Source of the DNA: Endobacter medicaginis
GTDB taxonomy: Bacteria > Pseudomonadota > Alphaproteobacteria > Acetobacterales > Acetobacteraceae
Assembly (NCBI RefSeq): GCF_014192375.1
Contig: NZ_JACHXV010000003.1
Span: 62,001 to 126,000, forward strand
DNA length: 64,000 bases
Direction of reading: 5' to 3'
Shown here: positions 1-64,000 of the stretch, one piece after another
Layout of the letters: each line of letters begins with the position of its first letter
Numbering within the stretch: the stretch's first letter is position 1
The notes under the pieces: generated by a model
What the model was told of the DNA's origin: nothing
What the model saw: only the letters and a program-made list of their open reading frames with translations
The model's database searches: none
Position numbers and translations under genes: made by a program

Positions 1-1878
1 CTCAAGACCGTGCCCGGCATCTCGATCGCCGCCGGCGAGGGCGGCCAGCAGGGCGACAACCTGTCGATCCGCGGCTTCAACGCGCAGAACGATTTCTACC
101 GCGACGGCATGCTCGATTTCGGCAGCTACTACCGCGACCCGTTCGATCTGGAGTCGATCGACGTGCTCAAGGGGCCGTCGGCGACGCTATTCGGGCGCGG
201 CTCGACGGGTGGCGTGATCAACCAGACCACCAAGGCCGCCGGCGGCGCGCATACCGAGGCCACCGCCGCCTTCGGCACCGACGGCACCACGCGGGCAACG
301 ATCGATTACGGCCGCCAGTCGTCGATGCTCGGCGGCTCCGCCTTCCGTCTCAACGCGATGGTGCATGATGCCGGCATGGCGGGCATCGACCTCGCCCGCA
401 CGCGACGCTACGGCATCGCGCCCTCGCTGGCCTTCGGTCTGAACACCGACACGGTGTTCCGCATCGACTATTTCCGCCAGCAGTCGTTCGATCGCCAGTA
501 TTACGGCATCCCCTGGATCAACGGCAGCCCCGCGCCGGTGTCGCGGTCGAACTATTACGGCTATCGCGACGACTACCTGCGCTCGATCGTCAATGTCGGC
601 ACGCTGCGGCTGGACCACACGGTCAATTCGCATCTCCGCCTCCGCGACCAGCTCCGCTACTCGACCTACAATCTCGGCCAGCGCGCCACCGAGCCGCTGA
701 TCCTCGGCTATTCGCCTTACCAGAACATCGTCAATGCGAACGTGCCGCTGTCGTCGGTCAACATCTCGCGCAACGTGCTCGCACTGACCGGCCCGTCGAC
801 GCTGCTCGACAACCAGGCCGAGTTCGCCGCCGATTTCGCGACCTTCGGCATCCGCCACCAGATGACCGGCGGCGTCGAGGTGCAGCGCCAGAGCGCGGAC
901 ATCACCCGCTGGACCTATCTGCCGCGCACTACCACGCCGCTGTTCGACCCCAATACCGGTGCTGCGCTGACCGTGCGGCCGACGCTGCGCTCGATCTCCG
1001 GGACGGTGTCGAACGATGTGGCGCCCTACATCAACGACACACTCAGCTTCGGCCGCCACTGGCAGGTGCTGCTCGGCTGGCGCTGGGACCAGTACACCAC
1101 CGAATACAAGCAGATCGTCGCCCCCGCGGTGCATGTCACCCGCACCGACCAGAAGCCGTCCTGGCGCGGGGCGATCGTCTATCATCCGGTCGACAACGCC
1201 TCGGTCTATGTCAGCGGCGGCACCAGCTTCGATCCCTCGGGCGAGAACGTCTCGCTGACTGCGTCGACTGCGGCGGTGCCGCCCGAGACCTCGGCCACGG
1301 TCGAGCTCGGCGGCAAATGGGATATCGGCCGGCTGTCGCTGACCTCTGCGGTCTATCAGATCCAGATGTACAACGTCCGCGAAACCAACCCGGCCGATGC
1401 GACGCAGACCATCCTCGCCGGCAACTACCGCGCGCGCGGCTTCGAGCTCCAGGCGAGCGGCCACATCACGAGGCGCTGGGAGATTTTCGGCGGCTACAGC
1501 TACAACGACGTCGTTGTGGTCTCCTCGCCGAACCGGCTCGAGCTCGGCAACTCCCCGCCCAACGCGCCCAAGCATACCGTGGCATTGTGGACCGAATACC
1601 ACCTGCCCTGGCTGCCGATGGAGCTGGGCGCGGGCGTGAACTACGTCTCCACCCGCACCGCCAGCTCGCTGCCGATCTCCGGCACCACGGTGATCGAGCG
1701 TGCGCCGGGCTACGCGACGATGCAGTTGATGGCGAAGTATCAGATCACCCCGCGCTTCTCCGGCCAGGTGAACCTCACCAACGTCACCGACACCACCTAT
1801 TACGATGCGCTGCATCCCAGCCATATCGTGATGGGCCCCGCGCGGGCGGCGCTGTTCAGCTTCGACTACAAGCTCTGA
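1..1878 (+). CDS. TonB-dependent siderophore receptor, 5'-truncated by the window edge
   Basis: Outer-membrane receptor that takes up a ferric siderophore using TonB energy. The reading frame is open from base 1, so the signal peptide, TonB box and start of the plug lie outside the window; 625 residues remain. The plug end is clear: SIRGFNAQNDFYRDGM, then LKGPSATLFGRGSTGGVIN. A long beta-barrel follows, ending in the aromatic C-terminal strand FSFDYKL. The closest family by eye is the catecholate type (Fiu/FhuE-like). Its stop codon overlaps the start of the PiuC-type hydroxylase by one base, the usual Fiu-YbiX or PiuA-PiuC pairing of iron-regulated genes. The promoter and any Fur box lie upstream of the window. 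The substrate is inferred from family only. Confidence 0.93.
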   Translation, partial: LKTVPGISIAAGEGGQQGDNLSIRGFNAQNDFYRDGMLDFGSYYRDPFDLESIDVLKGPSATLFGRGSTGGVINQTTKAAGGAHTEATAAFGTDGTTRATIDYGRQSSMLGGSAFRLNAMVHDAGMAGIDLARTRRYGIAPSLAFGLNTDTVFRIDYFRQQSFDRQYYGIPWINGSPAPVSRSNYYGYRDDYLRSIVNVGTLRLDHTVNSHLRLRDQLRYSTYNLGQRATEPLILGYSPYQNIVNANVPLSSVNISRNVLALTGPSTLLDNQAEFAADFATFGIRHQMTGGVEVQRQSADITRWTYLPRTTTPLFDPNTGAALTVRPTLRSISGTVSNDVAPYINDTLSFGRHWQVLLGWRWDQYTTEYKQIVAPAVHVTRTDQKPSWRGAIVYHPVDNASVYVSGGTSFDPSGENVSLTASTAAVPPETSATVELGGKWDIGRLSLTSAVYQIQMYNVRETNPADATQTILAGNYRARGFELQASGHITRRWEIFGGYSYNDVVVVSSPNRLELGNSPPNAPKHTVALWTEYHLPWLPMELGAGVNYVSTRTASSLPISGTTVIERAPGYATMQLMAKYQITPRFSGQVNLTNVTDTTYYDALHPSHIVMGPARAALFSFDYKL

Positions 1879-2552
1879 TGCTGGTCGTCCTCGACGACAT
1901 CATCGAGGCCGACGCGCTCGGCGCGATGCGGGCAAGGCTGCGGCGCGACGCGCACTGGCTGGACGGGCGGATGACCGCCGGCCACCAGTCGGCGCGCGTC
2001 AAGCGCAACCGACAGCTCGCCGAGGACGATCCTGTCGCCCTCGAACTCTCGGCCGAGATCGGGGCTGCGCTGCATCGCAGCCCGCGCTTCGTCTCCGCCG
2101 CCCTGCCGCAGCGGATCTCGCCGCTGCTGTTCAACAGCTACGGGCCGGGCCAGACGTTCGGCGCCCATGTCGACAATGCCATCCGCATGACCGGGCGCGG
2201 CACGTTGCGCACCGATCTGTCGGCGACCCTGATGCTGGACGACGATTTCGAGGGCGGCGCGCTGGTGATCGAGGACGTGTTCGGCCCGCGTGAGATCAGG
2301 CTGCGGGCCGGCCAGATGGTGCTGTATCCGTCCTCGTCGCTGCACCGGGTCGAGCCGGTGCAGCGCGGCGAGCGGCTGGTGGCGGTGTTCTGGCTGCAAA
2401 GCCTGATCCGCGACGATGCGCAGCGCCGTATCCTGTTCGAGCTCGACCACTCGATCCAGGCGCTGGGGGGCGAGCTCGACCCGCTGCATGCGCAGGTCGT
2501 GGCGCTCACCGCGATCTACCACAACCTGGTACGGCGCTGGGCCGAGCCGTGA
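1878..2552 (+). CDS. piuC: PKHD-type Fe(II)/2-oxoglutarate dioxygenase (PiuC/YbiX family)
   Basis: Predicted cytosolic 2-oxoglutarate- and Fe(II)-dependent hydroxylase of 224 residues, the usual length for PiuC/YbiX. The iron ligands are visible as H97-V-D99 in GAHVDN and H156 in SLHRV, with R166 as the likely 2-oxoglutarate-binding arginine. The N-terminal pattern GHQSARVKRN also fits the family. The ATG overlaps the receptor stop (TGATG), so the two genes are translationally coupled. Members are found beside siderophore receptors and are thought to act in iron acquisition, but their true substrate is unknown. The symbol rests on family resemblance and context. Confidence 0.9.
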   Translation: MLVVLDDIIEADALGAMRARLRRDAHWLDGRMTAGHQSARVKRNRQLAEDDPVALELSAEIGAALHRSPRFVSAALPQRISPLLFNSYGPGQTFGAHVDNAIRMTGRGTLRTDLSATLMLDDDFEGGALVIEDVFGPREIRLRAGQMVLYPSSSLHRVEPVQRGERLVAVFWLQSLIRDDAQRRILFELDHSIQALGGELDPLHAQVVALTAIYHNLVRRWAEP

Positions 2553-2836
2553 ACGGGCCCCCTTGAAGCCGGAACAATGCCAGACCGCAACAACTCGGGT
2601 GTCTCGCGGAAATAAACGGAAAGTCATGACGTGACGTTCATGAGCCGTACACACGGTCATTCCCGGATTTCCTTTTGCAATGAACTGATACCTTCCTAAA
2701 ATCTACCAGACACAAACGTGCTTCTTTCGCCACAGTCATGCGCCCCGGCGATGGCTGACAGGCGGTTTGCTCTTGCCGACGGGCGGATGGCGCCGGTTTC
2801 GTGGCGCAATTATTACGCGTCACAGGAGCAAGCCGC
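2553..2836. other. Intergenic region upstream of the second TonB receptor
   Basis: This 284-base gap contains no gene. It has two TCATGA boxes at 2624-2629 and 2638-2643, an imperfect inverted repeat that could be an operator. A plausible sigma-70 promoter follows at 2675-2702. A ribosome binding site (AGGAGC) lies about 8 bases before the ATG at 2837. I looked for a cobalamin riboswitch and a Fur box and saw neither. Confidence 0.5.
2675..2702 (+). promoter_or_regulatory. Candidate sigma-70 promoter for the second TonB receptor
   Basis: TTGCAA (2675-2680), a 16-base spacer, then TAAAAT (2697-2702). The first box matches the -35 consensus at 4 of 6 bases and the second matches -10 at 5 of 6. 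The segment is distinctly AT-richer than its surroundings and lies about 130 bases before the start codon. This is a match by eye only. Confidence 0.4.
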
Positions 2837-5686
2837 ATGTCTGCATCGGTCTTCCGGCCGCGTCTCGCGCCGGGCCGTCGCGCCCTGATCGCCGCCACCG
2901 CCCTCGCCGCCGGTCTCATCGCGCCTCAGGTCGCGGGTGTGCCGCAGGCCGGCGCGCAGGACGCTCCCGCCACCAACGCGCCAAAGCCGGCGAAGAAGAC
3001 TGCGCGTCATCATCCGGCCCATGCCCACCGTGCCCATACCGCCGCGGTCGCAGCGCCGGCGGTGGCTCCGGTGGCCGAGCCGCCAGCGACCACCGCCGTG
3101 GCGACATCGCAGTCGCAGACGGGCGGATCGGAAAGCATCGTCGTGCGCGCGCAGCGCCGGCTGGTGCGCGAGCGTAACGCGCCCAGCGCGGTGACCGAAC
3201 TCGGCCAGGCCGACATCTCGCAGACCGGCATCCAGGGTTCGGTCGCGACCCTGCTGCGCAACGCACCGTCGGTCTATGTCTACCAGCAGGGCATCGGCAA
3301 CAACGAGCCGGTGCTGTCGATCCGCGGCGTGCGTGGTCTCGAGGTCGCGCAGACACTCGACGGCGTGCCGATGCAGGATCTGCAATATGGCGGTTCGGGT
3401 TCCTATCTCAGCAACGCCATCTCCGGTCCGTTCAATCTCGACCAGATCAGCGGGGTTTCGATCCTGCCCGGCGTGGCCTATCCGAACCAGAACACCTTCG
3501 GCACCATCGGCGGCACCGTTGCCTACAGCTCGCTGCGCCCCGACGACAAGCGCTCGGCGACGCTGTCGGGCAGCGTGGGCTCGTTCGGCACCTGGCAGGA
3601 AGCCGTCGAACTGCAGAGCGGCAAGCTCGACAACATCCTCGGCGGTGCGCTGGGCACCGGCGTCGACGCACCGAGCATGATGGTCAAATACAGCAACATG
3701 CAGACCAAGGGGTTCGTCGACTACACCCCCGCGCGCTACAACAATCTCTATTTCGCTTTCGACAAGCCCTATAACCAGGGAACATCGAAGTTCCAGGCAA
3801 CGGTGATCTACAACACCGGGTCCGGCCTGTTCACCCCCGAGCCGATTCCGGAGCCCTACACCCAGGCCTACGGCACCTATGCGAACTACTCGCCGGACGA
3901 GGAGTTCATGCGCCAGAACAACGACTATTTCACTCTGATGCTGAACAATGACAGTTACATCAACGACTGGCTGTCAGCGGGTGTGACGGCGTTCTACCGC
4001 TACTCCGACACCACCACGCAGACCTACGCCAACCCCGAGATCTTCGGGCCGAACGGCGAACCGGGCTCGGTGACTGTGGGTGGCGCAAGCCCGTTCAACC
4101 AGACGATCGCCGGTTTCGGCGAGCAGGGCCTCTATGGGCCCGGCAACATCTTCTACGATCCACAGGTCTATACCTATGACGGCAGCACCGCTGCCTGCCC
4201 CGCCGACGTGACGGCGCGCTGGGCTGCCGCCGGGCAGGTCAGTCCCTGCGGCTACAACGCGCAATATACGACGCAGCATACCGACACCTACGGTATCCGG
4301 CCGCGCCTGACGATCACCCCGCCCCGCGTCTGGGGGATCGACAACACCATCCAGATCGGTTCGCTGATCGCCAAGTCGACCTCGCCGGCCATGCGCACCT
4401 ATGCGGGCAGCACGCCCGATGTCGGGGCAAATCCCGCCAATCTCGTCAGCGGCTATGACGGTGGCACGCAGCGTACCATCTATCAGGGCTTCGCTCAGGA
4501 CCGCATCGATTTCCTGCACAACACCCTGCACGTCACGCCGGGCGTGACCCTGGAAGGGACGGACTCGTCCGATCTCGGCAGCAAGATCTTCGACGGCACC
4601 CCCTCCGCCTCGTTGCTGGCGACCGATTACTGCCAGGCCGGCAACCCCTGCCTCACCGGCGCCTACAAGGCGCATAAATGGGATCGCGAATGGCTGCCGT
4701 TCCTCAACGTCTCCTATGATTTCGACAAGCTCGTGCCCGCGCTGCGCGGTCTGTCGGTCTACGGCAGCATGGGCCAGTCCGCCCTGTTCGCACCGGTGTC
4801 GGACTTCGGCCCGAGCCTGATCGGCACGCCGCCAAGCGCCTCGATCGTGCACATGTACGAGGGCGGCATCAAATACGACACCTCGCGCGTCGCGCTCTCG
4901 CTCGATTATTTCTATCAGCATGTCGAGCGCGATTTCGGCTATTTCTCCTACCAGTCGGGTCCGCTGGCCGGCGAATCGTTCTACACCAACAACGGTCAGC
5001 GCGAGATGAAGGGCATCGAGGGCGCGGTGAAGTGGCAGGTGACGCCGGACTTCCAGCTCTCGGGCAATTTTTCCAAGACGCTGGCAAAGTACCTCGCCAC
5101 CTCGCTCGGCTACGTCACCGTGCAGGAGGACCAGTTCGGCATCGTCCAGCGCGGCACCCCAGTGACCGGCGTGCCGGACTGGATCGCCTCGATGAGCGCG
5201 ACCTATGCGCACAGGAACACCTTCCTGCGCGACGACAATGCGTCGATCCGCTTCACCGGCCAGTACACCGGTCGCCAGCACACCAGCTACGATCTCGACG
5301 GCTTCACCAATGTCGGTGCGCTGCCCGGCGTCGGGCCTTTCGGCAGCTACAACTATTACAACGTCACCAGCGGTGCGACGACCTATGATCCGAACGGCGG
5401 CATCGCGCCGTTCATGGTGTTCCTGCTGGATGCGAACTACACGCTGCCGGTCAAGGGCGTCGGCCCTCTGCATCAGCTCGGCTTCAACCTCAACATCTAC
5501 AACCTGTTCAACCAGCACTTCCACCAGTACTATTACAAGCAGGTGTCGCCGTCCTCCTGCGGCACGTTCAGCTCGGGTCCGTTCGCCGGCCAGGCGATCA
5601 GCAACTACGGCTGCTCGCCACAGTTCGCCGACTCGCTGCCCGGCGAGCCCTTCGCGGTCACCTTCACGGTCAGCGCGAAGTTCTGA
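2837..5686 (+). CDS. TonB-dependent outer-membrane receptor, substrate unknown
   Basis: A 949-residue TonB-dependent receptor. I chose the ATG at 2837 over an in-frame upstream start at 2801 because it has an AGGAGC site and gives a proper signal peptide (basic ASVFRPRLAPGRRA, then a hydrophobic AAATALAAGLIAP-like stretch). Residues 41-98 form an unusual Ala/Pro-rich linker with a His cluster (RHHPAHAHRAH). The TonB box ESIVVRA is at about 99-105. The plug has LSIRGVRG and GVAYPNQNTFGTIGG, and the barrel ends VTFTVSAKF. The same ESIVVRA box occurs in the receptor at 41352. No enzyme neighbour hints at a substrate; the next gene is convergent and only 3 bases away. Confidence 0.92.
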   Translation: MSASVFRPRLAPGRRALIAATALAAGLIAPQVAGVPQAGAQDAPATNAPKPAKKTARHHPAHAHRAHTAAVAAPAVAPVAEPPATTAVATSQSQTGGSESIVVRAQRRLVRERNAPSAVTELGQADISQTGIQGSVATLLRNAPSVYVYQQGIGNNEPVLSIRGVRGLEVAQTLDGVPMQDLQYGGSGSYLSNAISGPFNLDQISGVSILPGVAYPNQNTFGTIGGTVAYSSLRPDDKRSATLSGSVGSFGTWQEAVELQSGKLDNILGGALGTGVDAPSMMVKYSNMQTKGFVDYTPARYNNLYFAFDKPYNQGTSKFQATVIYNTGSGLFTPEPIPEPYTQAYGTYANYSPDEEFMRQNNDYFTLMLNNDSYINDWLSAGVTAFYRYSDTTTQTYANPEIFGPNGEPGSVTVGGASPFNQTIAGFGEQGLYGPGNIFYDPQVYTYDGSTAACPADVTARWAAAGQVSPCGYNAQYTTQHTDTYGIRPRLTITPPRVWGIDNTIQIGSLIAKSTSPAMRTYAGSTPDVGANPANLVSGYDGGTQRTIYQGFAQDRIDFLHNTLHVTPGVTLEGTDSSDLGSKIFDGTPSASLLATDYCQAGNPCLTGAYKAHKWDREWLPFLNVSYDFDKLVPALRGLSVYGSMGQSALFAPVSDFGPSLIGTPPSASIVHMYEGGIKYDTSRVALSLDYFYQHVERDFGYFSYQSGPLAGESFYTNNGQREMKGIEGAVKWQVTPDFQLSGNFSKTLAKYLATSLGYVTVQEDQFGIVQRGTPVTGVPDWIASMSATYAHRNTFLRDDNASIRFTGQYTGRQHTSYDLDGFTNVGALPGVGPFGSYNYYNVTSGATTYDPNGGIAPFMVFLLDANYTLPVKGVGPLHQLGFNLNIYNLFNQHFHQYYYKQVSPSSCGTFSSGPFAGQAISNYGCSPQFADSLPGEPFAVTFTVSAKF

Positions 5687-5689
5687 GCC

Positions 5690-6430
5690 TCAGGCGCTCA
5701 GCCAGGCGGTCAATGCTCGGCTGACCGCCTCGGGCTGTTCGAGTGTCGAGATATGGCCGCAGCGCTGTATCTCGACGAGTTTCGCGCCCGCGATCGCATC
5801 TGCCATCTCACGGGCGACGACCGGCGGCGTGAGCTGGTCCTCCGCTCCCACCAGCACCAGTGTGGGGCAGGCGATCGTCGACAGCGACGGGCGTGAATCG
5901 ATCCGCTTCATGATCGCGCGCTGCTGGGCGACGAATGCGCGGGCGCCGACATCCTCGGCCATCGCCGCCATCAGCGCCTGCAGTTCGGTGTCGCCATGAC
6001 GGTCGGAATGCACGAGCTGGGGAAAGGCGCGCGCGATCAGGTCGCCGAAGCGCCCCGATTCCGCCACCTCGATCTGACGCTCGCGCCCGGCAGCCGCCTC
6101 TGCCGTGTCGGGTCGGGCGGAGGTGTCGAGCAGGGCAAGGCGATCGACGCGCCCGGGCGCCTGTCGCATCACCTCCATCGCGACATAGCCGCCCATCGAC
6201 AGCCCCGCCAGCGCGAAGCGCTCCGGCGCGTCGGCGAGCAGCCGCGCGGCCATGCCGGCGATGGTATCGGCATGCACGGTGTCGGCCACGCTCACCGCCC
6301 CCGAGCGCCACAGCGCCGGCATCACCGGAGCGTAGAGCCGCGGTGAGGCCAGCAGTCCCGGGATCAGCACCACCGGCAGGCTGGGCGGCAGCGAGGCGCG
6401 CAGCCCCTTCGCGAGCATGTCGATCGGCAT
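5690..6430 (-). CDS. Alpha/beta-fold hydrolase
   Basis: Cytosolic alpha/beta hydrolase of 246 residues, normal for the single-domain family. The nucleophile elbow is GLSMGG with S78, the acid is likely the Asp of GAEDQLTPP, and the His is in RCGHISTLEQP. There is no signal peptide. The chosen ATG lies 4 bases after the yjbQ stop, so the two form a tight minus-strand pair. Longer in-frame starts would only read antisense to yjbQ. Substrate unknown; esterase, lactonase or C-C hydrolase activity are all possible. Confidence 0.85.
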   Translation of the reverse strand: MPIDMLAKGLRASLPPSLPVVLIPGLLASPRLYAPVMPALWRSGAVSVADTVHADTIAGMAARLLADAPERFALAGLSMGGYVAMEVMRQAPGRVDRLALLDTSARPDTAEAAAGRERQIEVAESGRFGDLIARAFPQLVHSDRHGDTELQALMAAMAEDVGARAFVAQQRAIMKRIDSRPSLSTIACPTLVLVGAEDQLTPPVVAREMADAIAGAKLVEIQRCGHISTLEQPEAVSRALTAWLSA

Positions 6431-6434
6431 CGGG

Positions 6435-6854
6435 TCAGTCTCCCAGCAGATGCAGCACCACCTGGCGGCGGTGCGGCGCGGCGCGATGTTCGAACAGATA
6501 CAGCCCCTGCCACGTCCCGAGGACCGGCCTGCCACCGGCGAGGGGGATGGTGAGCCCGCTCTGGGTCAGCGCGGTGCGCAGATGCGCCGGCATGTCGTCG
6601 GGCCCCTCCATGCCGTGGACGTAGCGGGACGGGTCCTCCGGCGCGATGGTCTCGAAATACGCCTCGAGATCGGTGCGGACGTCCGGATCGGCGTTTTCCT
6701 GCACCAGCAGCGAGGCGGAGGTGTGCCGACACCACAGCGTCAGCAGGCCGGTCCCGATCTCCTGTTCGGCGACCCAGGACAAGACAGGGCGGTCGATGGG
6801 GACCAGACCCTTGCCGCGCGTGGAAATCGTGATGACGGTCTGTGCTTGCTTCAT
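6435..6854 (-). CDS. yjbQ: YjbQ family protein (secondary thiamine-phosphate synthase-like)
   Basis: A 139-residue YjbQ/UPF0047 protein, the typical length. Family signatures are all present: CRHTSASL (H44), QENADP, then YVHGMEGPDDMPAHLR with H80 and H91, and LGTWQGLYLFEHR near the end. Members form trimers; E. coli YjbQ shows weak thiamine-phosphate synthase activity, but the physiological role is unsettled. The ATG at 6854 was chosen because the in-frame extension upstream reads through the AT-rich palindromic repeat. It is followed 4 bases later by the hydrolase gene. Confidence 0.9.
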   Translation of the reverse strand: MKQAQTVITISTRGKGLVPIDRPVLSWVAEQEIGTGLLTLWCRHTSASLLVQENADPDVRTDLEAYFETIAPEDPSRYVHGMEGPDDMPAHLRTALTQSGLTIPLAGGRPVLGTWQGLYLFEHRAAPHRRQVVLHLLGD

Positions 6855-6860
6855 GAGGAT

Positions 6861-6976
6861 GTTCTTTTTTGCAAAAAAGAACCAAAAAACCTTTATCCGT
6901 TGACGACGATGCCGCACGCGGCGACGTCGTCAGACGGACAGAAGTCTTTTTGCTTCTTTTTCTTCAGAAAAAGAAG
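6861..6976. repeat. AT-rich double-palindrome intergenic element, copy A
   Basis: The gap between yjbQ and trpS is almost completely filled by this element. It begins with a perfect 22-bp palindrome (6861-6882, half GTTCTTTTTTG), followed by CAAAAAAC. It ends with a hairpin at 6953-6976 (arms CTTCTTTTTC and GAAAAAGAAG, loop TTCA) preceded by AAGTCTTTTTG. A second copy lies at 15794-15920 in the opposite orientation. The AT-rich makeup is in sharp contrast to the GC-rich genes around it. The hairpin starts 3 bases after the trpS stop, so it could also act in 3'-end formation. Confidence 0.8.
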
Positions 6977-6979
6977 AAA

Positions 6980-7975
6980 TCAACGCAGGAACCCGACCAA
7001 CCGCTCGGCTTCGCGCACGATCGGCTCGGCGACCGCGCCGGCCCGCCCGGCACCGTCGCGCAGCACGGCGTCGATCGCCGTCTCGTCGCGCAGGAGGCGC
7101 TGCGTCTCGGCGGCGATCGGGGCCAGATGCTCGACCAGCACTGCGGCCAGCGCCTCCTTGAACGGTCCGAAGCCGCCGCCGCCGAAACGGTCCAGCACGC
7201 CCTGACGGGTTTCGCCCGACAGGGCGGTGTAGATATCGATCAGATTGCGCGCCTCGGCGCGACCTTCAAGACCCGCGGGATCGGCGGGCAGCGGTTTGGG
7301 GTCGGTCTTGGCGCGGCGGATCTTGAGCGCGATCTGGTCGGCATCGTCGGTGAGGTTGATTCGGCTCTGATCGGAGGGATCGGATTTCGACATCTTCTTC
7401 GTGCCGTCGCGCAGGCTCATCACCCGCGCGGCGGTGGGCGGGATCAGGGCCGCGACCTCGGGGAAGAAATCGACGCCGTAATCGTGGTTGAACTTCTGCG
7501 CGATGTCGTTGGTCAGCTCGACATGCTGGCGCTGGTCGTCGCCGACCGGCACCTGGGTGGCATGATAGGCGAGGATGTCGGCGGCCATCAGGTTCGGATA
7601 GACATACAGCCCGGCCGACTGCGCCTCGCGGTCCTTTCCGGCCTTGTCCTTGAACTGGGTCATCCGGTTCAGCCAGCCGAGCCGGGCGACGCAGTTGAAG
7701 ATCCAGGCCAGCCGTGCATGTGCCGACACCGCCGACTGGTTGAAGAAGATGTGGCCGGCAGGGTCGATGCCGCAGGCGAGCAGCACGGCGGCCTGCTCGC
7801 GGGTCTGTCGCGCCAGCGTGGCGGGGTCCTGGAACTGGGTGATGGCGTGCAGGTCGACGAGGCAGAAGATGCACTCGTGCTCCGCCTGCAGCGTGACCCA
7901 GTTGCGGATCGCGCCGAGATAGTTGCCCAGGGTGGGGATGCCGGTCGGCTGGATGCCGGAAAAGATGCGCGCCAT
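6980..7975 (-). CDS. trpS: Tryptophan--tRNA ligase
   Basis: Class I aminoacyl-tRNA synthetase that charges tRNA-Trp. It is 331 residues, typical for bacterial TrpRS. The start [12 protein letters not shown] is the conserved N-terminus, with the HIGH-equivalent segment [13 protein letters not shown] at 10-22. KMSKS is at 194-198 ([11 protein letters not shown]), and the ATP/Trp-pocket segment [15 protein letters not shown] is present. The ATG at 7975 gives exactly the family N-terminus. It is divergent from tdk and followed by the AT-rich repeat element. Confidence 0.97.
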
Positions 7976-8102
7976 GGGCTCGCTTGTGTCGGGCCGGCGG
8001 CGGTAAATCAACCCCCGCGGCGGATCCGGCGGTCGAGTGGCTGGTCCTGCCGCGAGCCAGGCGCTAGCAATGCGAATGCCCGCCATGCGAATCGCTGCTG
8101 CC

Positions 8103-8690
8103 ATGCCCACGGAGCCCGCAGGTGCCACGCGCGGGCGGCTGACGGTGATCACCGGGCCGATGTTCGCCGGTAAGTCGGCACGCCTGATCGCGGAGGCGCG
8201 CAAGGCCGGACACGAGGGGATGGCGATCGCCGTTCTCAAACCCGCCTTCGACGATCGCGGCGCGCGCGGGCTGGTCAGCTCGCGCGACGGCAGCTCGATC
8301 GGCTGCGAGAGTGTCGGCGCCTGGCCCGACCTCGCCTGGCCGACGCGGCTGGTGTTCATCGACGAGGCCCAGTTCCTCACCGGCGCGAACTACCGTGGCG
8401 ACCTGATCGCCGATATCGAACGCGCGCTCGATGCGGGCCTCGACGTGATGGTGTCGGGGCTCGACACCGATTATCACCGCACGCCGTTCGCGGTGATGGC
8501 GGAGTTGGCCGCGCGCGCCGACGCCCATCTGCATCTCGCGGCGCGCTGTCACCGTTGCGGCCAGCCGGCACGCTGGACGGCCAAGCGGGCCGAGACCGGG
8601 CGGCTGCTGGAAGTGGGTGACGACGAGCTCTACGAGGCGCGCTGCGACATGCACTGGACGGAACCGTCCGCGGCCTGCCACGGGCAATGA
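8103..8690 (+). CDS. tdk: Thymidine kinase
   Basis: Type II thymidine kinase, phosphorylating thymidine in the salvage pathway. At 195 residues from the ATG at 8103 it has the usual size. Walker A is GPMFAGKS (18-25), and the catalytic base is E89 in FIDEAQF. The lasso region [12 protein letters not shown] is clear. The zinc ligands include C149 and C152 (CHRC) and C181. Several upstream in-frame starts exist (to 8037); I chose the one nearest the fold. The stop overlaps the next gene as ATGA, suggesting co-expression. Confidence 0.92.
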
Positions 8691-9157
8691 CCATGTCGCG
8701 TCCACCGCTGCCGCCCTTCGACGAGCCGGAGGCGATGCTCAAGGTCAGGCTGGCCGAGGATGCCTGGAACAGCCGGGATCCGGAGCGGGTCGCCCTCGCC
8801 TACACGGTCGACACGGCCTGGCGGAACCGCGACGAATTCCTCACCGGCCGCGCCGAGATCACCGCGTTCCTGCATCGCAAATGGCAGCGCGAGCAGGAGT
8901 ATCGCCTGATCAAGTCGCTCTGGGCATTCGGCGGCGACCGCATCGCGGTGCGCTTCGCCTATGAGTGGCACGACGCCGACGGCCAGTGGTTCCGCTCCTA
9001 CGGCAACGAGAACTGGGCGTTCGATGCCGACGGGCTGATGCGTCGCCGGCTGGCCTCGATCAACGACCTGCCGATCGCGAGCGATGCGCGACTGTTCCAC
9101 TGGCCCTGTGGCCGCCGCCCCGACGATCATCCTGGGCTGGAGGCGCTCGGCCTGTAG
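8687..9157 (+). CDS. DUF1348 (nuclear transport factor 2-like) protein
   Basis: A 156-residue protein of the DUF1348/SnoaL-like group, a small alpha+beta barrel. Recognisable features are [17 protein letters not shown] near the start, [22 protein letters not shown] in the middle, and [20 protein letters not shown]. These match the family core closely and the length is normal. No catalytic residues are assigned in this family and no function is known. The ATG overlaps the tdk stop by 4 bases, so it is probably translated from the same message. Confidence 0.85.
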
Positions 9158-9207
9158 ACGGCTGCCGGGGTCGCGGGCATCGCGCGCCCACCCTCGGGAC
9201 GGAGCAG

Positions 9208-9774
9208 CTACATCGTCGCGGCGATGCGGGCGGCCAGCGTCTCGACGAGGTGTCGGGTGAGGGCCACGGTCTCGGCATCGGTCGCGGTCGGGCCGGAGAG
9301 GGTGATCGCGGCGCGACTGGTGACGACCGGGGCGTGACGGTCCTGGGGGATGGTCTGCCAGGTGGCGTCCAGCGCGCCGCTGCCGGCGCGGGTGAGATCG
9401 AGCCGGGTGATGGTCACCGCGAGACGGGTGGAGGCCCCGAGCGGCGCGTCGGCCTGTGTGGTGACCAGGGTGCCCGGCCTGGCCTCGGCGAGGCGGGCGC
9501 GCAGCAGGGCGGTGATCGCGCTCGACAGCCGTTCGGCCCAGCGCGCGGACGGGCTGCGCTCGATGCGTGCACCGTCGCGCAGGGTGATGTCGGTGGTGTC
9601 GAGATAGTCGGGCAGCACCACCCGGTCGAGGCGCAGCACCGTCGCCGTCGCCGGCAGCGCGTCCGCCCCGGTGGCGATCGCGGGTGCGCCAAGCGTGTAG
9701 GTCTGCAAGGACGGTGCGGCGCAGCCGGCGAGCAGCGCGAGGACGGCGACCACCATCGGGTGCGGGCGGATCAT
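9208..9774 (-). CDS. PqiC-like/ABC-type transport auxiliary lipoprotein
   Basis: A 188-residue lipoprotein with signal peptide and lipobox LLAGC (C18). The rest has the PqiC/DUF330-type pattern: LRLDRVVLPDYLDTTDITLRDG early, SPSARWAERLSSAITALLRARLAEARP in the middle, and a C-terminal helix before LAARIAATM. It is the last gene of a four-gene minus-strand operon (permease, ATPase, MCE protein, lipoprotein) and its ATG overlaps the MCE gene stop by 4 bases. It likely sits on the inner face of the outer membrane and completes the trans-envelope lipid path. Function is inferred from family and context. Confidence 0.85.
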   Translation of the reverse strand: MIRPHPMVVAVLALLAGCAAPSLQTYTLGAPAIATGADALPATATVLRLDRVVLPDYLDTTDITLRDGARIERSPSARWAERLSSAITALLRARLAEARPGTLVTTQADAPLGASTRLAVTITRLDLTRAGSGALDATWQTIPQDRHAPVVTSRAAITLSGPTATDAETVALTRHLVETLAARIAATM

Positions 9775-10733
9775 GGGCGGCGTCCCGTCAGCAGCAGTTG
9801 CGGATTGCGTTCGATCTCGGCAGCAAAGCCGCGCAGCGAGGCGGCAGCGGCGGCGATGTCGCGCAGCGAGGCGTCGAGATCGGCGCGCTGTGTCGAGCGC
9901 GCGGAGGTGATGTCGGCCAGCGCATCGAGGCTGCGGTTGGCGCGGGTCAACGCGGCGTCGGTCTTGCCCAGCACGCCGTCGATCTGGCGGCCGCGTGCGT
10001 CGAGCTGAGTGGTGCCGGCCTGGGTCAGCCGGTCGATGCCGCGCAGCGTGGTGGCGAGCTGTGCCTGGAGCGTGGCGATGGTGGTGTTGGTGTTGTCGAT
10101 CAGCGTGCGGGAATGATCGGAGGTGGCGCGCAGGCTGTCGATCAGCCCGGGGAGCTGGCGGTCGAGCTGTTCGGACAGGGCGCGCAGGCTGGCCAGCGTC
10201 TGTTCGGTGTTGTCGGCGAGCTGGCGCAGCGGCAGCTCGGTCAGCGTCTGCGTCACCTGCTGGATGGTGGAGCGCCGTGTCGGGATCTCGTCGCCGGAAA
10301 CCAGTTCGGGGTGCAGCACGGCCGGGATCTGCGGGGCGAAGTCGAGATTGATCTCCGACGAGCCGGTCACGAAGCTCTTGAGGTTCATCTCGCCGCGCAG
10401 CCCCTGGCCGACCAGCTCGGGGATCGAGGGCAGCCCGGCGCTGCGCCCGTTGGTGAGCTTGATGTTGTCGGGCTGCATGGTGATGGAGACCGGGATGTAG
10501 GCGCGCTGGGTGGTCGGGTCGTATTCGATCGATACCCGATCGACGGTGCCGACCTGCACGCCGCGGAACGTCACCGGCGAACCGACCGTCAGTCCGGAAC
10601 TCGCGCCCTGGAACACCAGCGTCGCATGCAGCTTGTTCTGGAACGGATGGAAGCGGCCGAACAGCACGAAGGCCGCCAGCAGCAGCACGACACCGCCGAG
10701 GACGAAGGCACCGACGAGGGTTTCCTTCCTCAT
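9771..10733 (-). CDS. MlaD/MCE-domain substrate-binding protein
   Basis: Inner-membrane-anchored periplasmic MCE protein of 320 residues. One N-terminal transmembrane helix (about 5-27, LVGAFVLGGVVLLLAAFVLFG) is followed by a single MCE domain (about 35-115) with LTVGSPVTFRGVQVGTV. A long helical C-terminal region is rich in heptad-like spacing (for example TQTLTELPLRQLADNTEQTL), as in MlaD relatives that form tunnels. The start was set at the ATG 10733, which overlaps the ATPase stop (ATGA). Single-MCE proteins of this type usually move phospholipids; the lipid and direction are unknown here. Confidence 0.92.
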   Translation of the reverse strand: MRKETLVGAFVLGGVVLLLAAFVLFGRFHPFQNKLHATLVFQGASSGLTVGSPVTFRGVQVGTVDRVSIEYDPTTQRAYIPVSITMQPDNIKLTNGRSAGLPSIPELVGQGLRGEMNLKSFVTGSSEINLDFAPQIPAVLHPELVSGDEIPTRRSTIQQVTQTLTELPLRQLADNTEQTLASLRALSEQLDRQLPGLIDSLRATSDHSRTLIDNTNTTIATLQAQLATTLRGIDRLTQAGTTQLDARGRQIDGVLGKTDAALTRANRSLDALADITSARSTQRADLDASLRDIAAAAASLRGFAAEIERNPQLLLTGRRP

Positions 10734-11500
10734 GGATTGTTGTCCCCCTGCTCGCGCTCGCGGGTCATGAACGCATGGACCTGTGGGTCGGTGCAATGAT
10801 CGCGCAGCTGGGCCGGCGAGCCATGCGCGATCGGCGTCTTGCTGCGCGCATCGAGGAAGATGCCGGCGTCCGCGATGCGGAACAGGCTCGGCAGCTCGTG
10901 GCTGACGATGACGATGGTCGCGCCCAGCCCGTCGCGCAGGTTGAGGATCAGGTCGTCGAGCCGTGCGGACGTGATCGGATCGAGCCCGGCGGAGGGTTCA
11001 TCGAAGAACAGGATGTCGGGATCGAGCGACAGCGCGCGCGCGAGGCCTGCGCGCTTGCGCATGCCGCCGCTGATTTCCGACGGCATCAGGTCGATCGCCT
11101 CCGACAGGCCGACGAAACCGAGCTTGAGCTCCACCATGCGCCGGATGGTGTCGGGGGCGAGCTGGGTCAGCATCTGCATCGGCAGGGCGACGTTCTCGCC
11201 CAGCGTCATCGAGCTCCACAGCGCCCCACTCTGGAACAGCACGCCGAATCGGTGGTTGATCACATCGCGCCTGGCCGGGGTCGCCGCCCAGTAATCCTCG
11301 CCCTGCACGCTGAACCGGCCTGTCGTGGGGCGCAGCAGCCCGATCATGCTCTTGAGCAGCGTGCTCTTGCCGCAGCCGGAGCCGCCCATGATGGCGAAGA
11401 TGCTGCCGCGCCTGACCTCGAGGCTGATGTCGCGCTGGATCAGCTTGGGCCCGAAGGCGAGGGTGACACCATCCAGCGCCAGCATGGTCTCTTCGGTCAT
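10730..11500 (-). CDS. ABC transporter ATP-binding protein (MlaF-like)
   Basis: A 256-residue ATPase of the MlaF type. Walker A is GGSGCGKST (39-47), the signature is SGGMRKRAGLARAL, Walker B is ILFFDEPSAGLDP, and the H-loop is IVIVSHEL. The SGGM-RKR variant of the signature is characteristic of Mla/Ttg2-type ATPases. It is preceded by the permease gene (5-base gap) and overlaps the MCE gene by 4 bases. It powers lipid transport across the envelope together with those partners. Confidence 0.93.
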   Translation of the reverse strand: MTEETMLALDGVTLAFGPKLIQRDISLEVRRGSIFAIMGGSGCGKSTLLKSMIGLLRPTTGRFSVQGEDYWAATPARRDVINHRFGVLFQSGALWSSMTLGENVALPMQMLTQLAPDTIRRMVELKLGFVGLSEAIDLMPSEISGGMRKRAGLARALSLDPDILFFDEPSAGLDPITSARLDDLILNLRDGLGATIVIVSHELPSLFRIADAGIFLDARSKTPIAHGSPAQLRDHCTDPQVHAFMTREREQGDNNP

Positions 11501-11505
11501 CCGCG

Positions 11506-12648
11506 TCAGATCCCGATCACGTCGGCGATGACCGCGAACAGCGCATCGATCGCGATCACCCCGACGATGCCGACCACCACCGCGCGCGTCGCCGCGACCC
11601 CCACATCGGCCGCGGAGCGCCCGGCCTTGAGCCCGATCCGACAGCTCGTCAGCCCGATGAAGGCGCCGAACACGATGCTCTTGGTCAGCCCGAAGATGAA
11701 CTGGCCGATGCCGAAGGCGCTGACGGTGAAATGCAGATAGCCGCGCGCGGTGATGTCGAGCATCATGATCGCCACCGTGAAGCCGCCGAGCATGCCGATC
11801 AGGCATCCATAGAGATACAGGAACGGCATCGTCACCGTCAGCGCCAGCACCGACGGCAGCACCAGATAGGACGAGACCGGGATGCCGAACACGCCGAGCG
11901 CGTCGATCTCCTCGTTGCCGAGCATGGTGGCGATGCGCGCCGCATAGGCGCCGCCGGTGCGCCCGGCCATGATGATCGCGGTCATCACCGCCGCCATCTC
12001 GCGCACCATGGCGATGCCGACCAGGCTCGCGACATAGATGCCGGCGGCGAATTTCTCGAGCTGCACGGCGCCGACGAAGGCGAGGATGCCGCCGAGCAGG
12101 AAGTTCACCACGCCGACGATGAGCAGCGCGCGCGGCCCCGCATCGGTGGTGTTGGCGAGGATGTCCGCCCAGCGCATCCGTCCGCGCCCGGTCAGTGCGA
12201 GGACGCCGCCGCGCAGCGTCTGCGCGCCGAGGGTTGCGACGATGCCGGTCTCGGTGAGCGAGTCGATGGTGGCCGCACCGAGGCGGGCGAGCGGGTTCGG
12301 CTGCGGCTTCGGCCCGGCCGGCGGATCGGCACGCCGGTCCGGCAACAGTCCGAGCAGCCGGCTCGCCGAGGGGGGCAGGCCGGCGGTGTCGAGCGCGGTG
12401 TCGGCCGCCTCCGCGGCGCGCTTGATGTCCCACAGGAAGGCGACCAGCCCGCTGTCCCAGGTGCCGAGCCCGGTGCTGTCGAAGGTGAGGGGAGTGCCGG
12501 GCCGAAGGCTGTGAAACGCGCCCTCCTCCAGCACCGGCAGCGCGGGATCGCTGGCCCGCCAGTCACCGGCGAGCACGACCGACTGTCCCTCCAGGCGATA
12601 CGACGCCGGATGTGAACTCAGGGGCGTTGCGGTCGGCGGCACACGCAC
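11506..12648 (-). CDS. MlaE-family permease with N-terminal STAS domain
   Basis: A 380-residue fusion. Residues about 15-110 look like a STAS (MlaB-like) domain (LEGQSVVLAGDW, FDSTGLGTWDSGLVAFLWDI). Residues about 150-378 are an MlaE/DUF140 permease with GILAFVGAVQLEKF, the coupling-helix segment REMAAVMTAIIMAGRTGGAYAA, and EEIDALGV. The start is GTG at 12648; no in-frame ATG would keep the STAS domain. The fusion replaces the separate MlaB subunit of E. coli and is known in other Gram-negatives. It is the first gene of the operon with the ATPase, MCE protein and lipoprotein. Confidence 0.9.
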   Translation of the reverse strand: MRVPPTATPLSSHPASYRLEGQSVVLAGDWRASDPALPVLEEGAFHSLRPGTPLTFDSTGLGTWDSGLVAFLWDIKRAAEAADTALDTAGLPPSASRLLGLLPDRRADPPAGPKPQPNPLARLGAATIDSLTETGIVATLGAQTLRGGVLALTGRGRMRWADILANTTDAGPRALLIVGVVNFLLGGILAFVGAVQLEKFAAGIYVASLVGIAMVREMAAVMTAIIMAGRTGGAYAARIATMLGNEEIDALGVFGIPVSSYLVLPSVLALTVTMPFLYLYGCLIGMLGGFTVAIMMLDITARGYLHFTVSAFGIGQFIFGLTKSIVFGAFIGLTSCRIGLKAGRSAADVGVAATRAVVVGIVGVIAIDALFAVIADVIGI

Positions 12649-12712
12649 CCTCCGGACGGGACGAGACGAGCGCGATGATGACAGCGCCGGCCGGTCTTGG
12701 CCAGAAGCCCCG

Positions 12713-13567
12713 TCAGGGGGTCGCGCCCATCCTCGCCAGATAGGCCGCTACCGGTGCCCCCCAGACCGCCGGGCCGCCGTCGCCGAAGAACAGATGGTGT
12801 CCGTCATCGCCGAACGGCGGCGGCTGGATGAACTGCGCGTTGCCGCCGGCGCGGGTGAAGGCGTCATGCATCGCGCTGGCCAGGGACGGGTCGAAGAAAC
12901 TGTCGTTGAGCGCATAGATCCACAGCATCGGCAGGCGTGCGGTGGCGCCGAACCTGCCGGCGGCCTGCACCAGCCGCCCGGGTTGGCAGTTCTCGTTCGC
13001 CTCGCCATCGGCATGGCCGCCGCGCCCGCCCGCCATCACCACGAATGCCGCCACGTCCTTCGGTGCCTGGGATGCATAGGCGATCGTGCCCCAGCCGCCG
13101 GCGGACTGGCCGATCACCACCGCGCCGTCATGCCGCGCATAGGGCAGGGCGAGCGCGTAACGCACGATCGCGCCGATGTCGCGCGCGCTCGACAGCCCGG
13201 CACGCACGAAATCGGGGTCGCTGCAATGGCCATACCTCTCCGCCCAGTCGCCATCGCTGTCGCCATAGCCGCGGCGCAGCGCGTAGACCACCACATAACC
13301 CCGACGGGTGAACCATTGCGTCGCCTCGGCATCGCACTCGGTCAGCTCCATGCGCGGCCGCGCGCTGGCACTGACCGGCGAGCCGTGATTGATCACCACC
13401 ACACGCGACGGCCCGTCGCCCGCCGGCCGGCAGACCCGCCCGGCGAGGTTCAGATGCTCGCCATCGCCGGCCACCATCGGGATCGAGACGTCGCTTGCGC
13501 GATCATCCGCCCGCGTGACGGCGATCGAGGCGATCAGGATCAGCGCGGACAGGGCGGCATGTCGCAT
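12713..13567 (-). CDS. Exported alpha/beta hydrolase
   Basis: A 284-residue alpha/beta hydrolase with a cleavable signal peptide (MRHAALSALILIASIAVTRA). The nucleophile elbow is GQSAGG (S155), the oxyanion region INHGSPVS, the acid the Asp of YALNDSFFDP, and the histidine is in GDDGHHLFF. Five cysteines in the mature protein suggest disulfides. It is related to dienelactone-hydrolase-like and prolyl-oligopeptidase-like enzymes. It lies 63 bases downstream of gntP on the same strand, so it may belong to the gluconate operon, for instance as an extracytoplasmic lactonase or esterase; that role is inference. Confidence 0.82.
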   Translation of the reverse strand: MRHAALSALILIASIAVTRADDRASDVSIPMVAGDGEHLNLAGRVCRPAGDGPSRVVVINHGSPVSASARPRMELTECDAEATQWFTRRGYVVVYALRRGYGDSDGDWAERYGHCSDPDFVRAGLSSARDIGAIVRYALALPYARHDGAVVIGQSAGGWGTIAYASQAPKDVAAFVVMAGGRGGHADGEANENCQPGRLVQAAGRFGATARLPMLWIYALNDSFFDPSLASAMHDAFTRAGGNAQFIQPPPFGDDGHHLFFGDGGPAVWGAPVAAYLARMGATP

Positions 13568-13630
13568 CCGCCGACGCTAACGGCCGCCTCGGTGACGTTG
13601 CGTGTCGAAGCGCGACTGCGCATTGCGCCC

Positions 13631-14971
13631 TCAATGCACCACCAGCGAGGCCAGCAGGCAGAAGACCAGCCCGAACATCGCGATCAGCGTCTCCAGCACC
13701 GACCAGGTCTTCACCGTCTGCGTCACCGTCAGTCCGAGATATTCCTTGATCTGCCAGAACCCGGCATCGTTGAGCGGCCCGAACGCCACCGACCCTGCCC
13801 CCGTCACCAGCACCATCAATTCCGGCGCGGCGCCGCCGCCATGCAGCAGGATCGGTCCCATAATCGACGAGGCGGTCGCCATCGCCACCGTCGCCGATCC
13901 CGCCGCCACCCGAACGATCACCGCCAGCAGCCAGCCCAGCACCAGCAGCGGCATGTGGATGCCGAGTGCCGCATCGGTGATCGCCTTCGACACGCCGCTG
14001 TCGACCAGCACCCGGCCGAATCCGCCGCCAGCCCCCACCAGCAGCATGATCAGCGCGGTCGGTGCGAGACTTTCATTGGTGAATTTCAGCACCGTCTCGC
14101 GCGAGAAGCCCCGTGCGGTGCCCAGCAGCCAGAACGACAGCAAGGTCGCCACCAGCAGCGCGATATCGGTGTTGCCCAGGAACTCCAGCGCCGTGCGCAG
14201 CCGCCCCGGTGCGGCGATATGGTCCACCGACGAGCCCATCAGCATCAGCACCACCGGCAGCAGGATCGTCGCCACGGTGATCGCGAATCCCGGCATGTTT
14301 TCCGGTGGCTCGGAGCGGACGAACTGCTCGGCAAGCGGGTTGTGCTCGGTCAGCGGCACTCGCGCGGCGGCAAACCGCCCGAAGACCGGCCCGGCGAGGA
14401 TCGCGATCGGCGTGCCGATGACGATGCCCAGCAGGATCGTGCGTCCGATATCGGCGTGATAGGCCGACACCGCCAGCAGGGCGGCCGGATGCGGCGGGAT
14501 CAGCGCATGCGTCACCGACAGCGCCGCACCCATCGGCAGTGCGACCCGCAGCAGCGGCGTGTTGGTCCGCGCGGCCAGCACGAAGGCGATCGGGATCAGC
14601 AGCACGAAGCCGATCTCGAAGAACACCGGCAGCCCCACCAGCAGCCCGATCACCATCATCGCCCAGTCCACCCGGCCCGGTCCGGCCCGCTGGGCGATGG
14701 TGTGCGCGATCCGGTCCGCACCCCCCGATTCGGTCAGCATCTTGCCCAGCATGGTGCCGAGCGCGATCACCGTGCCGACATGTCCGAGCACATGTCCCGC
14801 CCCCGCCTCGAACGAGGCCACCACCTTGCCCGGCGGCATCCCCGCGATCAGCGCAACGAGGATCGAGATCGTCAGCAGGGCGATGAACGGATTGAGCTTC
14901 AGTCGCGAGATCAGCCCGACGATGGCAAGGATCGCGCCGACGAGCAGGCACAGGGCGAAGGTCGTGGTCAT
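13631..14971 (-). CDS. gntP: Gluconate:H+ symporter, GntP family
   Basis: A 446-residue inner-membrane permease with about 12 hydrophobic segments, the usual GntP length. Family signatures include LTESGGADRIA, GLPVFFEIGFVLLIPIA, PMGAALSVTHALIPPHPAAL and AGGGFGRVLVDSG. It imports gluconate or a related aldonate. It lies 53 bases downstream of the gluconate 5-dehydrogenase gene, which supports gluconate or 5-ketogluconate as the substrate. It is probably co-transcribed with gno and the exported hydrolase. Confidence 0.92.
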   Translation of the reverse strand: MTTTFALCLLVGAILAIVGLISRLKLNPFIALLTISILVALIAGMPPGKVVASFEAGAGHVLGHVGTVIALGTMLGKMLTESGGADRIAHTIAQRAGPGRVDWAMMVIGLLVGLPVFFEIGFVLLIPIAFVLAARTNTPLLRVALPMGAALSVTHALIPPHPAALLAVSAYHADIGRTILLGIVIGTPIAILAGPVFGRFAAARVPLTEHNPLAEQFVRSEPPENMPGFAITVATILLPVVLMLMGSSVDHIAAPGRLRTALEFLGNTDIALLVATLLSFWLLGTARGFSRETVLKFTNESLAPTALIMLLVGAGGGFGRVLVDSGVSKAITDAALGIHMPLLVLGWLLAVIVRVAAGSATVAMATASSIMGPILLHGGGAAPELMVLVTGAGSVAFGPLNDAGFWQIKEYLGLTVTQTVKTWSVLETLIAMFGLVFCLLASLVVH

Positions 14972-15024
14972 GGCGGAATGACGCGCGGGGCCGCGGCAAA
15001 GTCAATCCATGACGTATCCGTCAC

Positions 15025-15783
15025 CTACAGCGAGATCGAGATTCCCCCATCCACCATCAGCATGTGCCCGTTGACGAAGCTCGACGCGTCGGAGGCGAGG
15101 AACACCGCCGCACCCACCAGTTCCTCCACCTGGCCCCAGCGCGCCGCCGGCGTGCGACGCTGCAGCCAGCCGGTGAACTCGGCATCGGCCACCAGTGCGG
15201 CGTTCATCTCGGTGGCGAAGTAGCCCGGTGCGAGCCCGTTGACCTGCAACCCGTGTTTCGCCCAGTCGGTCGCCATGCCCCGGGTGAGGTTGCGCACCGC
15301 CCCCTTGGTCGCCGTGTAGGGGGCGATGTTGGGGCGCGCCAGCTCGCTCTGCACCGAGCAGATGTTGATGATCTTGCCCGCGCCCCGTCGGATCATGTGC
15401 CGTGCGGCCGCCTGTGCCGTGAAGAACACCGCGCTGACATTGGTCTCGATCAGCGCGTCCCAGTCGGCGCGGGCGAAATCCTCCAGCGGTGCCCGGCGCT
15501 GGATGCCGGCATTGTTGATCAGGATGTCGATCGGGCCCATCTCTCGCTCGATCGCATCGATCCCCTCGATCACCGCCGCCTGATCGGTCACGTCGAAAGC
15601 CGCGATGCGCGCTTGCGGCAGGTCGCCTTGCGCTGCCTCCAGCGCGGACCGATGGCGGCCATTGAGGATCACCTCCGCGCCCGCTTCCGACAGGCCGCGC
15701 GCCAGGGTGAGCCCGATGCCGCGTGAGGCGCCGGTGATCAGCGCACGGCGGCCGCTGAGAGAGAACAGGTCAAGTGAAGGCAT
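15025..15783 (-). CDS. gno: Gluconate 5-dehydrogenase (SDR family)
   Basis: A 252-residue short-chain dehydrogenase that interconverts gluconate and 5-ketogluconate, expected with NADP(H). The cofactor motif is TGASRGIG (17-24), NNAG is at 90-93, and the catalytic residues are S143, Y156 and K160 (SVQSELARPNIAPYTATK). Long segments such as ETNVSAVFF, NICSVQSELARP, LAPGYFATEMNA and RWGQVEELVGAAVFL match my memory of Gluconobacter Gno/IdnO almost word for word. Its ribosome binding site (AAGGGA) overlaps the end of AT-rich element copy B. It is followed by gntP, making a gluconate-use operon. Confidence 0.92.
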   Translation of the reverse strand: MPSLDLFSLSGRRALITGASRGIGLTLARGLSEAGAEVILNGRHRSALEAAQGDLPQARIAAFDVTDQAAVIEGIDAIEREMGPIDILINNAGIQRRAPLEDFARADWDALIETNVSAVFFTAQAAARHMIRRGAGKIINICSVQSELARPNIAPYTATKGAVRNLTRGMATDWAKHGLQVNGLAPGYFATEMNAALVADAEFTGWLQRRTPAARWGQVEELVGAAVFLASDASSFVNGHMLMVDGGISISL

Positions 15784-15793
15784 GGATCAATCC

Positions 15794-15920
15794 CTTCTTT
15801 TTCTGAAGAAAAAGAAGCAAAAAGACTTTCGTCCGTTTCTGGCAGGTTCGGTGTGGCAGGCGATATTGTGAACCACTCCAGCAGACGAAAGTTTTTTGGT
15901 TCTTTTTTACAAAAAAGAAC
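15794..15920. repeat. AT-rich double-palindrome intergenic element, copy B
   Basis: Second copy of the element at 6861-6976, inverted relative to the plus strand. A hairpin at 15794-15817 (arms CTTCTTTTTC and GAAAAAGAAG, loop TGAA) is followed by CAAAAAGACTTTCGTC. After a non-conserved spacer of about 65 bases comes GACGAAAGTTTTTTGG and a 22-bp palindrome at 15899-15920 with one central mismatch pair. The element spans the whole gap between mrp and gno. Both copies keep the same order of parts, so it is a defined unit rather than chance AT-richness. Confidence 0.8.
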
Positions 15921-15922
15921 AT

Positions 15923-16978
15923 CTACGCCAACCGCCGTGCGAGCATCCCCGCCACCTGTGCGGCCAGCGACGCAAACGCCAGCCCGGCCACGCCATCGGG
16001 CGCGGCTGCGGCGATCGGCGTGCCGCCATCGGCACTCGCGCGCACGTCCGGCAGCAGCGGCACCTCGCCCAGGAACGGGATGCCGAGCCGTTCGGCCTCC
16101 GCGCGTGCCCCGCCATGGCCGAACGGCTCGCTGCGCGCCCCGCAGTTCGGGCAGCAGTAGAAGCTCATGTTCTCCACCAGGCCAAGCACCGGCACCTGCG
16201 TCTTGGCGAACATCGCCGCCGCCCGGCGCGCATCGGCGAGGGCGATGTCCTGCGGGGTGGACACGATCACCGCCCCGGTCAGCGACACGCGCTGGGCCAG
16301 CGTGAGCTGCGCGTCCCCGGTGCCGGGCGGCAGGTCGATCACCATGATGTCGAGTTCGGGCCAGGCGACGTCGCCCATGAGCTGTTGCAACGCCCCCATC
16401 ACCATCGGCCCGCGCCAGATCAGCGCCTGGTCGGGCTCGACGAGGAAGCCGATCGACATCGCGTGCAGCCCCCAGACCTCGATCGGCAGCATCTTGCCGT
16501 CCAAGGTCTGCGGGCGGTGATCGGGACGCCCGAGCATCAGCGGCAGCGACGGGCCATAGATGTCGGCATCCAGCAGCCCGACCCTCAGGTCGCGCCGGGC
16601 GAGGGCGACGGCGAGGTTCACGGCGGTGGTGGACTTGCCCACCCCGCCCTTGCCGGAGGCCACGGCGATGACGGTCCGGGCACCGGTCAGCAGGCGCGGC
16701 GGCGGCGTGCGGGCAGGCGGTGGCTCGGGCCGATGCGCGGTCAACGCGCCGCGGACCCGCTCGACCCCGGCCTGCGCGGCCAGGATCGCCTCCGCCTCGG
16801 CGAGGATGCGGGTCATCGGGCCTTCCTCGCCGGGCGGCACGCGCAGCACCAGCGAGACGGTGGTGTCCTCACGGGAGAGGGTCTCGACCAGTCCGGCGGC
16901 GACGATGTCACCCGCGCCGGAGGGGGTGAGGACCGCGCTCAGGGCACGGAGCAGGGCAGGGTCGGCGGGGACGGACAT
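15923..16978 (-). CDS. mrp: Mrp/NBP35-family Fe-S cluster carrier ATPase (ApbC)
   Basis: A 351-residue P-loop ATPase that binds and transfers Fe-S clusters. The N-terminus (about 8-80) is a small MIP18/DUF59-like domain. A deviant Walker A SGKGGVGKS lies at 108-116, YGPSLPLMLG and DLPPGTGD are family motifs, and the cluster-binding CPNC is at 276-279. The ATG at 16978 was preferred to a GTG 9 bases upstream because GGAAGTG then sits at good distance. It is divergent from the OpgC-like gene. No Fe-S partner is adjacent, though two cysteine desulfurases lie at 53-55 kb. Confidence 0.93.
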   Translation of the reverse strand: MSVPADPALLRALSAVLTPSGAGDIVAAGLVETLSREDTTVSLVLRVPPGEEGPMTRILAEAEAILAAQAGVERVRGALTAHRPEPPPARTPPPRLLTGARTVIAVASGKGGVGKSTTAVNLAVALARRDLRVGLLDADIYGPSLPLMLGRPDHRPQTLDGKMLPIEVWGLHAMSIGFLVEPDQALIWRGPMVMGALQQLMGDVAWPELDIMVIDLPPGTGDAQLTLAQRVSLTGAVIVSTPQDIALADARRAAAMFAKTQVPVLGLVENMSFYCCPNCGARSEPFGHGGARAEAERLGIPFLGEVPLLPDVRASADGGTPIAAAAPDGVAGLAFASLAAQVAGMLARRLA

Positions 16979-17056
16979 GGGTGTCACTTCCGGTTACGCG
17001 TCGCAATCAGCCCGCGTAGCCCTAGGCGCATGCAGCGGCTATGACCAGATGCCAGG

Positions 17057-18271
17057 ATGGCGGACGGGTTGGAGCAGGCGTTGCAGACACAGGAGCAGGC
17101 ACCGGAGCCGGTCGGGCGCGAGGGGCAGGCAAAACCGAAATCGCGCCGCGACCACCGCGTCGACGCGCTGCGCGGCATCGCGCTGACGATGATGTTCGTC
17201 GATCACATGCCACAGAACCTGCTCAATCGCTTCACCCTGCGCAATGTCGGCTTCGCGGATGCGGCCGAGATCTTCGTGCTGCTGGCCGGCTTCGCCTCGA
17301 TGCTGGCCTATGGCGGCGCGATCCGCCGCGAGGGGCTGTGGATCGGCTTCGAGCGCATCGTGCGCCGCTGCATCAAGCTCTATCTGTTCCAGTGCGGGCT
17401 GCTGGTGGCGATGGTGTTCCTGATCCGCTCGTGGAACCGCCACGTCTCGCCCGCCCCGGTGGATTATCTCGAACCGGAGCTGGTGCACGGGCCCTCCAAC
17501 CTGTGGCGGGTGCTGACGCTCGATGCGCTGCCGGCGAGCCTCAACATCCTGCCGCTCTACATCGTGCTGCTGCTGTGCTTCCCGCTGATCTTCAAGCTGG
17601 TGGACTTCAACCGCTTCCTCGCCCTCGGCGTCAGTGCCGCACTCTGGGGGATGGTCAATCTCGACCCCCAGATCAACCTGCCGAACTGGCTCGACCCCGA
17701 TGGCTGGTTCTTCGACCCGTTCGCCTGGCAGTTCCTCTTTACCCTCGGCATCGTCGCCGCCGCCGAGACGCGGCGTTACGGCGGGCATTTTCCGCGCAGA
17801 TGGTGGCTGATCGCCCCGTGTTACGCCTATCTCGGCTTCAGCGCGCTGCAATCCTTCCCCTGGGCGCAATGGGGCCTGCCCGATCTCGCCCCGCTGGCCC
17901 TGCGCTCGCCCGACAAGACCCTGCTGTCGCCGCTGCGCCTGCTGGACGTGCTGGCGATCTTCTATCTGGTCGAATGCTCCGCCACCGCGGCGTGGCTGTC
18001 GGAAACACGGGTCGGGCAGGTGCTGGCGGTGTATGGCCGGCATTCGCTGGAGGTGTTCTCCCTGGGCACCTTCTTCGACCTGCTCGGCAAGCTCGCCTTC
18101 ACCCGCTTCGGCAATGGCTGGGCGATGCAGATCGTGGTCAACGTGGTCGGTCTCGGCGCGCTCTACGGGCTCGCGGTGTGGCTGGACAATCGAAAACAGG
18201 TGCAGAAGCGTGCCGGCGGCGGCATCACCGTGATCACCTCGCGCGCAGCTCCCGATGGTGCCTCGCCATGA
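17057..18271 (+). CDS. OpgC-family integral membrane acyltransferase-like protein
   Basis: A 404-residue multi-pass membrane protein of the OpgC/DUF1624-like group. The start of the domain is the classic RDHRVDALRGIALTMMFVDHMP at about 31-52, followed by FADAAEIFVLLAGFASMLAYG. About ten hydrophobic helices and GRHSLEVFSLG near the end complete the match. OpgC adds succinyl groups to osmoregulated periplasmic glucans; whether this protein does so is unproven. Its stop overlaps the next gene (ATGA), an SGNH hydrolase, so the pair may add and remove, or jointly handle, an ester group on an envelope glycan. Confidence 0.88.
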   Translation: MADGLEQALQTQEQAPEPVGREGQAKPKSRRDHRVDALRGIALTMMFVDHMPQNLLNRFTLRNVGFADAAEIFVLLAGFASMLAYGGAIRREGLWIGFERIVRRCIKLYLFQCGLLVAMVFLIRSWNRHVSPAPVDYLEPELVHGPSNLWRVLTLDALPASLNILPLYIVLLLCFPLIFKLVDFNRFLALGVSAALWGMVNLDPQINLPNWLDPDGWFFDPFAWQFLFTLGIVAAAETRRYGGHFPRRWWLIAPCYAYLGFSALQSFPWAQWGLPDLAPLALRSPDKTLLSPLRLLDVLAIFYLVECSATAAWLSETRVGQVLAVYGRHSLEVFSLGTFFDLLGKLAFTRFGNGWAMQIVVNVVGLGALYGLAVWLDNRKQVQKRAGGGITVITSRAAPDGASP

Positions 18272-18933
18272 GCGCGCTCGCCCATGCGTCGGCGGTGATC
18301 GCCCAAGGCCGCCCCCTGCGCCTCGTCTGCTACGGCTCGTCCACCACCGAGGGCTATGGCGCCTCCGACCCTGCCGTGACCTCCTACCCGGCGGTGCTGA
18401 CGCGGCTGCTGCGCGCCTGCGCGCCCGGCGGCGTGATGCTGTTCAACCATGGCGTCAGCGGCGAGAACGCGACCGGCATGGAAGCACGGCTGCCCGCGGT
18501 GCTCGCCGATCGCCCCGATCTGGTGATCTGGCAGACCGGCAGCAACGACGCCACCGCCCCTGACGCCGCCGACCCGGCCGCGCTTGAACGGTTCCGCACC
18601 CTGACCGAAGCCGGGCTCGATGCGTTCGCGCGGATCGGCGCCGATGTCGCGCTGATGGACATCCAGTACAGCCGCAACCTCGAAGCCGCCCCCGCCATGC
18701 CGGCCTATCTCGCCGCCCTGCACGCGATCGCCGCCGAACGCGCCCTCCCGCTCTACCCGCGCCACGCCATCATGCGCGGCTGGGTGGAGCAGGGGCGCGC
18801 CACCATCGACGCGATGTCGCCCGACGGCACCCATATGACCGACGAGGGCTATGCCTGGCTGGCCCGCTCGGTCGCCGACTGGCTGGCCCCGCAACTCGGT
18901 CTCGTCCCGGGCGCGCCGGACGTCTCGGCATGA
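18268..18933 (+). CDS. SGNH/GDSL-family hydrolase
   Basis: A 221-residue SGNH esterase-like protein with no signal peptide. Block I is CYGSSTTEGYGA (likely nucleophile S25), block II is NHGVSGENATG, block III is QTGSNDAT, and block V is MSPDGTHMTDEGY with the Asp and His. All four SGNH residues are therefore visible. The ATG overlaps the OpgC-like stop by 4 bases, suggesting linked function in glycan or ester chemistry. The stop also overlaps an upstream in-frame start of the DegP-like gene. Confidence 0.87.
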   Translation: MSALAHASAVIAQGRPLRLVCYGSSTTEGYGASDPAVTSYPAVLTRLLRACAPGGVMLFNHGVSGENATGMEARLPAVLADRPDLVIWQTGSNDATAPDAADPAALERFRTLTEAGLDAFARIGADVALMDIQYSRNLEAAPAMPAYLAALHAIAAERALPLYPRHAIMRGWVEQGRATIDAMSPDGTHMTDEGYAWLARSVADWLAPQLGLVPGAPDVSA

Positions 18934-18959
18934 CGCCGCCGGTGTGGCAGGCTGGCGTC

Positions 18960-20537
18960 ATGCGTGCATCGTTCCTTCGCCTGCCTCTCTCCTGCGCCCT
19001 GCTGCTGGCGTCCGCACCCGCAATGGCGCCCGCCCGGGCTGCGGCCCCCGCAGCCCTGCTGCCCGCGACCGGCTTCGCCGATCTCGCCGCCCGCCTGCTG
19101 CCGGCGGTGGTCAACATCGCCGTCTCCGAGACCGTGAAGCCCGGCGAACCCGACGCCGACGACCCTGATGACGGCCCGAACGGCGACGGCCCCGATGCCG
19201 GCCCCAACGGCCAGTCGCCGTTTCCCCCCGGCTCGCCGTTCGAGAAGTTCTTCCACGATTTCATGAACCGCCAGCATCCCGGTCTCGACCCGAACGGCCC
19301 GCACCCGAAGGGCCGGCGGATGCACGCGCTCGGCTCGGGCTTCATCATCGACCCGTCCGGCATCATCGTGACCAACAACCACGTCATCAAGGACGCCGAC
19401 GAGATCACCGTCACGCTCCAGGACAACACCGAGCTCAAGGCCACGATCGTCGGCCACGACCCCAACACCGACCTCGCCGTGCTGCGCGTCAAACCCGCCA
19501 GGCCGCTGCCCAGCGTGCCGTTCGGCGACAGCGACCACATGCGCGTGGGCGATCTGGTGATGGCGATCGGCAACCCGTTCGGCCTGTCCGGCACGGTGAC
19601 CACCGGCATCGTCTCGTCGCGCGGCCGCGACATCCATCAGGGCCAGTACGACGATTTCATCCAGACCGACGCCGCCATCAACCGCGGCAATTCCGGCGGC
19701 CCGCTGCTCAACATGGCCGGCGAGGTGATCGGCGTGAACACCGCCATCTACTCTCCCGGCGGCGGCTCGATCGGCATCGGCTTCGCCATCCCCTCCAACG
19801 AGGTGAAGCTGGTGACCGACCAGCTCCTCAAATATGGCCACACGAAGCGCGGCTGGATCGGCGTGCGCGTCCAGGACCTCACCCACGACCTCGCCGACAC
19901 GATGAAGGTCAGTGCCACGCAAGGTGCACTGATCGCCGGCGTCGAGGCGAACGGCCCCGCGCAGAAGGGCGGCCTCAAGCGTGGCGACATCGTGCTGACC
20001 TACGGCGGCAAACCCGTCGATGGCCACTCGCTCCCCCGCCTGGTCGCCGAAACCCCCTCCGGCCAGACCGGCGAGTTCGGCATCCTGCGCGATGGCAAGC
20101 CGCAGACCGTGAAACTCACCATCGGCGAATTCCCCCAGCCCCCCGAGCCCGCCAAGACCGGCGCCAAGGACAAACCCGCCTCCAAATCCCCGGCCCCATC
20201 GAAGACGCCGCCCGCTCCCAAGACCCCGGCCACCACGCTGGGCGACACCGGCCTCAAATACGGCCCCCTCGACCCCGCCACCCGCGCGGCCGCCCATCTC
20301 GACGCGACCACCACCGGCATCGCTGTCCTCGACGTGACCCCAGACAGCCCCGCCGACGACCACGGTCTGTCGAAAGGCGACGTCATCACCCAGATCGACC
20401 AAGCCCCCATCGCCTCCCCCGAAGCCTTCGCCGCCGCCATCGCCACCGCCCGCAAGTCCGGCCGGCAGTCGGTCCTGCTGCTCGTCCAGAACGCCGACGG
20501 CCAGCAGTTCATTCCATTGCCGCTGGGAGGCTCCTGA
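18960..20537 (+). CDS. degP: DegP/HtrA-type periplasmic serine protease
   Basis: A 525-residue periplasmic protease of the Do/HtrA family. A signal peptide spans about 1-28 (LPLSCALLLASAPAMAPARA). The triad is H141 (TNNHVIKDAD), D171 (NTDLAVLRV) and S245 (RGNSGGPLL). Two PDZ domains follow, split by a Pro/Lys/Ala-rich linker at about 390-425. An Asp/Pro/Gly-rich insert precedes the catalytic domain at 62-90. I chose the ATG at 18960; an in-frame ATG at 18930 overlaps the SGNH stop and would put 10 extra residues before the signal peptide. Expected role is envelope protein quality control. Confidence 0.93.
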   Translation: MRASFLRLPLSCALLLASAPAMAPARAAAPAALLPATGFADLAARLLPAVVNIAVSETVKPGEPDADDPDDGPNGDGPDAGPNGQSPFPPGSPFEKFFHDFMNRQHPGLDPNGPHPKGRRMHALGSGFIIDPSGIIVTNNHVIKDADEITVTLQDNTELKATIVGHDPNTDLAVLRVKPARPLPSVPFGDSDHMRVGDLVMAIGNPFGLSGTVTTGIVSSRGRDIHQGQYDDFIQTDAAINRGNSGGPLLNMAGEVIGVNTAIYSPGGGSIGIGFAIPSNEVKLVTDQLLKYGHTKRGWIGVRVQDLTHDLADTMKVSATQGALIAGVEANGPAQKGGLKRGDIVLTYGGKPVDGHSLPRLVAETPSGQTGEFGILRDGKPQTVKLTIGEFPQPPEPAKTGAKDKPASKSPAPSKTPPAPKTPATTLGDTGLKYGPLDPATRAAAHLDATTTGIAVLDVTPDSPADDHGLSKGDVITQIDQAPIASPEAFAAAIATARKSGRQSVLLLVQNADGQQFIPLPLGGS

Positions 20538-20601
20538 CCCGCGCCGCAAGTGCCATCAGGGGCGGCGCGAGCATTGTGCTGTGTCTGGCTCGCGTGCTAT
20601 A

Positions 20602-20616
20602 TGACCACTGTAGTCA
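20602..20616. promoter_or_regulatory. Candidate Phd operator
   Basis: An imperfect palindrome TGACcACtGTaGTCA with 12 of 14 paired positions matching, 12 bases before the antitoxin start. Its place across the likely promoter and next to the GGGAGAG ribosome binding site (20618-20624) fits autoregulation by a Phd-type antitoxin. No binding data are implied. Confidence 0.45.
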
Positions 20617-20628
20617 CGGGAGAGTGTC

Positions 20629-20868
20629 ATGCAGCGGGTCCAGCTTCGGGACGCCAAGGCCACCCTGTCGTCCCTTGTCGATCAGGCCGTGCGGGGTGAG
20701 CCTTCGGTGATCACCCGTCACGGCCGGCCGGAAGCCGTCGTGTTGGGGTTCGCCGAGTGGGAGCGCCTCTCGCACATCCCTTCGTTCGGCCGGTTGCTGA
20801 TGGAGGCACCGCTGGAGGATGGGGACCTGCCGGAACGGACCGGCGGTTTCCGGACGACCGATTTCTGA
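20629..20868 (+). CDS. Phd/YefM-family antitoxin
   Basis: A 79-residue type II antitoxin. The N-terminal DNA-binding half has the family pattern VQLRDAKATLSSLVDQAVRGEPSVITRHGRPEAVVLGFAEW split across residues 4-44. The C-terminal tail (LEDGDLPERTGGFRTTDF) is likely the disordered toxin-neutralising part. A good ribosome binding site precedes the ATG. The toxin gene follows after 4 bases. The palindrome upstream is a likely self-regulatory operator. Confidence 0.9.
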   Translation: MQRVQLRDAKATLSSLVDQAVRGEPSVITRHGRPEAVVLGFAEWERLSHIPSFGRLLMEAPLEDGDLPERTGGFRTTDF

Positions 20869-20872
20869 CGTC

Positions 20873-21340
20873 GTGTATCTGGTCGATACCAATATCCTCT
20901 CGGCATCTGCACCGACGAAGGCCGTCACACAGTCGGATCTGTGCAACTGGATGGACACAAACAGCCGGCATCTCTTCGTGTCGGTGATCACCGTGGCCGA
21001 GATCGAGGACGGCATCAGCCGTAGCCGGCGCGCCGGAGCTCATGCCAAGGCCGGGCGACTGGCGGATTGGCTCGAGACAGTGCTGCATCTCTATGCCGAC
21101 CGCGTCCTGCCCATCGATCTGCCGGTTGCGCGACATATCGGCACACTGATGGATCGTGCGCGCGGACAGGGGCACGATCCCGGACTGGCCGATGTGGCGA
21201 TCGCGGCGACGGCGACGTTACGGGGCTACACCGTACTGACGCGCAATCTGCGACATTTCGCAGCATTGGGCGTCAAGCTCATCGACCCCTGGGTCGGTCT
21301 GCCGCCCGACGCCGCAACAGACATCAGCTCGCGAACCTGA
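20873..21340 (+). CDS. VapC-family PIN-domain toxin
   Basis: A 155-residue PIN-domain ribonuclease toxin. The metal-binding acidic residues are D5 (YLVDTNILS), E43 (VAEIEDG) and D107 (GLADVAIAATA), with the further motif VLTRNLRHF. The start is probably GTG at 20873, 4 bases after the antitoxin stop, giving the usual short N-terminus; a start at 20819 would overlap the antitoxin in another frame. VapC toxins cut specific RNAs, often tRNA. The 3' end overlaps the convergent YdeP-like gene by 17 bases. Confidence 0.9.
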   Translation: MYLVDTNILSASAPTKAVTQSDLCNWMDTNSRHLFVSVITVAEIEDGISRSRRAGAHAKAGRLADWLETVLHLYADRVLPIDLPVARHIGTLMDRARGQGHDPGLADVAIAATATLRGYTVLTRNLRHFAALGVKLIDPWVGLPPDAATDISSRT

Positions 21341-23651
21341 TCCGCTCCGCGCCTGCCTCGCTTGGCACGACCTTGACCGGGATCGCCTTCGCGGCCGGTG
21401 TGCCGCTGATTTTGTCGTGGAATTCAAGCGGTAGCAGCGGGTTGAGCTCGGGGTAGTAGCCGGCGATGGCGCCGCGCGGCATGTCGTACTGGACCACGGT
21501 CAGACCGTCGACGGTGCGGCGGTGGCCGTCGGTGCTGCAGGTTTCAAGCCCGATCACCGAGCCATTGGCGAGGCCGCGGTCGGTCATGTCGTCGGCGTTC
21601 ATGAACACCACCAGGCGGTCGTTGTAGACACCACGATAGCGATCGGAATTGCTGTAGATGGTGGTGTTGTACTGGTCGTGCGAGCGCACGGTCGCCAGGC
21701 GCAGCATCTGCGGATCGTCGACGATGTCGTTCACCTGCAGGCCGGGGAAGACGAGGAAATTGGCCTTGCCGGATGGCGTCTTCCACACCCGCCGGCGCGG
21801 CGGGACGTCGAGGTGGAAGCCTCGCGGGTCCTGCATCTTGGCGTTGAAACCCGCGTAGATCTGCGGGTAGACGTCCGCGATGCGGTCACGGATCAGCGCA
21901 TAGTCGTCGATATAGCTGGCCCAGGGAATTTTCGATCCCGGCAGGGTCGCCATCGCGACACGGCAGATGATTTCCGTCTCCGGGCGCACATCCGGGCCGA
22001 CCGGCTCGAACACGCCGCGCGAGGGCGTGACGTTGGCCATCGCGTCCTCGATGGTGACGAACTGCTCGCCCTTGGCGGTGCGGATGATCTCCGAGCGCGC
22101 CACCACCGGCAGGATCAGCGAATCCTTGCCATGGATCAGATGGCCGCGATTGAGCTTGGTGGCGACGTTGACGGTGAGGGCGAGCTTCGCCATCGCCGCA
22201 TAGCTGCGCTCGGTATCGGGGACCGCGCGGATGAAATTGCCGCCCAGGCCGAAGAAGACCTTCGCCGTGCCGTTCTCCATCGCGTCGACCGCCTCGACGG
22301 CGTGATGGCCGTGCGTACGCGGCGGCTCGAACCCGAACACATCGCGCACCCGGTCGAGATAGGCGTCGGTCGGTTTCTCGTCGATGCCGACCGTGCGGTC
22401 GCCCTGCACGTTGGAATGGCCGCGGATCGGCACGATGGCAGCACCCGGCTTGCCGTAATTGCCGCGCAGCAGCAGCAGGTTCGACAGTTGCTGAAGCAGC
22501 TTCGACCCGTTCTGGTGCTGGGTCAGACCCATGCCATAGCAGATCATCGTCGCGTTGGACTTGCGGTAGATTTCGGCGATGCGCCGGATCTGTTCCTCCG
22601 AGATGCCCGAGATGCGCGTGATGTCGGCCCACGACACCGACATCACATCCGCGCGCAGGGCCTCCAGGCCGAGCGTGTGCTCCGCGATGAAGGCGTGGTC
22701 GAGTGCCGGCTCGCCGCGATCGTCGGCCTCGAACAGATGGCGCATCATCCCCTTGAAGATCGCGAGATCCCCGCCGATGCGCACATGGACGAACTCGCTG
22801 TTGATCCGCGTCGAGCCGAACGTCGCCATCTGCACGATATCCTGCGGCTCGGTGAAGCGTACCAGCGCGCGCTCGGGCATCGGGTTGATCAGCACGATCG
22901 GGATGCCGCGCTTCCTCGCCTCGACGAGGTTGGTCATCATGCGCGGCGAATTGGTGCCGGTGTTCTGGCCGATGATGAACAGCGCCTCCGTATGTTCGAA
23001 ATCGGCCATCACCGCCGTGCCCTTGCCGATGCCGATCGACGGCGGCAGGCCGCGCGAGGTCGGCTCGTGGCACATGTTGGAGCAGTCGGGAAAATTGTTG
23101 GTGCCGAATTCGCGCACCATGATCGAGTAAAGGAAAGCGGTCTCGTTGGCGGTGCGCCCGGAGGTGTAGAACTCCGCCTCGTCGGGGCTCGACAGCGCGC
23201 GCAGATGCGCCCCGATCAGCGCATAGGCGTCGTCCCAGGCAATCGGGACATATTTGTCGCTGGCCGGGTCGTAGCGCATCGGCTCGGTCAGCCGCCCCTG
23301 CATTTCCAGCCAGTAATCGCTCTGCTGCAGCAACTCGGTGACGGTGTACTGTGCGAAGAACTCCCGCGTGACGCGCGCCTTGGTGGTCTCGTGTGCGAGC
23401 GCTTTCGCGCCGTTCTCGCAGAATTCCAGCGTCTTGCGGTGGTCGGGATCGGGGAAGGCGCAGCTCGGGCACTTGAACCCGCCCGGCTGGTTCATCGCGA
23501 GCAGGCCCCGCGAGCCTTTTACCAGCACGCTCTGCTCCATGAGCACCTTGGCCGTCGCCCCGGCCGCCCCCCAGCCGCCGGCCGGATGGTGATAGGGTTT
23601 GACCTCCGGTTTGCCGTCCCGGACTTTGACGATCTTCACCCTGTCGTTCAT
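21324..23651 (-). CDS. ydeP: FdhF/YdeP-family molybdopterin oxidoreductase
   Basis: A 775-residue formate-dehydrogenase-H-like molybdoenzyme of the YdeP group. The N-terminus has KCPSCAFPDPDHRKTLEFCENG, with cysteines that could hold one Fe-S cluster, then SGRTANETAFLYS and PDCSNMCHEPTSRGL. The molybdopterin-binding parts RKRGIPIVLINPMPE and RGHSNVQGDRTVGI, and the C-terminal domain (RSHDQYNTTIYSNSDRYRGVY), follow the family. E. coli YdeP promotes acid resistance, but its reaction is not known. No fdhD or electron-transfer subunit is adjacent. The gene overlaps vapC at its 3' end. Confidence 0.9.
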   Translation of the reverse strand: MNDRVKIVKVRDGKPEVKPYHHPAGGWGAAGATAKVLMEQSVLVKGSRGLLAMNQPGGFKCPSCAFPDPDHRKTLEFCENGAKALAHETTKARVTREFFAQYTVTELLQQSDYWLEMQGRLTEPMRYDPASDKYVPIAWDDAYALIGAHLRALSSPDEAEFYTSGRTANETAFLYSIMVREFGTNNFPDCSNMCHEPTSRGLPPSIGIGKGTAVMADFEHTEALFIIGQNTGTNSPRMMTNLVEARKRGIPIVLINPMPERALVRFTEPQDIVQMATFGSTRINSEFVHVRIGGDLAIFKGMMRHLFEADDRGEPALDHAFIAEHTLGLEALRADVMSVSWADITRISGISEEQIRRIAEIYRKSNATMICYGMGLTQHQNGSKLLQQLSNLLLLRGNYGKPGAAIVPIRGHSNVQGDRTVGIDEKPTDAYLDRVRDVFGFEPPRTHGHHAVEAVDAMENGTAKVFFGLGGNFIRAVPDTERSYAAMAKLALTVNVATKLNRGHLIHGKDSLILPVVARSEIIRTAKGEQFVTIEDAMANVTPSRGVFEPVGPDVRPETEIICRVAMATLPGSKIPWASYIDDYALIRDRIADVYPQIYAGFNAKMQDPRGFHLDVPPRRRVWKTPSGKANFLVFPGLQVNDIVDDPQMLRLATVRSHDQYNTTIYSNSDRYRGVYNDRLVVFMNADDMTDRGLANGSVIGLETCSTDGHRRTVDGLTVVQYDMPRGAIAGYYPELNPLLPLEFHDKISGTPAAKAIPVKVVPSEAGAERIRFAS

Positions 23652-23733
23652 GACCCGATCTCCCTGGGTGCGTCCCGGCGCACGATGTCACCGGCCCGTC
23701 GCCGGCTGCAAGCGGAAGGGTGCCACCTGGCCA

Positions 23734-24264
23734 TCAGCGGTCACGCGGCAGTGTGGCGCGGATCGACTCGATCGCGTCGTCGATCGTGTTGCCGCGCAGC
23801 CACTCGGCAAGATCGGTGTCGATGTCCTCGCGCGGCACGCCGGCGCGTTCGAGGGTGAGTTTCTGCAGCTCGATCAGCCGGCCGATCTTGCGCTCTGCGA
23901 GGATCGCGACATGCAGCGCGAGGTAGCCACGTTCGCGGTCGCTGCGCGCGATGTCGGCCGTGCGCATCAGCAGCAGCGCGGTGGTGATCGCGCCGATCGC
24001 CGCGAAGCTGTTGCCGAGAAACGGAAATGGCGGCGGATCGGGGCGCCAGCCTGGCGGGGCGAGGCTGTTGTAGATCACCCAGCCTGCGATCAGGCCGAAG
24101 AGTGTGGCGAGGTAGCCGCCATGGCCAAGAGCTGAGACCAACCGGGCGGCAAGACGCTTGTCGCGCCGACGCTCACGCGCATAGCGCGCCTCCAGCGCGG
24201 CCAGCGCCTCGATGCTCTCGCGGGCGGGCTGACCGAGCGGGGAGGGCGGGTCGGACGTGGTCAT
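23734..24264 (-). CDS. DUF1003-family membrane protein
   Basis: A 176-residue inner-membrane protein. Two hydrophobic helices (about 48-68, HGGYLATLFGLIAGWVIYNS; and about 85-103, NSFAAIGAITTALLLMRTA) flank PPPFPFLG, the DUF1003 layout. The C-terminal soluble part is charged and helical and starts with ARSDRERGYLALH. The family is widespread and without known function; some members have been linked to metal or stress responses. It stands 82 bases downstream of the YdeP-like gene on the same strand. Confidence 0.8.
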   Translation of the reverse strand: MTTSDPPSPLGQPARESIEALAALEARYARERRRDKRLAARLVSALGHGGYLATLFGLIAGWVIYNSLAPPGWRPDPPPFPFLGNSFAAIGAITTALLLMRTADIARSDRERGYLALHVAILAERKIGRLIELQKLTLERAGVPREDIDTDLAEWLRGNTIDDAIESIRATLPRDR

Positions 24265-24316
24265 CGACGGCCAACGGATGGCGCGACCGACAGTTCACCC
24301 GATCCCGACCGCCCTC

Positions 24317-24748
24317 TCAGCCGGCGTGACGGGCCAGCCAGACCAGCGCGCCGCGCAGGTCGAAGCCATGCCGCTCGCCGAACGGCACCACCTCTTCCGG
24401 CGTCATCCGCCCCGACAGCACCTCATGCAGCACGTAAAGCGTCAGCGAGCGGGTGCCGCCCTTGCAATGGGCGAGCACCGGGCCGGGGGCGGTCTCGATC
24501 GCGGTGCCGAAGGCGTGGATCGCGTCCGCGGTGATGGTCGGGCCGGTGACGGGGATGTGGCGATAGGCGAGCCCCGCCGCCTCGGCCGCCTTCGCTTCGG
24601 CCGCCGTGCCGGGCTGAGCGGCATCCTCGCCGTCGGGGCGGTTGTTGATCAGCGTGGTGAACCCCGCCTTCGGCAGCGATCCGATCTCGCCCAGAGAGGG
24701 CTGCGTGCTGACGGACAGGCGGTCGGTGATGCGGACGGGCGTGCTCAT
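24317..24748 (-). CDS. DUF442/TIGR01244-type cysteine phosphatase-like protein
   Basis: A 143-residue protein of the beta-lactamase-hydrolase-like/DUF442 group with a dual-specificity phosphatase fold. The P-loop is HCKGGTRS with C95 and R100, a complete HCx5R signature. The start VRITDRLSVSTQPSLGEI and INNRPDGEDA match the family closely. The fold is often fused to a metallo-hydrolase (Blh) linked with sulfur metabolism; here it stands alone. It is 10 bases downstream of a DUF488 gene on the same strand, so the two are likely co-expressed. Confidence 0.87.
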   Translation of the reverse strand: MSTPVRITDRLSVSTQPSLGEIGSLPKAGFTTLINNRPDGEDAAQPGTAAEAKAAEAAGLAYRHIPVTGPTITADAIHAFGTAIETAPGPVLAHCKGGTRSLTLYVLHEVLSGRMTPEEVVPFGERHGFDLRGALVWLARHAG

Positions 24749-24758
24749 GGCGGCGAGG

Positions 24759-25217
24759 CTAACCCAGCGGGCGGGCGGGGGCGAGATGGCTGATCGTCTG
24801 GCCGGTACGGGCGGCGATTCGCTCGGCGACCGGCAGCCGGTGACAGCCCTCGGGGGTATGCTCGAAGCAGAGCAGGCAGACCGGCCGGTCGCCGCCGGCG
24901 AGCGCGATGGCGCGTTCGAGCCCGTCAGCGGCTTCGGGCGTGTGCATGTGTGCGTCGAAGATGCGGTGCAGCTCCGCGATGTCGCCGCGCCTGGCGGCGT
25001 CGCGGCCCGGCTTGGGCGTGCCGAGGCTGCGCAGATGTGCGTAACCGATCCCACGCTCGGCCAGCGAGCTCGACAGGACGGTCTTGGAAAACCCCGCCCG
25101 TCGCGAGGCGGCGATGGCGCGCACATCGATCACCAGCCCGACCCCCGCCGCTTCGACCGCGTCGAGCACGTTGGGCTGGGTTGCGCCTTCGTAGCCGATC
25201 GTGAAGATCTCGGACAT
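24759..25217 (-). CDS. DUF488-family protein
   Basis: A 152-residue DUF488 protein. Signatures are FTIGYEGATQPNVLDAV, VIDVRAIAASRRAGFSKTVL, YAHLRSLGTPK and the C-terminal LLCFEHTPEGCHRLPVAERI. The two cysteines and the histidine in CFE-x5-CHR are conserved in the family and could bind a metal or act in catalysis, but no activity is established. Length is normal. It is divergent from the S53 protease gene and followed closely by the DUF442 gene. Confidence 0.87.
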   Translation of the reverse strand: MSEIFTIGYEGATQPNVLDAVEAAGVGLVIDVRAIAASRRAGFSKTVLSSSLAERGIGYAHLRSLGTPKPGRDAARRGDIAELHRIFDAHMHTPEAADGLERAIALAGGDRPVCLLCFEHTPEGCHRLPVAERIAARTGQTISHLAPARPLG

Positions 25218-25321
25218 GACCGGTGCGCCTCGCGTTGCGTTTCGATACCAACGCCGGGCAGTCCGGCGGGTTGGGACGTGACAGGCTGCGCGCCTCGTCG
25301 ACGATGGAGACAGGATCAGCG

Positions 25322-26872
25322 ATGACCAGTGCTTTCGCCAATCTGCGCGCCGCCCCGATGGTGGAGCTGCCGCGCAGCGCCCGCCCGGCTCCCGAGGGTG
25401 CGACCTCGCTCGGCGCCCCGACACCGGACACGCAGATCCATCTGACCATCGTGCTGAAGCCCTCGACGCCGCTCGACCCCGCCGCCGGCATCCTGACCCG
25501 CGAGGAATATGCCCGCGCCCATGCCTGCGACCCGGCGATGATCGAGGGACTGACCAGCTACGTGAAGGCGCATGGGCTGAAGGTGGTCGATGCCGATCCG
25601 GTCACGCATATCGTTCGGCTGCAAGGCACCGTCGCCCAGGCAGAGGCCGCATTCCGGCCCGGGGCGCTCGGCCGCTATGCGCGGGATGGCCGTGAATTCA
25701 TCGCCCGCAGCGGCAGCCTGAGCGTGCCGGCGCCGCTCGCCGACCATGTCACCGCCGTGATGGGGTTCGACCAGCGTCCGGTGGCCAAGCCGTTCTTCAT
25801 CGTCCGTCCCGGCGAGGCAGGCGGCAAGTCGGGTGCGGTCAGCGCCCATGCCGGCGGCACCTCCTACACGCCGATCCAGATCGCGCAGCATTACGGTTTT
25901 CCGACCAATGTCACCGGCACGGGCCAGACGATCGCGCTGATCGAGCTCGGCGGCGGTTACAACGCGACGCAGATGGCCACCTATTTCTCCGGCCTCGGCG
26001 TCAAGCGCACGGGCAAGCTGGTTTCGGTGACGGTGGATGGAGCGACCAACACCCCTTCCGATCCGAACGGGGCGGATGGCGAGGTGCAGCTCGATATCGA
26101 GGTTGCGGGCGCGGTCGCGCCGGGTGCCAATGTGGCGGTGTATTTCGGCCCCAACCAGGGCAACGGCTTCCTCGACGCGATCAGCGCCGCCGTGCACGAT
26201 ACGACCAACAACCCCACGGTGATCTCGATTTCCTGGGGCGGCCCGGAAAGCTCCTGGGCGACGCAGGACATGGATGCGATGGACCAGGTGTTCGCTGCTG
26301 CCGCGACCCTCGGTATCGTGGTGACGGCCGCCTCGGGCGATTCCGGCTCGAAGGACGGCACCTCGAAGAACGTCGCCGACTATCCGGCCTCCAGCCCGAA
26401 CGTGCTGGGCTGCGGCGGCACCTCGCTGCCGAAATCCGGTGCCGAGGTGGCCTGGAATGACGGCTCGCAAGGCGGCGCCACCGGCGGCGGCTTCAGCGGC
26501 CATTTCAAGCGCCCGGCCTGGCAGACCATCACAGCGAAGCAGACCGGCCGCGGCGTTCCGGACGTGTCGGGCAACGCCGATCCGGAAACCGGCTATGTGG
26601 TCAGCATCGACGGCCAGTCGACGGTGATCGGCGGCACGTCCGCCGTAGCACCGCTCTATGCCGGGCTGTTCGCGCTGATCGGCCAGGCCAGCGGCAGGAA
26701 ACTCGGCCTCGTCGCCAAGACGCTCTACGCCCCTTCCGCCGCATTCAACGACATCACCTCCGGCAACAACACCGGCTACAAGGCCGCCAAGGGCTGGGAC
26801 CCGGTCACCGGCCTCGGCTCGCCGAAGGGCGCGGCCATCGCCGCCCTGTTCACGGCCCCGCCCACCGTCTGA
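25322..26872 (+). CDS. S53-family (sedolisin/kumamolisin) serine carboxyl protease
   Basis: A 516-residue pro-kumamolisin-like protease, active at acid pH in known members. Residues about 35-155 are the activation prodomain. The catalytic set is E254 and D258 (GEVQLDIEV), oxyanion D340 (ASGDSGS) and S440 (GGTSAVAPL). The C-terminal calcium site is visible in GWDPVTGLGSP. The ATG at 25322 was chosen; an upstream in-frame start at 25223 would overlap the divergent promoter. No classical signal peptide is seen at either start, so the export route is unclear. Confidence 0.92.
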   Translation: MTSAFANLRAAPMVELPRSARPAPEGATSLGAPTPDTQIHLTIVLKPSTPLDPAAGILTREEYARAHACDPAMIEGLTSYVKAHGLKVVDADPVTHIVRLQGTVAQAEAAFRPGALGRYARDGREFIARSGSLSVPAPLADHVTAVMGFDQRPVAKPFFIVRPGEAGGKSGAVSAHAGGTSYTPIQIAQHYGFPTNVTGTGQTIALIELGGGYNATQMATYFSGLGVKRTGKLVSVTVDGATNTPSDPNGADGEVQLDIEVAGAVAPGANVAVYFGPNQGNGFLDAISAAVHDTTNNPTVISISWGGPESSWATQDMDAMDQVFAAAATLGIVVTAASGDSGSKDGTSKNVADYPASSPNVLGCGGTSLPKSGAEVAWNDGSQGGATGGGFSGHFKRPAWQTITAKQTGRGVPDVSGNADPETGYVVSIDGQSTVIGGTSAVAPLYAGLFALIGQASGRKLGLVAKTLYAPSAAFNDITSGNNTGYKAAKGWDPVTGLGSPKGAAIAALFTAPPTV

Positions 26873-26880
26873 GCGCAGGT

Positions 26881-26926
26881 GCAGGAGGCCGAGCCTCCTG
26901 CCGGGGCGCGGGGGCAGCGCTCCCGC
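26881..26926. terminator. Tandem GC hairpins downstream of the S53 protease gene
   Basis: Two adjacent stem-loops. The first has arms GCAGGAGG and CCTCCTGC (26881-26888, 26894-26901) with loop CCGAG. The second has arms GCGGGGG and CTCCCGC (26908-26914, 26920-26926, one G-T pair). There is no T-run, so a Rho-independent terminator is not certain; this may be a member of a GC-rich intergenic repeat. Confidence 0.5.
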
Positions 26927-26957
26927 AAAGATGGACGCAGGGCATCGGGGTCGGCTA

Positions 26958-28739
26958 ATGCCTGCCACCATGCCCTTTCCCCCGACCCATCCCGCGCTGA
27001 CGCGCACCCTCGCCGCGCGCGGCTACGACAACCCCACCCCTGTCCAGGAAGCGGTGCTCACCGCCGAGGCGGAGGGCCGCGACCTGCTGGTTTCCGCCCA
27101 AACTGGCTCGGGCAAGACAGTGGCCTTCGGTCTCGCCATCGCCCCCGACCTGATCGGAGAGGCGACGACACTGCCGATCCCGGCCGCTCCGCTCGCCCTC
27201 GTGGTCGCGCCCACGCGCGAGCTCGCGCTCCAGGTGCATGCCGAGCTGTCGTGGCTCTATGCGGAAGCCGGCGGTCCGGCCGGCGCGCGCGTGGTGGCCT
27301 GTGTCGGCGGCATGGACCCCAGGCGCGAGCAGCGTCTGCTGTCGGCGGGCGCGCATATCGTCGTCGGCACGCCGGGGCGCCTGCGCGACCATATCGAGCG
27401 TGGCCAGCTCAACCCGACCGCGATCCGCGTCGTCGTGCTCGACGAGGCCGACGAGATGCTCGATCTCGGCTTCCGCGAGGAGCTCGAGTTCATCCTCGGC
27501 GCCTGCGAGAACCGCGAACGCACGCTGTTGTTCTCGGCGACGATCGCGAAGGAGATCGCCCAGCTCGCCAGGCGCTTCCAGAACAACGCGCTGCGCATCG
27601 ACACCGTCGATCGCAGCCAGCCGCACAACGACATCACCTACCAGGCGCTGCGCATCGCGCCGTCGGAGACGGTGCCGTCGGTGATCAACACCCTGCGCTA
27701 TCACGATGCGCGCCTCGCGATCGTGTTCTGCGCCACCCGCGAGGGGGTGCGCTCGCTGTGGACCGCGCTGACCGAGCGCGGCTTCGGCGCGGTGTCGCTG
27801 TCGGGCGAGATGAGCCAGTCGGACCGCAACCAGGCGCTGCTCGCGCTGCGCGCCGGCCGCGCGCGGGTGTGCGTGGCGACCGATGTTGCGGCGCGCGGGC
27901 TCGACCTGCCGGAGCTCGGCCTGGTGATCCATGCCGACCTGCCGATGACGCCGCAGACCATGCTGCACCGTTCGGGCCGCACTGGCCGCGCCGGGCGCAA
28001 GGGGCTGTCGGTGCTGCTTGTGCCGCCCAGCCGCAGGCGCCGGGCGGAGACCCTGATCGCCCAGGCCGGGGTCAAGGCGGAGTGGCTGTCGGTGGCGAGT
28101 GCGGAAGCGATCCGGGCGCGCGATGCCGAACGCCTGCTGGCCGATCCGGTGCTGTCGGCGCCGGCCGAGGACGAGGAGGCCGATGACCGCGCGGCCATCG
28201 CCACCCTGATCGACGCGCACCCGCCCGAAGCCATCGCGCGTGCGCTGCTGCGCTTCTACCAGCGCAGCCTGCCGGAAGAGGAAGTCGTCACCGAGATGCC
28301 AGCCGAGCCGGTGCGCGCAGCCCGCGCACCGGCGACGCCGCGTCATCTGAGCGGCCCGACGGATTCGGTGTGGCTGAGTGCCAGCGTCGGGCGTCGCGAC
28401 AATGCCGATCCGAAATGGCTGCTGCCGCTGCTGTGCCGCACCGCCGGGATCCACCGCGACCAGATCGGACTGATCCGCATCCTGCCGGCCGAGACCCGTT
28501 TCGAGGTGTCGCGCGAGGCGGCGGAGCGGTTCCTGTCGGTTGGCGAGGCGGGCGAGATGCGGTTCTCGCCATCGAGCGCGCCGCAGCAGGACCCGCGCGG
28601 CGCGCCGCCGCGGCGTGATTTCAACAAGGGTGGCGCACAGAAGGATGGTCCGCGGCCGCCCTATCGCAAGAACGGGCCGCCGAAGCGCCCGTCCGGCCCG
28701 GGCGGTGCGGCGTCGCGCAAGCGTCCGAAGCACACGTGA
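26958..28739 (+). CDS. DEAD-box RNA helicase with C-terminal DbpA-like RNA-binding domain
   Basis: A 593-residue helicase that remodels RNA. The Q motif lies around Q30 (GYDNPTPVQ), Walker A is AQTGSGKT (47-54), Ia PTRELALQV, Ib TPGRL, DEAD is at 162-165 (VLDEADEMLDLG), SAT is FSATI, and motif VI is HRSGRTGRAGRKG. At about 455-525 a DbpA/DeaD-type RRM can be seen (VWLSASVGRRDNADPKWLLPLLCRTAGI, split here). The tail is a basic, Pro/Gly/Arg-rich stretch to the end. This layout fits DeaD or DbpA, which act in ribosome assembly and cold adaptation. The stop overlaps the GNAT start. Confidence 0.93.
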   Translation: MPATMPFPPTHPALTRTLAARGYDNPTPVQEAVLTAEAEGRDLLVSAQTGSGKTVAFGLAIAPDLIGEATTLPIPAAPLALVVAPTRELALQVHAELSWLYAEAGGPAGARVVACVGGMDPRREQRLLSAGAHIVVGTPGRLRDHIERGQLNPTAIRVVVLDEADEMLDLGFREELEFILGACENRERTLLFSATIAKEIAQLARRFQNNALRIDTVDRSQPHNDITYQALRIAPSETVPSVINTLRYHDARLAIVFCATREGVRSLWTALTERGFGAVSLSGEMSQSDRNQALLALRAGRARVCVATDVAARGLDLPELGLVIHADLPMTPQTMLHRSGRTGRAGRKGLSVLLVPPSRRRRAETLIAQAGVKAEWLSVASAEAIRARDAERLLADPVLSAPAEDEEADDRAAIATLIDAHPPEAIARALLRFYQRSLPEEEVVTEMPAEPVRAARAPATPRHLSGPTDSVWLSASVGRRDNADPKWLLPLLCRTAGIHRDQIGLIRILPAETRFEVSREAAERFLSVGEAGEMRFSPSSAPQQDPRGAPPRRDFNKGGAQKDGPRPPYRKNGPPKRPSGPGGAASRKRPKHT

Positions 28740-29332
28740 TCGCGCCGATCACGCTGTCGGGGCGCCACGCTACGCTGGTGCCGCTGTCGCAGGACCATGC
28801 GCCTGCCTTGGCCGAGGCGGTGCGCGACGGCGAGCTCTGGCGGCTGTGGTATACCGCGGTGCCGCGTCCGGAGGATGTCGCCGGCGAGATCGACCGCCGT
28901 CTCGGCCTGCAGGCCGCGGGCAGCATGCTGCCGTTCACCGTGCTGGACGCCGCCGGTGTGCCCGTCGGCATGACCACCTACATGAATGTAGATCTGACGG
29001 TGCCGGTGGTCGAGATCGGCTCGACCTGGTATGCGCGCCGCGTGCAGCGGACGGGGCTGAACACCGAAGCCAAGCTGCTGCTGCTCGGTCACGCCTTCGA
29101 GGCGCTGGACTGCGCCTGCGTGCAGTTGGTCACGCATTTCCACAACGTGCAGAGCCGCCGCGCGATCGAGCGGCTGGGCGCGAGGCTCGACGGCGTATTG
29201 CGCGCCCACCGCCGCATGCCCGACGGCACCCTGCGCGATTCCGCCTGTTACAGCATCCTCGCGGCCGAATGGCCTGCCGTCAGAAGCCACTTGGCCTTCC
29301 AACTCGACCGACCGAACCGCGCCACCAGATGA
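28736..29332 (+). CDS. GNAT-family N-acetyltransferase
   Basis: A 198-residue acetyltransferase of the RimJ/RimL-like GNAT_3 group. It begins PITLSGRHATLVPLSQDHAPAL and has the acetyl-CoA region around RVQRTGLNTEAKLLLLGHAF, then QLVTHFHNVQSRRAIERLGA, the usual terminal motif. The GTG start overlaps the helicase stop as GTGA, so it is probably translated from the same message. The substrate may be a protein N-terminus, an amino acid or a small amine; the sequence does not tell. Confidence 0.87.
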   Translation: MIAPITLSGRHATLVPLSQDHAPALAEAVRDGELWRLWYTAVPRPEDVAGEIDRRLGLQAAGSMLPFTVLDAAGVPVGMTTYMNVDLTVPVVEIGSTWYARRVQRTGLNTEAKLLLLGHAFEALDCACVQLVTHFHNVQSRRAIERLGARLDGVLRAHRRMPDGTLRDSACYSILAAEWPAVRSHLAFQLDRPNRATR

Positions 29333-29348
29333 ACCTGTTCGATTCTGT

Positions 29349-29474
29349 GCCGTGCTGAGTCAGAGGCGCCCGTAGGACGCCGCCCAGCGGTGAAAGGCGA
29401 GCACCGAAGCGGAGCGGCCTGGATGGCCGTGAGCATCGGAGCGCAGCCTTTCGCCGCTGGATGACCAGCACGGC
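29349..29474. repeat. Fold-back intergenic repeat, copy 1
   Basis: The gap between the convergent GNAT and lipoprotein genes can fold back on itself. The outer arms are GCCGTGCTG and CAGCACGGC (29349-29357, 29466-29474). The inner arms at 29384-29398 and 29446-29460 match at 14 of 15 positions, the exception being a G-U pair. The centre is a 48-nt core at 29399-29446 with CGGCC-TGGA-TGGCCG at its heart. The core recurs at 34446-34493 (inverted, 44/48 identical) and 38841-38888 (42/48). Position just after two stop codons suggests a transcript-end or RNA-stability role. Confidence 0.82.
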
Positions 29475-29490
29475 GCAGAAGCGGGCAGGT

Positions 29491-29832
29491 TCAGGCGACG
29501 ACGAGGGTCCAGGCGCCATCGACCTTCTTGAAGCGCAGCGTCGCGGTATTGGTCTCGGTGCCGTTCACCGCGGTGACCGCACAGCGCCAGATGCCGTTGC
29601 TTTCCGACGAGCAGTCGGAATTCGTCACCTTGAAGCTGGCGACGTCATAGGGGCCGTGGAACAGTCCAAAGCTCTTGTTCTGCGTCTCCTGGTTGGCGGC
29701 CTGCATGCGCTGCACCACCACCTGCTGGATGTCGGACGACGAGGGCGCGCCGGACCCGCAGGCGGCCAGCAGCAGCGGGGCGGCCAGCACGGTGGCGGGC
29801 GCCAGGCGGCGGAGGATGGAGCGTGACGACAT
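29491..29832 (-). CDS. Small hypothetical lipoprotein
   Basis: A 113-residue lipoprotein of unknown function. The signal peptide SILRRLAPATVLAAPLLLAAC ends in lipobox LAAC (C28), and Ser/Gly residues follow, suggesting the outer membrane. The mature part begins DIQQVVVQRMQAANQ and has two cysteines (NSDCSS and WRCAV) that could form a disulfide. The end is a short beta-rich region (TATLRFKKVDGAWTLVV), reminiscent of the closing strands of NTF2-like or DUF4878-like folds. It is divergent from an exported unknown, with the two starts close together. Confidence 0.75.
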   Translation of the reverse strand: MSSRSILRRLAPATVLAAPLLLAACGSGAPSSSDIQQVVVQRMQAANQETQNKSFGLFHGPYDVASFKVTNSDCSSESNGIWRCAVTAVNGTETNTATLRFKKVDGAWTLVVA

Positions 29833-29852
29833 GGCGTTGTTGTTACCTTTGG

Positions 29853-30614
29853 TTGCGATGGGCACGTAACGGTCGCGCCGGCCTCGGGTTCTGCCTCGGC
29901 CTGTGCATGGCCCTCCTGCTGTCGGCGACGGTGCGGGCGGCCGTACCGGCAACGACCGATTTCGAGGATTACCGGGGCCGCCTCGGCACCCTGCCGATCG
30001 GCATGACGCTGGCGATCCGCGACGGCCACGTCCTGCCGGGCAGCCATTATTTCTACGACAGCCATCTCGCCGACATCCCGCTCGCCGGGCGTGCGGGCCC
30101 GGATCTGACGATGACCGAGCCGGGCGGCGGCGTCTTCGACCTGCGGTTCGTGGATGCCCGGCAGAGCCCGGTCGCCGATCCGCACCAGGCGACCGGGCTG
30201 CAGGGGGTCTGGCGGCAGGGCACACGCAGCCTGCCGGTCGTCCTGCGCGACGAGGGTGGCGGCAGCTTCGTGCCCGGACATCGATATGCCGACGTCACCG
30301 ACGAGAGCGACGCGGCATTCGAGGCCCGAGTGCGAGGCTTCACCACCGCAGCCCTGGCCGGGCGTCGCGCGGAGGCGATGCGGTTCGTCGCGTTTCCGCT
30401 GCGCGTCAATCGGGCCGCCGGGCGCGCGCAGACGATCCCCGACGCGGCCACCCTGCTCGCCCGCTGGGACCGGGTGTTCACCCCCGCCTGGCTCAAGGCG
30501 CTGTCGGCGGACGTGCCGCACGACCTGTTCGTCCATGACGGGCAGGCGATGATGGCGAACGGGCTGGCGTGGTTCGGCCCGGACGGCCTCGCCGCCGTCA
30601 ATCCCGCGCGCTAA
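29853..30614 (+). CDS. Exported hypothetical protein
   Basis: About 253 residues if started at TTG 29853; ATG 29823 and ATG 29907 are alternatives. I favour 29853 because it gives a basic N-end followed by a hydrophobic stretch (FCLGLCMALLLSATVRA) like a signal peptide, while 29823 would overlap the divergent lipoprotein start and 29907 leaves a very short signal. The mature part has GMTLAIRDGHVLPGSHYFYD and LTMTEPGGGVFDLRF, resembling exported beta-sheet proteins of unknown function. The stop overlaps serB by 4 bases, convergent. I do not recognise the family. Confidence 0.65.
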   Translation: MRWARNGRAGLGFCLGLCMALLLSATVRAAVPATTDFEDYRGRLGTLPIGMTLAIRDGHVLPGSHYFYDSHLADIPLAGRAGPDLTMTEPGGGVFDLRFVDARQSPVADPHQATGLQGVWRQGTRSLPVVLRDEGGGSFVPGHRYADVTDESDAAFEARVRGFTTAALAGRRAEAMRFVAFPLRVNRAAGRAQTIPDAATLLARWDRVFTPAWLKALSADVPHDLFVHDGQAMMANGLAWFGPDGLAAVNPAR

Positions 30615-31525
30615 TCCTCTGCGAACGCGCTCGACGCCAGCCCCTGCGCGAACAGCAGCGCACGCAGATCGGCATGGTCGATGCGATTGGCGATCTGGGC
30701 GGCGACGATCGGCTTGGCGTGGAAGGCGATGCCCAGCCCGGCAGCACCCAGCATGGCGAGGTCGTTCGCACCATCGCCCACCGCCAGCGTCGCCGCGGGC
30801 TTGAGCCGGCGCTGCGCGGTCAGCTCCTCCAGGGTGCGCAGCTTGGCGTCGCGGTCGAGGATCGGCTCGCCGACGGTGCCGGTGAGCACCGCCCCGTCAT
30901 CGTGCAGGACATTGGCGCGGTGCAGGTCGAACCCGCACAGCTCGGCCACCCGCGCGGTGAATGCCGTGAACCCGCCCGAGACCAGCGCGGTCAGCGCATT
31001 GTGGGCGCGCATGGTGGCGACCAGCGTCTTGGCACCCTGCGTGAGCCTGGTGTGCGCCCACACCCGGTCGAGCGCGGCGAGTTCCAGCCCGCGCAGCAGC
31101 CCGACCCGTTCGCGCAGAGCGCCGGCGAAGTCGATCTCGCCGTTCATGCTCCGCTTCGTGATCGCCGCCACCTGCTCGAACAGCCCGGCCTCGGCGGCGA
31201 GGTCGTCGAGCGTCTCGGAGGTGACGATGGTGCTGTCCATGTCGGCCACCAGCAGCCCCTTGCGCCGGCCGCGCGCTTTCGTCAGCACCATATCGAGCGG
31301 GGTGGCTCCGGCCAGCTCGCGCAGTGTGGTGCGCAGTCGGTCGAGTTCGCCGGCGTCGAGCGCCCGGCAGGGGATGTCGGCGGCCTCGCCGGGGGAGAGG
31401 ACCTGCGGCGCGCCGGCGCGCAGCAGGTCGCAGGCGGCGTCCAGCAGCGGTTGGGTCAGGCTGCCGCCCTCGCGGGCGACGACCAGGGTGAGCACATGGG
31501 TGAGGGAGGTTTCACGGCGCGACAT
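30611..31525 (-). CDS. serB: Phosphoserine phosphatase
   Basis: A 304-residue HAD phosphatase that makes L-serine from phosphoserine. An N-terminal ACT-like regulatory region (about 8-85) precedes the HAD domain. Motif I is ADMDSTIV (D95 nucleophile, D97 acid), motif II is LVSGGFTAF, and motif III is GDGANDLAML. ERVGLLRG and AKPIVAAQIANRIDHADLRALL are SerB hallmarks. I chose ATG 31525, which shares two bases with the divergent miaA start; a longer in-frame start at 31543 would overlap miaA further. Confidence 0.95.
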   Translation of the reverse strand: MSRRETSLTHVLTLVVAREGGSLTQPLLDAACDLLRAGAPQVLSPGEAADIPCRALDAGELDRLRTTLRELAGATPLDMVLTKARGRRKGLLVADMDSTIVTSETLDDLAAEAGLFEQVAAITKRSMNGEIDFAGALRERVGLLRGLELAALDRVWAHTRLTQGAKTLVATMRAHNALTALVSGGFTAFTARVAELCGFDLHRANVLHDDGAVLTGTVGEPILDRDAKLRTLEELTAQRRLKPAATLAVGDGANDLAMLGAAGLGIAFHAKPIVAAQIANRIDHADLRALLFAQGLASSAFAED

Positions 31526-32507
31526 GATCGAGGGACATGGCAAAGATCAGGGTCTCGCGGAAGCCGTGATCGTCGCGGGGCCGACGTGCAGCGGCAAGTC
31601 CGCCCTTGCGCTGGCGCTGGCCGAACGGCTCGGCGGGGCGGTGATCAATGCCGATTCCATGCAGGTCTATCGCGAGTTGCGCGTGCTCACGGCACGGCCG
31701 ACCCCGGAGGATGAAGCCCGGGTGCCGCATCTGCTCTACGGCGTGCGCCCTGCGGCGGAGGCGGGGTCGGCGGCATGGTGGCGCGCCGCCGCGCTGGATG
31801 CGATGGAGCGGTGCCGGGCGCGCGGCCTGCTGCCGATCCTGTGCGGCGGCACGGGCCTGTATTTCCGCGCGCTCACCGACGGTCTGGCCGAGATCCCCGA
31901 TCCGGGCGAGGCCGCGCGGGCCGAGGGCCGCGCCCTGCTGGCCGAGCTCGGCGCGCCGGGGCTGCATGCGCGGCTGGCCGAGGTCGATCCCCGCACGGCC
32001 GCCGGGCTGCGGCCTTCCGACAGCCAGCGCCTCGCCCGCGCCTGGGAGGTCTGGCGCGGTACCGGGCAGGGGCTTTCGGACTGGCAACGGGCCGGGACCG
32101 CTTCCGGGCCGGTGGCGCGGTTCAGCGCCGTCCGGCTCGATCCGCCCCGCCCGGCCCTGCGCGAGGCGATCACCGGGCGATTCACACGGATGCTGGCCGA
32201 GGGCGCGATCGACGAGGTGCGCGCCCTGCTGGCCCTCGGACTCGATCCCGCCCTACCGGCGATGCGCGCGCATGGCGTGCCGGAACTGGCCCAGCTCCTG
32301 CGCGGCGGGATCACGCTGATCGAGGCGCAGGCAAAAGCGGTGTCGGCCACGACCCGCTATACGAAGCGGCAACATACCTGGTTTGCACACCACGCATTGG
32401 CTGAACAGGACCGTACGGTAATTTTAGATCACAGAACTGGGGATTCCGAGCAAGTTATGCAAAAAATTCTGCCCGATCTCGTAGAGTTTATTCGCGACCG
32501 GGGTTGA
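31524..32507 (+). CDS. miaA: tRNA dimethylallyltransferase
   Basis: A 327-residue enzyme that adds a dimethylallyl group to A37 of tRNAs reading UNN codons. Walker A is GPTCSGKSALA (19-29), followed by INADSMQVYRELRVLTARPT. CGGTGLYFRALTDGLAEIP and TTRYTKRQHTWF are diagnostic. The ATG at 31524 overlaps the divergent serB ATG by two bases (CATGA). The last 40 residues are AT-richer than the rest. It stands 76 bases before ilvB on the same strand. Confidence 0.95.
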   Translation: MIEGHGKDQGLAEAVIVAGPTCSGKSALALALAERLGGAVINADSMQVYRELRVLTARPTPEDEARVPHLLYGVRPAAEAGSAAWWRAAALDAMERCRARGLLPILCGGTGLYFRALTDGLAEIPDPGEAARAEGRALLAELGAPGLHARLAEVDPRTAAGLRPSDSQRLARAWEVWRGTGQGLSDWQRAGTASGPVARFSAVRLDPPRPALREAITGRFTRMLAEGAIDEVRALLALGLDPALPAMRAHGVPELAQLLRGGITLIEAQAKAVSATTRYTKRQHTWFAHHALAEQDRTVILDHRTGDSEQVMQKILPDLVEFIRDRG

Positions 32508-32555
32508 CGGCGGCACTTCCAGGCGACTAAGCCCGGCTGACACGAAAGGATGTGT

Positions 32556-32570
32556 CGCGAGCCCGGCTCG
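32556..32570 (+). promoter_or_regulatory. Short hairpin in the ilvB leader
   Basis: GCGAGCC and GGCTCGC form a near-perfect stem just before the ribosome binding site (GGAGAG) of ilvB. The miaA-ilvB gap is only 76 bases and holds no leader peptide rich in Ile, Leu or Val, so classical attenuation is unlikely. The hairpin may terminate miaA transcripts weakly or modulate ilvB translation. There is no T-run after it. Confidence 0.35.
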
Positions 32571-32583
32571 CACAGGAGAGATC

Positions 32584-34401
32584 ATGACCGCCCACACCGC
32601 CGAGGCGCCGCGCGCGCAGATCGACGACAGCCCGATCACCCCGACCCGCAATGGCGCCGAGGTGCTGATCGACGTGCTCGTCGAGCAGGGGGTCGAGGTC
32701 ATCTTCGGCTATCCGGGTGGCGCGGTGCTGCCGATCTACGACGCGCTGTTCAAGCAGGACCGCATCCGTCACATCCTGGTGCGCCACGAGCAGGCCGCGG
32801 TGCATGCCGCCGAGGGCTATGCGCGCTCCACCGGCAAGCCCGGCGTGGTGCTCGTCACTTCCGGCCCCGGCGCGACCAACGCGGTCACCGGCCTGCTGGA
32901 TGCGCTGATGGATTCGATCCCGCTGGTGTGCCTGACCGGCCAGGTGCCGACCCATGTGATCGGCTCCGACGCCTTCCAGGAGGCCGACACCACCGGCATC
33001 ACCCGGCCCTGCACCAAGCACAACTACCTGGTCAAATCCGGCAACGATCTCGCCCGCGTGGTGCATGAGGCCTTCCATGTCGCCACCTCCGGCCGCCCCG
33101 GCCCGGTGGTGGTGGATCTGCCCAAGGACGTCGTCGTCGCTCCCGCCCCCTACCTGTCGCGTCCGACCCGCCCGCATCGCTCCTACCAGCCCCAGCGCAC
33201 CCCCGATCCGGCGGCGATCGCCGAGGCGGTGGCCCTGCTGCGCACGGCGGAGCGGCCGCTGATCTATGTCGGCGGCGGCGTGATCAATGCCGGGCCGGAG
33301 GCGTCGGCCGCTCTGCGGCGTTTCGTCGCACTCACTGGCTTTCCCGTCACCTCGACCCTGATGGGCCTGGGTGCGATCGACGCTGATGACGCCAGCTTCA
33401 TCGGCATGCTCGGCATGCACGGCGCCTACGAGGCCAATCTCGCCACCCATGGCTGTGACGTGCTGCTCAATATCGGCGCGCGCTTCGACGATCGCGTCAC
33501 CGGCCGGCTGGATGCGTTCTCGCCCGACAGCCGCAAGATCCACATCGACATCGACCCCTCCTCGATCAACAAGATCGTCCGTGTCGCGGTGCCGGTCGTG
33601 GCCGATGCGCGCCTCGCCATCGAGGCGCTGATCGACGCCTGGGGCGAGGCCACGCCGAAGCCCGACATCGCGCCGTGGTGGCGGCAGATCGACGCCTGGC
33701 GCGCGATCGACTCCCTGGCGATCAGCCAGCCCGAGGGCGAGGATGCGGTGATCAAGCCGCAATATGCGATCAGGCGTCTCTACGAGATGACCCGTGCCTC
33801 GGGGCGCGACACCTTCATCTCCACCGAGGTCGGCCAGCACCAGATGTGGGCCGCGCAGCATTTCGGCTTCGATCGTCCCAATCGCTGGCTGACCAGCGGC
33901 GGGCTGGGCACGATGGGCTACGGGCTGCCGGCCGCGGCCGGCGCGCAGATCGCCCATCCCGAGGCACTCTGCATCGACATCGCCGGCGAGGCCTCGATCC
34001 TGATGAACATCCAGGAACTCGGCACGCTGGCCCAGTACCGCCTGCCGGTGAAGATCTTCATCCTCAACAACCGCTACATGGGCATGGTGCGCCAGTGGCA
34101 GGAGCTGCTGCACGGCAGCCGCTACTCGGAAAGCTACTCCGATGCGCTGCCGGATTTCGTGAAACTGGCCGAGAGCTTCCATGCCAAGGGGCTGCGCGCG
34201 ACGAAGCTCGGCGAGCTCGACGGCGTGATTGCCGAGATGCTGGCCCATGACGGGCCGGTCGTCGCCGAGATCAGCGTCGACGAGTTCGAGAACGTCTTCC
34301 CGATGATCCCGTCCGGCGCGGCGCATAACGAGATGATCCTGGGTGCCGCACAGTCTTCTCAGGCCGCCGGCATCACCGAAGAAGGCATGATGCTCGTCTG
34401 A
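32584..34401 (+). CDS. ilvB: Acetolactate synthase, large (catalytic) subunit
   Basis: A 605-residue thiamine-diphosphate enzyme forming acetolactate or acetohydroxybutyrate for valine, leucine and isoleucine synthesis. FGYPGGAVLPIYD and RHEQAAVHAAEGYAR (with the catalytic Glu) are clear. The central FAD-binding region contains GARFDDRVTGRLDAF. The cofactor motif reads DIAGEASILMNIQEL ... NNRYMGMVRQWQE, with GEA in place of the more usual GDG; I recall the same variant in acetic acid bacteria. It starts the ilvB-ilvH-ilvC cluster, interrupted only by a fold-back repeat. Confidence 0.96.
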   Translation: MTAHTAEAPRAQIDDSPITPTRNGAEVLIDVLVEQGVEVIFGYPGGAVLPIYDALFKQDRIRHILVRHEQAAVHAAEGYARSTGKPGVVLVTSGPGATNAVTGLLDALMDSIPLVCLTGQVPTHVIGSDAFQEADTTGITRPCTKHNYLVKSGNDLARVVHEAFHVATSGRPGPVVVDLPKDVVVAPAPYLSRPTRPHRSYQPQRTPDPAAIAEAVALLRTAERPLIYVGGGVINAGPEASAALRRFVALTGFPVTSTLMGLGAIDADDASFIGMLGMHGAYEANLATHGCDVLLNIGARFDDRVTGRLDAFSPDSRKIHIDIDPSSINKIVRVAVPVVADARLAIEALIDAWGEATPKPDIAPWWRQIDAWRAIDSLAISQPEGEDAVIKPQYAIRRLYEMTRASGRDTFISTEVGQHQMWAAQHFGFDRPNRWLTSGGLGTMGYGLPAAAGAQIAHPEALCIDIAGEASILMNIQELGTLAQYRLPVKIFILNNRYMGMVRQWQELLHGSRYSESYSDALPDFVKLAESFHAKGLRATKLGELDGVIAEMLAHDGPVVAEISVDEFENVFPMIPSGAAHNEMILGAAQSSQAAGITEEGMMLV

Positions 34402-34431
34402 CCCCATTCCCGGCTGCGCCGGGGCGGTCAT

Positions 34432-34541
34432 CCGACGGCGATCCTCTGCGCGCCGGTGCTCACGGCCATCAAGGCCGCTCCGCTCCGGTGCTCGACGATC
34501 ACCGCCGGGCGGCGCCCGCGGGGCGCCTCTGACTCACCCCG
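34432..34541. repeat. Fold-back intergenic repeat, copy 2
   Basis: Inverted copy of the repeat at 29349-29474, inside the ilv cluster between ilvB and ilvH. The 48-nt core is at 34446-34493. The flanking arms 34432-34443 and 34497-34508 still pair at 10 of 12 positions, although their sequence differs from copy 1 (GGCGATC/GATCACCGCC here, GAAAGGC/GCCTTTC there). The segment after the core (GGCGCCTCTGACTCA) is shared with copy 1. An AT-rich tract (34570-34600) then leads to the ilvH start. Confidence 0.8.
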
Positions 34542-34600
34542 ACACAGCCGAGAACGGGGCCCTTCGGGTTTTCCGTTGTTTTTTGAAAGACTTTTTTCCT

Positions 34601-35116
34601 ATGCCGCCTGTCGAACAGCCTGTGGTCAATGCGGTCATCTCCGTGCTGGTGGAGAACGAGACCGGGGCGCTGGGGCGGGTGATCGGCCTGTTCTCGGGGC
34701 GGGGCTACAATATCGACAGCCTCACCGTCGCCCCCGTCGAGGACGGGCGCAACCGCTCGCGCATCAACATCGCCACCTCCGGCACGCCGATGATCATCGA
34801 GCAGATCAAGGCGCAGCTCGACCGGCTGGTGCCGGTGCACCGCGTCTCCGACCTCACCCAGGAAGGCCCGCATGTCGCGCGCGAGATGGCGCTGGTGAAG
34901 GTCGTCAGCTCCGGCGAGGCCCGTTCCGAGGCGCTGCGCATCGCCAACGCCTTCCGCGCCCGCCCCATCGACACCTCGGTCGAGAGCTTCGTCTTCGAAC
35001 TCACCGGGGCGACCGACAAGCTCGACGCCTTCATCGAACTGCTGCGTCCGCTGGGCCTCGTCGAGGTCTCGCGCACCGGCATCGCCGCGATCGCCCGCGG
35101 CAGCCGGGTTCTGTAG
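34601..35116 (+). CDS. ilvH: Acetolactate synthase, small (regulatory) subunit
   Basis: A 171-residue regulatory subunit carrying feedback control by valine. The ACT domain at the N-terminus has VLVENETGALGRVIGLFSGRGYNIDSL split as usual, then RSRINIATSG. The second half, with EMALVKVVSSG and FELTGATDKLDAFIELL, is the C-terminal domain. I chose ATG 34601; an in-frame TTG at 34583 would add six residues read from the AT-rich tract (MKDFFP). It pairs with ilvB upstream and is followed 36 bases later by ilvC. Confidence 0.95.
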   Translation: MPPVEQPVVNAVISVLVENETGALGRVIGLFSGRGYNIDSLTVAPVEDGRNRSRINIATSGTPMIIEQIKAQLDRLVPVHRVSDLTQEGPHVAREMALVKVVSSGEARSEALRIANAFRARPIDTSVESFVFELTGATDKLDAFIELLRPLGLVEVSRTGIAAIARGSRVL

Positions 35117-36172
<1,056 letters not shown>

Positions 36173-36177
36173 GGACG

Positions 36178-36217
36178 CCGGGCGTTGCCCGGAACCCAGC
36201 GGGGGACGGTCGTCCCC
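36178..36217. terminator. Tandem GC hairpins between ilvC and the creatininase-family gene
   Basis: CCGGGC-GTT-GCCCGG at 36178-36192, then GGGGAC-GGTC-GTCCCC at 36202-36217, in the 55-base gap between two convergent genes. The position fits a bidirectional transcript end. There is no long T-run, so this could instead be a GC-rich repeat; the design resembles the pair at 26881-26926. Confidence 0.5.
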
Positions 36218-36227
36218 TGCACCCCTC

Positions 36228-36986
36228 TCAGTTTTCGGTCAAACTCACGATCAGGTGCGTCAGCGCGTCGAGGACGGCGTCGCTGATCCGTGCCCCTTTG
36301 TCGGCGGACGCAAAGCTGGGTCGGCCGACGACGCCGCTGCCGCCGGATTGCGCCTTCATCGAGCGATACAGCGATGCCCGTCCGCCGCGCAGCATGTCGG
36401 CCGCCGCCCACTCATAGGTCTGCGGCAGCTCCGGATCGGCGATCAGCGCCCCGCGGACCTGCTTCGGCGACATATGCTGGATCAGCGAGGTCTCGAACTC
36501 GCACGCATGTCCCACCCCGCCCGCACCTGATTGGGTGATCCGCATTAGCGCCTCATGCGCCAGCGTCCACCAGGTGGCGAGCACGATCTGCGCTCCCGGC
36601 CAACGCGGCCCCAGCATCTCCACGATCACCTGCCCGATCGCCTGGTTGCCGCCATGCGAGTTGAACAGCACGATGTTGCGAAACCCCTGCCGCAGCACGC
36701 TGTCGATGATGTCGCTGACATAGGCGGCGAGTGTCGCGTGCGACACGCTCAGCGTGCCGCCGAAATCCATGTGATGCGCCGAGCAGCAGACGGAAACGCC
36801 CGGCAGGATCAGCACCCGTTTGTCCAGCGCCGCATCGAGGCGATCGAGGACATGCGCGCCGATCATCGCGTCGGTACCGACCGGCAGATGTGCCCCGTGC
36901 TGCTCGACTGCGCTGATGTTCATCACCAGCGGGACATCGCGCGGGAGTGCCGAGATCTCGGGCGAAGTCAGGTCGACCCAATTCAT
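36228..36986 (-). CDS. Creatininase-family amidohydrolase
   Basis: A 252-residue member of the creatininase/MftE/ArfB family, Zn or Mn dependent. Metal ligands are visible in SAVEQHGAHLPVGTDAMIG (Glu, His, Asp), FNSHGGNQAIG (His) and HACEFETS (Glu). Length is normal. Family members cut cyclic or linear amides (creatinine, formamides), and some act on sugar-derived compounds. Its ATG overlaps the NTF2-RidA fusion gene stop by 4 bases, so the two proteins are made together. The substrate is not known; the context is a sugar-utilisation locus. Confidence 0.88.
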   Translation of the reverse strand: MNWVDLTSPEISALPRDVPLVMNISAVEQHGAHLPVGTDAMIGAHVLDRLDAALDKRVLILPGVSVCCSAHHMDFGGTLSVSHATLAAYVSDIIDSVLRQGFRNIVLFNSHGGNQAIGQVIVEMLGPRWPGAQIVLATWWTLAHEALMRITQSGAGGVGHACEFETSLIQHMSPKQVRGALIADPELPQTYEWAAADMLRGGRASLYRSMKAQSGGSGVVGRPSFASADKGARISDAVLDALTHLIVSLTEN

Positions 36987-37849
36987 CGCTTCGCCGCCCA
37001 CATCTCGATCTCGACCTGGAAGCCCGGCAGAAGTCCGGCCTGGACGGCGGTGCGCGCCGGGTAGGGCGGTGCGAAGACCTCCCGATAGACCGTGTTGAAC
37101 CGCTCCCAGTCGGCCAGATCGGTGAGATACACCGTCACCTTGAACACATCCGACAGCGCCGCACCTGCCGCTTCGAGCTGAGCGCGGCAATTGGCCAGCG
37201 TGACGTGGGCCTGCGCCTCGATCGTCTCGCCGATCACCCGGCCGTCGGCATCGACCGGCGCCTGGCCGGAAATCACGAACAACCTTGCTCCCGCCGGCGT
37301 CTCCACCACCGGGGTATAGGGGCCGGCGGTGCGATGCTGGACCGTCGCCGCGGTTCGGAACGGCGCCTGCCCGGCCGAATGATGCGCCATGTAGCCGACG
37401 AACCCGGCGATCTTCCAGCCTCCCGCCTCGCGGCGGCAGACATATTGCGTGCGCCAGTTCAGATAGGCTGCGCCGCCGTCGCGTTGCGGCAGGAAGCCGT
37501 GGAATTTCTTCTGCGCGATGGCGAGGTCGCCGTCGATGTCGATCCGTTCCAGCCGGGTCGCGGCATGCAGCGCGGCCTGGGCGGTATCGGGCTGCGCCGT
37601 GCGTGCCGTGTCTTCGGCCTGCCGGGTCCACTCGTCCCGATAGGCATCGAGGGTGCCGAACCTGGGCTGCCACTGGTCCGGGTCGTCGGACAGGCGCGCA
37701 TCGATGCCGAAGAAGCCGCTGTCGGAGAAATCATCCGCCACCATCGACCAGTCGCCGGCGAGGAAGGCCGCGATGTCGCGCGTCACCAGCATCTCCCAGA
37801 TCGCGGCGCGATCGGGATCGTCGAACGGACAGGGCAGGGCGTCGGGCAT
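36983..37849 (-). CDS. NTF2-like/RidA fusion protein
   Basis: A 288-residue two-domain protein. Residues about 8-155 look like an NTF2/SnoaL-type cone fold (ERIDIDGDLAIAQKKFHGFL, NWRTQYVCRREAGGWKIAGF). Residues about 172-288 are a Rid (YjgF/YER057c) domain with LFVISGQAPVDADGR, DVFKVTVYLTDL and PARTAVQAGLLPGFQVEIEMW, including the arginine (R266) that RidA uses to bind imine or enamine carboxylates. Rid domains release ammonia from reactive enamines. The ATG 37849 was chosen, the longer frame lacking support. It is translationally coupled to the creatininase-family gene and divergent from the SDR gene. Confidence 0.85.
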   Translation of the reverse strand: MPDALPCPFDDPDRAAIWEMLVTRDIAAFLAGDWSMVADDFSDSGFFGIDARLSDDPDQWQPRFGTLDAYRDEWTRQAEDTARTAQPDTAQAALHAATRLERIDIDGDLAIAQKKFHGFLPQRDGGAAYLNWRTQYVCRREAGGWKIAGFVGYMAHHSAGQAPFRTAATVQHRTAGPYTPVVETPAGARLFVISGQAPVDADGRVIGETIEAQAHVTLANCRAQLEAAGAALSDVFKVTVYLTDLADWERFNTVYREVFAPPYPARTAVQAGLLPGFQVEIEMWAAKR

Positions 37850-37904
37850 TCTGGATCTCACGCAACGGGTGATGAAAGTCTTTGCCACTCAAACCGTCAT
37901 TCCT

Positions 37905-37928
37905 GCAAGCAAGTTTCATTTTGCTTGC
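37905..37928. promoter_or_regulatory. Inverted repeat in a divergent promoter, candidate operator
   Basis: GCAAGCAA (37905-37912) and TTGCTTGC (37921-37928) are perfect 8-bp arms around an 8-base AT-rich centre, in the 140-base gap between the NTF2-RidA fusion (minus) and the SDR gene (plus). This is the right shape and place for a dimeric repressor. The RpiR-family regulator at 38932 is the nearest candidate, but no binding site for it is known. Confidence 0.5.
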
Positions 37929-37989
37929 CTTGTATGCACGGGCGGTGCCTGACTGGTGGCTCACGCCCGTTTGCTGGAGCCTGCCACCG

Positions 37990-38778
37990 ATGACGCCGCC
38001 CGATTCCCTGAGCTGTCTGGTGACCGGTGCCGGCGGCGATATCGGCCGTGCGATCACGGCAAGGCTGCTGGCCGGCGGCCATCGCGTGGCGGCGCTGGAC
38101 ATCTCGGTGCCCGCACTCGCGCGGCTCGCAGCCGCCCATCCCGAGCAGCCGCGCCTGCTGACGGCGCATGCCGATATCCGCGATCTGGCCTCGATCCGCG
38201 CCGCGTTGGAGGCCTCCGAGGCCGCGCTCGGGCCGCCCGACGTGCTGATCAACAATGCCGGCGGCGTCACAGCGCCCACGTTGCGTGCCACCAGCGAGGC
38301 GGATTGGCTGGCCGATATCGAGCTCAACCTCAACGGCCCGTTCCGCTGCATCCATGCGGTGGCGGAGGGGTTCGTCGCCCGCGGCCGCGGCACCATCCTC
38401 AACGTCGCCTCGGTCAACGGGCTCGGCGTGTTCGGCCACCCCGGCTACAGCGTCGCCAAGGCCGGGCTGATCCATCTGACGCGCTTCTGCGCCACTGAAT
38501 ACGGCCGCCACGGCATCCGCAGCGTCGCGCTCTGCCCCGGCACCGTCCGCACCCAGGCCTGGGAGGCCCGCCGCGCCGCCCAGCCCGGGATTCTGGAGGA
38601 GGCGATGCAATGGTATCCCTCGCGGGACATCAGCACCCCCGACGACGTCGCCGCCGCGATCGAAGCGCTGCTGAACCCATCGCTGCGCCTGATGAACGGT
38701 GCGGTGATCACCCTCGACGGCGGCCTGACCGCCGGCAGTGACCTCCTCGCCTCCGCCTTCACCGGCACGCCGCTATAG
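37990..38778 (+). CDS. SDR-family oxidoreductase
   Basis: A 262-residue short-chain dehydrogenase. The cofactor motif is VTGAGGDIG (11-19), LINNAGG at 87-92, and the catalytic S141, Y153 and K157 sit in VASVNGLGVFGHPGYSVAK. It ends with NGAVITLDGGLTAGS, the usual C-terminus. Acidic D38 after the second strand (AALDIS) suggests NAD rather than NADP. The ATG at 37990 was chosen because the longer frame reads through the operator-like repeat. In this locus a sugar or sugar-acid dehydrogenase role is likely, but not shown. Confidence 0.9.
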   Translation: MTPPDSLSCLVTGAGGDIGRAITARLLAGGHRVAALDISVPALARLAAAHPEQPRLLTAHADIRDLASIRAALEASEAALGPPDVLINNAGGVTAPTLRATSEADWLADIELNLNGPFRCIHAVAEGFVARGRGTILNVASVNGLGVFGHPGYSVAKAGLIHLTRFCATEYGRHGIRSVALCPGTVRTQAWEARRAAQPGILEEAMQWYPSRDISTPDDVAAAIEALLNPSLRLMNGAVITLDGGLTAGSDLLASAFTGTPL

Positions 38779-38801
38779 AATCCACCCCGCGTCCCCGAGA
38801 G

Positions 38802-38925
38802 GGGAATGTGTCTGGAATGGTGAGCTGGCGTGAGGCTTTCGAGCATCGCAGCGGAGCGGCCTTGCTGGCCGTGAGCAGCGAAGCGCAGAAAACGTGCGCC
38901 AGATCGCCGTTCCAGGCGCATTCCC
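38802..38925. repeat. Fold-back intergenic repeat, copy 3
   Basis: Third copy, filling the gap between the convergent SDR and RpiR genes. The outer arms 38802-38820 and 38907-38925 pair over 19 positions: 16 standard pairs, and the other three are all G-U pairs. The inner arms CTGGCG and CGCCAG lie at 38825-38830 and 38897-38902. The core 38841-38888 matches copy 1 at 42 of 48 bases. As in copy 1, it sits directly between two stop codons. Confidence 0.82.
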
Positions 38926-38931
38926 TCAGAA

Positions 38932-39861
38932 TTAGTCGCCGATGGGCTGGTGCGGGATCACCCCATGCAGGGCGGCGACCGAGGCGCGGGCGCGGGCGAG
39001 CGATTGATCGGCCTGTCTCTCCAGCAGGCTGGCGACGCGGAACGCGATCGCATCCAGCACGAACAGCTGCGCATAGCGCAGCGGGCTGGGCTGGAAGCGG
39101 TCGATCTCGCGGGCGGCCTCGGCGCCGATGCTGATGCGGGTGTCGAGCACCCGGCCGAGCGGGCTGTCGGTCGGGCAGATGCCCACGCAGCTCGCGCCGT
39201 AATGGCGGGCGAGCTCGGCGCTGTCGAGCAGCGAGCGCGGCCAGCCGGTTGACGAGATGAAGAACGCGACGTCGCCGCGGCCGAGGGTCGCGGCCGCCAT
39301 GCGCTGCATGTAGCTGTCATTATAGGCGTTGCAGGCGATGTTGAGCCGGAATAGCCGGTTATGCGCCTCCTGGGCGATGATCGCCGAGCTGCCGCCGATG
39401 CCGAGGATCACCACGCGGCGCGCCTGCGCGATCGCTTGCGCGATCGTCTCGGCGGCGCGGTCGTTGGTGCCGCCGAAGGCGACGTCGAGCGCGTCGACCG
39501 CCGAAAGCCGCAGCAGCTCGCGGATCTCGGTCATCGACAGCCGGCCGGCTTCGCGCTCGCCATTGAGCAGCGCCTGGCGAACCTCCTCGCCCTCGCGCGT
39601 GGGCTCGCCGTTCTGGCGATGCTCGAGCTCGCGGATGGCGTGCTGGCGGAACTCCCGATAGCCGCTGTAGCCGAGCCGGACGCAGAACCGGACGATCGAC
39701 GGCTCGCTTGCATCGGTCGCGGCCGAGATGTCGCCGAGCATGCCGTTGGCGAAGCGGGCGGGGTCTTCGAGATAGGCCTCGGCGAGACGCCGCTGCAGCC
39801 GGGACAGGCCCGGCATCGCCACCTGAATGCGTTGCGTGATCGTCTCCGGCGCCGCGCTCAT
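38932..39861 (-). CDS. RpiR/MurR-family transcriptional regulator
   Basis: A 309-residue regulator. The N-terminal HTH_6 domain (about 1-80) has SRLQRRLAEAYLEDPARFANGMLGDISAATDASEPSIVRFCVRLGYSGYREFR, read in parts. A SIS sugar-phosphate-binding domain (about 125-260) follows with VVILGIGGSSAIIAQEAHNRLFRL and GDVAFFISSTGWPRSLLDSAELA. RpiR proteins sense phosphosugars and control nearby catabolic genes. I chose ATG 39861; the upstream extension to 40056 is low complexity and lacks domain support. It lies in the middle of the carbohydrate locus, divergent from the enolase-superfamily gene, so it probably regulates that operon. Confidence 0.92.
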   Translation of the reverse strand: MSAAPETITQRIQVAMPGLSRLQRRLAEAYLEDPARFANGMLGDISAATDASEPSIVRFCVRLGYSGYREFRQHAIRELEHRQNGEPTREGEEVRQALLNGEREAGRLSMTEIRELLRLSAVDALDVAFGGTNDRAAETIAQAIAQARRVVILGIGGSSAIIAQEAHNRLFRLNIACNAYNDSYMQRMAAATLGRGDVAFFISSTGWPRSLLDSAELARHYGASCVGICPTDSPLGRVLDTRISIGAEAAREIDRFQPSPLRYAQLFVLDAIAFRVASLLERQADQSLARARASVAALHGVIPHQPIGD

Positions 39862-40086
39862 GCCGCCGTGACCATGGCTGTGTGATCGATTCTGCTCATT
39901 GCCGCCGCAGGCTAGCACGGGCCGGTTTCGCCCGCGAAAGGGCACCGACTCGCCGGTGGACGGCGGATTGACCTGCCGGATGCGAGCCTTTTTACCGGCC
40001 CCGTCCGCGGAAATGGCGCTTCGCACGCCGCGTAGCAAACAGAAAAAATCTTTCATACGATTAGAAATGTAATTCCTTTATTGACT

Positions 40087-40112
40087 GACTTTCGTTCGTT
40101 CTGCGAAAAGTC
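40087..40112. promoter_or_regulatory. Imperfect inverted repeat before the enolase-superfamily gene
   Basis: GACTTTCG (40087-40094) and CGAAAAGTC (40104-40112) pair with one bulged base, 4 bases before the ATG at 40117. A second pair of half-sites, TTTC and GAAA, lies at 40051-40067 in the same AT-rich stretch. Either could be an operator for the adjacent RpiR regulator, or the hairpin could limit translation. Confidence 0.35.
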
Positions 40113-40116
40113 GGCT

Positions 40117-41283
40117 ATGTCACCGACGCAACGCAGCCCTGAGCCGCTGGTCATCACCGGTCTCGAGTTCACCTCTGTCGCGGTGCCGGCACATCCCGGC
40201 GTGATCAATTCCGATTCGCTCGCCAAGCCGCTGCACATGCTGCCGGTCGGCGGCAAATCGTCCTGGTCGGTGCAATTCGACACCCTGCCCAAATTCATCC
40301 TGCGCCTGCGCCTGTCGAACGGCGTCGAGGGGATCGGCGAGTTCTATCGCGATTGCGCGTGGCCGGTGATCACCTCGATCGCCGAGGGCCTGCTCGGCCT
40401 CGACCTGCGCGAGGTGCCGCTGCAGAAACTGCCGCTGCCGCTGTCGCGCGAATATGACGGCTTCGAGTGCGCGATCTGGGACGCGTTCGCCAAATCGGTG
40501 GGGCTGCCGCTGCATGCGCTGCTCGGCGGCAAGCTGCGCGATCGCGTCAAGGTCGCGTCCTGGTCCAGTCACCGTACAGACAACGAGGTCGGCGCCTGGG
40601 TCGCGCAGTATCAGCGCCAGGGCTACGACTGCATCAAATTCAAGGCCGATCTCGACGACGATGTCGTGCGCTGGTGCGAGGAGATCGCGCAGCACGCGCC
40701 GGGGATGAAAGTGATCTTCGATCCCAATCAGCGCTGGGAGAACGCGGCCTCCGTCAAGCCGATCATCCGAGGCCTCGAGCGGGTCGGCAACACGCTGCTG
40801 CTCGAGGACCCGATCCCGAAATGGATGCTGCAGGACTATGCCGACCTGCGCTGGTTCTCCTCGATCCCGATCACCCAGCATGTCTCGCTGCCCTACGTCT
40901 ATCAGGGCCAGCGCGTGCATGACGTGCCGAACCTGATCGCGCATCGCGCCGTCGACGGCTTCAACTTCAACGGCGGGCTGGCGAAGTTCCAGCAGATGAC
41001 GGCGACGGCCTCGTCGGCCAACCTGTTCTGCTTCCACGGCTCCGAGGTCGATCTCGGCATCCTCGAAGCCATGTATCTGCATCAGGCCGCGGCGGCGGAA
41101 TGTTGCGTGTGGCCATCCGATATCTTCGGCCGGATGATCCGCGAACACGACCTGCTCGCCACACCGCTGCGCTTCGAGCCGCCCTATGCCGTGGTTCCCG
41201 AAGGCCCGGGCCTCGGCATCGTGCTCGATCACGATGCGATCGATCGCTATGCGCTCGAGCGCCACGAGATCGGCGAATTCTGA
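40117..41283 (+). CDS. Enolase-superfamily (mandelate racemase/glucarate dehydratase-like) protein
   Basis: A 388-residue enolase-superfamily enzyme, expected to dehydrate a sugar acid. The N-terminal capping domain runs to about 135. The barrel has the KxK pair K174/K176 (CIKFKAD), metal ligands D202 (FDPNQRW) and E230 (LLLEDPIP), and H307 and D312 (CFHGSEVDLGILEAM). At the third ligand position the sequence reads IPITQHV, with Q254/H255 where most members have Glu or Asp; glucarate dehydratases use Asn there. ATG 40117 was chosen over a TTG at 40081. It is the first gene of an operon with a TonB receptor and two glycosidases. Confidence 0.87.
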   Translation: MSPTQRSPEPLVITGLEFTSVAVPAHPGVINSDSLAKPLHMLPVGGKSSWSVQFDTLPKFILRLRLSNGVEGIGEFYRDCAWPVITSIAEGLLGLDLREVPLQKLPLPLSREYDGFECAIWDAFAKSVGLPLHALLGGKLRDRVKVASWSSHRTDNEVGAWVAQYQRQGYDCIKFKADLDDDVVRWCEEIAQHAPGMKVIFDPNQRWENAASVKPIIRGLERVGNTLLLEDPIPKWMLQDYADLRWFSSIPITQHVSLPYVYQGQRVHDVPNLIAHRAVDGFNFNGGLAKFQQMTATASSANLFCFHGSEVDLGILEAMYLHQAAAAECCVWPSDIFGRMIREHDLLATPLRFEPPYAVVPEGPGLGIVLDHDAIDRYALERHEIGEF

Positions 41284-41351
41284 GCCAGCGTCACCGTCAT
41301 CCGCCCGGCGGAGGACAATCTGCCAACGCGTATCCAGCATGGAAATCTGCC

Positions 41352-43739
41352 ATGTCCCTGCGCCTGACCTTCGCTCCTGCCTGTCGCTCGGCCCTGTTCA
41401 TGCTCGGCACGAGCAGCCTCTCCCATGTCGCGTTCGCACAGACCGCCACGCTTCCCGCCGTACCCGCCAAGGTCGCGAAGTCCGCTGCCGCTGCGACGCG
41501 GAATACCGACGAGAGCATCGTCGTGCGCGCCGTCACCATCCATTCCGCCAATGGCGTGACGGGAACCACGCCAGGCGGCGGCCTGCTGGCTCCGGAGACC
41601 GCGCCGAAGGCGCAGCAGACCATCACCCGCGATTTCATCGCCAAGCAATCCCCGGCCTCGGCGCCGATCTCGCTGATCCAGTATGTGCCTGGGGTGACGC
41701 TGTCGAACGGCGATGCCTTCGGCCAGTCCGACACCTCGTCGAATTTCTACATGCGCGGACTGAGCCAGACCTCGGTGGGATATACGTTCGAAGGCATTCC
41801 CGCCGCCGATCCGTCCGCCTACACGCCGTTCACCTCGCAGGCCTCGGATACCGAGAATATCGGCCGCCTGACGGTGCAGCCCGGCGTGGTCGATATCGAC
41901 AACCCGGTCTACAATTCCGTCGCCGGCGGCATCCAGCAATACATGACCGATCCGGCGCGGACGTTCGGAGGTCAGATCGATCTCTCCTACGGCAATCACC
42001 AGTTCGCGCGCGAGTTCCTGCGCCTCGACAGCGGCGAGCTCGGCCGCAGCGGCATCACGGCCTTCGCCTCCTACTCCTACGGCACCAATGCGATGTGGCT
42101 GGGCCCGGGGCGGGAGCGGCGCTCGCATGTGGATGCGCTGGCGAAGAAGGAATGGGGCGACGGCAACGCAGCGCGCATCTTCCTGACCTACACACAGCAG
42201 AGCTTTCCGTTCCTGCAGAGCATCAGCCTCGCCCAGTGGCAGACGCAGGGGCGCTCGGCCGCCTATTACGAGCCGACCTACATTCCCGGCGACGGCGCCT
42301 ACTGGAAGCTGAATGCCGAGGAACGCCATTCGGTGATCATCGGCGCGCCGCTCGACTTCACGCTCGGCTCCGGCCTGCATCTGCACACCGAGCCCTATTA
42401 CGTACACCAGCACGGCGCAGGCAATGACGGGCAGCCACAGGCGGAGGAGGGCTATAACGGCACCCGCCCCACGGGCGACCTCAACATCCCGAACCCGGCC
42501 GATGACGGAACGGCTCTCGTGCTCGCCGTGGACAATTTCAACCAGCACACGACCGGCATCAACAACGTGCTGACCTGGGAGCGCGGCCACAACACCTTCA
42601 AGGCCGGCTGGTGGTACAACTACTACGACCAGTCCGAACGCGCGCCGTTCGCGGTGGTGGGCGATAACGGCGAAGGCTCGAACTACTGGGGAAAATACCC
42701 GATCCTCGACCAGTATGGCGATCCGCTGATGGTGTTTAACATCCATCTGATCCAGCAGGTCAACGCGCTGTTCGTTTCCGATACCTACCGCTTCCTGCAC
42801 GACCGGCTGAAAGTCACCGCCGGGTTCAAATACGCGATGCTGACCTACCATTCGACCAATGCGATCCCGGGCGATCCCTACAATTACGGCCGCTCCGACG
42901 CGCAGCCGCTGCCGCAGCTGCTGGCCTCGTACCAACTCGCAACCCATGACCAGCTCTTCTTCAATGTCGGTACCGCGTTTCGTGAGCCGTCGGGGATCCT
43001 GACCTACGGCCAGCTCTGGGACGGCAACGCGCCGGTCGTCGACCAGCAGGCCTCGACCAACCTCAAGTCGGAGTATTCGATCTCCGAGGAGCTCGGCTGG
43101 CGGCACAGCGGGCTGGTCAACATCAACGCCTCGCTGTTCAACTACGACATGACCAACCGGCAGAGCTCGTATTCGACCTATGTCCAGGGCCGTCTGGTGC
43201 CGGTCGGTATCAATGCCGGCGGCCAGACCTCGCGCGGCGTGTCGATCGCGGCCGGGCTGCGGCCCTGGCATGGCTTCAGCCCCTACGCATCGTTCCAGTA
43301 CCTGCATGCGACGTTGGGCAACAACCTTCCGCGCGGCACCGACTATGTGCCGACCAAGGGGAAATTTGCCATCAACACGCCGAAAATCACCGCCAATGTC
43401 GGCCTTTCCTACGATGACGGGCATTTCTTCGCCAACGCCTATATGAGCTATGTCGGACGGCAATACGCCACCTTCGTCAACGACCAGAGCATTCCGGGCT
43501 ATGCGATCGGCAATGTCGGCGTCGGCTACCGTCTCGGCGATATCGGGCCGGCGCGCGCGCCGCAGATCCAGCTCAACATCCTCAACGTCACCGACAACAA
43601 ATACCTCGCCGCCGGCGGCGGCGCCTACAACGCCAAACCGGTCAAGGGCCTGTTCGGCTCGACGATCAATCCGGGCACGCCGCTCTACACGGTCGGCGGC
43701 GGGTTCGGCCTGGTGGTTTCCATCGCCTCGGGATTCTGA
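41352..43739 (+). CDS. TonB-dependent receptor of the carbohydrate locus
   Basis: A 795-residue outer-membrane receptor. The signal peptide ends near SLSHVAFAQ, and the TonB box ESIVVRA is the same as in the receptor at 2837. The plug includes FYMRGLSQTSVGYTFEG and PVYNSVAGGIQQYM, and the barrel ends in GFGLVVSIASGF with a C-terminal Phe. It lies between the enolase-superfamily gene and two exported glycosidases, and its stop is one base from the next start. The likely cargo is an oligosaccharide with galactose. This is inferred from neighbours only. Confidence 0.92.
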   Translation: MSLRLTFAPACRSALFMLGTSSLSHVAFAQTATLPAVPAKVAKSAAAATRNTDESIVVRAVTIHSANGVTGTTPGGGLLAPETAPKAQQTITRDFIAKQSPASAPISLIQYVPGVTLSNGDAFGQSDTSSNFYMRGLSQTSVGYTFEGIPAADPSAYTPFTSQASDTENIGRLTVQPGVVDIDNPVYNSVAGGIQQYMTDPARTFGGQIDLSYGNHQFAREFLRLDSGELGRSGITAFASYSYGTNAMWLGPGRERRSHVDALAKKEWGDGNAARIFLTYTQQSFPFLQSISLAQWQTQGRSAAYYEPTYIPGDGAYWKLNAEERHSVIIGAPLDFTLGSGLHLHTEPYYVHQHGAGNDGQPQAEEGYNGTRPTGDLNIPNPADDGTALVLAVDNFNQHTTGINNVLTWERGHNTFKAGWWYNYYDQSERAPFAVVGDNGEGSNYWGKYPILDQYGDPLMVFNIHLIQQVNALFVSDTYRFLHDRLKVTAGFKYAMLTYHSTNAIPGDPYNYGRSDAQPLPQLLASYQLATHDQLFFNVGTAFREPSGILTYGQLWDGNAPVVDQQASTNLKSEYSISEELGWRHSGLVNINASLFNYDMTNRQSSYSTYVQGRLVPVGINAGGQTSRGVSIAAGLRPWHGFSPYASFQYLHATLGNNLPRGTDYVPTKGKFAINTPKITANVGLSYDDGHFFANAYMSYVGRQYATFVNDQSIPGYAIGNVGVGYRLGDIGPARAPQIQLNILNVTDNKYLAAGGGAYNAKPVKGLFGSTINPGTPLYTVGGGFGLVVSIASGF

Positions 43740-43740
43740 C

Positions 43741-45741
43741 ATGCAGCGACACCATCCTCTCGCCCTGCTGCTGCTCGCCGGCCTCGCCGCCGCCCCCGCG
43801 CATGCCGACGAGAGCAGCGTCCTCGCGGCCGGGCCGGCGGCGGCCGGGCTCGACGCGGCCGCCGGCCATATCGGCGATGCCGCGCTGCGCCTGTCCTGGA
43901 CGGTTCAGGATGGACATCTGGTCAGGCCGGTGTTCACCGATCTCGCCCATGGACGCGACGTCGAGCTGCTGCGTCTGTTCAGCATCGATCTTCCCGACGG
44001 GCGCCGTCTCGACACCGAGGCGCTGCGGCTGACCGCGCCGCCGAAGCTGTCGCAGATCGCACCGGACCCGCAGGCGGCGCGCGCCGCCGAGCGCCGCCAC
44101 GGTCTCGCGGTGGATGCGGAGTTCGCAAGTCCAGACAACAGCTTTACCGTGCACTGGCGAGTCGAGCAGCGCGACGGCTCGCCCTATCTGCGCGAGATCG
44201 TGGCCCTGACGCCGCACAGGGCCGCACTGGCCATCCGCGACATCGCGCTGCTCGAGGCGCGCACCCAGACCGGCGAGGTGATCGGCGACACGCAGGGCTC
44301 GCCGATCCGGATCGACGACAGCTATTTCGGCGTCGAGGATCCGCTGTCGAGCACGCTCGCCTTCAACGGCAGCACGCGCATGACGCTGTCCCAGGCACTC
44401 CCGGTGCAGGCCGAGCATACGCTGAGCGTGTCGGCGGTCGCCGGCGTGGTGCGTGACGGGCAGTTGCGGCGCGACTTCCAGCTCTATGTCGAGGCGGAAC
44501 GCGCCCATCCCTACCGTCCGTTCCTCGGCTACAATTCGTGGTATGATATCGGCTATTTCACGCCCTACACGCAGTCGGATGCCGAAAGCCGTATCCGCGC
44601 GATCGGTGATGCGCTCGTGCGCAGCCGTGGCGTGGAGTTGAACTCGTTCCTGTTCGACGACGGCTGGGACGACCGCAGCGGGCTGTGGCGCTTCAGTCAT
44701 GATTTCCCGCAGGGATTCAAGCCGCTCTGCCATCTGGCTGCGTCCTACGGCGCCGCGCCGGGCGTGTGGCTGTCCCCCTGGGGCGGCTACGGCAAGCCGA
44801 AGGAGATCCGTGTCGCCAATGGCGCCAGACAGGGGCTCGAGGTTCGTGACGGCGGCTTCGACCTCTCCGCGCCGCATTACTACGACGTATTCCACCATGC
44901 GGTGATGGGCCTGCTCAACGACGACTGCATCAACCAGTTCAAGTTCGACGGTACCGGCAATGCCGACCATGTCGCGCCGGGCAGCGTGTTCAACAGCGAT
45001 TTCGACGCGGCGATTCACCTCATCGCCGACATCTACGCCGACAGGCCCGACACCTTCATCAACCTCACCACCGGTACCTATCCGTCGCCGTTCTGGCTGC
45101 GCACGGCGGATTCCATCTGGCGCGGCGGCGAGGACGACATGTTGCGCGGCGTGGGCAGCAAGCGCCAGCGCTGGATCACCTATCGCGATTCAGACACCTA
45201 TCGCGAGATCGTGGTCAAGGCGCCGTTGTTTCCGCTGAACTCGCTGATGCTGCACGGCATCATCTACGCGCAGAAGAACCAGCGCCTGAACACCGACCCC
45301 GACGGCGACTTTGCAGACGAAGTGCATTCCTTCTTCGCCACCGGCACCGACGAGCAGGAGCTCTACATCACCCCGGACCTGCTCAAGCCTGCCGACTGGG
45401 ACGTGATCGCACAGAGCGCGAAATGGGCCCGGGCCAATGCCGATGTGCTGAGGGACAGTCATTGGGTCGGCGGCGATCCGGGGCGTCTGGAGCCCTATGG
45501 CTGGGCGGCGTGGACACCGGCCAAGGCGTTCCTCACCCTGCGCAACCCCGACCGAGCTCCGCGCGGGATCCTGATCGACCCAGGTCGGGTGCTGGAACTT
45601 CCCCGCGATGCGCCGCAAAGCTACGCCGTGCGGGCGCTGTGGTCGAAATCAAAGCCGCCGGCCATCCTGCAGGCCGATCACCCGGTGATCATCCAGCTCG
45701 CACCGTTCGAAGTGATGACCCTGCAGCTCACACCGCGATGA
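43741..45741 (+). CDS. Exported clan GH-D-like glycoside hydrolase (alpha-galactosidase-like)
   Basis: A 666-residue exported protein with signal peptide MQRHHPLALLLLAGLAAAPAHA (in two parts). After an N-terminal beta domain (about 25-255) a TIM barrel starts with FLGYNSWYDIGYFTPY (261-276). Barrel motifs are FLFDDGWDDRSG (303-314), GVWLSPWGGYGKP (341-353) and INQFKFDGTGN (397-407), whose KxD pattern makes D403 the likely nucleophile, as in GH27/36. The acid/base residue could not be assigned with confidence. A C-terminal beta region closes the protein. The stop overlaps the GH35 start by 4 bases. It may act on an alpha-galactoside. Confidence 0.82.
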   Translation: MQRHHPLALLLLAGLAAAPAHADESSVLAAGPAAAGLDAAAGHIGDAALRLSWTVQDGHLVRPVFTDLAHGRDVELLRLFSIDLPDGRRLDTEALRLTAPPKLSQIAPDPQAARAAERRHGLAVDAEFASPDNSFTVHWRVEQRDGSPYLREIVALTPHRAALAIRDIALLEARTQTGEVIGDTQGSPIRIDDSYFGVEDPLSSTLAFNGSTRMTLSQALPVQAEHTLSVSAVAGVVRDGQLRRDFQLYVEAERAHPYRPFLGYNSWYDIGYFTPYTQSDAESRIRAIGDALVRSRGVELNSFLFDDGWDDRSGLWRFSHDFPQGFKPLCHLAASYGAAPGVWLSPWGGYGKPKEIRVANGARQGLEVRDGGFDLSAPHYYDVFHHAVMGLLNDDCINQFKFDGTGNADHVAPGSVFNSDFDAAIHLIADIYADRPDTFINLTTGTYPSPFWLRTADSIWRGGEDDMLRGVGSKRQRWITYRDSDTYREIVVKAPLFPLNSLMLHGIIYAQKNQRLNTDPDGDFADEVHSFFATGTDEQELYITPDLLKPADWDVIAQSAKWARANADVLRDSHWVGGDPGRLEPYGWAAWTPAKAFLTLRNPDRAPRGILIDPGRVLELPRDAPQSYAVRALWSKSKPPAILQADHPVIIQLAPFEVMTLQLTPR

Positions 45742-47561
45742 GGCGCCTGACGCGGCGCGGCGTGCTGGCGCTTGCAGCGCTTGCACCTGTCGCGGCAAGG
45801 GCAGCCGAGCCCACGCCCGACGGCGCGTCGCATCGTCTCGAGCTCGCGCCCGGCGGCTTCCGTCTCGACGGGGCGCCCTTCCGCATCCTCGCCGGCGAGA
45901 TGCACCCCGCGCGCATCCCGCGCAGCGAATGGCCGGCGCGCATCGCCATGGCGCGCGCGATGGGGCTCAACACGATCTCGATCTACCTGATGTGGAACGC
46001 GATCGAGCCGCAACCGGGCGTGTTCGACAGCTCCGGCCGCCAGGACATCGCCGCCTTCCTGCGCCTGTGCGCGCAGGCGGGACTGTGGGTCTATCTGCGC
46101 CCCGGCCCCTATGTCTGTGCCGAATGGGATCTGGGCGGCCTGCCGGGCTGGTTGCTGTTCGATCACGATATCGCGCTGCGCACCCGCGACCCGCGCTTTC
46201 TCGCCGCCTGCGAGCGCTACATCGCCCATGTTGCGGCTGTGGTGCGCCCGTTCCTCGCCAAGACCGGCGGCCCGATCCTGATGACGCAGGTCGAGAACGA
46301 ATATGCGAGTTTCGGCACCGATACCGCCTATCTCGCCTGGATCCGCGCCTGCTGGCAGCGTCACGGCATCACCGGCCTGTTCTCGATCGCCGATGGCCTG
46401 ACGCAGTTGCAGCACGCCCGCACCGTGCTGCCGGATTGCGCGATCGGTCTCGACGGCGACGATGACGCAGCCGGCGTGGCCACCCTCGCTCCAGGTGCGA
46501 CGGGATGGATCAGCGAGGCCTATCCGGGCTGGCTGACGCACTGGGGCGATGCCCGTTTCGCCTCGGCCGAATTCGATGCCGATCTGCGCCGGATCCTGGC
46601 CGCCCGCACCTCGTTCAGCCTCTACGTCGTGCATGGCGGCACCAATTTCGGCCTCACCGCGGGCGCCAATGCGAAGGCCGACGGCTCGGCCTTCCAGCCC
46701 GTCATCACCAGCTACGACTATGGCGCCCCGATCGACGAGACCGGCGCACCCACCGCGGCTTTCCACCGCTTTCGCGCGATGATCGCGCAATCGACCGGCC
46801 GCACCCCACCGCCGGTCCCTGATGCGCCGCCGATGACCGGCTTCGCGCCCGTGCCGGCCAGGCGCGCCGGCTCGATCCGGCGGGCCTGGCGCGACTGGCA
46901 CCACAGCGACGATCCGATGAGCCTCGAGCGCGGCCAGCGCCAGAGCCTCGGCATGGCCCTCTACCGCACCACCATTCCCGCCGGCGCCGGCGGGGAGCTG
47001 CACCTGCCGATGGTGCGTGACCATGCGCGGTTCTTCCTCGACGGCGCCGATCTCGGCAGCCGCTCCCGCCTCGATCCGTCGGCCGCCCCGCTGACGGTCG
47101 CGCCGGCCGATCGCCCCCGCCGGCTCGACATCCTCATCGATACGTTCGGTCATGTCGGCTACGGGCACGCGCTCGGCGAGCACAAGGGCATCGAGGGCGC
47201 CGTGCATCTCGGCGCCCTGCGGCTGCGCGGCTGGGCGATGTCTGGCCTGCCCCTCGATGCAGCCTGCGTGGCTCGCCTGCACGCCCTGCCGCCGGAGGAC
47301 GATGCGGCCGGCTGCCTGTTCGCCGCGCGCTTCACCCCCGATCGCCCGGGGGCCGGCACCTATGTCGACATGTCGGACTGGGAAAAAGGATATGTCTGGG
47401 TCAACGCGAATGCGCTGGGCCGATTCGACCGGCGCGGTCCGCAGCAGCGCCTGTTCTGCCCGGCCGAGTTCCTCCGGCCCGGCGGCAACGAGGTGCTGGT
47501 CCTCGACCTTCACCGGCCGGCGCCGGCGACCCTGCGCGGCAGGACACGCCTCGCCGGCTGA
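45738..47561 (+). CDS. Glycoside hydrolase family 35 beta-galactosidase
   Basis: A 607-residue GH35 enzyme. The N-terminus (RRLTRRGVLALAALAPVAARA) looks like a Tat signal. The catalytic domain begins FRLDGAPFRILAGEMHPARIPR and contains LRPGPYVCAEWDLGGLPGWL, the acid/base Glu in QVENEYASFG (E188), and the nucleophile E260 in ISEAYPGW. HGGTNFGLTAGAN and a C-terminal jelly-roll (GYVWVNANALGRFDRRGPQQRLFCPAEFLRPG in parts) fit the family. It removes terminal beta-galactose. It overlaps the upstream glycosidase by 4 bases, so the two are made together outside the cytoplasm. Confidence 0.93.
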   Translation: MRRLTRRGVLALAALAPVAARAAEPTPDGASHRLELAPGGFRLDGAPFRILAGEMHPARIPRSEWPARIAMARAMGLNTISIYLMWNAIEPQPGVFDSSGRQDIAAFLRLCAQAGLWVYLRPGPYVCAEWDLGGLPGWLLFDHDIALRTRDPRFLAACERYIAHVAAVVRPFLAKTGGPILMTQVENEYASFGTDTAYLAWIRACWQRHGITGLFSIADGLTQLQHARTVLPDCAIGLDGDDDAAGVATLAPGATGWISEAYPGWLTHWGDARFASAEFDADLRRILAARTSFSLYVVHGGTNFGLTAGANAKADGSAFQPVITSYDYGAPIDETGAPTAAFHRFRAMIAQSTGRTPPPVPDAPPMTGFAPVPARRAGSIRRAWRDWHHSDDPMSLERGQRQSLGMALYRTTIPAGAGGELHLPMVRDHARFFLDGADLGSRSRLDPSAAPLTVAPADRPRRLDILIDTFGHVGYGHALGEHKGIEGAVHLGALRLRGWAMSGLPLDAACVARLHALPPEDDAAGCLFAARFTPDRPGAGTYVDMSDWEKGYVWVNANALGRFDRRGPQQRLFCPAEFLRPGGNEVLVLDLHRPAPATLRGRTRLAG

Positions 47562-47579
47562 GTGAGGGTGTGTTGGAAA

Positions 47580-47667
47580 GTCCAGCACCGGCCCGCACCC
47601 CCGCCCGGCCACCCACGACAGTATGCTGAAATGGGTGGCCGGGCGGGGGTGCGGGCCGGTGCTGGAC
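47580..47667. repeat. Perfect 36-bp inverted repeat between the beta-galactosidase and transporter genes
   Basis: The arms 47580-47615 and 47632-47667 are complementary at all 36 positions. The left arm starts GTCCAGCACCGG and the right arm ends CCGGTGCTGGAC. The loop is 16 bases with TATGCTG. The structure begins 19 bases after the beta-galactosidase stop and ends 46 bases before the transporter GTG. There is no T-run after it. Perfect identity over 36 bp suggests recent origin or strong selection. It could protect the glycosidase message or lower transporter expression. Confidence 0.9.
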
Positions 47668-47713
47668 ACGCAAACGGCCACCGACAACGAACACGAATAG
47701 GGAGACGACCGGG

Positions 47714-48994
47714 GTGGACGACACGCAGGCAACGACCGCGACGCAGGCCTCCCGCCTCGCGCCAATCCTGACCATCGGCGCGATCTTCTTCGTGCTCGGC
47801 TTCGTCACCTGGCTCAACGGCCCGCTGATCACCTTCGTCCGGCTCGCCTTCCAGCTCGGCGATGTCGGCGCCTTCGCGGTGCCCCTGGTGTTCTACATCT
47901 CGTATTTCGTCTTCGCGCTGCCCTCGGCTGCGGTGCTGCGGCTGACCGGGCTCAAGGGCGGCATCTCGCTCGGGCTGCTGGTGATCGCGGCCGGGGTGGC
48001 GATGTTCGGCGAATGCGCGACCTGGCGCGACTATCCGGGCGCGCTCGCCGGGCTGTTCGTCACCGGCGGCGGCCTCGCGCTGCTGCAGACGGCGGTCAAT
48101 CCCTACGTCTCGATCCTCGGGCCGATCGAGGGCGCGGCACGGCGCATCGCGCTGATGGGCATCTGCAACAAGACCGCCGGCATCCTCGCGCCGATCGCGC
48201 TCAACCTGCTGGCGCTGCGCGATATCGGCGCGCTGGCCCGGCGCGTCGCCGCCGCTCCCGATGAGGGCGCGCGCGATGCGATCCTGTCGGCCTTCGCCGC
48301 CGGGGTGAGCCATTTCTACCAGCTGATGGCGGCGCTGCTGGTGGTTGCGGCTGTGCTGATCCCGCGCTCGCCTCTGCCGGCGCTCGACCCCGGGCAAGTC
48401 AACGCGGGGCGCGCCGACACCGGCGGTGCGGGCGGTCTTGCCGTGCCGCGGTTCTGGTTCGGCGTGGCGGCGCTGTTCGTCTATGTGGGTGCGGAGGTGA
48501 TGGCCGGCGACGCGATCGGCACCTACGGCCAGGCCTTCGGCCTGCCGCTCGACCAGACCAAGTTCTTCACCTCGTTCACCCTGGCGGCGATGCTGCTCGG
48601 CTATCTGTGCGGTCTCGCCCTGGTGCCGCGCGTGCTGTCGCAGGCGGCCTATCTCGCCGCCTCCGCGGGGCTCGGCGTGGTGCTCACGCTGGCCGCCTGG
48701 GCGAGCACGGGCACCTTGTCGGTGCTGTTCGTCGCGGCGCTCGGCTTCGCCAATGCGATGATGTGGCCGGCGATCTTCCCGCTCGCCATCAGCGGGCTCG
48801 GCGCGGCCACGGCGCGCGGGTCGGCGATCCTGGTGATGGGCATCTGCGGCGGCGCAATCATTCCGCAGGCCTTCGCCTGGGCGAAACAGACCCACGACAT
48901 GCAGGTGGTGTTCGCCGCCCTGATGGTCCCGAGCTACCTCGTCATCCTCGCCTTCGCCCTGTTCGCCTCCCGGCGCCTCACCAGCGCAAGATGA
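47714..48994 (+). CDS. FHS-type sugar MFS transporter (FucP/GluP-like)
   Basis: A 426-residue, 12-helix transporter of the fucose/galactose/glucose:H+ symporter family. Key segments are FFVLGFVTWLNGPLITFVRLAFQL near the start (read in parts), GLALLQTAVNPYVSILGP, MGICNKTAGILAPIALNL, and MGICGGAIIPQAFAWAKQTHD near the end. The start is GTG 47714 with GGGAGAC upstream. It is the last gene of the carbohydrate operon and would bring in the monosaccharide released by the glycosidases, probably galactose. Its 3' end overlaps the convergent nrsF gene by 17 bases. Confidence 0.91.
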   Translation: MDDTQATTATQASRLAPILTIGAIFFVLGFVTWLNGPLITFVRLAFQLGDVGAFAVPLVFYISYFVFALPSAAVLRLTGLKGGISLGLLVIAAGVAMFGECATWRDYPGALAGLFVTGGGLALLQTAVNPYVSILGPIEGAARRIALMGICNKTAGILAPIALNLLALRDIGALARRVAAAPDEGARDAILSAFAAGVSHFYQLMAALLVVAAVLIPRSPLPALDPGQVNAGRADTGGAGGLAVPRFWFGVAALFVYVGAEVMAGDAIGTYGQAFGLPLDQTKFFTSFTLAAMLLGYLCGLALVPRVLSQAAYLAASAGLGVVLTLAAWASTGTLSVLFVAALGFANAMMWPAIFPLAISGLGAATARGSAILVMGICGGAIIPQAFAWAKQTHDMQVVFAALMVPSYLVILAFALFASRRLTSAR

Positions 48995-49646
48995 GCGGCA
49001 GCAGCAGCCGGCTGCCGATTGTGACGATCCCGAACGCGACACCATACCAGACCGCCAGATAGAGCGGGTCGTCGAACGGGCAGGCGAAGGCGAAGGCGAG
49101 CGCCCCCCAGCCGGAGGCCGAGATCCCGGCCGCCCAGGCGCTGCCGGCCAGGTCCACGCTCGCGCCGCGGCGCATCAGCACCCCGAGCGCGATCGCCACC
49201 GGCACCGCCAGCTCGACGATGGTGCGCGTACAGCGCAGCCCGCTCTGCGGTGCCAGCCGCCGCCACAGCGTCTCGCCGCCCGTCAGCCACGCGGTCTGCG
49301 CCGCATCCACCCCCCAGCCGGCGACCAGTACCGCCAGCACCGTGAGCACGATCACCCGCAGCCCGAGCCGCGGCGAGCGCGTCGGGTCGAGCGACAGCAG
49401 CGCGGTCGTCGAGCTGATCGCGATGATCGCCGTCAGCCCGGCCAGCTTCCACCAGAAGCTCGGCATGCCCATCGCATGCGGCATGTCGATCCGCATGTGG
49501 CCGGCACCGAGCAGCAGCGCGAGCTCGACACCGAACAAGGCGCCCAGCACCGCCATCTCCAGCCACGGGCGGCGACGTCGCACCGGCCGCAGACTGCCGG
49601 CCAGACGTTCGATCAGGAGGTCGTCCGGCCGGATTTCACTCGACAT
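48978..49646 (-). CDS. nrsF: NrsF/DUF1109-family membrane anti-sigma factor
   Basis: A 222-residue integral membrane protein with about six helices, the NrsF layout. A short cytoplasmic N-end (IRPDDLLIERLAGSLRPVRRRRP) could bind the sigma factor. It has just two cysteines, C139 (SGLRCTR) and C189 (FACPFDDPLY), 50 residues apart, the spacing I recall for the two functional cysteines of Caulobacter NrsF. In that system the membrane anti-sigma frees SigF under oxidative or heavy-metal stress. Its start overlaps the sigma gene by 11 bases. Confidence 0.9.
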   Translation of the reverse strand: MSSEIRPDDLLIERLAGSLRPVRRRRPWLEMAVLGALFGVELALLLGAGHMRIDMPHAMGMPSFWWKLAGLTAIIAISSTTALLSLDPTRSPRLGLRVIVLTVLAVLVAGWGVDAAQTAWLTGGETLWRRLAPQSGLRCTRTIVELAVPVAIALGVLMRRGASVDLAGSAWAAGISASGWGALAFAFACPFDDPLYLAVWYGVAFGIVTIGSRLLLPLILRW

Positions 49647-50166
49647 CGGCCTGCTCCCTCACCATCCGTCCCAACCGGGCGAGGCCCCGGTGGATGTTCA
49701 CCTTCACCAGCGATTCGCTCTGCCCGGTCCGCATCGCCGCCTCCTCGATGCTGAACCCCTGCAGCTTGACCAGGCGGATCGCCTCCGCCTGCGCCGGACG
49801 CAGATGCGCCAGCAGACGTTCGAGCGCGTGCGCCGAGGTGACCTGTTCCTCGTGCCCCTCGACCGCGACATCGTCGTCGAGGAGCTCGGTCGGCGCGCTG
49901 CGCAGATGGCGCAGCCGGTCGATCCACTTGTAGCGCGCGATCGCCGCCAGCCACGGCCCGAACGGCCGTTCGGGCGCATAGGTGTGGCGCTTGAGATGCA
50001 CGGCGAGCAGCGTGTCCTGAACCGCGTCGTCGATCATCCCGGGCGGCAGGCGGCGGGCAAAGTAGCGCCGCAGCCAGGCCGACGCCTCCGACAGCACGCG
50101 CCGGTAGGCCTGCGCGTCGCCGGCCTGCGCGGCGGCCATCCAGATGCTCCAGTCGGCCTCGGTCAT
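49636..50166 (-). CDS. sigF: ECF sigma factor, SigF-like
   Basis: A 176-residue ECF sigma factor. Region 2 (about 20-85) contains LPPGMIDDAVQDTLLAVHLKRHTY and PFGPWLAAIARYKWIDRLR, read in parts. Region 4 (about 115-170) has HLRPAQAEAIRLVKLQGFSIEEAA and SESLVKVNIHRGLARL. No extra domains. It overlaps nrsF by 11 bases and lies 18 bases after msrA, so sigma, anti-sigma and both reductases are one operon. The promoter pair upstream of msrB fits the SigF consensus, implying positive autoregulation. Confidence 0.92.
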   Translation of the reverse strand: MTEADWSIWMAAAQAGDAQAYRRVLSEASAWLRRYFARRLPPGMIDDAVQDTLLAVHLKRHTYAPERPFGPWLAAIARYKWIDRLRHLRSAPTELLDDDVAVEGHEEQVTSAHALERLLAHLRPAQAEAIRLVKLQGFSIEEAAMRTGQSESLVKVNIHRGLARLGRMVREQADVE

Positions 50167-50184
50167 GCGGGCGGGTGCGGGCGT

Positions 50185-50919
50185 TCAGCCCCCCATCTGC
50201 TGCGCGAGCACCGGCCGCTCCCGGTAGAGCTGCGGATAGATCGTCCGCAGGGCGGCGAGGCGCGGGGCGTCATAGGTCTCGATATAGGCGTTGCCGGGGT
50301 GCAGGGCAGCGAAATTCTGGTGGTAGCCCTCGGCGGCGTAGAAGCCGTGATCGGGCGCGATCTGCGTCGCGATCGGCCGGGCGAAGACATGGGCGGCGTC
50401 GAGCTGGGCGATATAGGCCCGCGCCGTCTGCGCCTGGGCCGGGTCGCGGGTGAACAGTATCGAGCGATACTGCGATCCCTCGTCGGGAAACTGGCCGTCG
50501 GTCTGGGTCGGGTCGAGGGCCACCGAGAAGAACACCTGCAGCAGGCGCCCATAGCCGATCCTCGTCGGATCATAGACCACCTCGACCGATTCCGCGTGGC
50601 CGGTGGTGCCGGAGCCGACGGTCTCGTACTGCGCATCGGCCCGCGTGCCGCCATCGTAGCCGGCCGTGGTGGCGATCACCCCGTCGAGATGCTGGAAGAT
50701 GCTCTGCACGCCCCAGAAGCACCCCCCCGCGAACACCGCCGAGGCGCGGTGCGTGCCGGTGGCCGCCGGCTCCATCAGCGCGGGGGCGGGCAGGTGCAGC
50801 GGATGGCCCGATGACTCGGACAGCGTCTCGGCGCGCACCACGGCGGCGGTTCCGGCGAGCAGGGCGAGCGCGATGGCGGTGCCGCGAGCAGCGCGCAGCA
50901 GGGGAGAGCGGTCGGTCAT
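50185..50919 (-). CDS. msrA: Exported peptide methionine-(S)-S-oxide reductase
   Basis: A 244-residue MsrA with a cleavable signal peptide (AARGTAIALALLAGTAAVVRA), so it should work in the periplasm. The active-site motif is AGGCFWGVQ (C67), with TTAGYDGG, TTGHAESVEVVYDP and YHQNF as further hallmarks. C67 is the only cysteine in the whole protein. Typical MsrA enzymes have one or two extra C-terminal resolving cysteines, so this one must be reset by an outside thiol. It is 23 bases downstream of msrB. Confidence 0.95.
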   Translation of the reverse strand: MTDRSPLLRAARGTAIALALLAGTAAVVRAETLSESSGHPLHLPAPALMEPAATGTHRASAVFAGGCFWGVQSIFQHLDGVIATTAGYDGGTRADAQYETVGSGTTGHAESVEVVYDPTRIGYGRLLQVFFSVALDPTQTDGQFPDEGSQYRSILFTRDPAQAQTARAYIAQLDAAHVFARPIATQIAPDHGFYAAEGYHQNFAALHPGNAYIETYDAPRLAALRTIYPQLYRERPVLAQQMGG

Positions 50920-50942
50920 GGCGATGGCTCCGAAAAAGGGGT

Positions 50943-51437
50943 TCAGGCCGGGGTGAAACCGAGGGCGGCGCCGTTCATGCAGTAACGAAGCCCGGTGGGT
51001 CGGGGGCCGTCATCGAACAGATGGCCGAGATGACCGCCGCAATGCGCGCAGTGGATCTCGGTGCGCTGCATGCCGAACGTAGGGTCGTCGGCCTGCTGCA
51101 CGGCCTGCGGCAGGGCCTCGAAGAAGCTCGGCCAGCCGGTGCCGCTGTCGTATTTTGCGTGGCTGTCGAACAGCGCCTGCGTGCAGCCGGCACAGGTGAA
51201 GCGGCCGCTGCGATGCTCGTCGAGCAGCGGCGAGGAGAACGGTGCCTCGGTGGCCGCGTCACGCAGCACCGCATATTGGCGCGGGGTCAGCCGGCGATGC
51301 CATTCGGCATCGCTCAGCGTCAGCGCGAAGGCCGGGGTCGCGGCGCGGGGCGTGTGCGGCAGGACACGGGCGACGAGGGCCGCTGCGGCGGCAACGAGGC
51401 CGGACCGGCAGAGCGTCCGGCGGGTGGCGGTGTGCAT
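50943..51437 (-). CDS. msrB: Exported peptide methionine-(R)-S-oxide reductase
   Basis: A 164-residue MsrB with a Tat-like signal peptide (TRRTLCRSGLVAAAAALVARV). The zinc cysteines are C82/C85 (CAGC) and C130/C133 (CAHC), and the catalytic C153 is in LRYCMNGAAL. The position that holds the resolving Cys in many MsrB proteins (SGCGWPS) is Thr here (SGTGWPS). Like the neighbouring MsrA it therefore appears to lack an internal resolving cysteine. It is the first gene of msrB-msrA-sigF-nrsF, downstream of a SigF-type promoter at 51482-51507. Confidence 0.94.
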   Translation of the reverse strand: MHTATRRTLCRSGLVAAAAALVARVLPHTPRAATPAFALTLSDAEWHRRLTPRQYAVLRDAATEAPFSSPLLDEHRSGRFTCAGCTQALFDSHAKYDSGTGWPSFFEALPQAVQQADDPTFGMQRTEIHCAHCGGHLGHLFDDGPRPTGLRYCMNGAALGFTPA

Positions 51438-51481
51438 GGAGTTCGTCTCCGGCGGGCCTCATCGCCCGCTCTGGACAGTCA

Positions 51482-51507
51482 TTCGCGCCGGGCGGAGCGG
51501 CGGTTAC
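51482..51507 (-). promoter_or_regulatory. SigF-type promoter for the msrB-msrA-sigF-nrsF operon
   Basis: On the minus strand: GTAACC (51507-51502), exactly 16 bases, then CGAA (51485-51482). The -10 box lies 44 bases before the msrB ATG. This is the form I recall for Caulobacter SigF promoters. A second promoter of the same design faces the other way 40 bases further on, which makes chance unlikely. Confidence 0.8.
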
Positions 51508-51547
51508 AGCCGCGCAGAACTTCCCGCCCCCGGGCGACGTTCGCCGT

Positions 51548-51573
51548 GTAACCCGCAAGGCAGGCGGGTCGAA
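51548..51573 (+). promoter_or_regulatory. SigF-type promoter for the methionine-rich protein gene
   Basis: GTAACC (51548-51553), a 16-base spacer, then CGAA (51570-51573), 36 bases before the ATG at 51610. The boxes and spacing are identical to those of the divergent msrB promoter, while the spacers differ, so the conserved boxes are not the product of a local duplication. This places the methionine-rich gene in the same stress regulon as the reductases. Confidence 0.8.
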
Positions 51574-51609
51574 GATCGTGATGTCAGCAACACGTGACGG
51601 AGAGATGAG

Positions 51610-52002
51610 ATGTCCATTCGCAAGATGATGACGGCCGGGCTGTGTACCGCGCTGGTCGCCGCCGGTTCCGGCACCGCGCTCGCCCAGCAGGCGACGCCGA
51701 CCCAGCCCGGCACCCCGTCGACGATGGCGCCCTCGACCATGGCACCCTCGACCATGGCACCGTCGACGACCACCCCCTCGACCATGGCGCCGACGAAGAT
51801 GGCGCCCGGCACCTCAGGCACGATGGCGCCGCCCGCCACCGGCGATTCGATGTCGAAGGGCACGATGACGCCCGACAGCATGGGCAGCATGTCGAAGCAT
51901 TCCGGCATGGGCATGAAACATCACGGCAAGATGAAGGGCAGCATGGCCAAGCCCGACACCACCATGTCGCCGTCCGGCACTGCGGCCTCGCCGCAGCAGT
52001 AA
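51610..52002 (+). CDS. Small exported methionine-rich protein
   Basis: A 130-residue protein. The signal peptide is about 26 residues (MSIRKMMTAGLCTALVAAGS, then GTALAQ). The mature part, about 104 residues, has 15 methionines, no aromatic residues and no cysteine. It begins with repeats of the type STMAP (four copies, plus STTTP and TKMAP). It then turns to Met-Ser/Lys-His-Gly segments (SKHSGMGMKHHGKMKGSM), which might bind a metal. It looks disordered. A SigF-type promoter precedes it, and MsrB/MsrA are divergent, so it is a likely sacrificial methionine pool reset by those enzymes. That function is inference. Confidence 0.85.
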   Translation: MSIRKMMTAGLCTALVAAGSGTALAQQATPTQPGTPSTMAPSTMAPSTMAPSTTTPSTMAPTKMAPGTSGTMAPPATGDSMSKGTMTPDSMGSMSKHSGMGMKHHGKMKGSMAKPDTTMSPSGTAASPQQ

Positions 52003-52016
52003 GCCGCGCCGGCAAC

Positions 52017-52053
52017 AAAAAGCCCCGGTCGCTCGCGCGGCCGGGGCTTTTTT
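52017..52053. terminator. Bidirectional Rho-independent terminator
   Basis: Arms AAAAAGCCCCGG (52017-52028) and CCGGGGCTTTTT (52041-52052) with a 12-base loop and further T. A-run on one side and T-run on the other let it work in both directions. It sits between the methionine-rich gene (plus) and the convergent hydrolase (minus). It is the clearest intrinsic terminator in the window. Confidence 0.92.
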
Positions 52054-52073
52054 CGTCGGATGAAGTCTGCCGG

Positions 52074-52745
52074 TCAGTCGGCGGCGAGTGCGAGGGCGGC
52101 GGATTTCGCCGCCATCTTCTTGGTGACGTGGTCTTCGAGCGCCTCGGACACCGAATCGGCGTGATTGGCGAAGATGTGGTCCGCACCGGCGAACACCCGG
52201 TAGTCGACGGTGACGTTCTTCTGGGTGTTGAGCTTCTCGACCAGCTTGCGGATGGCGGGCTCGGCGGCCAGCTCGTCATTGTCGCCGGCCACCATCAGCC
52301 CACCGCACGGGCAGGGAGCGAGGAAGCCGAAGTCAAAATACCCGGCCGGCGGGGCGACCGAGATCCAGCCCGAGATCTCCGGCCGGCGCATCAGCAGCTG
52401 CATGCCGACGAAGGCGCCGAACGAATAGCCGGCGATCCACAGCCCGGAGCTGTTCGGATTGACCATCTGCATCCAGTCCAGCGCGCCGGCCGCGTCCGCG
52501 ATCTCGCCGATGCCGCCGTCATACTTGCCCTGGCTGCGCCCCACCCCGCGGAAATTGAAGCGCATCACCGAGAAGCCGAGCTTCTCGAAGCTGCGATACA
52601 TCGCATAGGTGATGCGGTTGTTCATCGTCCCGCCATGCAGCGGGTGCGGATGCAGGACCAGGGCGAGGGGAGCGTTGCTCTGCTTGGAGTGGTGATAACG
52701 ACCTTCGAGCCGGCCATCGGGACCGGCGAACATCACCTCGGGCAT
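52074..52745 (-). CDS. Alpha/beta hydrolase, COG2945-like
   Basis: A 223-residue cytosolic alpha/beta hydrolase. Conserved segments are LVLHPHPLHGGTMNN (the HPHP-GGTM signature), MRFNFRGVGRSQG, the nucleophile elbow GYSFGA (S108), VAGDNDELA with the acid, and GADHIFANH with the His. The family is widespread in Alphaproteobacteria and is without a settled substrate. The C-terminal tail is Ala/Lys-rich. The stop is about 20 bases from the shared terminator. Confidence 0.87.
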   Translation of the reverse strand: MPEVMFAGPDGRLEGRYHHSKQSNAPLALVLHPHPLHGGTMNNRITYAMYRSFEKLGFSVMRFNFRGVGRSQGKYDGGIGEIADAAGALDWMQMVNPNSSGLWIAGYSFGAFVGMQLLMRRPEISGWISVAPPAGYFDFGFLAPCPCGGLMVAGDNDELAAEPAIRKLVEKLNTQKNVTVDYRVFAGADHIFANHADSVSEALEDHVTKKMAAKSAALALAAD

Positions 52746-52857
52746 GACTGGGAATTCTTTCGTTGTAGATTATTGCTGGGCCTGGATCACGACATGATCG
52801 GTGATCGGGCGGGGAGGGGCGATCCGGTAGCGGTGACCGGCGCGGTCGTGGCCGCCC

Positions 52858-53103
52858 TCAGGCGGTCGGCAGGCGGGTGACGAACAGCGCGCCGGCCTGC
52901 GGCACGAAAAGAGCCCTCGCCTGCGGCATGAAGAAGCCGGCAGCCCTGCCTCGAAGGCGATGCGCGCTGTAAATGAACATCGGTCGAACGATCTCCCGTC
53001 TCCCGCAGCAAACCGGGACTGTCGGGGCCGCTGATAGCCTGCGAGCCGGGACCGATCCACGCTGCGTCAGGGTTTTATAGGGATCGGCCTTCGGAATTTC
53101 CAT
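52858..53103 (-). CDS. Possible small hypothetical protein
   Basis: An 81-residue frame in the otherwise empty 452-base gap 52746-53197. In its favour is a good ribosome binding site (GGGAG, 7 bases before ATG 53103) with a TATAAT-like sequence overlapping it. The protein starts MEIPKADPYKTLTQRG and has two adjacent cysteines and Arg/Ala-rich segments with a short near-repeat (QARALFVPQAGALFV). No domain is recognised. It could equally be a decayed gene. Outside this frame I see nothing in 52746-52857 or 53104-53197. Confidence 0.35.
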   Translation of the reverse strand: MEIPKADPYKTLTQRGSVPARRLSAAPTVPVCCGRREIVRPMFIYSAHRLRGRAAGFFMPQARALFVPQAGALFVTRLPTA

Positions 53104-53197
53104 TATATTCTCCCTCATCCGGCTCGGAACCGGGCCCTCGCGCCCCATATGCCGGTCATCGGAGCGGTGTCGAGGATGTCCGGGGGGCGAGAGGCGG

Positions 53198-54343
53198 GTG
53201 GTTGAGCGCGAGATCTATCTGGACGCCAATGCCACCGAGCCGCTGCGGCCGCAGGCGCGCGCCGCCCTGCTCGACACTCTCGATCTCGGGGTGGCGAATC
53301 CGGCCTCGGTACATGCAGCGGGACGGCGCGCGCGGGCCATGCTGGAGGCGGCGCGGGCGCGGGTCGCGGCCCGCTTCGGACTCGCGCTGGGCCGCGGCGG
53401 CGGGCAGGTGGTGTTCACCTCCGGCGGCACCGAGGCCGATACGCTCGCCCTGTCGGCGCGTCGCACGGGGATGGCGCCGCCGGCCCGCATCATCCTCGGC
53501 GCCACGGAGCATCCGGCGCTGCGGGCGGCCGCACCCAGGGCGGAGCTGTGCCCGGTCGGCAGGGACGGCCGCGCCGACCCGGAGGTGCTGGAGCGGATGC
53601 TGTCGGCAGGGCCGCCCGGCACCGCGCTGGTCGCGCTGATGGTGGCCAACAACGAGACCGGGGTGCTGCACCCGCTCGACGCGCTGTCGGCGGTGGCGCG
53701 TGCGCATGGCGCGCTGCTGCATCTTGATGCGGTGCAGGCGGCGGGCCGGCTGCCGCTCGATCACGTCTTCGGGCGATGGGGGGCCGCGAGCCTCGCCCTG
53801 TCGTCGCACAAGCTCGGCGCGCCGGCGGGGGCGGGTGCGCTGCTGCTCGGTCCGGGTGTCGACATCGTCCCGATGCAGCCCGGCGGCGGCCAGGAAGGCG
53901 GCCTGCGCGGCGGCACCCAGCCGCTGGCGTCGATCCTGGCGATGGATGCGGCCCTGGCGGCCTGCGATCCGGACCGCGCCGCCGCTCTCGGCGTGCTGCG
54001 CGACCGCATCGAGCAGGCGGCGCGTGCGGCGGGGGCGGTGATCTGCGGCGCCGGTGCGCCCCGCCTGTCCAACACCACCTGCATCGCCCTGCCGGGCCGG
54101 CCGGCGCAGACCCAGCTCATCGCTCTCGACATGGCCGGTTTCCGCGTCTCCGCCGGTGCCGCGTGCAGCTCCGGCAAGCTCGGCCCGAGTCCGGTGCTCG
54201 CCGCGATGGGGCTCGGCGCGCTCGCCTCCGAGGCGATCCGGGTCTCGCTGCCGTGGACTGTCACCGAAGCCGAGGTGGCGGCGTTCATTGACGCCTGGCA
54301 GGCGATGGCCGCGCGCCGGCCCGCACCGGTGCGGGCGGCCTGA
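53198..54343 (+). CDS. Cysteine desulfurase-like PLP enzyme (first of tandem pair)
   Basis: A 381-residue class V aminotransferase-fold enzyme of the NifS/IscS group. Motifs are IYLDANATEPLRP, FTSGGTEADTLAL, ANNETGVLHPL, HLDAVQAAGRLPL, the PLP lysine in LSSHKLGAPAGAGAL, and the sulfur-accepting cysteine in SAGAACSSGKLGPS. The sequence NATEP replaces the usual NATTP. The start is GTG 53198; no ATG is near. It is followed 3 bases later by a second desulfurase that is clearly different in sequence. It may provide sulfur for Fe-S clusters or for tRNA thiolation by MnmA downstream. Confidence 0.9.
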   Translation: MVEREIYLDANATEPLRPQARAALLDTLDLGVANPASVHAAGRRARAMLEAARARVAARFGLALGRGGGQVVFTSGGTEADTLALSARRTGMAPPARIILGATEHPALRAAAPRAELCPVGRDGRADPEVLERMLSAGPPGTALVALMVANNETGVLHPLDALSAVARAHGALLHLDAVQAAGRLPLDHVFGRWGAASLALSSHKLGAPAGAGALLLGPGVDIVPMQPGGGQEGGLRGGTQPLASILAMDAALAACDPDRAAALGVLRDRIEQAARAAGAVICGAGAPRLSNTTCIALPGRPAQTQLIALDMAGFRVSAGAACSSGKLGPSPVLAAMGLGALASEAIRVSLPWTVTEAEVAAFIDAWQAMAARRPAPVRAA

Positions 54344-54346
54344 ACG

Positions 54347-55552
54347 ATGCGCATCGGCGAGCTCATCTATCTCGACCACCAGGCGACCACGCCGTGCGAT
54401 CCGCGGGTGGCCGAGGCGATGGCGCCGCTCTGGGGCGCGGACTTCGCCAATCCGCACAGCGCCGACCACGCGCCGGGCCGCGCCGCCGCCGCGCGGGTGG
54501 AGCAGGCGCGTGCCGAGATCGCGGCCCTGGTCGGCGCGCAGCCGCGCGAGATCGTGTTCACCTCCGGCGCCACCGAGGCCAACAACCTGGCCATCAAGGG
54601 GGTGGCGCGCCACGCCCTGCGCACCGGCGATCCGCGTCGGCGCATCATCACCTTCGCCACCGAGCATGCCTGCGTGCGCGAGAGCGTGCGCGATCTCGCG
54701 GCCGAGGGGTTCGAGCCGGTGATCCTCGGCGTCGGCGCCGACGGGCTGCCCGATCCCGAGGCGCTGCACTCTGCACTGGCGGTGCCGACGCTGCTGGTCA
54801 GCGTGATGGCGGTCAACAACGAGACCGGTGTGGTCGCCGACATCCCCGCTTTGGCCGCGCTGGCGGCACGGGCGGGGGCGGTGCTGCACTGCGACGCCGC
54901 ACAGGCCGCCGGCCGGGTGGCGATCGACCTGAACGGCGCCTTCTCCGAGGTCGGGCTGCTGTCGCTGTCGGCGCACAAGATCCACGGCCCCAAGGGCATC
55001 GGCGCGCTGTTCGTGCGCCACCGGCCACGCGTGCGGCTCGCGCCGCTGCTGTCGGGCGGCGGCCAGGAGCGCCTGCTGCGCTCAGGCACGCTGCCGACGC
55101 CGCTGGTGGTGGGGTTCGGCGTGGCGGCAGCACTGGCACGCGCGGAAGGGGCGGCGGACGATGCGCGTGCCGGCGCGCTGTGCGCACGGCTGCTCGAAAG
55201 GCTGTCGGCACGGGTCGGGCCGGTGATCGTCAACGGCAGCCGCCACGCGCGGATCGGCGCCAATCTCAACATCAGGCTGCCCGGCCTGCCGGCGCGCGCG
55301 CTGCTGGCCGCGGCACCGGGGCTGTGCGCCTCGCGCGGTTCCGCCTGCGGCAGCGGCGAGGCGGGCGACGAGGCGGGCTCGCCGGTCCTCGCCGCGATGG
55401 GGCTCGACCGGCGCGCGCGCGCCGAGAGCCTGCGCCTGTCGCCGGGCCGGTTCACCACCGTCGAGGACATCGATGCCGCCGCGTCGTTGCTGGAAGCGGC
55501 CTGTACCCATAACGATCACGTCGCCGTGAGCACAGACCGGCCGCCTCGTTAA
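54347..55552 (+). CDS. iscS: Cysteine desulfurase (second of tandem pair)
   Basis: A 401-residue IscS-like enzyme that mobilises sulfur from cysteine. Motifs are IYLDHQATTPCDPRV, FTSGATEANNLAIKG, AVNNETGVVADI, HCDAAQAAGRVAIDL, the PLP lysine in SAHKIHGPKGIGAL, and the loop cysteine in RGSACGSGEAGDEAGSPVL. The loop is shorter and differs from canonical IscS (SACTSA). GGGQERLLRSGTLPTPLVVG fits the group I family. It lies in a row with the first desulfurase, a lipase-like gene, a ferredoxin and mnmA, a partly coherent Fe-S and tRNA-thiolation group. Confidence 0.92.
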   Translation: MRIGELIYLDHQATTPCDPRVAEAMAPLWGADFANPHSADHAPGRAAAARVEQARAEIAALVGAQPREIVFTSGATEANNLAIKGVARHALRTGDPRRRIITFATEHACVRESVRDLAAEGFEPVILGVGADGLPDPEALHSALAVPTLLVSVMAVNNETGVVADIPALAALAARAGAVLHCDAAQAAGRVAIDLNGAFSEVGLLSLSAHKIHGPKGIGALFVRHRPRVRLAPLLSGGGQERLLRSGTLPTPLVVGFGVAAALARAEGAADDARAGALCARLLERLSARVGPVIVNGSRHARIGANLNIRLPGLPARALLAAAPGLCASRGSACGSGEAGDEAGSPVLAAMGLDRRARAESLRLSPGRFTTVEDIDAAASLLEAACTHNDHVAVSTDRPPR

Positions 55553-55614
55553 CATTTCGTTCAGTTCGGGCGGCCTTTGCTCATCGCCGGTAACGTCCGG
55601 TGGGAGCGTGCGAG

Positions 55615-56850
55615 ATGGTGGGATTCATGTCGGTCGGATCGGTGGCGATCACCGATCTGACCAAGGCGATGGTGACGGCGGCCGCGGAGCCCGCACCGGG
55701 TGTGGCGACCTTCGAGGCGGCGATCGCCTCGGTCAACGATCCGATCCACCCCCAGGCGGGCCTGCGCCTGCTGACGGATGCGTCGGGTCACGCACTCACC
55801 ATCGCCACCGCCTCCGGGGTGACAGCCGCGGCCTTCATCGACGGCCACGACAACCTCATCGTCACCTACCAGGGCACCACTTCCGACGCGCAGATGGCGC
55901 TCGACGAGCAGATCGCCGCCGGCAACGGCAATGCCGCGGGACTGGCCGATGCGGTCAGCTTCTACAGACGCGCGGTGTCCGCGGCGCATGCGGCCGGGTT
56001 GTCCACCTTTCACGCCGCCTATGTCACCGGCCACTCGCTCGGCGGCTCTCTCGCCTCCTATGTCGCGGCCCAGACCGGGGCGGGCGGCATGGCCTTCGCC
56101 TCCACCGGGGTGATCGGCTACCATGCCGGCAGCACGCCGGCGGCCAATTTCACCACCTGGCTCGAGCGTGGTGACCCCTGGGCGCAGTTCGGCACCGACA
56201 CCGCCGAGGCATCGGTGGTGGCGCGCAACGGTGTCGCGATGGACCATTACGGCACGGTGATCGAACTCGGCAGCACGGCCGACCAGTCGGGCATCAATGC
56301 CATCGTCTCTGCCGCCGGCTCGCTCTCGCCGGCGCAGATCCTCGGTGCGCTGGCGGGCGGCGGCACCGCCGCGCAGCAGGCCCAGGCCCAGGCGCTGATG
56401 AGCCGGTTCGACGACGCGCTCGGCCGGTACCACCCCCTCGGCGGCTATGAGGGAGCGATCGCGGCCCTGCCCGCCGCGACCGGCGCGTTCGCCGCCACCA
56501 GCCTGTCCGCGATCGCCACCTCCGCATTGTCCGCCCTGCCCAGGCTGGTAAACGAGCTGCCGGGGCTGCTGCATGCCGGCAGCGTCGCCTCGGCGGAAAC
56601 CATGTTCGCCAGGGACTTCCCCGATCTCGCCGGCGAACTCGTGCGCCTCACCCATGCCGCCAGCCTCGGCGCGGCGGTCGATCTGATGGGCGCGCTGGTC
56701 TCCGCTCCGCTGCCCTATGCCGGCGCCGGAGCCAAGGTCGCCTATGTGGTGGAACAGATGGTGCAGGCCGGCCTGTCGGTCCACAGCGTGCCCACGGCGA
56801 CCGCCAGCCTCGCCACCCAGCATATGATGGCCGCGCTGGTGCATGGCTGA
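55615..56850 (+). CDS. Lipase-like (class 3 fold) protein
   Basis: A 411-residue protein with an alpha/beta-hydrolase core. NLIVTYQGTTSDAQMALDEQI and the nucleophile elbow AYVTGHSLGGSLASYVAA match class 3 lipases and Mbeg1-like proteins. The region after about 190 has EASVVARNGVAMDHYGTVIEL, then a long Ala-rich helical part. No signal peptide is seen. ATG 55615 has GGGAG 8 bases upstream; a GTG at 55600 is possible. Large Ala/Gly content and position suggest a secreted or surface protein exported by another route, but this is uncertain. It interrupts the desulfurase-ferredoxin-mnmA row. Confidence 0.75.
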   Translation: MVGFMSVGSVAITDLTKAMVTAAAEPAPGVATFEAAIASVNDPIHPQAGLRLLTDASGHALTIATASGVTAAAFIDGHDNLIVTYQGTTSDAQMALDEQIAAGNGNAAGLADAVSFYRRAVSAAHAAGLSTFHAAYVTGHSLGGSLASYVAAQTGAGGMAFASTGVIGYHAGSTPAANFTTWLERGDPWAQFGTDTAEASVVARNGVAMDHYGTVIELGSTADQSGINAIVSAAGSLSPAQILGALAGGGTAAQQAQAQALMSRFDDALGRYHPLGGYEGAIAALPAATGAFAATSLSAIATSALSALPRLVNELPGLLHAGSVASAETMFARDFPDLAGELVRLTHAASLGAAVDLMGALVSAPLPYAGAGAKVAYVVEQMVQAGLSVHSVPTATASLATQHMMAALVHG

Positions 56851-56993
56851 AGATGGCGGGAAAACTTGCGCCCGCCGACGGGAGGCATTACCTGACGCGC
56901 CATCCAGCGAGACGCAAACCGATCCGTTGACCGGCATCTGGCGTGCCTGTCTCGTCACCGCCACCCCCAGCAGGACGGACAGCGATTTCCATT

Positions 56994-57308
56994 ATGCCGA
57001 AGATGACCTTCATCGAGCGTGACGGCACCCCCCGCGAGGTCGACGCGCCTCTCGGCCTGTCGGTCCTGGAGATCGCGCATCGCAACGACATCGATCTCGA
57101 GGGCGCCTGCGAGGGCTCGCTCGCCTGCGCCACCTGCCATGTGGTGGTCGATCCCGCCTGGGCGCCGAAGCTCGCCGAGCCGACCGAGGACGAGGAAGAC
57201 ATGCTCGACCTCGCCTTCGGTCTGGAGAAGACCTCGCGCCTGGGTTGCCAGATCGTCATCACCGAGGCGCTCGATGGCCTGACCGTGCGCCTGCCGAAGG
57301 GCGGCTGA
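56994..57308 (+). CDS. fdx: 2Fe-2S ferredoxin, adrenodoxin type
   Basis: A 104-residue vertebrate-type ferredoxin of the Isc class. The cluster cysteines are C39, C45 and C48 ([14 protein letters not shown]) and C85 (RLGCQI). [25 protein letters not shown] and the Pro/Lys C-terminus are typical of bacterial Fdx, which gives electrons to Fe-S cluster assembly. The ATG 56994 gives the normal length. It follows two cysteine desulfurases and is 5 bases before mnmA. Confidence 0.94.
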
Positions 57309-57313
57309 GCACC

Positions 57314-58417
57314 ATGCGTGTCCTGGTCGCGATGTCGGGCGGGGTCGATTCGTCGGTCGTCGCCGGGCTGATGGCGCGGGCCGGGCACGAGGTCATCGGT
57401 GCCACGCTCCAGCTCTACGACCAGGGCCGCAGCCTTGCCCGTGGCCGCACCTGCTGTGCCGGCAGCGACATCGACGATGCCCGCCGCGCCGCCGCCACGC
57501 TCGGCATCGCGCATTACGTCATCGACGCCGAGGCGCGCTTCGCCGAGACGGTGATCGGCCGCTTCGCCGATGCCTATGCGCAGGGCGAGACCCCGGTCCC
57601 CTGCATCGCCTGCAACCAGGGGGTCAAGTTCACCGACCTGCTCGGCATGGCGCGCGAGCTCGGCTGCGATGCGATGGCCACCGGACATTACGTCCGCCGC
57701 GTCGACGGTCCTGGCGGCGCCGAGCTGCACCGCCCGCGCGATGCGGCGCGCGACCAGAGCTGGTTCCTCGCCGCCACCACCCGCGACCAGCTCGACTATC
57801 TGCGGTTTCCGCTCGGCGATTACCCCGACAAGGCGACGGTGCGCGCCGAGGCGGCCGGCCTCGGGCTCGACATTGCCGACAAGCCCGACAGCCAGGACAT
57901 CTGCTTCGTCCCCGATGGGGACTATGCCGCCCTGGTCGGCCGCCATCGCCCCGAGGCGCTCGAGGGTGGCGAGATCGTCGATCGCGAGGGCCGCGTGCTC
58001 GGCCATCACGAGGGCATCGCCCGCTACACGATCGGCCAGGGCCGCCGGCTGGGGCCTGCGGCGATGGTGGCCGGCGAGCGTCAGGCGGTGATCGAGGTCG
58101 ATGCGCCCCGCCGGCGCATCGTGGTCGGCCCGCGCGGACATGCCGGGCGCGACCGGCTCGCCCTGCGCGCGATGAACTGGCTGATCCCCGTACCGCCCGC
58201 GACCGGTCTGGAGGCGGAGGTGCAGTTGCGCGCCAACGAGACGCCACGCCCGGCGCGGATCGTGCCCGGCGATGGCGGCGCGGCGGAGGTCGAGCTCGCC
58301 GAGCCCGCCCTCGCCGCACCCGGCCAGGCCTGCGTGATCTATGCGGGCGGCAGGGTTCTGGGTGGCGGGTTCATCGCCGCCGCCCCGCCGGCCGGGCTGA
58401 CCCGCTCGACCACATAG
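57314..58417 (+). CDS. mnmA: tRNA-specific 2-thiouridylase MnmA
   Basis: A 367-residue enzyme that puts sulfur on U34 of Lys, Glu and Gln tRNAs. The PP-loop is AMSGGVDSSV (6-15). The catalytic cysteines are C100 (PCIACNQGVKF) and C197 (DSQDICFVPDGDY). DQSWFLAATTRDQLDYLRFPLG and GIARYTIGQGRRLG are family landmarks. The conserved protein ends near VLGGGFI; the last 14 or so residues are an extension inside a 79-base overlap with the convergent GT2 gene. The desulfurases upstream are plausible sulfur donors. Confidence 0.95.
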   Translation: MRVLVAMSGGVDSSVVAGLMARAGHEVIGATLQLYDQGRSLARGRTCCAGSDIDDARRAAATLGIAHYVIDAEARFAETVIGRFADAYAQGETPVPCIACNQGVKFTDLLGMARELGCDAMATGHYVRRVDGPGGAELHRPRDAARDQSWFLAATTRDQLDYLRFPLGDYPDKATVRAEAAGLGLDIADKPDSQDICFVPDGDYAALVGRHRPEALEGGEIVDREGRVLGHHEGIARYTIGQGRRLGPAAMVAGERQAVIEVDAPRRRIVVGPRGHAGRDRLALRAMNWLIPVPPATGLEAEVQLRANETPRPARIVPGDGGAAEVELAEPALAAPGQACVIYAGGRVLGGGFIAAAPPAGLTRSTT

Positions 58418-59352
58418 AGCGGCCGGCGCTTGGCCTCGTTGAAGATGCGGCCGAGATACTCGCCGATCACGCCCAGCGTGATGAGCTGCACCCCGCCGAG
58501 GAACAGCACCACGGCCATGATCGACGGATAGCCCGGCACCGGGTTGCCGTAGAGCAGGGTGCGCGCGATGAGCTGGCCGCCGAACAGCATCGCGAACAGC
58601 GCCACCGCGAGGCCGAGATAGGTGGCGAGCTTGAGCGGTGCCACGGAGAATCCGGTCACCCCCTCGAGAGCGAAGTTCCACAGCTTCCAGTAGTTGAAGC
58701 TGCTGGTGCCGCCGGCGCGCGGCGCGCGGTCATACAGCACCTCGCGGGTGGAAAAACCGACCCAGGCGAACAGCCCCTTCATGAACCGGTGATGCTCGCG
58801 CAGCGGCAGCAGCGCATCGAGCGCGCGCCGGCTGATGATACGGAAATCGCCGCTGTCGACGGGGATCTGCACCTTGTCAGTGAGTCGCGCCATCACCCGG
58901 TAGAAGGCCGCGGCGGTGGCGCGCTTGGCGAAGGATTCGCCCTGCCGCACCCGTCGGCGCGCATAGGCCATGTCCACACCGTCGCGCCAGGCCGCGACCA
59001 GCTCGGCGATCAGCTCCGGCGGGTCCTGGAGATCGGCATCGATGACGATCGCCGCCCCGCTGGCGCGCACCTGGTCGAGCCCGGCGGTGAGCGCGATCTC
59101 CTTGCCGAAATTGCGGCTGAGATTGACGTAGCCGACATGGGAATCGGCCGCTGCCAGCGCCTCGATCACGCCGAGTGTTGCGTCACGCGAGCCGTCATTG
59201 ACGTAGATCACCTCCCAGGGCGCGCCGATCCGCGCCATCACCGCCGCGAGCCGGGCATGGAAGGCGTCCAGCACCGCGCTTTCATTGAAACACGGCACCA
59301 CCACGCTGAGTTCGGGCCGCGCATCGGCAGCGATCGAGTCGGAGGCGGGCAA
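58339..59352 (-). CDS. GT2 glycosyltransferase, polyprenyl-phosphate type (GtrB/DPM1-like)
   Basis: A 337-residue enzyme likely to attach a sugar to undecaprenyl phosphate at the inner membrane. The GT2 domain (about 14-235) has ELSVVVPCFNESAVLD, VIYVNDGSRDATL, the DxD-like IVIDADLQDPPELI and SGDFRIISRRALDALL. Two transmembrane helices follow (about 245-310). RIFNEAKRRPLYVVE closes the family part; about 20 extra residues lie in the overlap with mnmA. The start is TTG 59352 as no ATG or GTG is in place, and it overlaps the preceding membrane-protein gene by 71 bases. Confidence 0.88.
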   Translation of the reverse strand: MPASDSIAADARPELSVVVPCFNESAVLDAFHARLAAVMARIGAPWEVIYVNDGSRDATLGVIEALAAADSHVGYVNLSRNFGKEIALTAGLDQVRASGAAIVIDADLQDPPELIAELVAAWRDGVDMAYARRRVRQGESFAKRATAAAFYRVMARLTDKVQIPVDSGDFRIISRRALDALLPLREHHRFMKGLFAWVGFSTREVLYDRAPRAGGTSSFNYWKLWNFALEGVTGFSVAPLKLATYLGLAVALFAMLFGGQLIARTLLYGNPVPGYPSIMAVVLFLGGVQLITLGVIGEYLGRIFNEAKRRPLYVVERVSPAGGAAAMNPPPRTLPPA

Positions 59353-60106
59353 GCAGGTCGGTATCCGGTCGAAAGGGTGGGGTTGCGATAGCAGAGTCCG
59401 CCCTCGGGCGACAGAGCCTCAGCGCGCGCGCCCACAAGCAGGCGGCGAGACCCACGGCCAGCAGCAGCGGTATGAGGCTGAACAGGCCGATGATGACATG
59501 GCCGAGCGTGACGAGGGCCAGGATCGGGCCGATCCAGACCGACCAGCGTCCACGCACGATCAGCCGCAGGCACCAGGCGAACAGCCACGGCGTGAGTGAC
59601 AGGGCGGCGAATTCGGAGACGGCGCTGCGGACGAGCCAGTCGGTCGTCGCGTAGTTGCAGGATACGACGAGCGCGCCCGCGGTGATCCCTGCCAGGAGAT
59701 CCCGCTGTCCGGTGACTTCCCGCACGGCCCGATCGGCCCCGAGAAACGCGACGATCATGAACACGGCCAGGGCGGCACACATGGCTGCCTTGAGGCTGCC
59801 GGTCAGGGCCAGTCCCGCGGCGGCGACATAGTAGAACGACTTGTTGTAGAGGGCGGGGGCGGGCGAGCCGAATCCCCACTGCTCCGCCGTCGACCATGAG
59901 ACCAGCGGATGGCCGAGCCGCCACTGGCCGAGAAAGGCCGGAATACGGGTGAAATCAAGCAGCCCGTTATGGTTGGACGGCCAGCCCGGGTGGATCGCGA
60001 CGGGTGCCAGCAGAACGGCCGCACAGGTCACGGATGCGAGTGCCATCCACAGGTGATCGGTGCCTCTGCGGCGCGAGGCAGGGTGCGGCGTGGGGGGCAG
60101 GGTCAT
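59282..60106 (-). CDS. Polytopic membrane protein, probably C-terminally truncated
   Basis: A 274-residue protein with about six hydrophobic segments. NHNGLLDFTRIPAFLGQWRL, PALYNKSFYYVAAAGLAL, TDWLVRSAVSEFAALSLTPWLFAW and LGHVIIGLFSLIPLLLAVG look like the N-terminal half of PTPS-related or YfhO-like GT-C membrane proteins, which are normally about twice as long. After about residue 235 the sequence turns polar and Arg/Cys-rich and stops inside the next gene. This suggests an old deletion or frameshift at the GT2 junction. It may still be a working short protein. Function unknown. Confidence 0.65.
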   Translation of the reverse strand: MTLPPTPHPASRRRGTDHLWMALASVTCAAVLLAPVAIHPGWPSNHNGLLDFTRIPAFLGQWRLGHPLVSWSTAEQWGFGSPAPALYNKSFYYVAAAGLALTGSLKAAMCAALAVFMIVAFLGADRAVREVTGQRDLLAGITAGALVVSCNYATTDWLVRSAVSEFAALSLTPWLFAWCLRLIVRGRWSVWIGPILALVTLGHVIIGLFSLIPLLLAVGLAACLWARALRLCRPRADSAIATPPFRPDTDLLARLRLDRCRCAARTQRGGAVFQ

Positions 60107-60223
60107 GCGGCGCGCACTATCTCCATCAGGCGGGGGGTGCTTTATCATCCCGCCACGCCATTGTCGCGGATCCGGCCGGCCTGCCGGGTTGATCTGGCCG
60201 TCCGCGGGGGGAGAAGAAGCACC

Positions 60224-60883
60224 ATGAACAGGCTGGTGATCGGAACGCAGCGCTATTCCTCGTGGTCGCTGCGCGGCTGGCTGCCGGTGATGATGGCCGG
60301 GCTCGAGGTCGAGGTGCAGGTGATCCGGCTGGAGGCCGGGCCGAGTGCCGCGATCGCGCAGGAGACGCCATCGGGCACGGTGCCCTATCTCGAACATGAT
60401 GGCGCGACGGTGTGGGACAGCCTCGCCATCGCCGAATACTGCGCCGAGCTCGCCCCCGGCCTGTGGCCCGAGGACCGCATCGCGCGCGCGGCGGCGCGCT
60501 CGGCGGCGGCCGAGATGCATGCCGGCTTCCGCGCCCTGCGCATCGCCCTGCCGATGAACACCGGCCGCGCCGAGGGGCCGCGCACCCCGATCGATGCGGC
60601 GGTGAGGGCCGATATCGGCCGTCTCGGCGCGCTCTGGGCCGGCTTGCGCGCGCGGTTCGTCGGCGCGGCGGCGGCCGGCCCCTACCTGTTCGGCGAATTC
60701 TCCCTCGCCGACGCAGCCTTCGCGCCGGTGGCCCTGCGCCTCGACCGCTACCAGGTCGCACTCGACGCCGATGCGGGCGCCTATGTCGCGGCGGTGCTGG
60801 CGCATCCGCTGATGCAGCGCTGGTGCGCCGAGGCGGCGGCCGAGCCGGAGAGCTGGCGGCTGGAGAAATACGAATCGATGTGA
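60224..60883 (+). CDS. Glutathione S-transferase family protein
   Basis: A 219-residue GST. The thioredoxin-like N-domain starts LVIGTQRYSSWSLRGWLPVM, with SSWSLR at the glutathione site (Ser rather than Cys), then GTVPYLEHDGATVWDSLAIAEY (in parts) with the cis-Pro and the Asp-Ser pair. The all-helical C-domain includes YLFGEFSLADAAFAPVALRL. GAGAAG upstream of the ATG serves as ribosome binding site. Its stop overlaps the GT4 start (GTGA). A detoxification role is assumed from family only. Confidence 0.9.
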   Translation: MNRLVIGTQRYSSWSLRGWLPVMMAGLEVEVQVIRLEAGPSAAIAQETPSGTVPYLEHDGATVWDSLAIAEYCAELAPGLWPEDRIARAAARSAAAEMHAGFRALRIALPMNTGRAEGPRTPIDAAVRADIGRLGALWAGLRARFVGAAAAGPYLFGEFSLADAAFAPVALRLDRYQVALDADAGAYVAAVLAHPLMQRWCAEAAAEPESWRLEKYESM

Positions 60884-62031
60884 ACGGCGCCGTGCCGGAC
60901 ACCATCGCGGCCATCGTGCTGCCGCAGCGCGAGCGCTACGAGAGCGCGGCGGCGGGCGCGATCGCGCTCCAGGTCAGCCGGCTGGCCGGCCCGCAGGACT
61001 GGGTGCTCGGCACGAAGGTCGACGGCGAGGCGCTGCCCGGCGGACGCTTCGTGCCGGTCACCCTGCGCGGCTTCGGGCTGACCCCGGCCGCGCGCTATGC
61101 GCATGCGGTGGCACGCACGCTGCGCCGGCTGCCGCGCCCACCGGCCTGCATCGAGGTGCACAACCGGCCCGAGATCGCGCTGCATCTCGCCCGCCTGCTG
61201 GGGCGGCAGTTCCCGGGCCGCCTGGCGCTGTTCCTGCACAACGACCCGCAATCGATGCGCCGGGCCGACACGCCGCGTGCGCGCGCGGCCCTGCTGCGGC
61301 GCATGGCGGTGGTGTGCGTGTCGGACTGGCTGCGCGGGCGCTTCGTCGAGGGGCTGGCGGCGGATGCGCCGGTCGCGGTGCTGCATAACGGGCTCGATCC
61401 CGCCGCCCTGCCCGCCTCGCTGCCGGTCGATGCGCGCGACCCCGTGCTGCTGTTCGTCGGGCGCACGGTGGCCGACAAGGGCGCGGACGTGTTCGTCGAG
61501 GCCTGCGCGCGCGCGCTGCCGGAGCTGCCGGGCTGGCGCGCGGCGATGCTGGGCGCCGACGGGTTCGGGGCCGGGGCGAAACAGACACCTTTCATGGCCT
61601 GGCTGCGCGACGCCGCCCCGCGCGCCGGCGTGGAACTGCTCGGCTACCGTCCGCACGACGCGACCCTGGCCGAGATCGCCCGTGCCGCGGTGGTGGCGGT
61701 GCCGAGCCGCTGGCCGGAACCGTTCGGACTGACCGCGCTCGAAGCACTGGCCTGCGGGGCGCCGCTGGTGGCGAGTGCCACCGGCGGCATGGCGGAGATC
61801 GTCGGCGGCGGCGAGGTGGACGGCGCGCTGCTGGTCGCGCCGGGCGATGCGGCCGCCCTCGCGGCTGCCCTGCTGCGGCTGGCCCGCGATCCGGATCTGC
61901 GCGCCCGGCTGCAGGTCGCAGGGCTGGCCCGCGCGCAACACTTCCACATCCGCCGCCACCGTGCGGCGCTGGTCAGGCTGCGCGACAGCCTGTATGGCTC
62001 GGCCAGATCCTGGTCGGTAGGAACATATTGA
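60880..62031 (+). CDS. GT4-family glycosyltransferase
   Basis: A 383-residue GT-B enzyme. The N-domain holds LFLHNDPQSMRRADTPRARA and VVCVSDWLRGRFVEG. The C-domain has VLLFVGRTVADKGADVFVEA, LLGYRPHDATLAEIARAAVV and the donor-binding PSRWPEPFGLTALEALACGAP (the EPFG-x3-E motif), then SATGGMAEIVGGGEVDGALL. The start is GTG 60880, overlapping the GST stop. With the O-antigen-ligase-like gene downstream and GT2 upstream it suggests synthesis of a surface polysaccharide. The sugar and acceptor are unknown. Confidence 0.9.
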   Translation: MNGAVPDTIAAIVLPQRERYESAAAGAIALQVSRLAGPQDWVLGTKVDGEALPGGRFVPVTLRGFGLTPAARYAHAVARTLRRLPRPPACIEVHNRPEIALHLARLLGRQFPGRLALFLHNDPQSMRRADTPRARAALLRRMAVVCVSDWLRGRFVEGLAADAPVAVLHNGLDPAALPASLPVDARDPVLLFVGRTVADKGADVFVEACARALPELPGWRAAMLGADGFGAGAKQTPFMAWLRDAAPRAGVELLGYRPHDATLAEIARAAVVAVPSRWPEPFGLTALEALACGAPLVASATGGMAEIVGGGEVDGALLVAPGDAAALAAALLRLARDPDLRARLQVAGLARAQHFHIRRHRAALVRLRDSLYGSARSWSVGTY

Positions 62032-62089
62032 AATTGAAACAGAACCCGCACCGGCCCCGGTGGGGTTGCGTGGTGCGGCGGTGAACACC

Positions 62090-63487
62090 ATGCCGATGGT
62101 CGGCGCAGCACGGTCTTTCCTGCCCAGGGTCGCCACACAGGCGCCGGGCCGTCTGGCGCGCCGGATCGCCCGCGGGCTGGACGCGATCAGCCTGCTCGCG
62201 CTGCTGGCGGTACCGCTGTTCCTGACCCATTTCCGCGGCATCGCCGAGGCGCTGATCGACGTGGTCGCGGTGGGGCTGCTGCTGCGCTCGGCGCTGCGGC
62301 GCGACTTCGCCTGGGCCGCCAGCACGACCTTCGCGCTGACGCTGCTGTGGTGGGCGTGGCTGGTGGTGTGCTCGATCCCTGTCGCCGGGCTTGGCCAGGG
62401 CGGCGGACATTCCTTCGTCCAGGCGCTGATGACGATTCGCTTCCCGGTCTTCGCCTTCGCCCTCCCGGGGCTGCTGCGCACGCGCCGGCGGCGGGCGTGG
62501 CTGGCCGGGATCGTCGCGGGATGCTGCCTGTACATGCTCGCGCAATGCGCGTTGCAGATGGTGACGGGCCACAACCTGTTCGGCACGGCGCGGTATCCGG
62601 ATGGCTCGCTGACCGGACCCTACCGGCAGCCGCGGGTCGGGCCGGTGCTGTCGCGGCTGATCTTCCCGGTCATGCTGCCGGCGTCGGTGTGGCTGCTGGT
62701 GACGGCCGGGCGACGGCGGGGCGTCGCACGGGTGGGGTTGTCGGTGCTGGCGGCGGCATCGGTCGTGCTGCCGGTGCTGATGATGGTAATGGTCGGCCAG
62801 CGCATGCCTCTGCTGCTGACGGTGCTGGGGCTGCTGGTGGCCGGGCTGATGATCGCGCGGCTGCGGCTGGTGGTGCTGCTGGGCTGCCTGCTCGCCCCGG
62901 TGGGGGTGGCGGCGAGCGCGGTGATCGCGCCGCCGGCCTTCCATCACCTGGTGACGGTGTTCTGTGCGCAGATCGCGCATTTCCCGTCCTCCGCCTATGG
63001 CCGCATCGCCTGGCGCGCGGTGGTGATCGCGCACGAGAACCTGTTCACCGGTCGCGGTTTCGACGGGTTCCGCACCGGCTGCCCGATGCCGGTCTACTTC
63101 CAGGGCCTGTTCGGGGCCGATGGCGGTGGCGCGCGCATCTGCGTGCAGCACCCGCACAACCACTACCTCCAAGCCGCGACCGATGCCGGGCTGCCGGGGC
63201 TGGTGCTGTTCTGCGCGATGATCCTCGCATGGCTGATGGCGTGCGGTCGCGGGCTGGTCGGCCGTCCGGCCCGCGCCTTCCGGCGCCTGCACCCGATCTG
63301 GCAGGCCTGGCGGGTGGGCCTCTTCGTCGCCCTGTTCATCCATGAATGGCCGATCGCCTCGACCTCCGCCTTCACCAACATGCCGCTGGGCGGGTGGTTC
63401 TTCCTGCTGCTGGGGTTGGGATTGACCGGGCGGCAGGCCTATATGCAGGCGATCGGACAAACCAACAGGCCGGAGGCCGCTTTCTGA
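62090..63487 (+). CDS. O-antigen ligase/polymerase-like membrane protein
   Basis: A 465-residue protein with about 11-12 hydrophobic segments. The Wzy_C/WaaL pattern is seen as HENLFTGRGFDGFRTGCP followed by VQHPHNHYLQAATDAGLPGLVLF, with the conserved His in HPHNHYLQ. GQRMPLLLTVLGLLVAGL carries the Arg found near the active site of ligases. The start was set at ATG 62090; GTG starts at 62060 and 62081 are possible. It overlaps the next gene by one base and follows a GT4 gene. It may join glycan units to lipid A core or polymerise them. Confidence 0.85.
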   Translation: MPMVGAARSFLPRVATQAPGRLARRIARGLDAISLLALLAVPLFLTHFRGIAEALIDVVAVGLLLRSALRRDFAWAASTTFALTLLWWAWLVVCSIPVAGLGQGGGHSFVQALMTIRFPVFAFALPGLLRTRRRRAWLAGIVAGCCLYMLAQCALQMVTGHNLFGTARYPDGSLTGPYRQPRVGPVLSRLIFPVMLPASVWLLVTAGRRRGVARVGLSVLAAASVVLPVLMMVMVGQRMPLLLTVLGLLVAGLMIARLRLVVLLGCLLAPVGVAASAVIAPPAFHHLVTVFCAQIAHFPSSAYGRIAWRAVVIAHENLFTGRGFDGFRTGCPMPVYFQGLFGADGGGARICVQHPHNHYLQAATDAGLPGLVLFCAMILAWLMACGRGLVGRPARAFRRLHPIWQAWRVGLFVALFIHEWPIASTSAFTNMPLGGWFFLLLGLGLTGRQAYMQAIGQTNRPEAAF

Positions 63488-64000
63488 TGTCCAGCAGCAT
63501 CGAGACTTCCGAGACCGCGACGGCCGCGCCCGCGGCTTCGGACCTGGTGCCGGTCACGGTGCTGACCGGCTTCCTGGGTGCGGGCAAGACCACGCTGCTC
63601 AACCACATCCTGACCGCCCAGCACGGCCGCCGCTATGCGGTGGTGATCAACGAATACGGCGAGCTCGGCGTCGACGGCGACCTGGTCGTCGACGCGGATG
63701 AAGAAGTGTTCGAGATGAACAACGGCTGCATCTGCTGCACCGTGCGCGGCGACCTGATCCGCATCATCGGCGGGCTGATGAAGCGCCGCGGCCGCTTCGA
63801 CGGCATCATCGTCGAGACCACCGGGCTCGCCGATCCCGCCCCCGTCGCCCAGACCTTCTTCGTCGATGACGGGGTGCGCGCCCGCACCCGGCTCGATGCG
63901 GTGGTCTGCGTCGCCGACGCACTCAACCTGCCCGCCACCCTCGACGACAGCCCCGAGGCCGAGAACCAGATCGCCTTCGCCGACGTGATCGTGCTCAACA
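63487..64000 (+). CDS. CobW/G3E-family GTPase, 3'-truncated by the window edge
   Basis: The first 171 residues of a CobW/YjiA-type metal chaperone GTPase. Walker A is GFLGAGKTTLLNH (28-40), VINEYGELGVDGDL follows, the metal-binding CICC is at C81-C84 (NNGCICCTVRGDL), and VETTGLADPAPVAQTFF is the switch region. VVCVADALNLP is the Walker-B-like strand and IVLN begins the guanine-specific motif at the edge. Members deliver zinc or cobalt to client proteins. The metal cannot be told from this part. It overlaps the ligase-like gene by one base. Confidence 0.93.
   Translation, partial: MSSSIETSETATAAPAASDLVPVTVLTGFLGAGKTTLLNHILTAQHGRRYAVVINEYGELGVDGDLVVDADEEVFEMNNGCICCTVRGDLIRIIGGLMKRRGRFDGIIVETTGLADPAPVAQTFFVDDGVRARTRLDAVVCVADALNLPATLDDSPEAENQIAFADVIVLN

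Follow-up and report, generated by a model that had tools for sequence, protein, structure and literature searches.

The window, the whole 64,000-nt stretch of Endobacter medicaginis DNA that was analysed, carries a tight minus-strand operon, msrB-msrA-sigF-nrsF, and a divergent plus-strand gene for a methionine-rich protein, with a 172-bp gap between them. The operon encodes MsrB, a predicted exported peptide-methionine (R)-S-oxide reductase (50943..51437; TIGR00357, 159.6 bits, cut-off 113.05), MsrA, a predicted exported peptide-methionine (S)-S-oxide reductase (50185..50919; TIGR00401, 155.6 bits, cut-off 108.1), the ECF16-type sigma factor SigF (49636..50166; Sigma70 r2, 1.3e-9; r4_2, 8.1e-12) and the membrane anti-sigma factor NrsF (48978..49646; Pfam NrsF, 7.1e-33). 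Successive genes are separated by 23 and 18 nt, except for sigF and nrsF, which overlap by 11 nt. The divergent gene (51610..52002), assigned to a secreted, disordered, MrpX/MXKDX-like protein on composition, structural model and synteny, is followed by a probable intrinsic terminator (52018..52055, plus strand; AAAAAGCCCCGG...CCGGGGCTTTTTT), recognised by sequence inspection. All five genes thus lie where an earlier note on this DNA had placed them.

Sigma factor, reductases and methionine-rich protein

An ECF sigma factor followed by an NrsF-family (PF06532) anti-sigma factor, with a (T)GTAACC-N16-CGAA promoter ahead of their own operon (51482..51508, minus strand), constitutes an ECF16 SigF/NrsF module. 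SigF shares 65-73% identity with SigF of relatives, while NrsF C139 and C189 are invariant in the NrsF alignment (A1) and lie 50 residues apart, like C131/C181 of Caulobacter.

Export was judged by inspecting leaders by eye: those of MsrA and the methionine-rich protein appear Sec-like, and that of MsrB Tat-like, with an RR pair (SRRQF in relatives). MsrA is of the single-cysteine type, its one cysteine being the invariant C67 of GCFWG; this state is common to all SigF-linked MsrA proteins surveyed, and the genome's second MsrA carries extra cysteines. MsrB lacks the recycling cysteine (SGTGWPSF; alignment A4). This absence was rejected as a hallmark of exported MsrB, as the genome's second MsrB lacks it too (SGSGWPS). 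No SigF-linked thiol donor was recognised in the clusters, and two DsbD-type proteins are encoded away from them.

The mature methionine-rich protein contains 15 methionines in 105 residues (14%), compared with a median of 2.0% and a maximum of 5.1% for the other genes of the window, and lacks F, W, Y, I, L and V. AlphaFold2 placed none of its residues at pLDDT ≥70 and predicted no secondary structure. The protein contains MAPST repeats and a Met/His/Lys-rich C-terminus ending KHSGMGMKHHGKM. When searched against families including TIGR02953 (MXKDX), it gave no match at E 0.1. Homologues nevertheless occupy the same position in relatives, one of which (the syntenic locus L034) was matched by tBLASTn at E 5e-10, and the syntenic proteins do match TIGR02953 (E 1e-14 to 1e-20; 72.9, 53.5 and 63.2 bits in three relatives, cut-off 41). 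Methionine positions are conserved while the intervening residues differ (MAPST versus MSHDA), which favours thioether chemistry. These observations support the protein as a candidate sulfoxide substrate, predicted from its position to be orthologous to MXKDX proteins; like MrpX and BcrX, it is methionine-rich, disordered, apparently exported and encoded beside sigF.

The components named in the earlier note are supported: SigF/NrsF by domain matches and the two sensor cysteines, exported MsrA and MsrB by family scores and leaders, and the exported, disordered methionine-rich protein by its composition, its uniformly low pLDDT and its leader.

SigF-type promoters and a molybdoenzyme–cytochrome pair

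Two exact TGTAACC-N16-CGAA motifs, which the earlier note did not mention, lie in the 172-bp gap, one facing each way, against an expectation of 2.4e-5 from base composition. The minus-strand motif (51482..51508) is 44 nt from the msrB start and the plus-strand motif (51547..51573) 36 nt from the start codon of the methionine-rich gene, making the co-regulation that had been proposed for the five genes likely. Across the 3.6-Mb genome, three exact motifs were found where 0.5 were expected. Sites with one mismatch numbered 9 in all and 11 in a reversed control; as this is background level, the analysis was confined to exact matches. In Gluconacetobacter and other relatives, isolated exact motifs (L222-L225) have no shared downstream target and look like chance occurrences.

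The third exact motif, the only one in the genome outside the divergent gap, lies 66 nt ahead of an operon unlinked to the five-gene locus (DUFx-cytB-Mo), whose products are a secreted protein, a cytochrome of the b type and a molybdoenzyme resembling MsrP. MsrP is the best-scoring family for the molybdenum subunit, a short MsrP-like lipoprotein, but at 84.1 bits against a cut-off of 207 it falls outside the MsrP equivalog; a genuine MsrP, encoded at another locus of the genome, reaches 381 bits. Its partner is a PF01292 cytochrome b561 and not the ferric-reductase-like MsrQ. The nearest solved structure by sequence is E. coli YedY/MsrP (1xdq), and a Foldseek search with a model of a relative's subunit returned 1xdy/1xdq as top matches. 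The molybdenum-ligand cysteine, C136, is invariant in alignment A6, with the copy in the window's genome aligned to YedY RCVEAW, consistent with a YedY/MsrP fold. In gene arrangement, an MsrP-like gene adjoining a formate-dehydrogenase-like cytochrome b gene, the pair resembles nSor, the novel sulfoxide-Q oxidoreductase described from Acidocella (PMC10715153).

Most DUFx-type cytB-Mo operons of relatives lack the SigF motif, so SigF control was rejected as a general rule for such operons, and for the pair in this genome it is suggested by one motif. Placement of this molybdenum subunit within the clade of SigF-cluster subunits was not supported by the tree.

A conserved cluster in the Acetobacteraceae

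In relatives, the locus forms part of a seven-gene cluster with three SigF-type sites. One site precedes the methionine-rich gene (metR), a second precedes cytB and mox (for the cytochrome b and the MsrP-like molybdoenzyme), both units being read in one direction, and a third precedes msrB-msrA-sigF-nrsF, read in the other; the order along the DNA is metR, mox, cytB, msrB, msrA, sigF, nrsF. The cluster is kept in 15 named species and, on a plasmid, in Kozakia; carriers include Asaia, Swaminathania, Gluconacetobacter, Acidomonas and Ameyamaea, and in Brytella the mox frame is broken. The five genes for which the earlier note suggested searching related genomes do recur there, in the full clusters together with cytB-mox.

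Every examined genome with SigF-linked msrAB also encodes the molybdoenzyme. Nguyenibacter and G411 have locally lost mox and most of cytB, as has the window's genome, and in all three a cytB-Mo pair preceded by a SigF motif is present at another locus; genomes without the pair beside the methionine-rich gene retain it in a second SigF cluster.

The earlier note had MsrA and MsrB substituting for the molybdenum reductase in a self-contained five-gene variant. Locally, the five genes do stand alone, and the losses in Nguyenibacter and G411 are of the same kind. However, full clusters contain MsrA, MsrB and the molybdenum enzyme alike, and the retained pairs mean that the system is not self-contained in five genes. 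We consider substitution very improbable.

A predicted methionine-based regulon and its alternatives

The gene content, motifs and conserved clustering make a methionine-oxidation defence well supported as a predicted regulon. Our preferred reading, to which we assign a probability of roughly 60%, is an ECF16-type SigF/NrsF regulon for envelope stress, in which methionine buffers oxidation and MsrA/MsrB and the molybdenum enzyme both recycle the methionine pool. NrsF would hold SigF at the inner membrane until, by analogy with Caulobacter and Bradyrhizobium, an oxidant or metal attacked its periplasmic C139 and C189. Freed SigF would then fire the divergent promoters, and the thioethers of the disordered periplasmic protein would take up oxidant. 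Exported MsrA and MsrB would reduce the S and R sulfoxides at the expense of thiols. The unlinked operon would supply the nSor-type pair, most likely as a quinol-fed methionine sulfoxide reductase if electrons flow in that direction, with MsrA and MsrB supplementing it. The specific version, in which nSor is the quinol-fed methionine sulfoxide reductase of a sometimes plasmid-borne acetic-acid-bacterial SigF regulon and recycles an MXKDX sink jointly with single-cysteine exported MsrA and Tat-exported MsrB, is put forward tentatively, at somewhat below even odds.

Several points weigh against the preferred reading: the TIGR02953 miss, the sub-cut-off MsrP score, the PF01292 partner, the tree placement, the single motif for the molybdenum pair, the quinone reduction suggested by the nSor authors and the metal response in Caulobacter. 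There, SigF reacts to the metals Cu, Cr and Cd and not to ROS (PMC3511200, PMC8224329), its regulon including MsrPQ is copper-induced and a sigF mutant is copper-sensitive (PMC8224329), and E. coli MsrPQ is likewise copper-induced and repairs the methionine ligands of CusF (PMC9302797). The protein could accordingly buffer copper or silver, binding envelope Cu(I) through Met and His while NrsF cysteines sense the metal and Msr enzymes keep the ligands reduced, and the MxHDxM-like, His-rich proteins of relatives and the C-terminus of the window's copy fit this. Yet its N-terminal repeat is mostly MAPST, with neither His nor Asp, neither a copper exporter nor an oxidase appears in the annotation next to the Kozakia cluster, and the close MXKDX precedents were tested for HOCl; we regard soft-metal buffering as rather unlikely, though still a serious rival.

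Alternatively, MsrA, MsrB and nSor may mend ordinary periplasmic proteins, as Haemophilus MsrAB and E. coli MsrPQ mend envelope proteins (PMC9404787, PMC9302797), with the methionine-rich protein a minor target or unrelated; some related clusters (L060, L071 and L082) indeed have cytB-mox without its gene. That gene has its own SigF motif, however, and stays in position in nearly all msrAB clusters found, making general repair unlikely in our estimation. We find it quite improbable that the molybdenum–cytochrome pair is a sulfite-dehydrogenase-like sulfur-compound oxidase feeding quinone, apart from methionine recycling. The sulfite oxidase fold superfamily of the molybdenum subunit, the Ni/Fe-hydrogenase/formate-dehydrogenase type of the cytochrome and the proposal of quinone reduction (PMC10715153) would suit such a role, but YedY/MsrP is the top match by both sequence and fold, and the constant neighbours under shared promoters are msrA, msrB and the MXKDX gene.

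Much of this system has precedents. In Azospira suillum, a SigF/NrsF-YedYZ-MrpX system scavenges hypochlorite, and two perchlorate-reduction islands already combine exported MsrA/MsrB with sigF, nrsF, mrpX and yedYZ (PMC4623255). As far as the literature citing the Azospira work describes it, the regulators, exported methionine-rich peptide and YedY-type reductase correspond to ours, whereas here a short lipoprotein is paired with a PF01292 cytochrome b in an nSor-like arrangement, unlinked in the window's genome. No chlorite dismutase was found in the five genomes tested, and a chlorate/chlorite link was rejected on that basis. Brucella BcrS-AbcS/BcrXQP, which acts against HOCl, shares the ECF16 sigma factor, NrsF-family anti-sigma factor, divergent TGTAACC..CGAA promoters, a methionine-rich MXKDX protein (BcrX) and a methionine sulfoxide reductase, but uses MsrPQ, and its operon lacks MsrA/MsrB (PMC8315932). 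Bradyrhizobium EcfF/OsrA likewise pairs an ECF16 sigma factor with an NrsF-like anti-sigma factor and controls three peptide-methionine sulfoxide reductase genes; its targets are scattered and peroxide-induced, with a promoter spacing of 14-15, and the accessible part of the report describes no methionine-rich partner (PMC3420878). Caulobacter SigF/NrsF shares the promoter motif, the two NrsF cysteines and MsrPQ (CC2748) in the regulon (PMC3511200, PMC8224329), although its main targets are DUF2282/DUF692 (bufferin-type) operons and msrA lies outside the regulon. Acidocella nSor, also from the Acetobacteraceae, is presented in the accessible text as a presumed quinone reductase with no regulatory context (PMC10715153), whereas the nSor-like pair here shares SigF-type promoters with msrAB and the MXKDX gene.

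Azospira MrpX, Brucella BcrXQP, Bradyrhizobium EcfF and the perchlorate islands with exported MsrA/MsrB are already published; the novelty here lies in the cluster of the Acetobacteraceae, the connection to nSor and the conserved single-cysteine exported MsrA. With these findings, the concept of a methionine sink, as in MrpX and BcrX, is extended to a bacterial family with industrial and plant- or insect-associated members, and gene order and promoters suggest that thiol-fed MsrA/B and a quinone-linked molybdenum enzyme probably belong to one response. The single-cysteine exported MsrA poses a defined question, that of its periplasmic reductant, and the uncharacterised nSor pair gains a concrete, testable role. 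The model can be tested in culturable carriers of the complete cluster, namely Gluconacetobacter diazotrophicus PA1 5, Asaia and Kozakia.

A SigF operon divergent from a methionine-rich gene

An msrB-msrA-sigF-nrsF operon and a divergent methionine-rich gene, metR, occupy 48978-52002, as the earlier note had read from the sequence. The four operon genes lie on the minus strand with intergenic gaps of 23, 18 and -11 nt. Family searches agreed, identifying NrsF (PF06532, 7e-33), an ECF sigma factor, MsrA (TIGR00401) and MsrB (TIGR00357); NrsF retains both sensor cysteines. The Caulobacter SigF promoter is GTAACC-N16-CGAA (PMC3511200), and the 172-bp divergent gap contains two exact TGTAACC-N16-CGAA sites, one per direction (minus strand, 51482-51508, 44 nt from the start codon; plus strand, 51547-51573, 36 nt). 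Genome-wide (3.63 Mb), 3 exact sites were observed versus 0.5 expected. Convergent with metR, an alpha/beta hydrolase gene (52074-52745) lies ~70 bp away across a common terminator-like hairpin.

The metR ORF (51610-52002) encodes a mature protein that has 15 methionines in 105 residues and lacks F, W, Y, I, L and V. Methionine pairs at five-residue spacing number 5, compared with 1.9 in shuffles (p 0.024), and AlphaFold2 predicted no structure. Export signals of the window proteins are putative, assigned by visual inspection. The protein did not match TIGR02953 (MXKDX), the class to which Brucella BcrX belongs (PMC8315932); those of 3 tested relatives did, and it aligns with them at 28-45% identity over repetitive sequence. 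Likeness to BcrX and Azospira MrpX suggests that it may act as an oxidant sink.

All SigF-linked MsrA proteins surveyed have a single cysteine (GCFWG), and SigF-linked MsrB proteins with a readable loop carry SGTGWPS, without the recycling cysteine. This genome's other MsrA has extra cysteines, but the recycling cysteine is absent from its other MsrB too, so the distinctive trait is the single-cysteine MsrA. Single-cysteine Msr enzymes require a different reductant route; two DsbD-type proteins are encoded elsewhere in the genome.

A seven-gene cluster with a molybdoenzyme

A SigF-based scan of named genomes and a gene-order survey revealed that the five genes do recur together in relatives, but within a seven-gene cluster that also holds a PF01292 cytochrome b gene (cytB) and an MsrP-like molybdoenzyme gene (mox), arranged metR<-motif, mox<-cytB<-motif, motif->msrB->msrA->sigF->nrsF. 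Carriers are six Asaia, Swaminathania salitolerans, Acidomonas methanolica, Ameyamaea, Acetobacter sacchari, Tanticharoenia, Gluconacetobacter dulcium, G. sacchari, G. diazotrophicus and Brytella, where the mox frame is broken. In Brytella acorum (L056:7213-7960) mox is split between two frames, by pseudogenization or sequencing error, with msrBA-sigF-nrsF kept. The whole Kozakia baliensis cluster lies on the 177-kb plasmid pKB14400_3 (L231, record 69701-74001) and is therefore probably movable between strains; glutathione S-transferase genes follow immediately downstream. A comparable arrangement in gammaproteobacteria is suggested by a Lysobacterales MAG, in which a methionine-rich ORF of 118 aa (L107:11199-11581) has a SigF-type motif at its start and lies near a related sigma gene and an MsrB.

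The window's locus matches this cluster apart from the absence of cytB-mox. Nguyenibacter (L046) and genome G411 have likewise lost the pair at this position, leaving a remnant of cytB, but each keeps cytB-mox in another SigF cluster that includes MsrB (L215, L152). Acidisoma L85 carries msrAB-sigF-nrsF (L045) and sigF-nrsF-cytB-mox (L217) separately. In these three and the window's genome, the pair lies near its own SigF-type motif. Because every genome examined with SigF-linked msrAB also has the cytB-mox pair, the proposal that exported MsrA and MsrB take over the reductase role is unsupported; they are added to the molybdoenzyme, not substituted for it.

The split arrangement in Endobacter medicaginis

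The third exact motif (G000:C1:450883-450909) lies 66 nt upstream of an operon (L028:3977-6015) for DUFx and, by family search, a cytochrome b (PF01292) and a protein of the Oxidored_molyb family. DUFx (L028:3977-4636) is a secreted 219-aa protein of no confident family with three SMTNG-type repeats; among 100 relative genomes, 23 encode homologs, in some cases adjoining cytB-mox. A different small secreted protein (L033:5283-5720 and homologs, X145) occupies a DUFx-like slot beside cytB-mox in Acidisphaera, Acidisoma and others.

The Mo subunit carries an RR leader whose end, LLSGC, resembles a lipobox. Its top NCBIfam model is MsrP (84 bits, below the cut-off of 207) and its nearest solved structure E. 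coli YedY/MsrP, also the best match of a model built from relatives (modest confidence, core only). A separate true MsrP (381 bits) is encoded in the genome, with no SigF-type motif in 3.5 kb around its gene.

SigF control of the operon is suggested by this single exact match. By plain arithmetic, if one additional exact site were placed by chance among 7.25 million strand positions, the odds of its landing in the 200 nt ahead of any of the 3 Mo genes would be roughly 1 in 10,000. Caution is warranted, since DUFx-type operons in other genomes mostly lack the motif and the tree does not place this Mo subunit within the SigF-cluster clade.

Proposed function and relation to known systems

Envelope stress would cause NrsF to release SigF, the methionine-rich protein would take up oxidant, and MsrA, MsrB and an nSor-like enzyme would regenerate it. 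Known inducers vary: Cu, Cr and Cd for Caulobacter SigF (PMC3511200, PMC8224329), HOCl for Brucella BcrS (PMC8315932) and peroxide for Bradyrhizobium EcfF (PMC3420878). Copper buffering by the methionine-rich protein is a less likely but serious alternative to this sink role; as E. coli MsrPQ mends copper-ligand methionines of CusF (PMC9302797), copper and oxidation roles can coexist.

Exported MsrA/MsrB with sigF/nrsF/mrpX/yedYZ were already reported in two perchlorate islands (PMC4623255). By description, the Mo-cytochrome pair corresponds to Acidocella nSor (PMC10715153), an MsrP-like molybdoenzyme with a formate-dehydrogenase-like cytochrome b, there proposed as a quinone reductase. To judge from our searches, the new features are the conserved Acetobacteraceae cluster, the link between nSor, SigF and MXKDX proteins, the single-cysteine exported MsrA and the split form in E. 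medicaginis.
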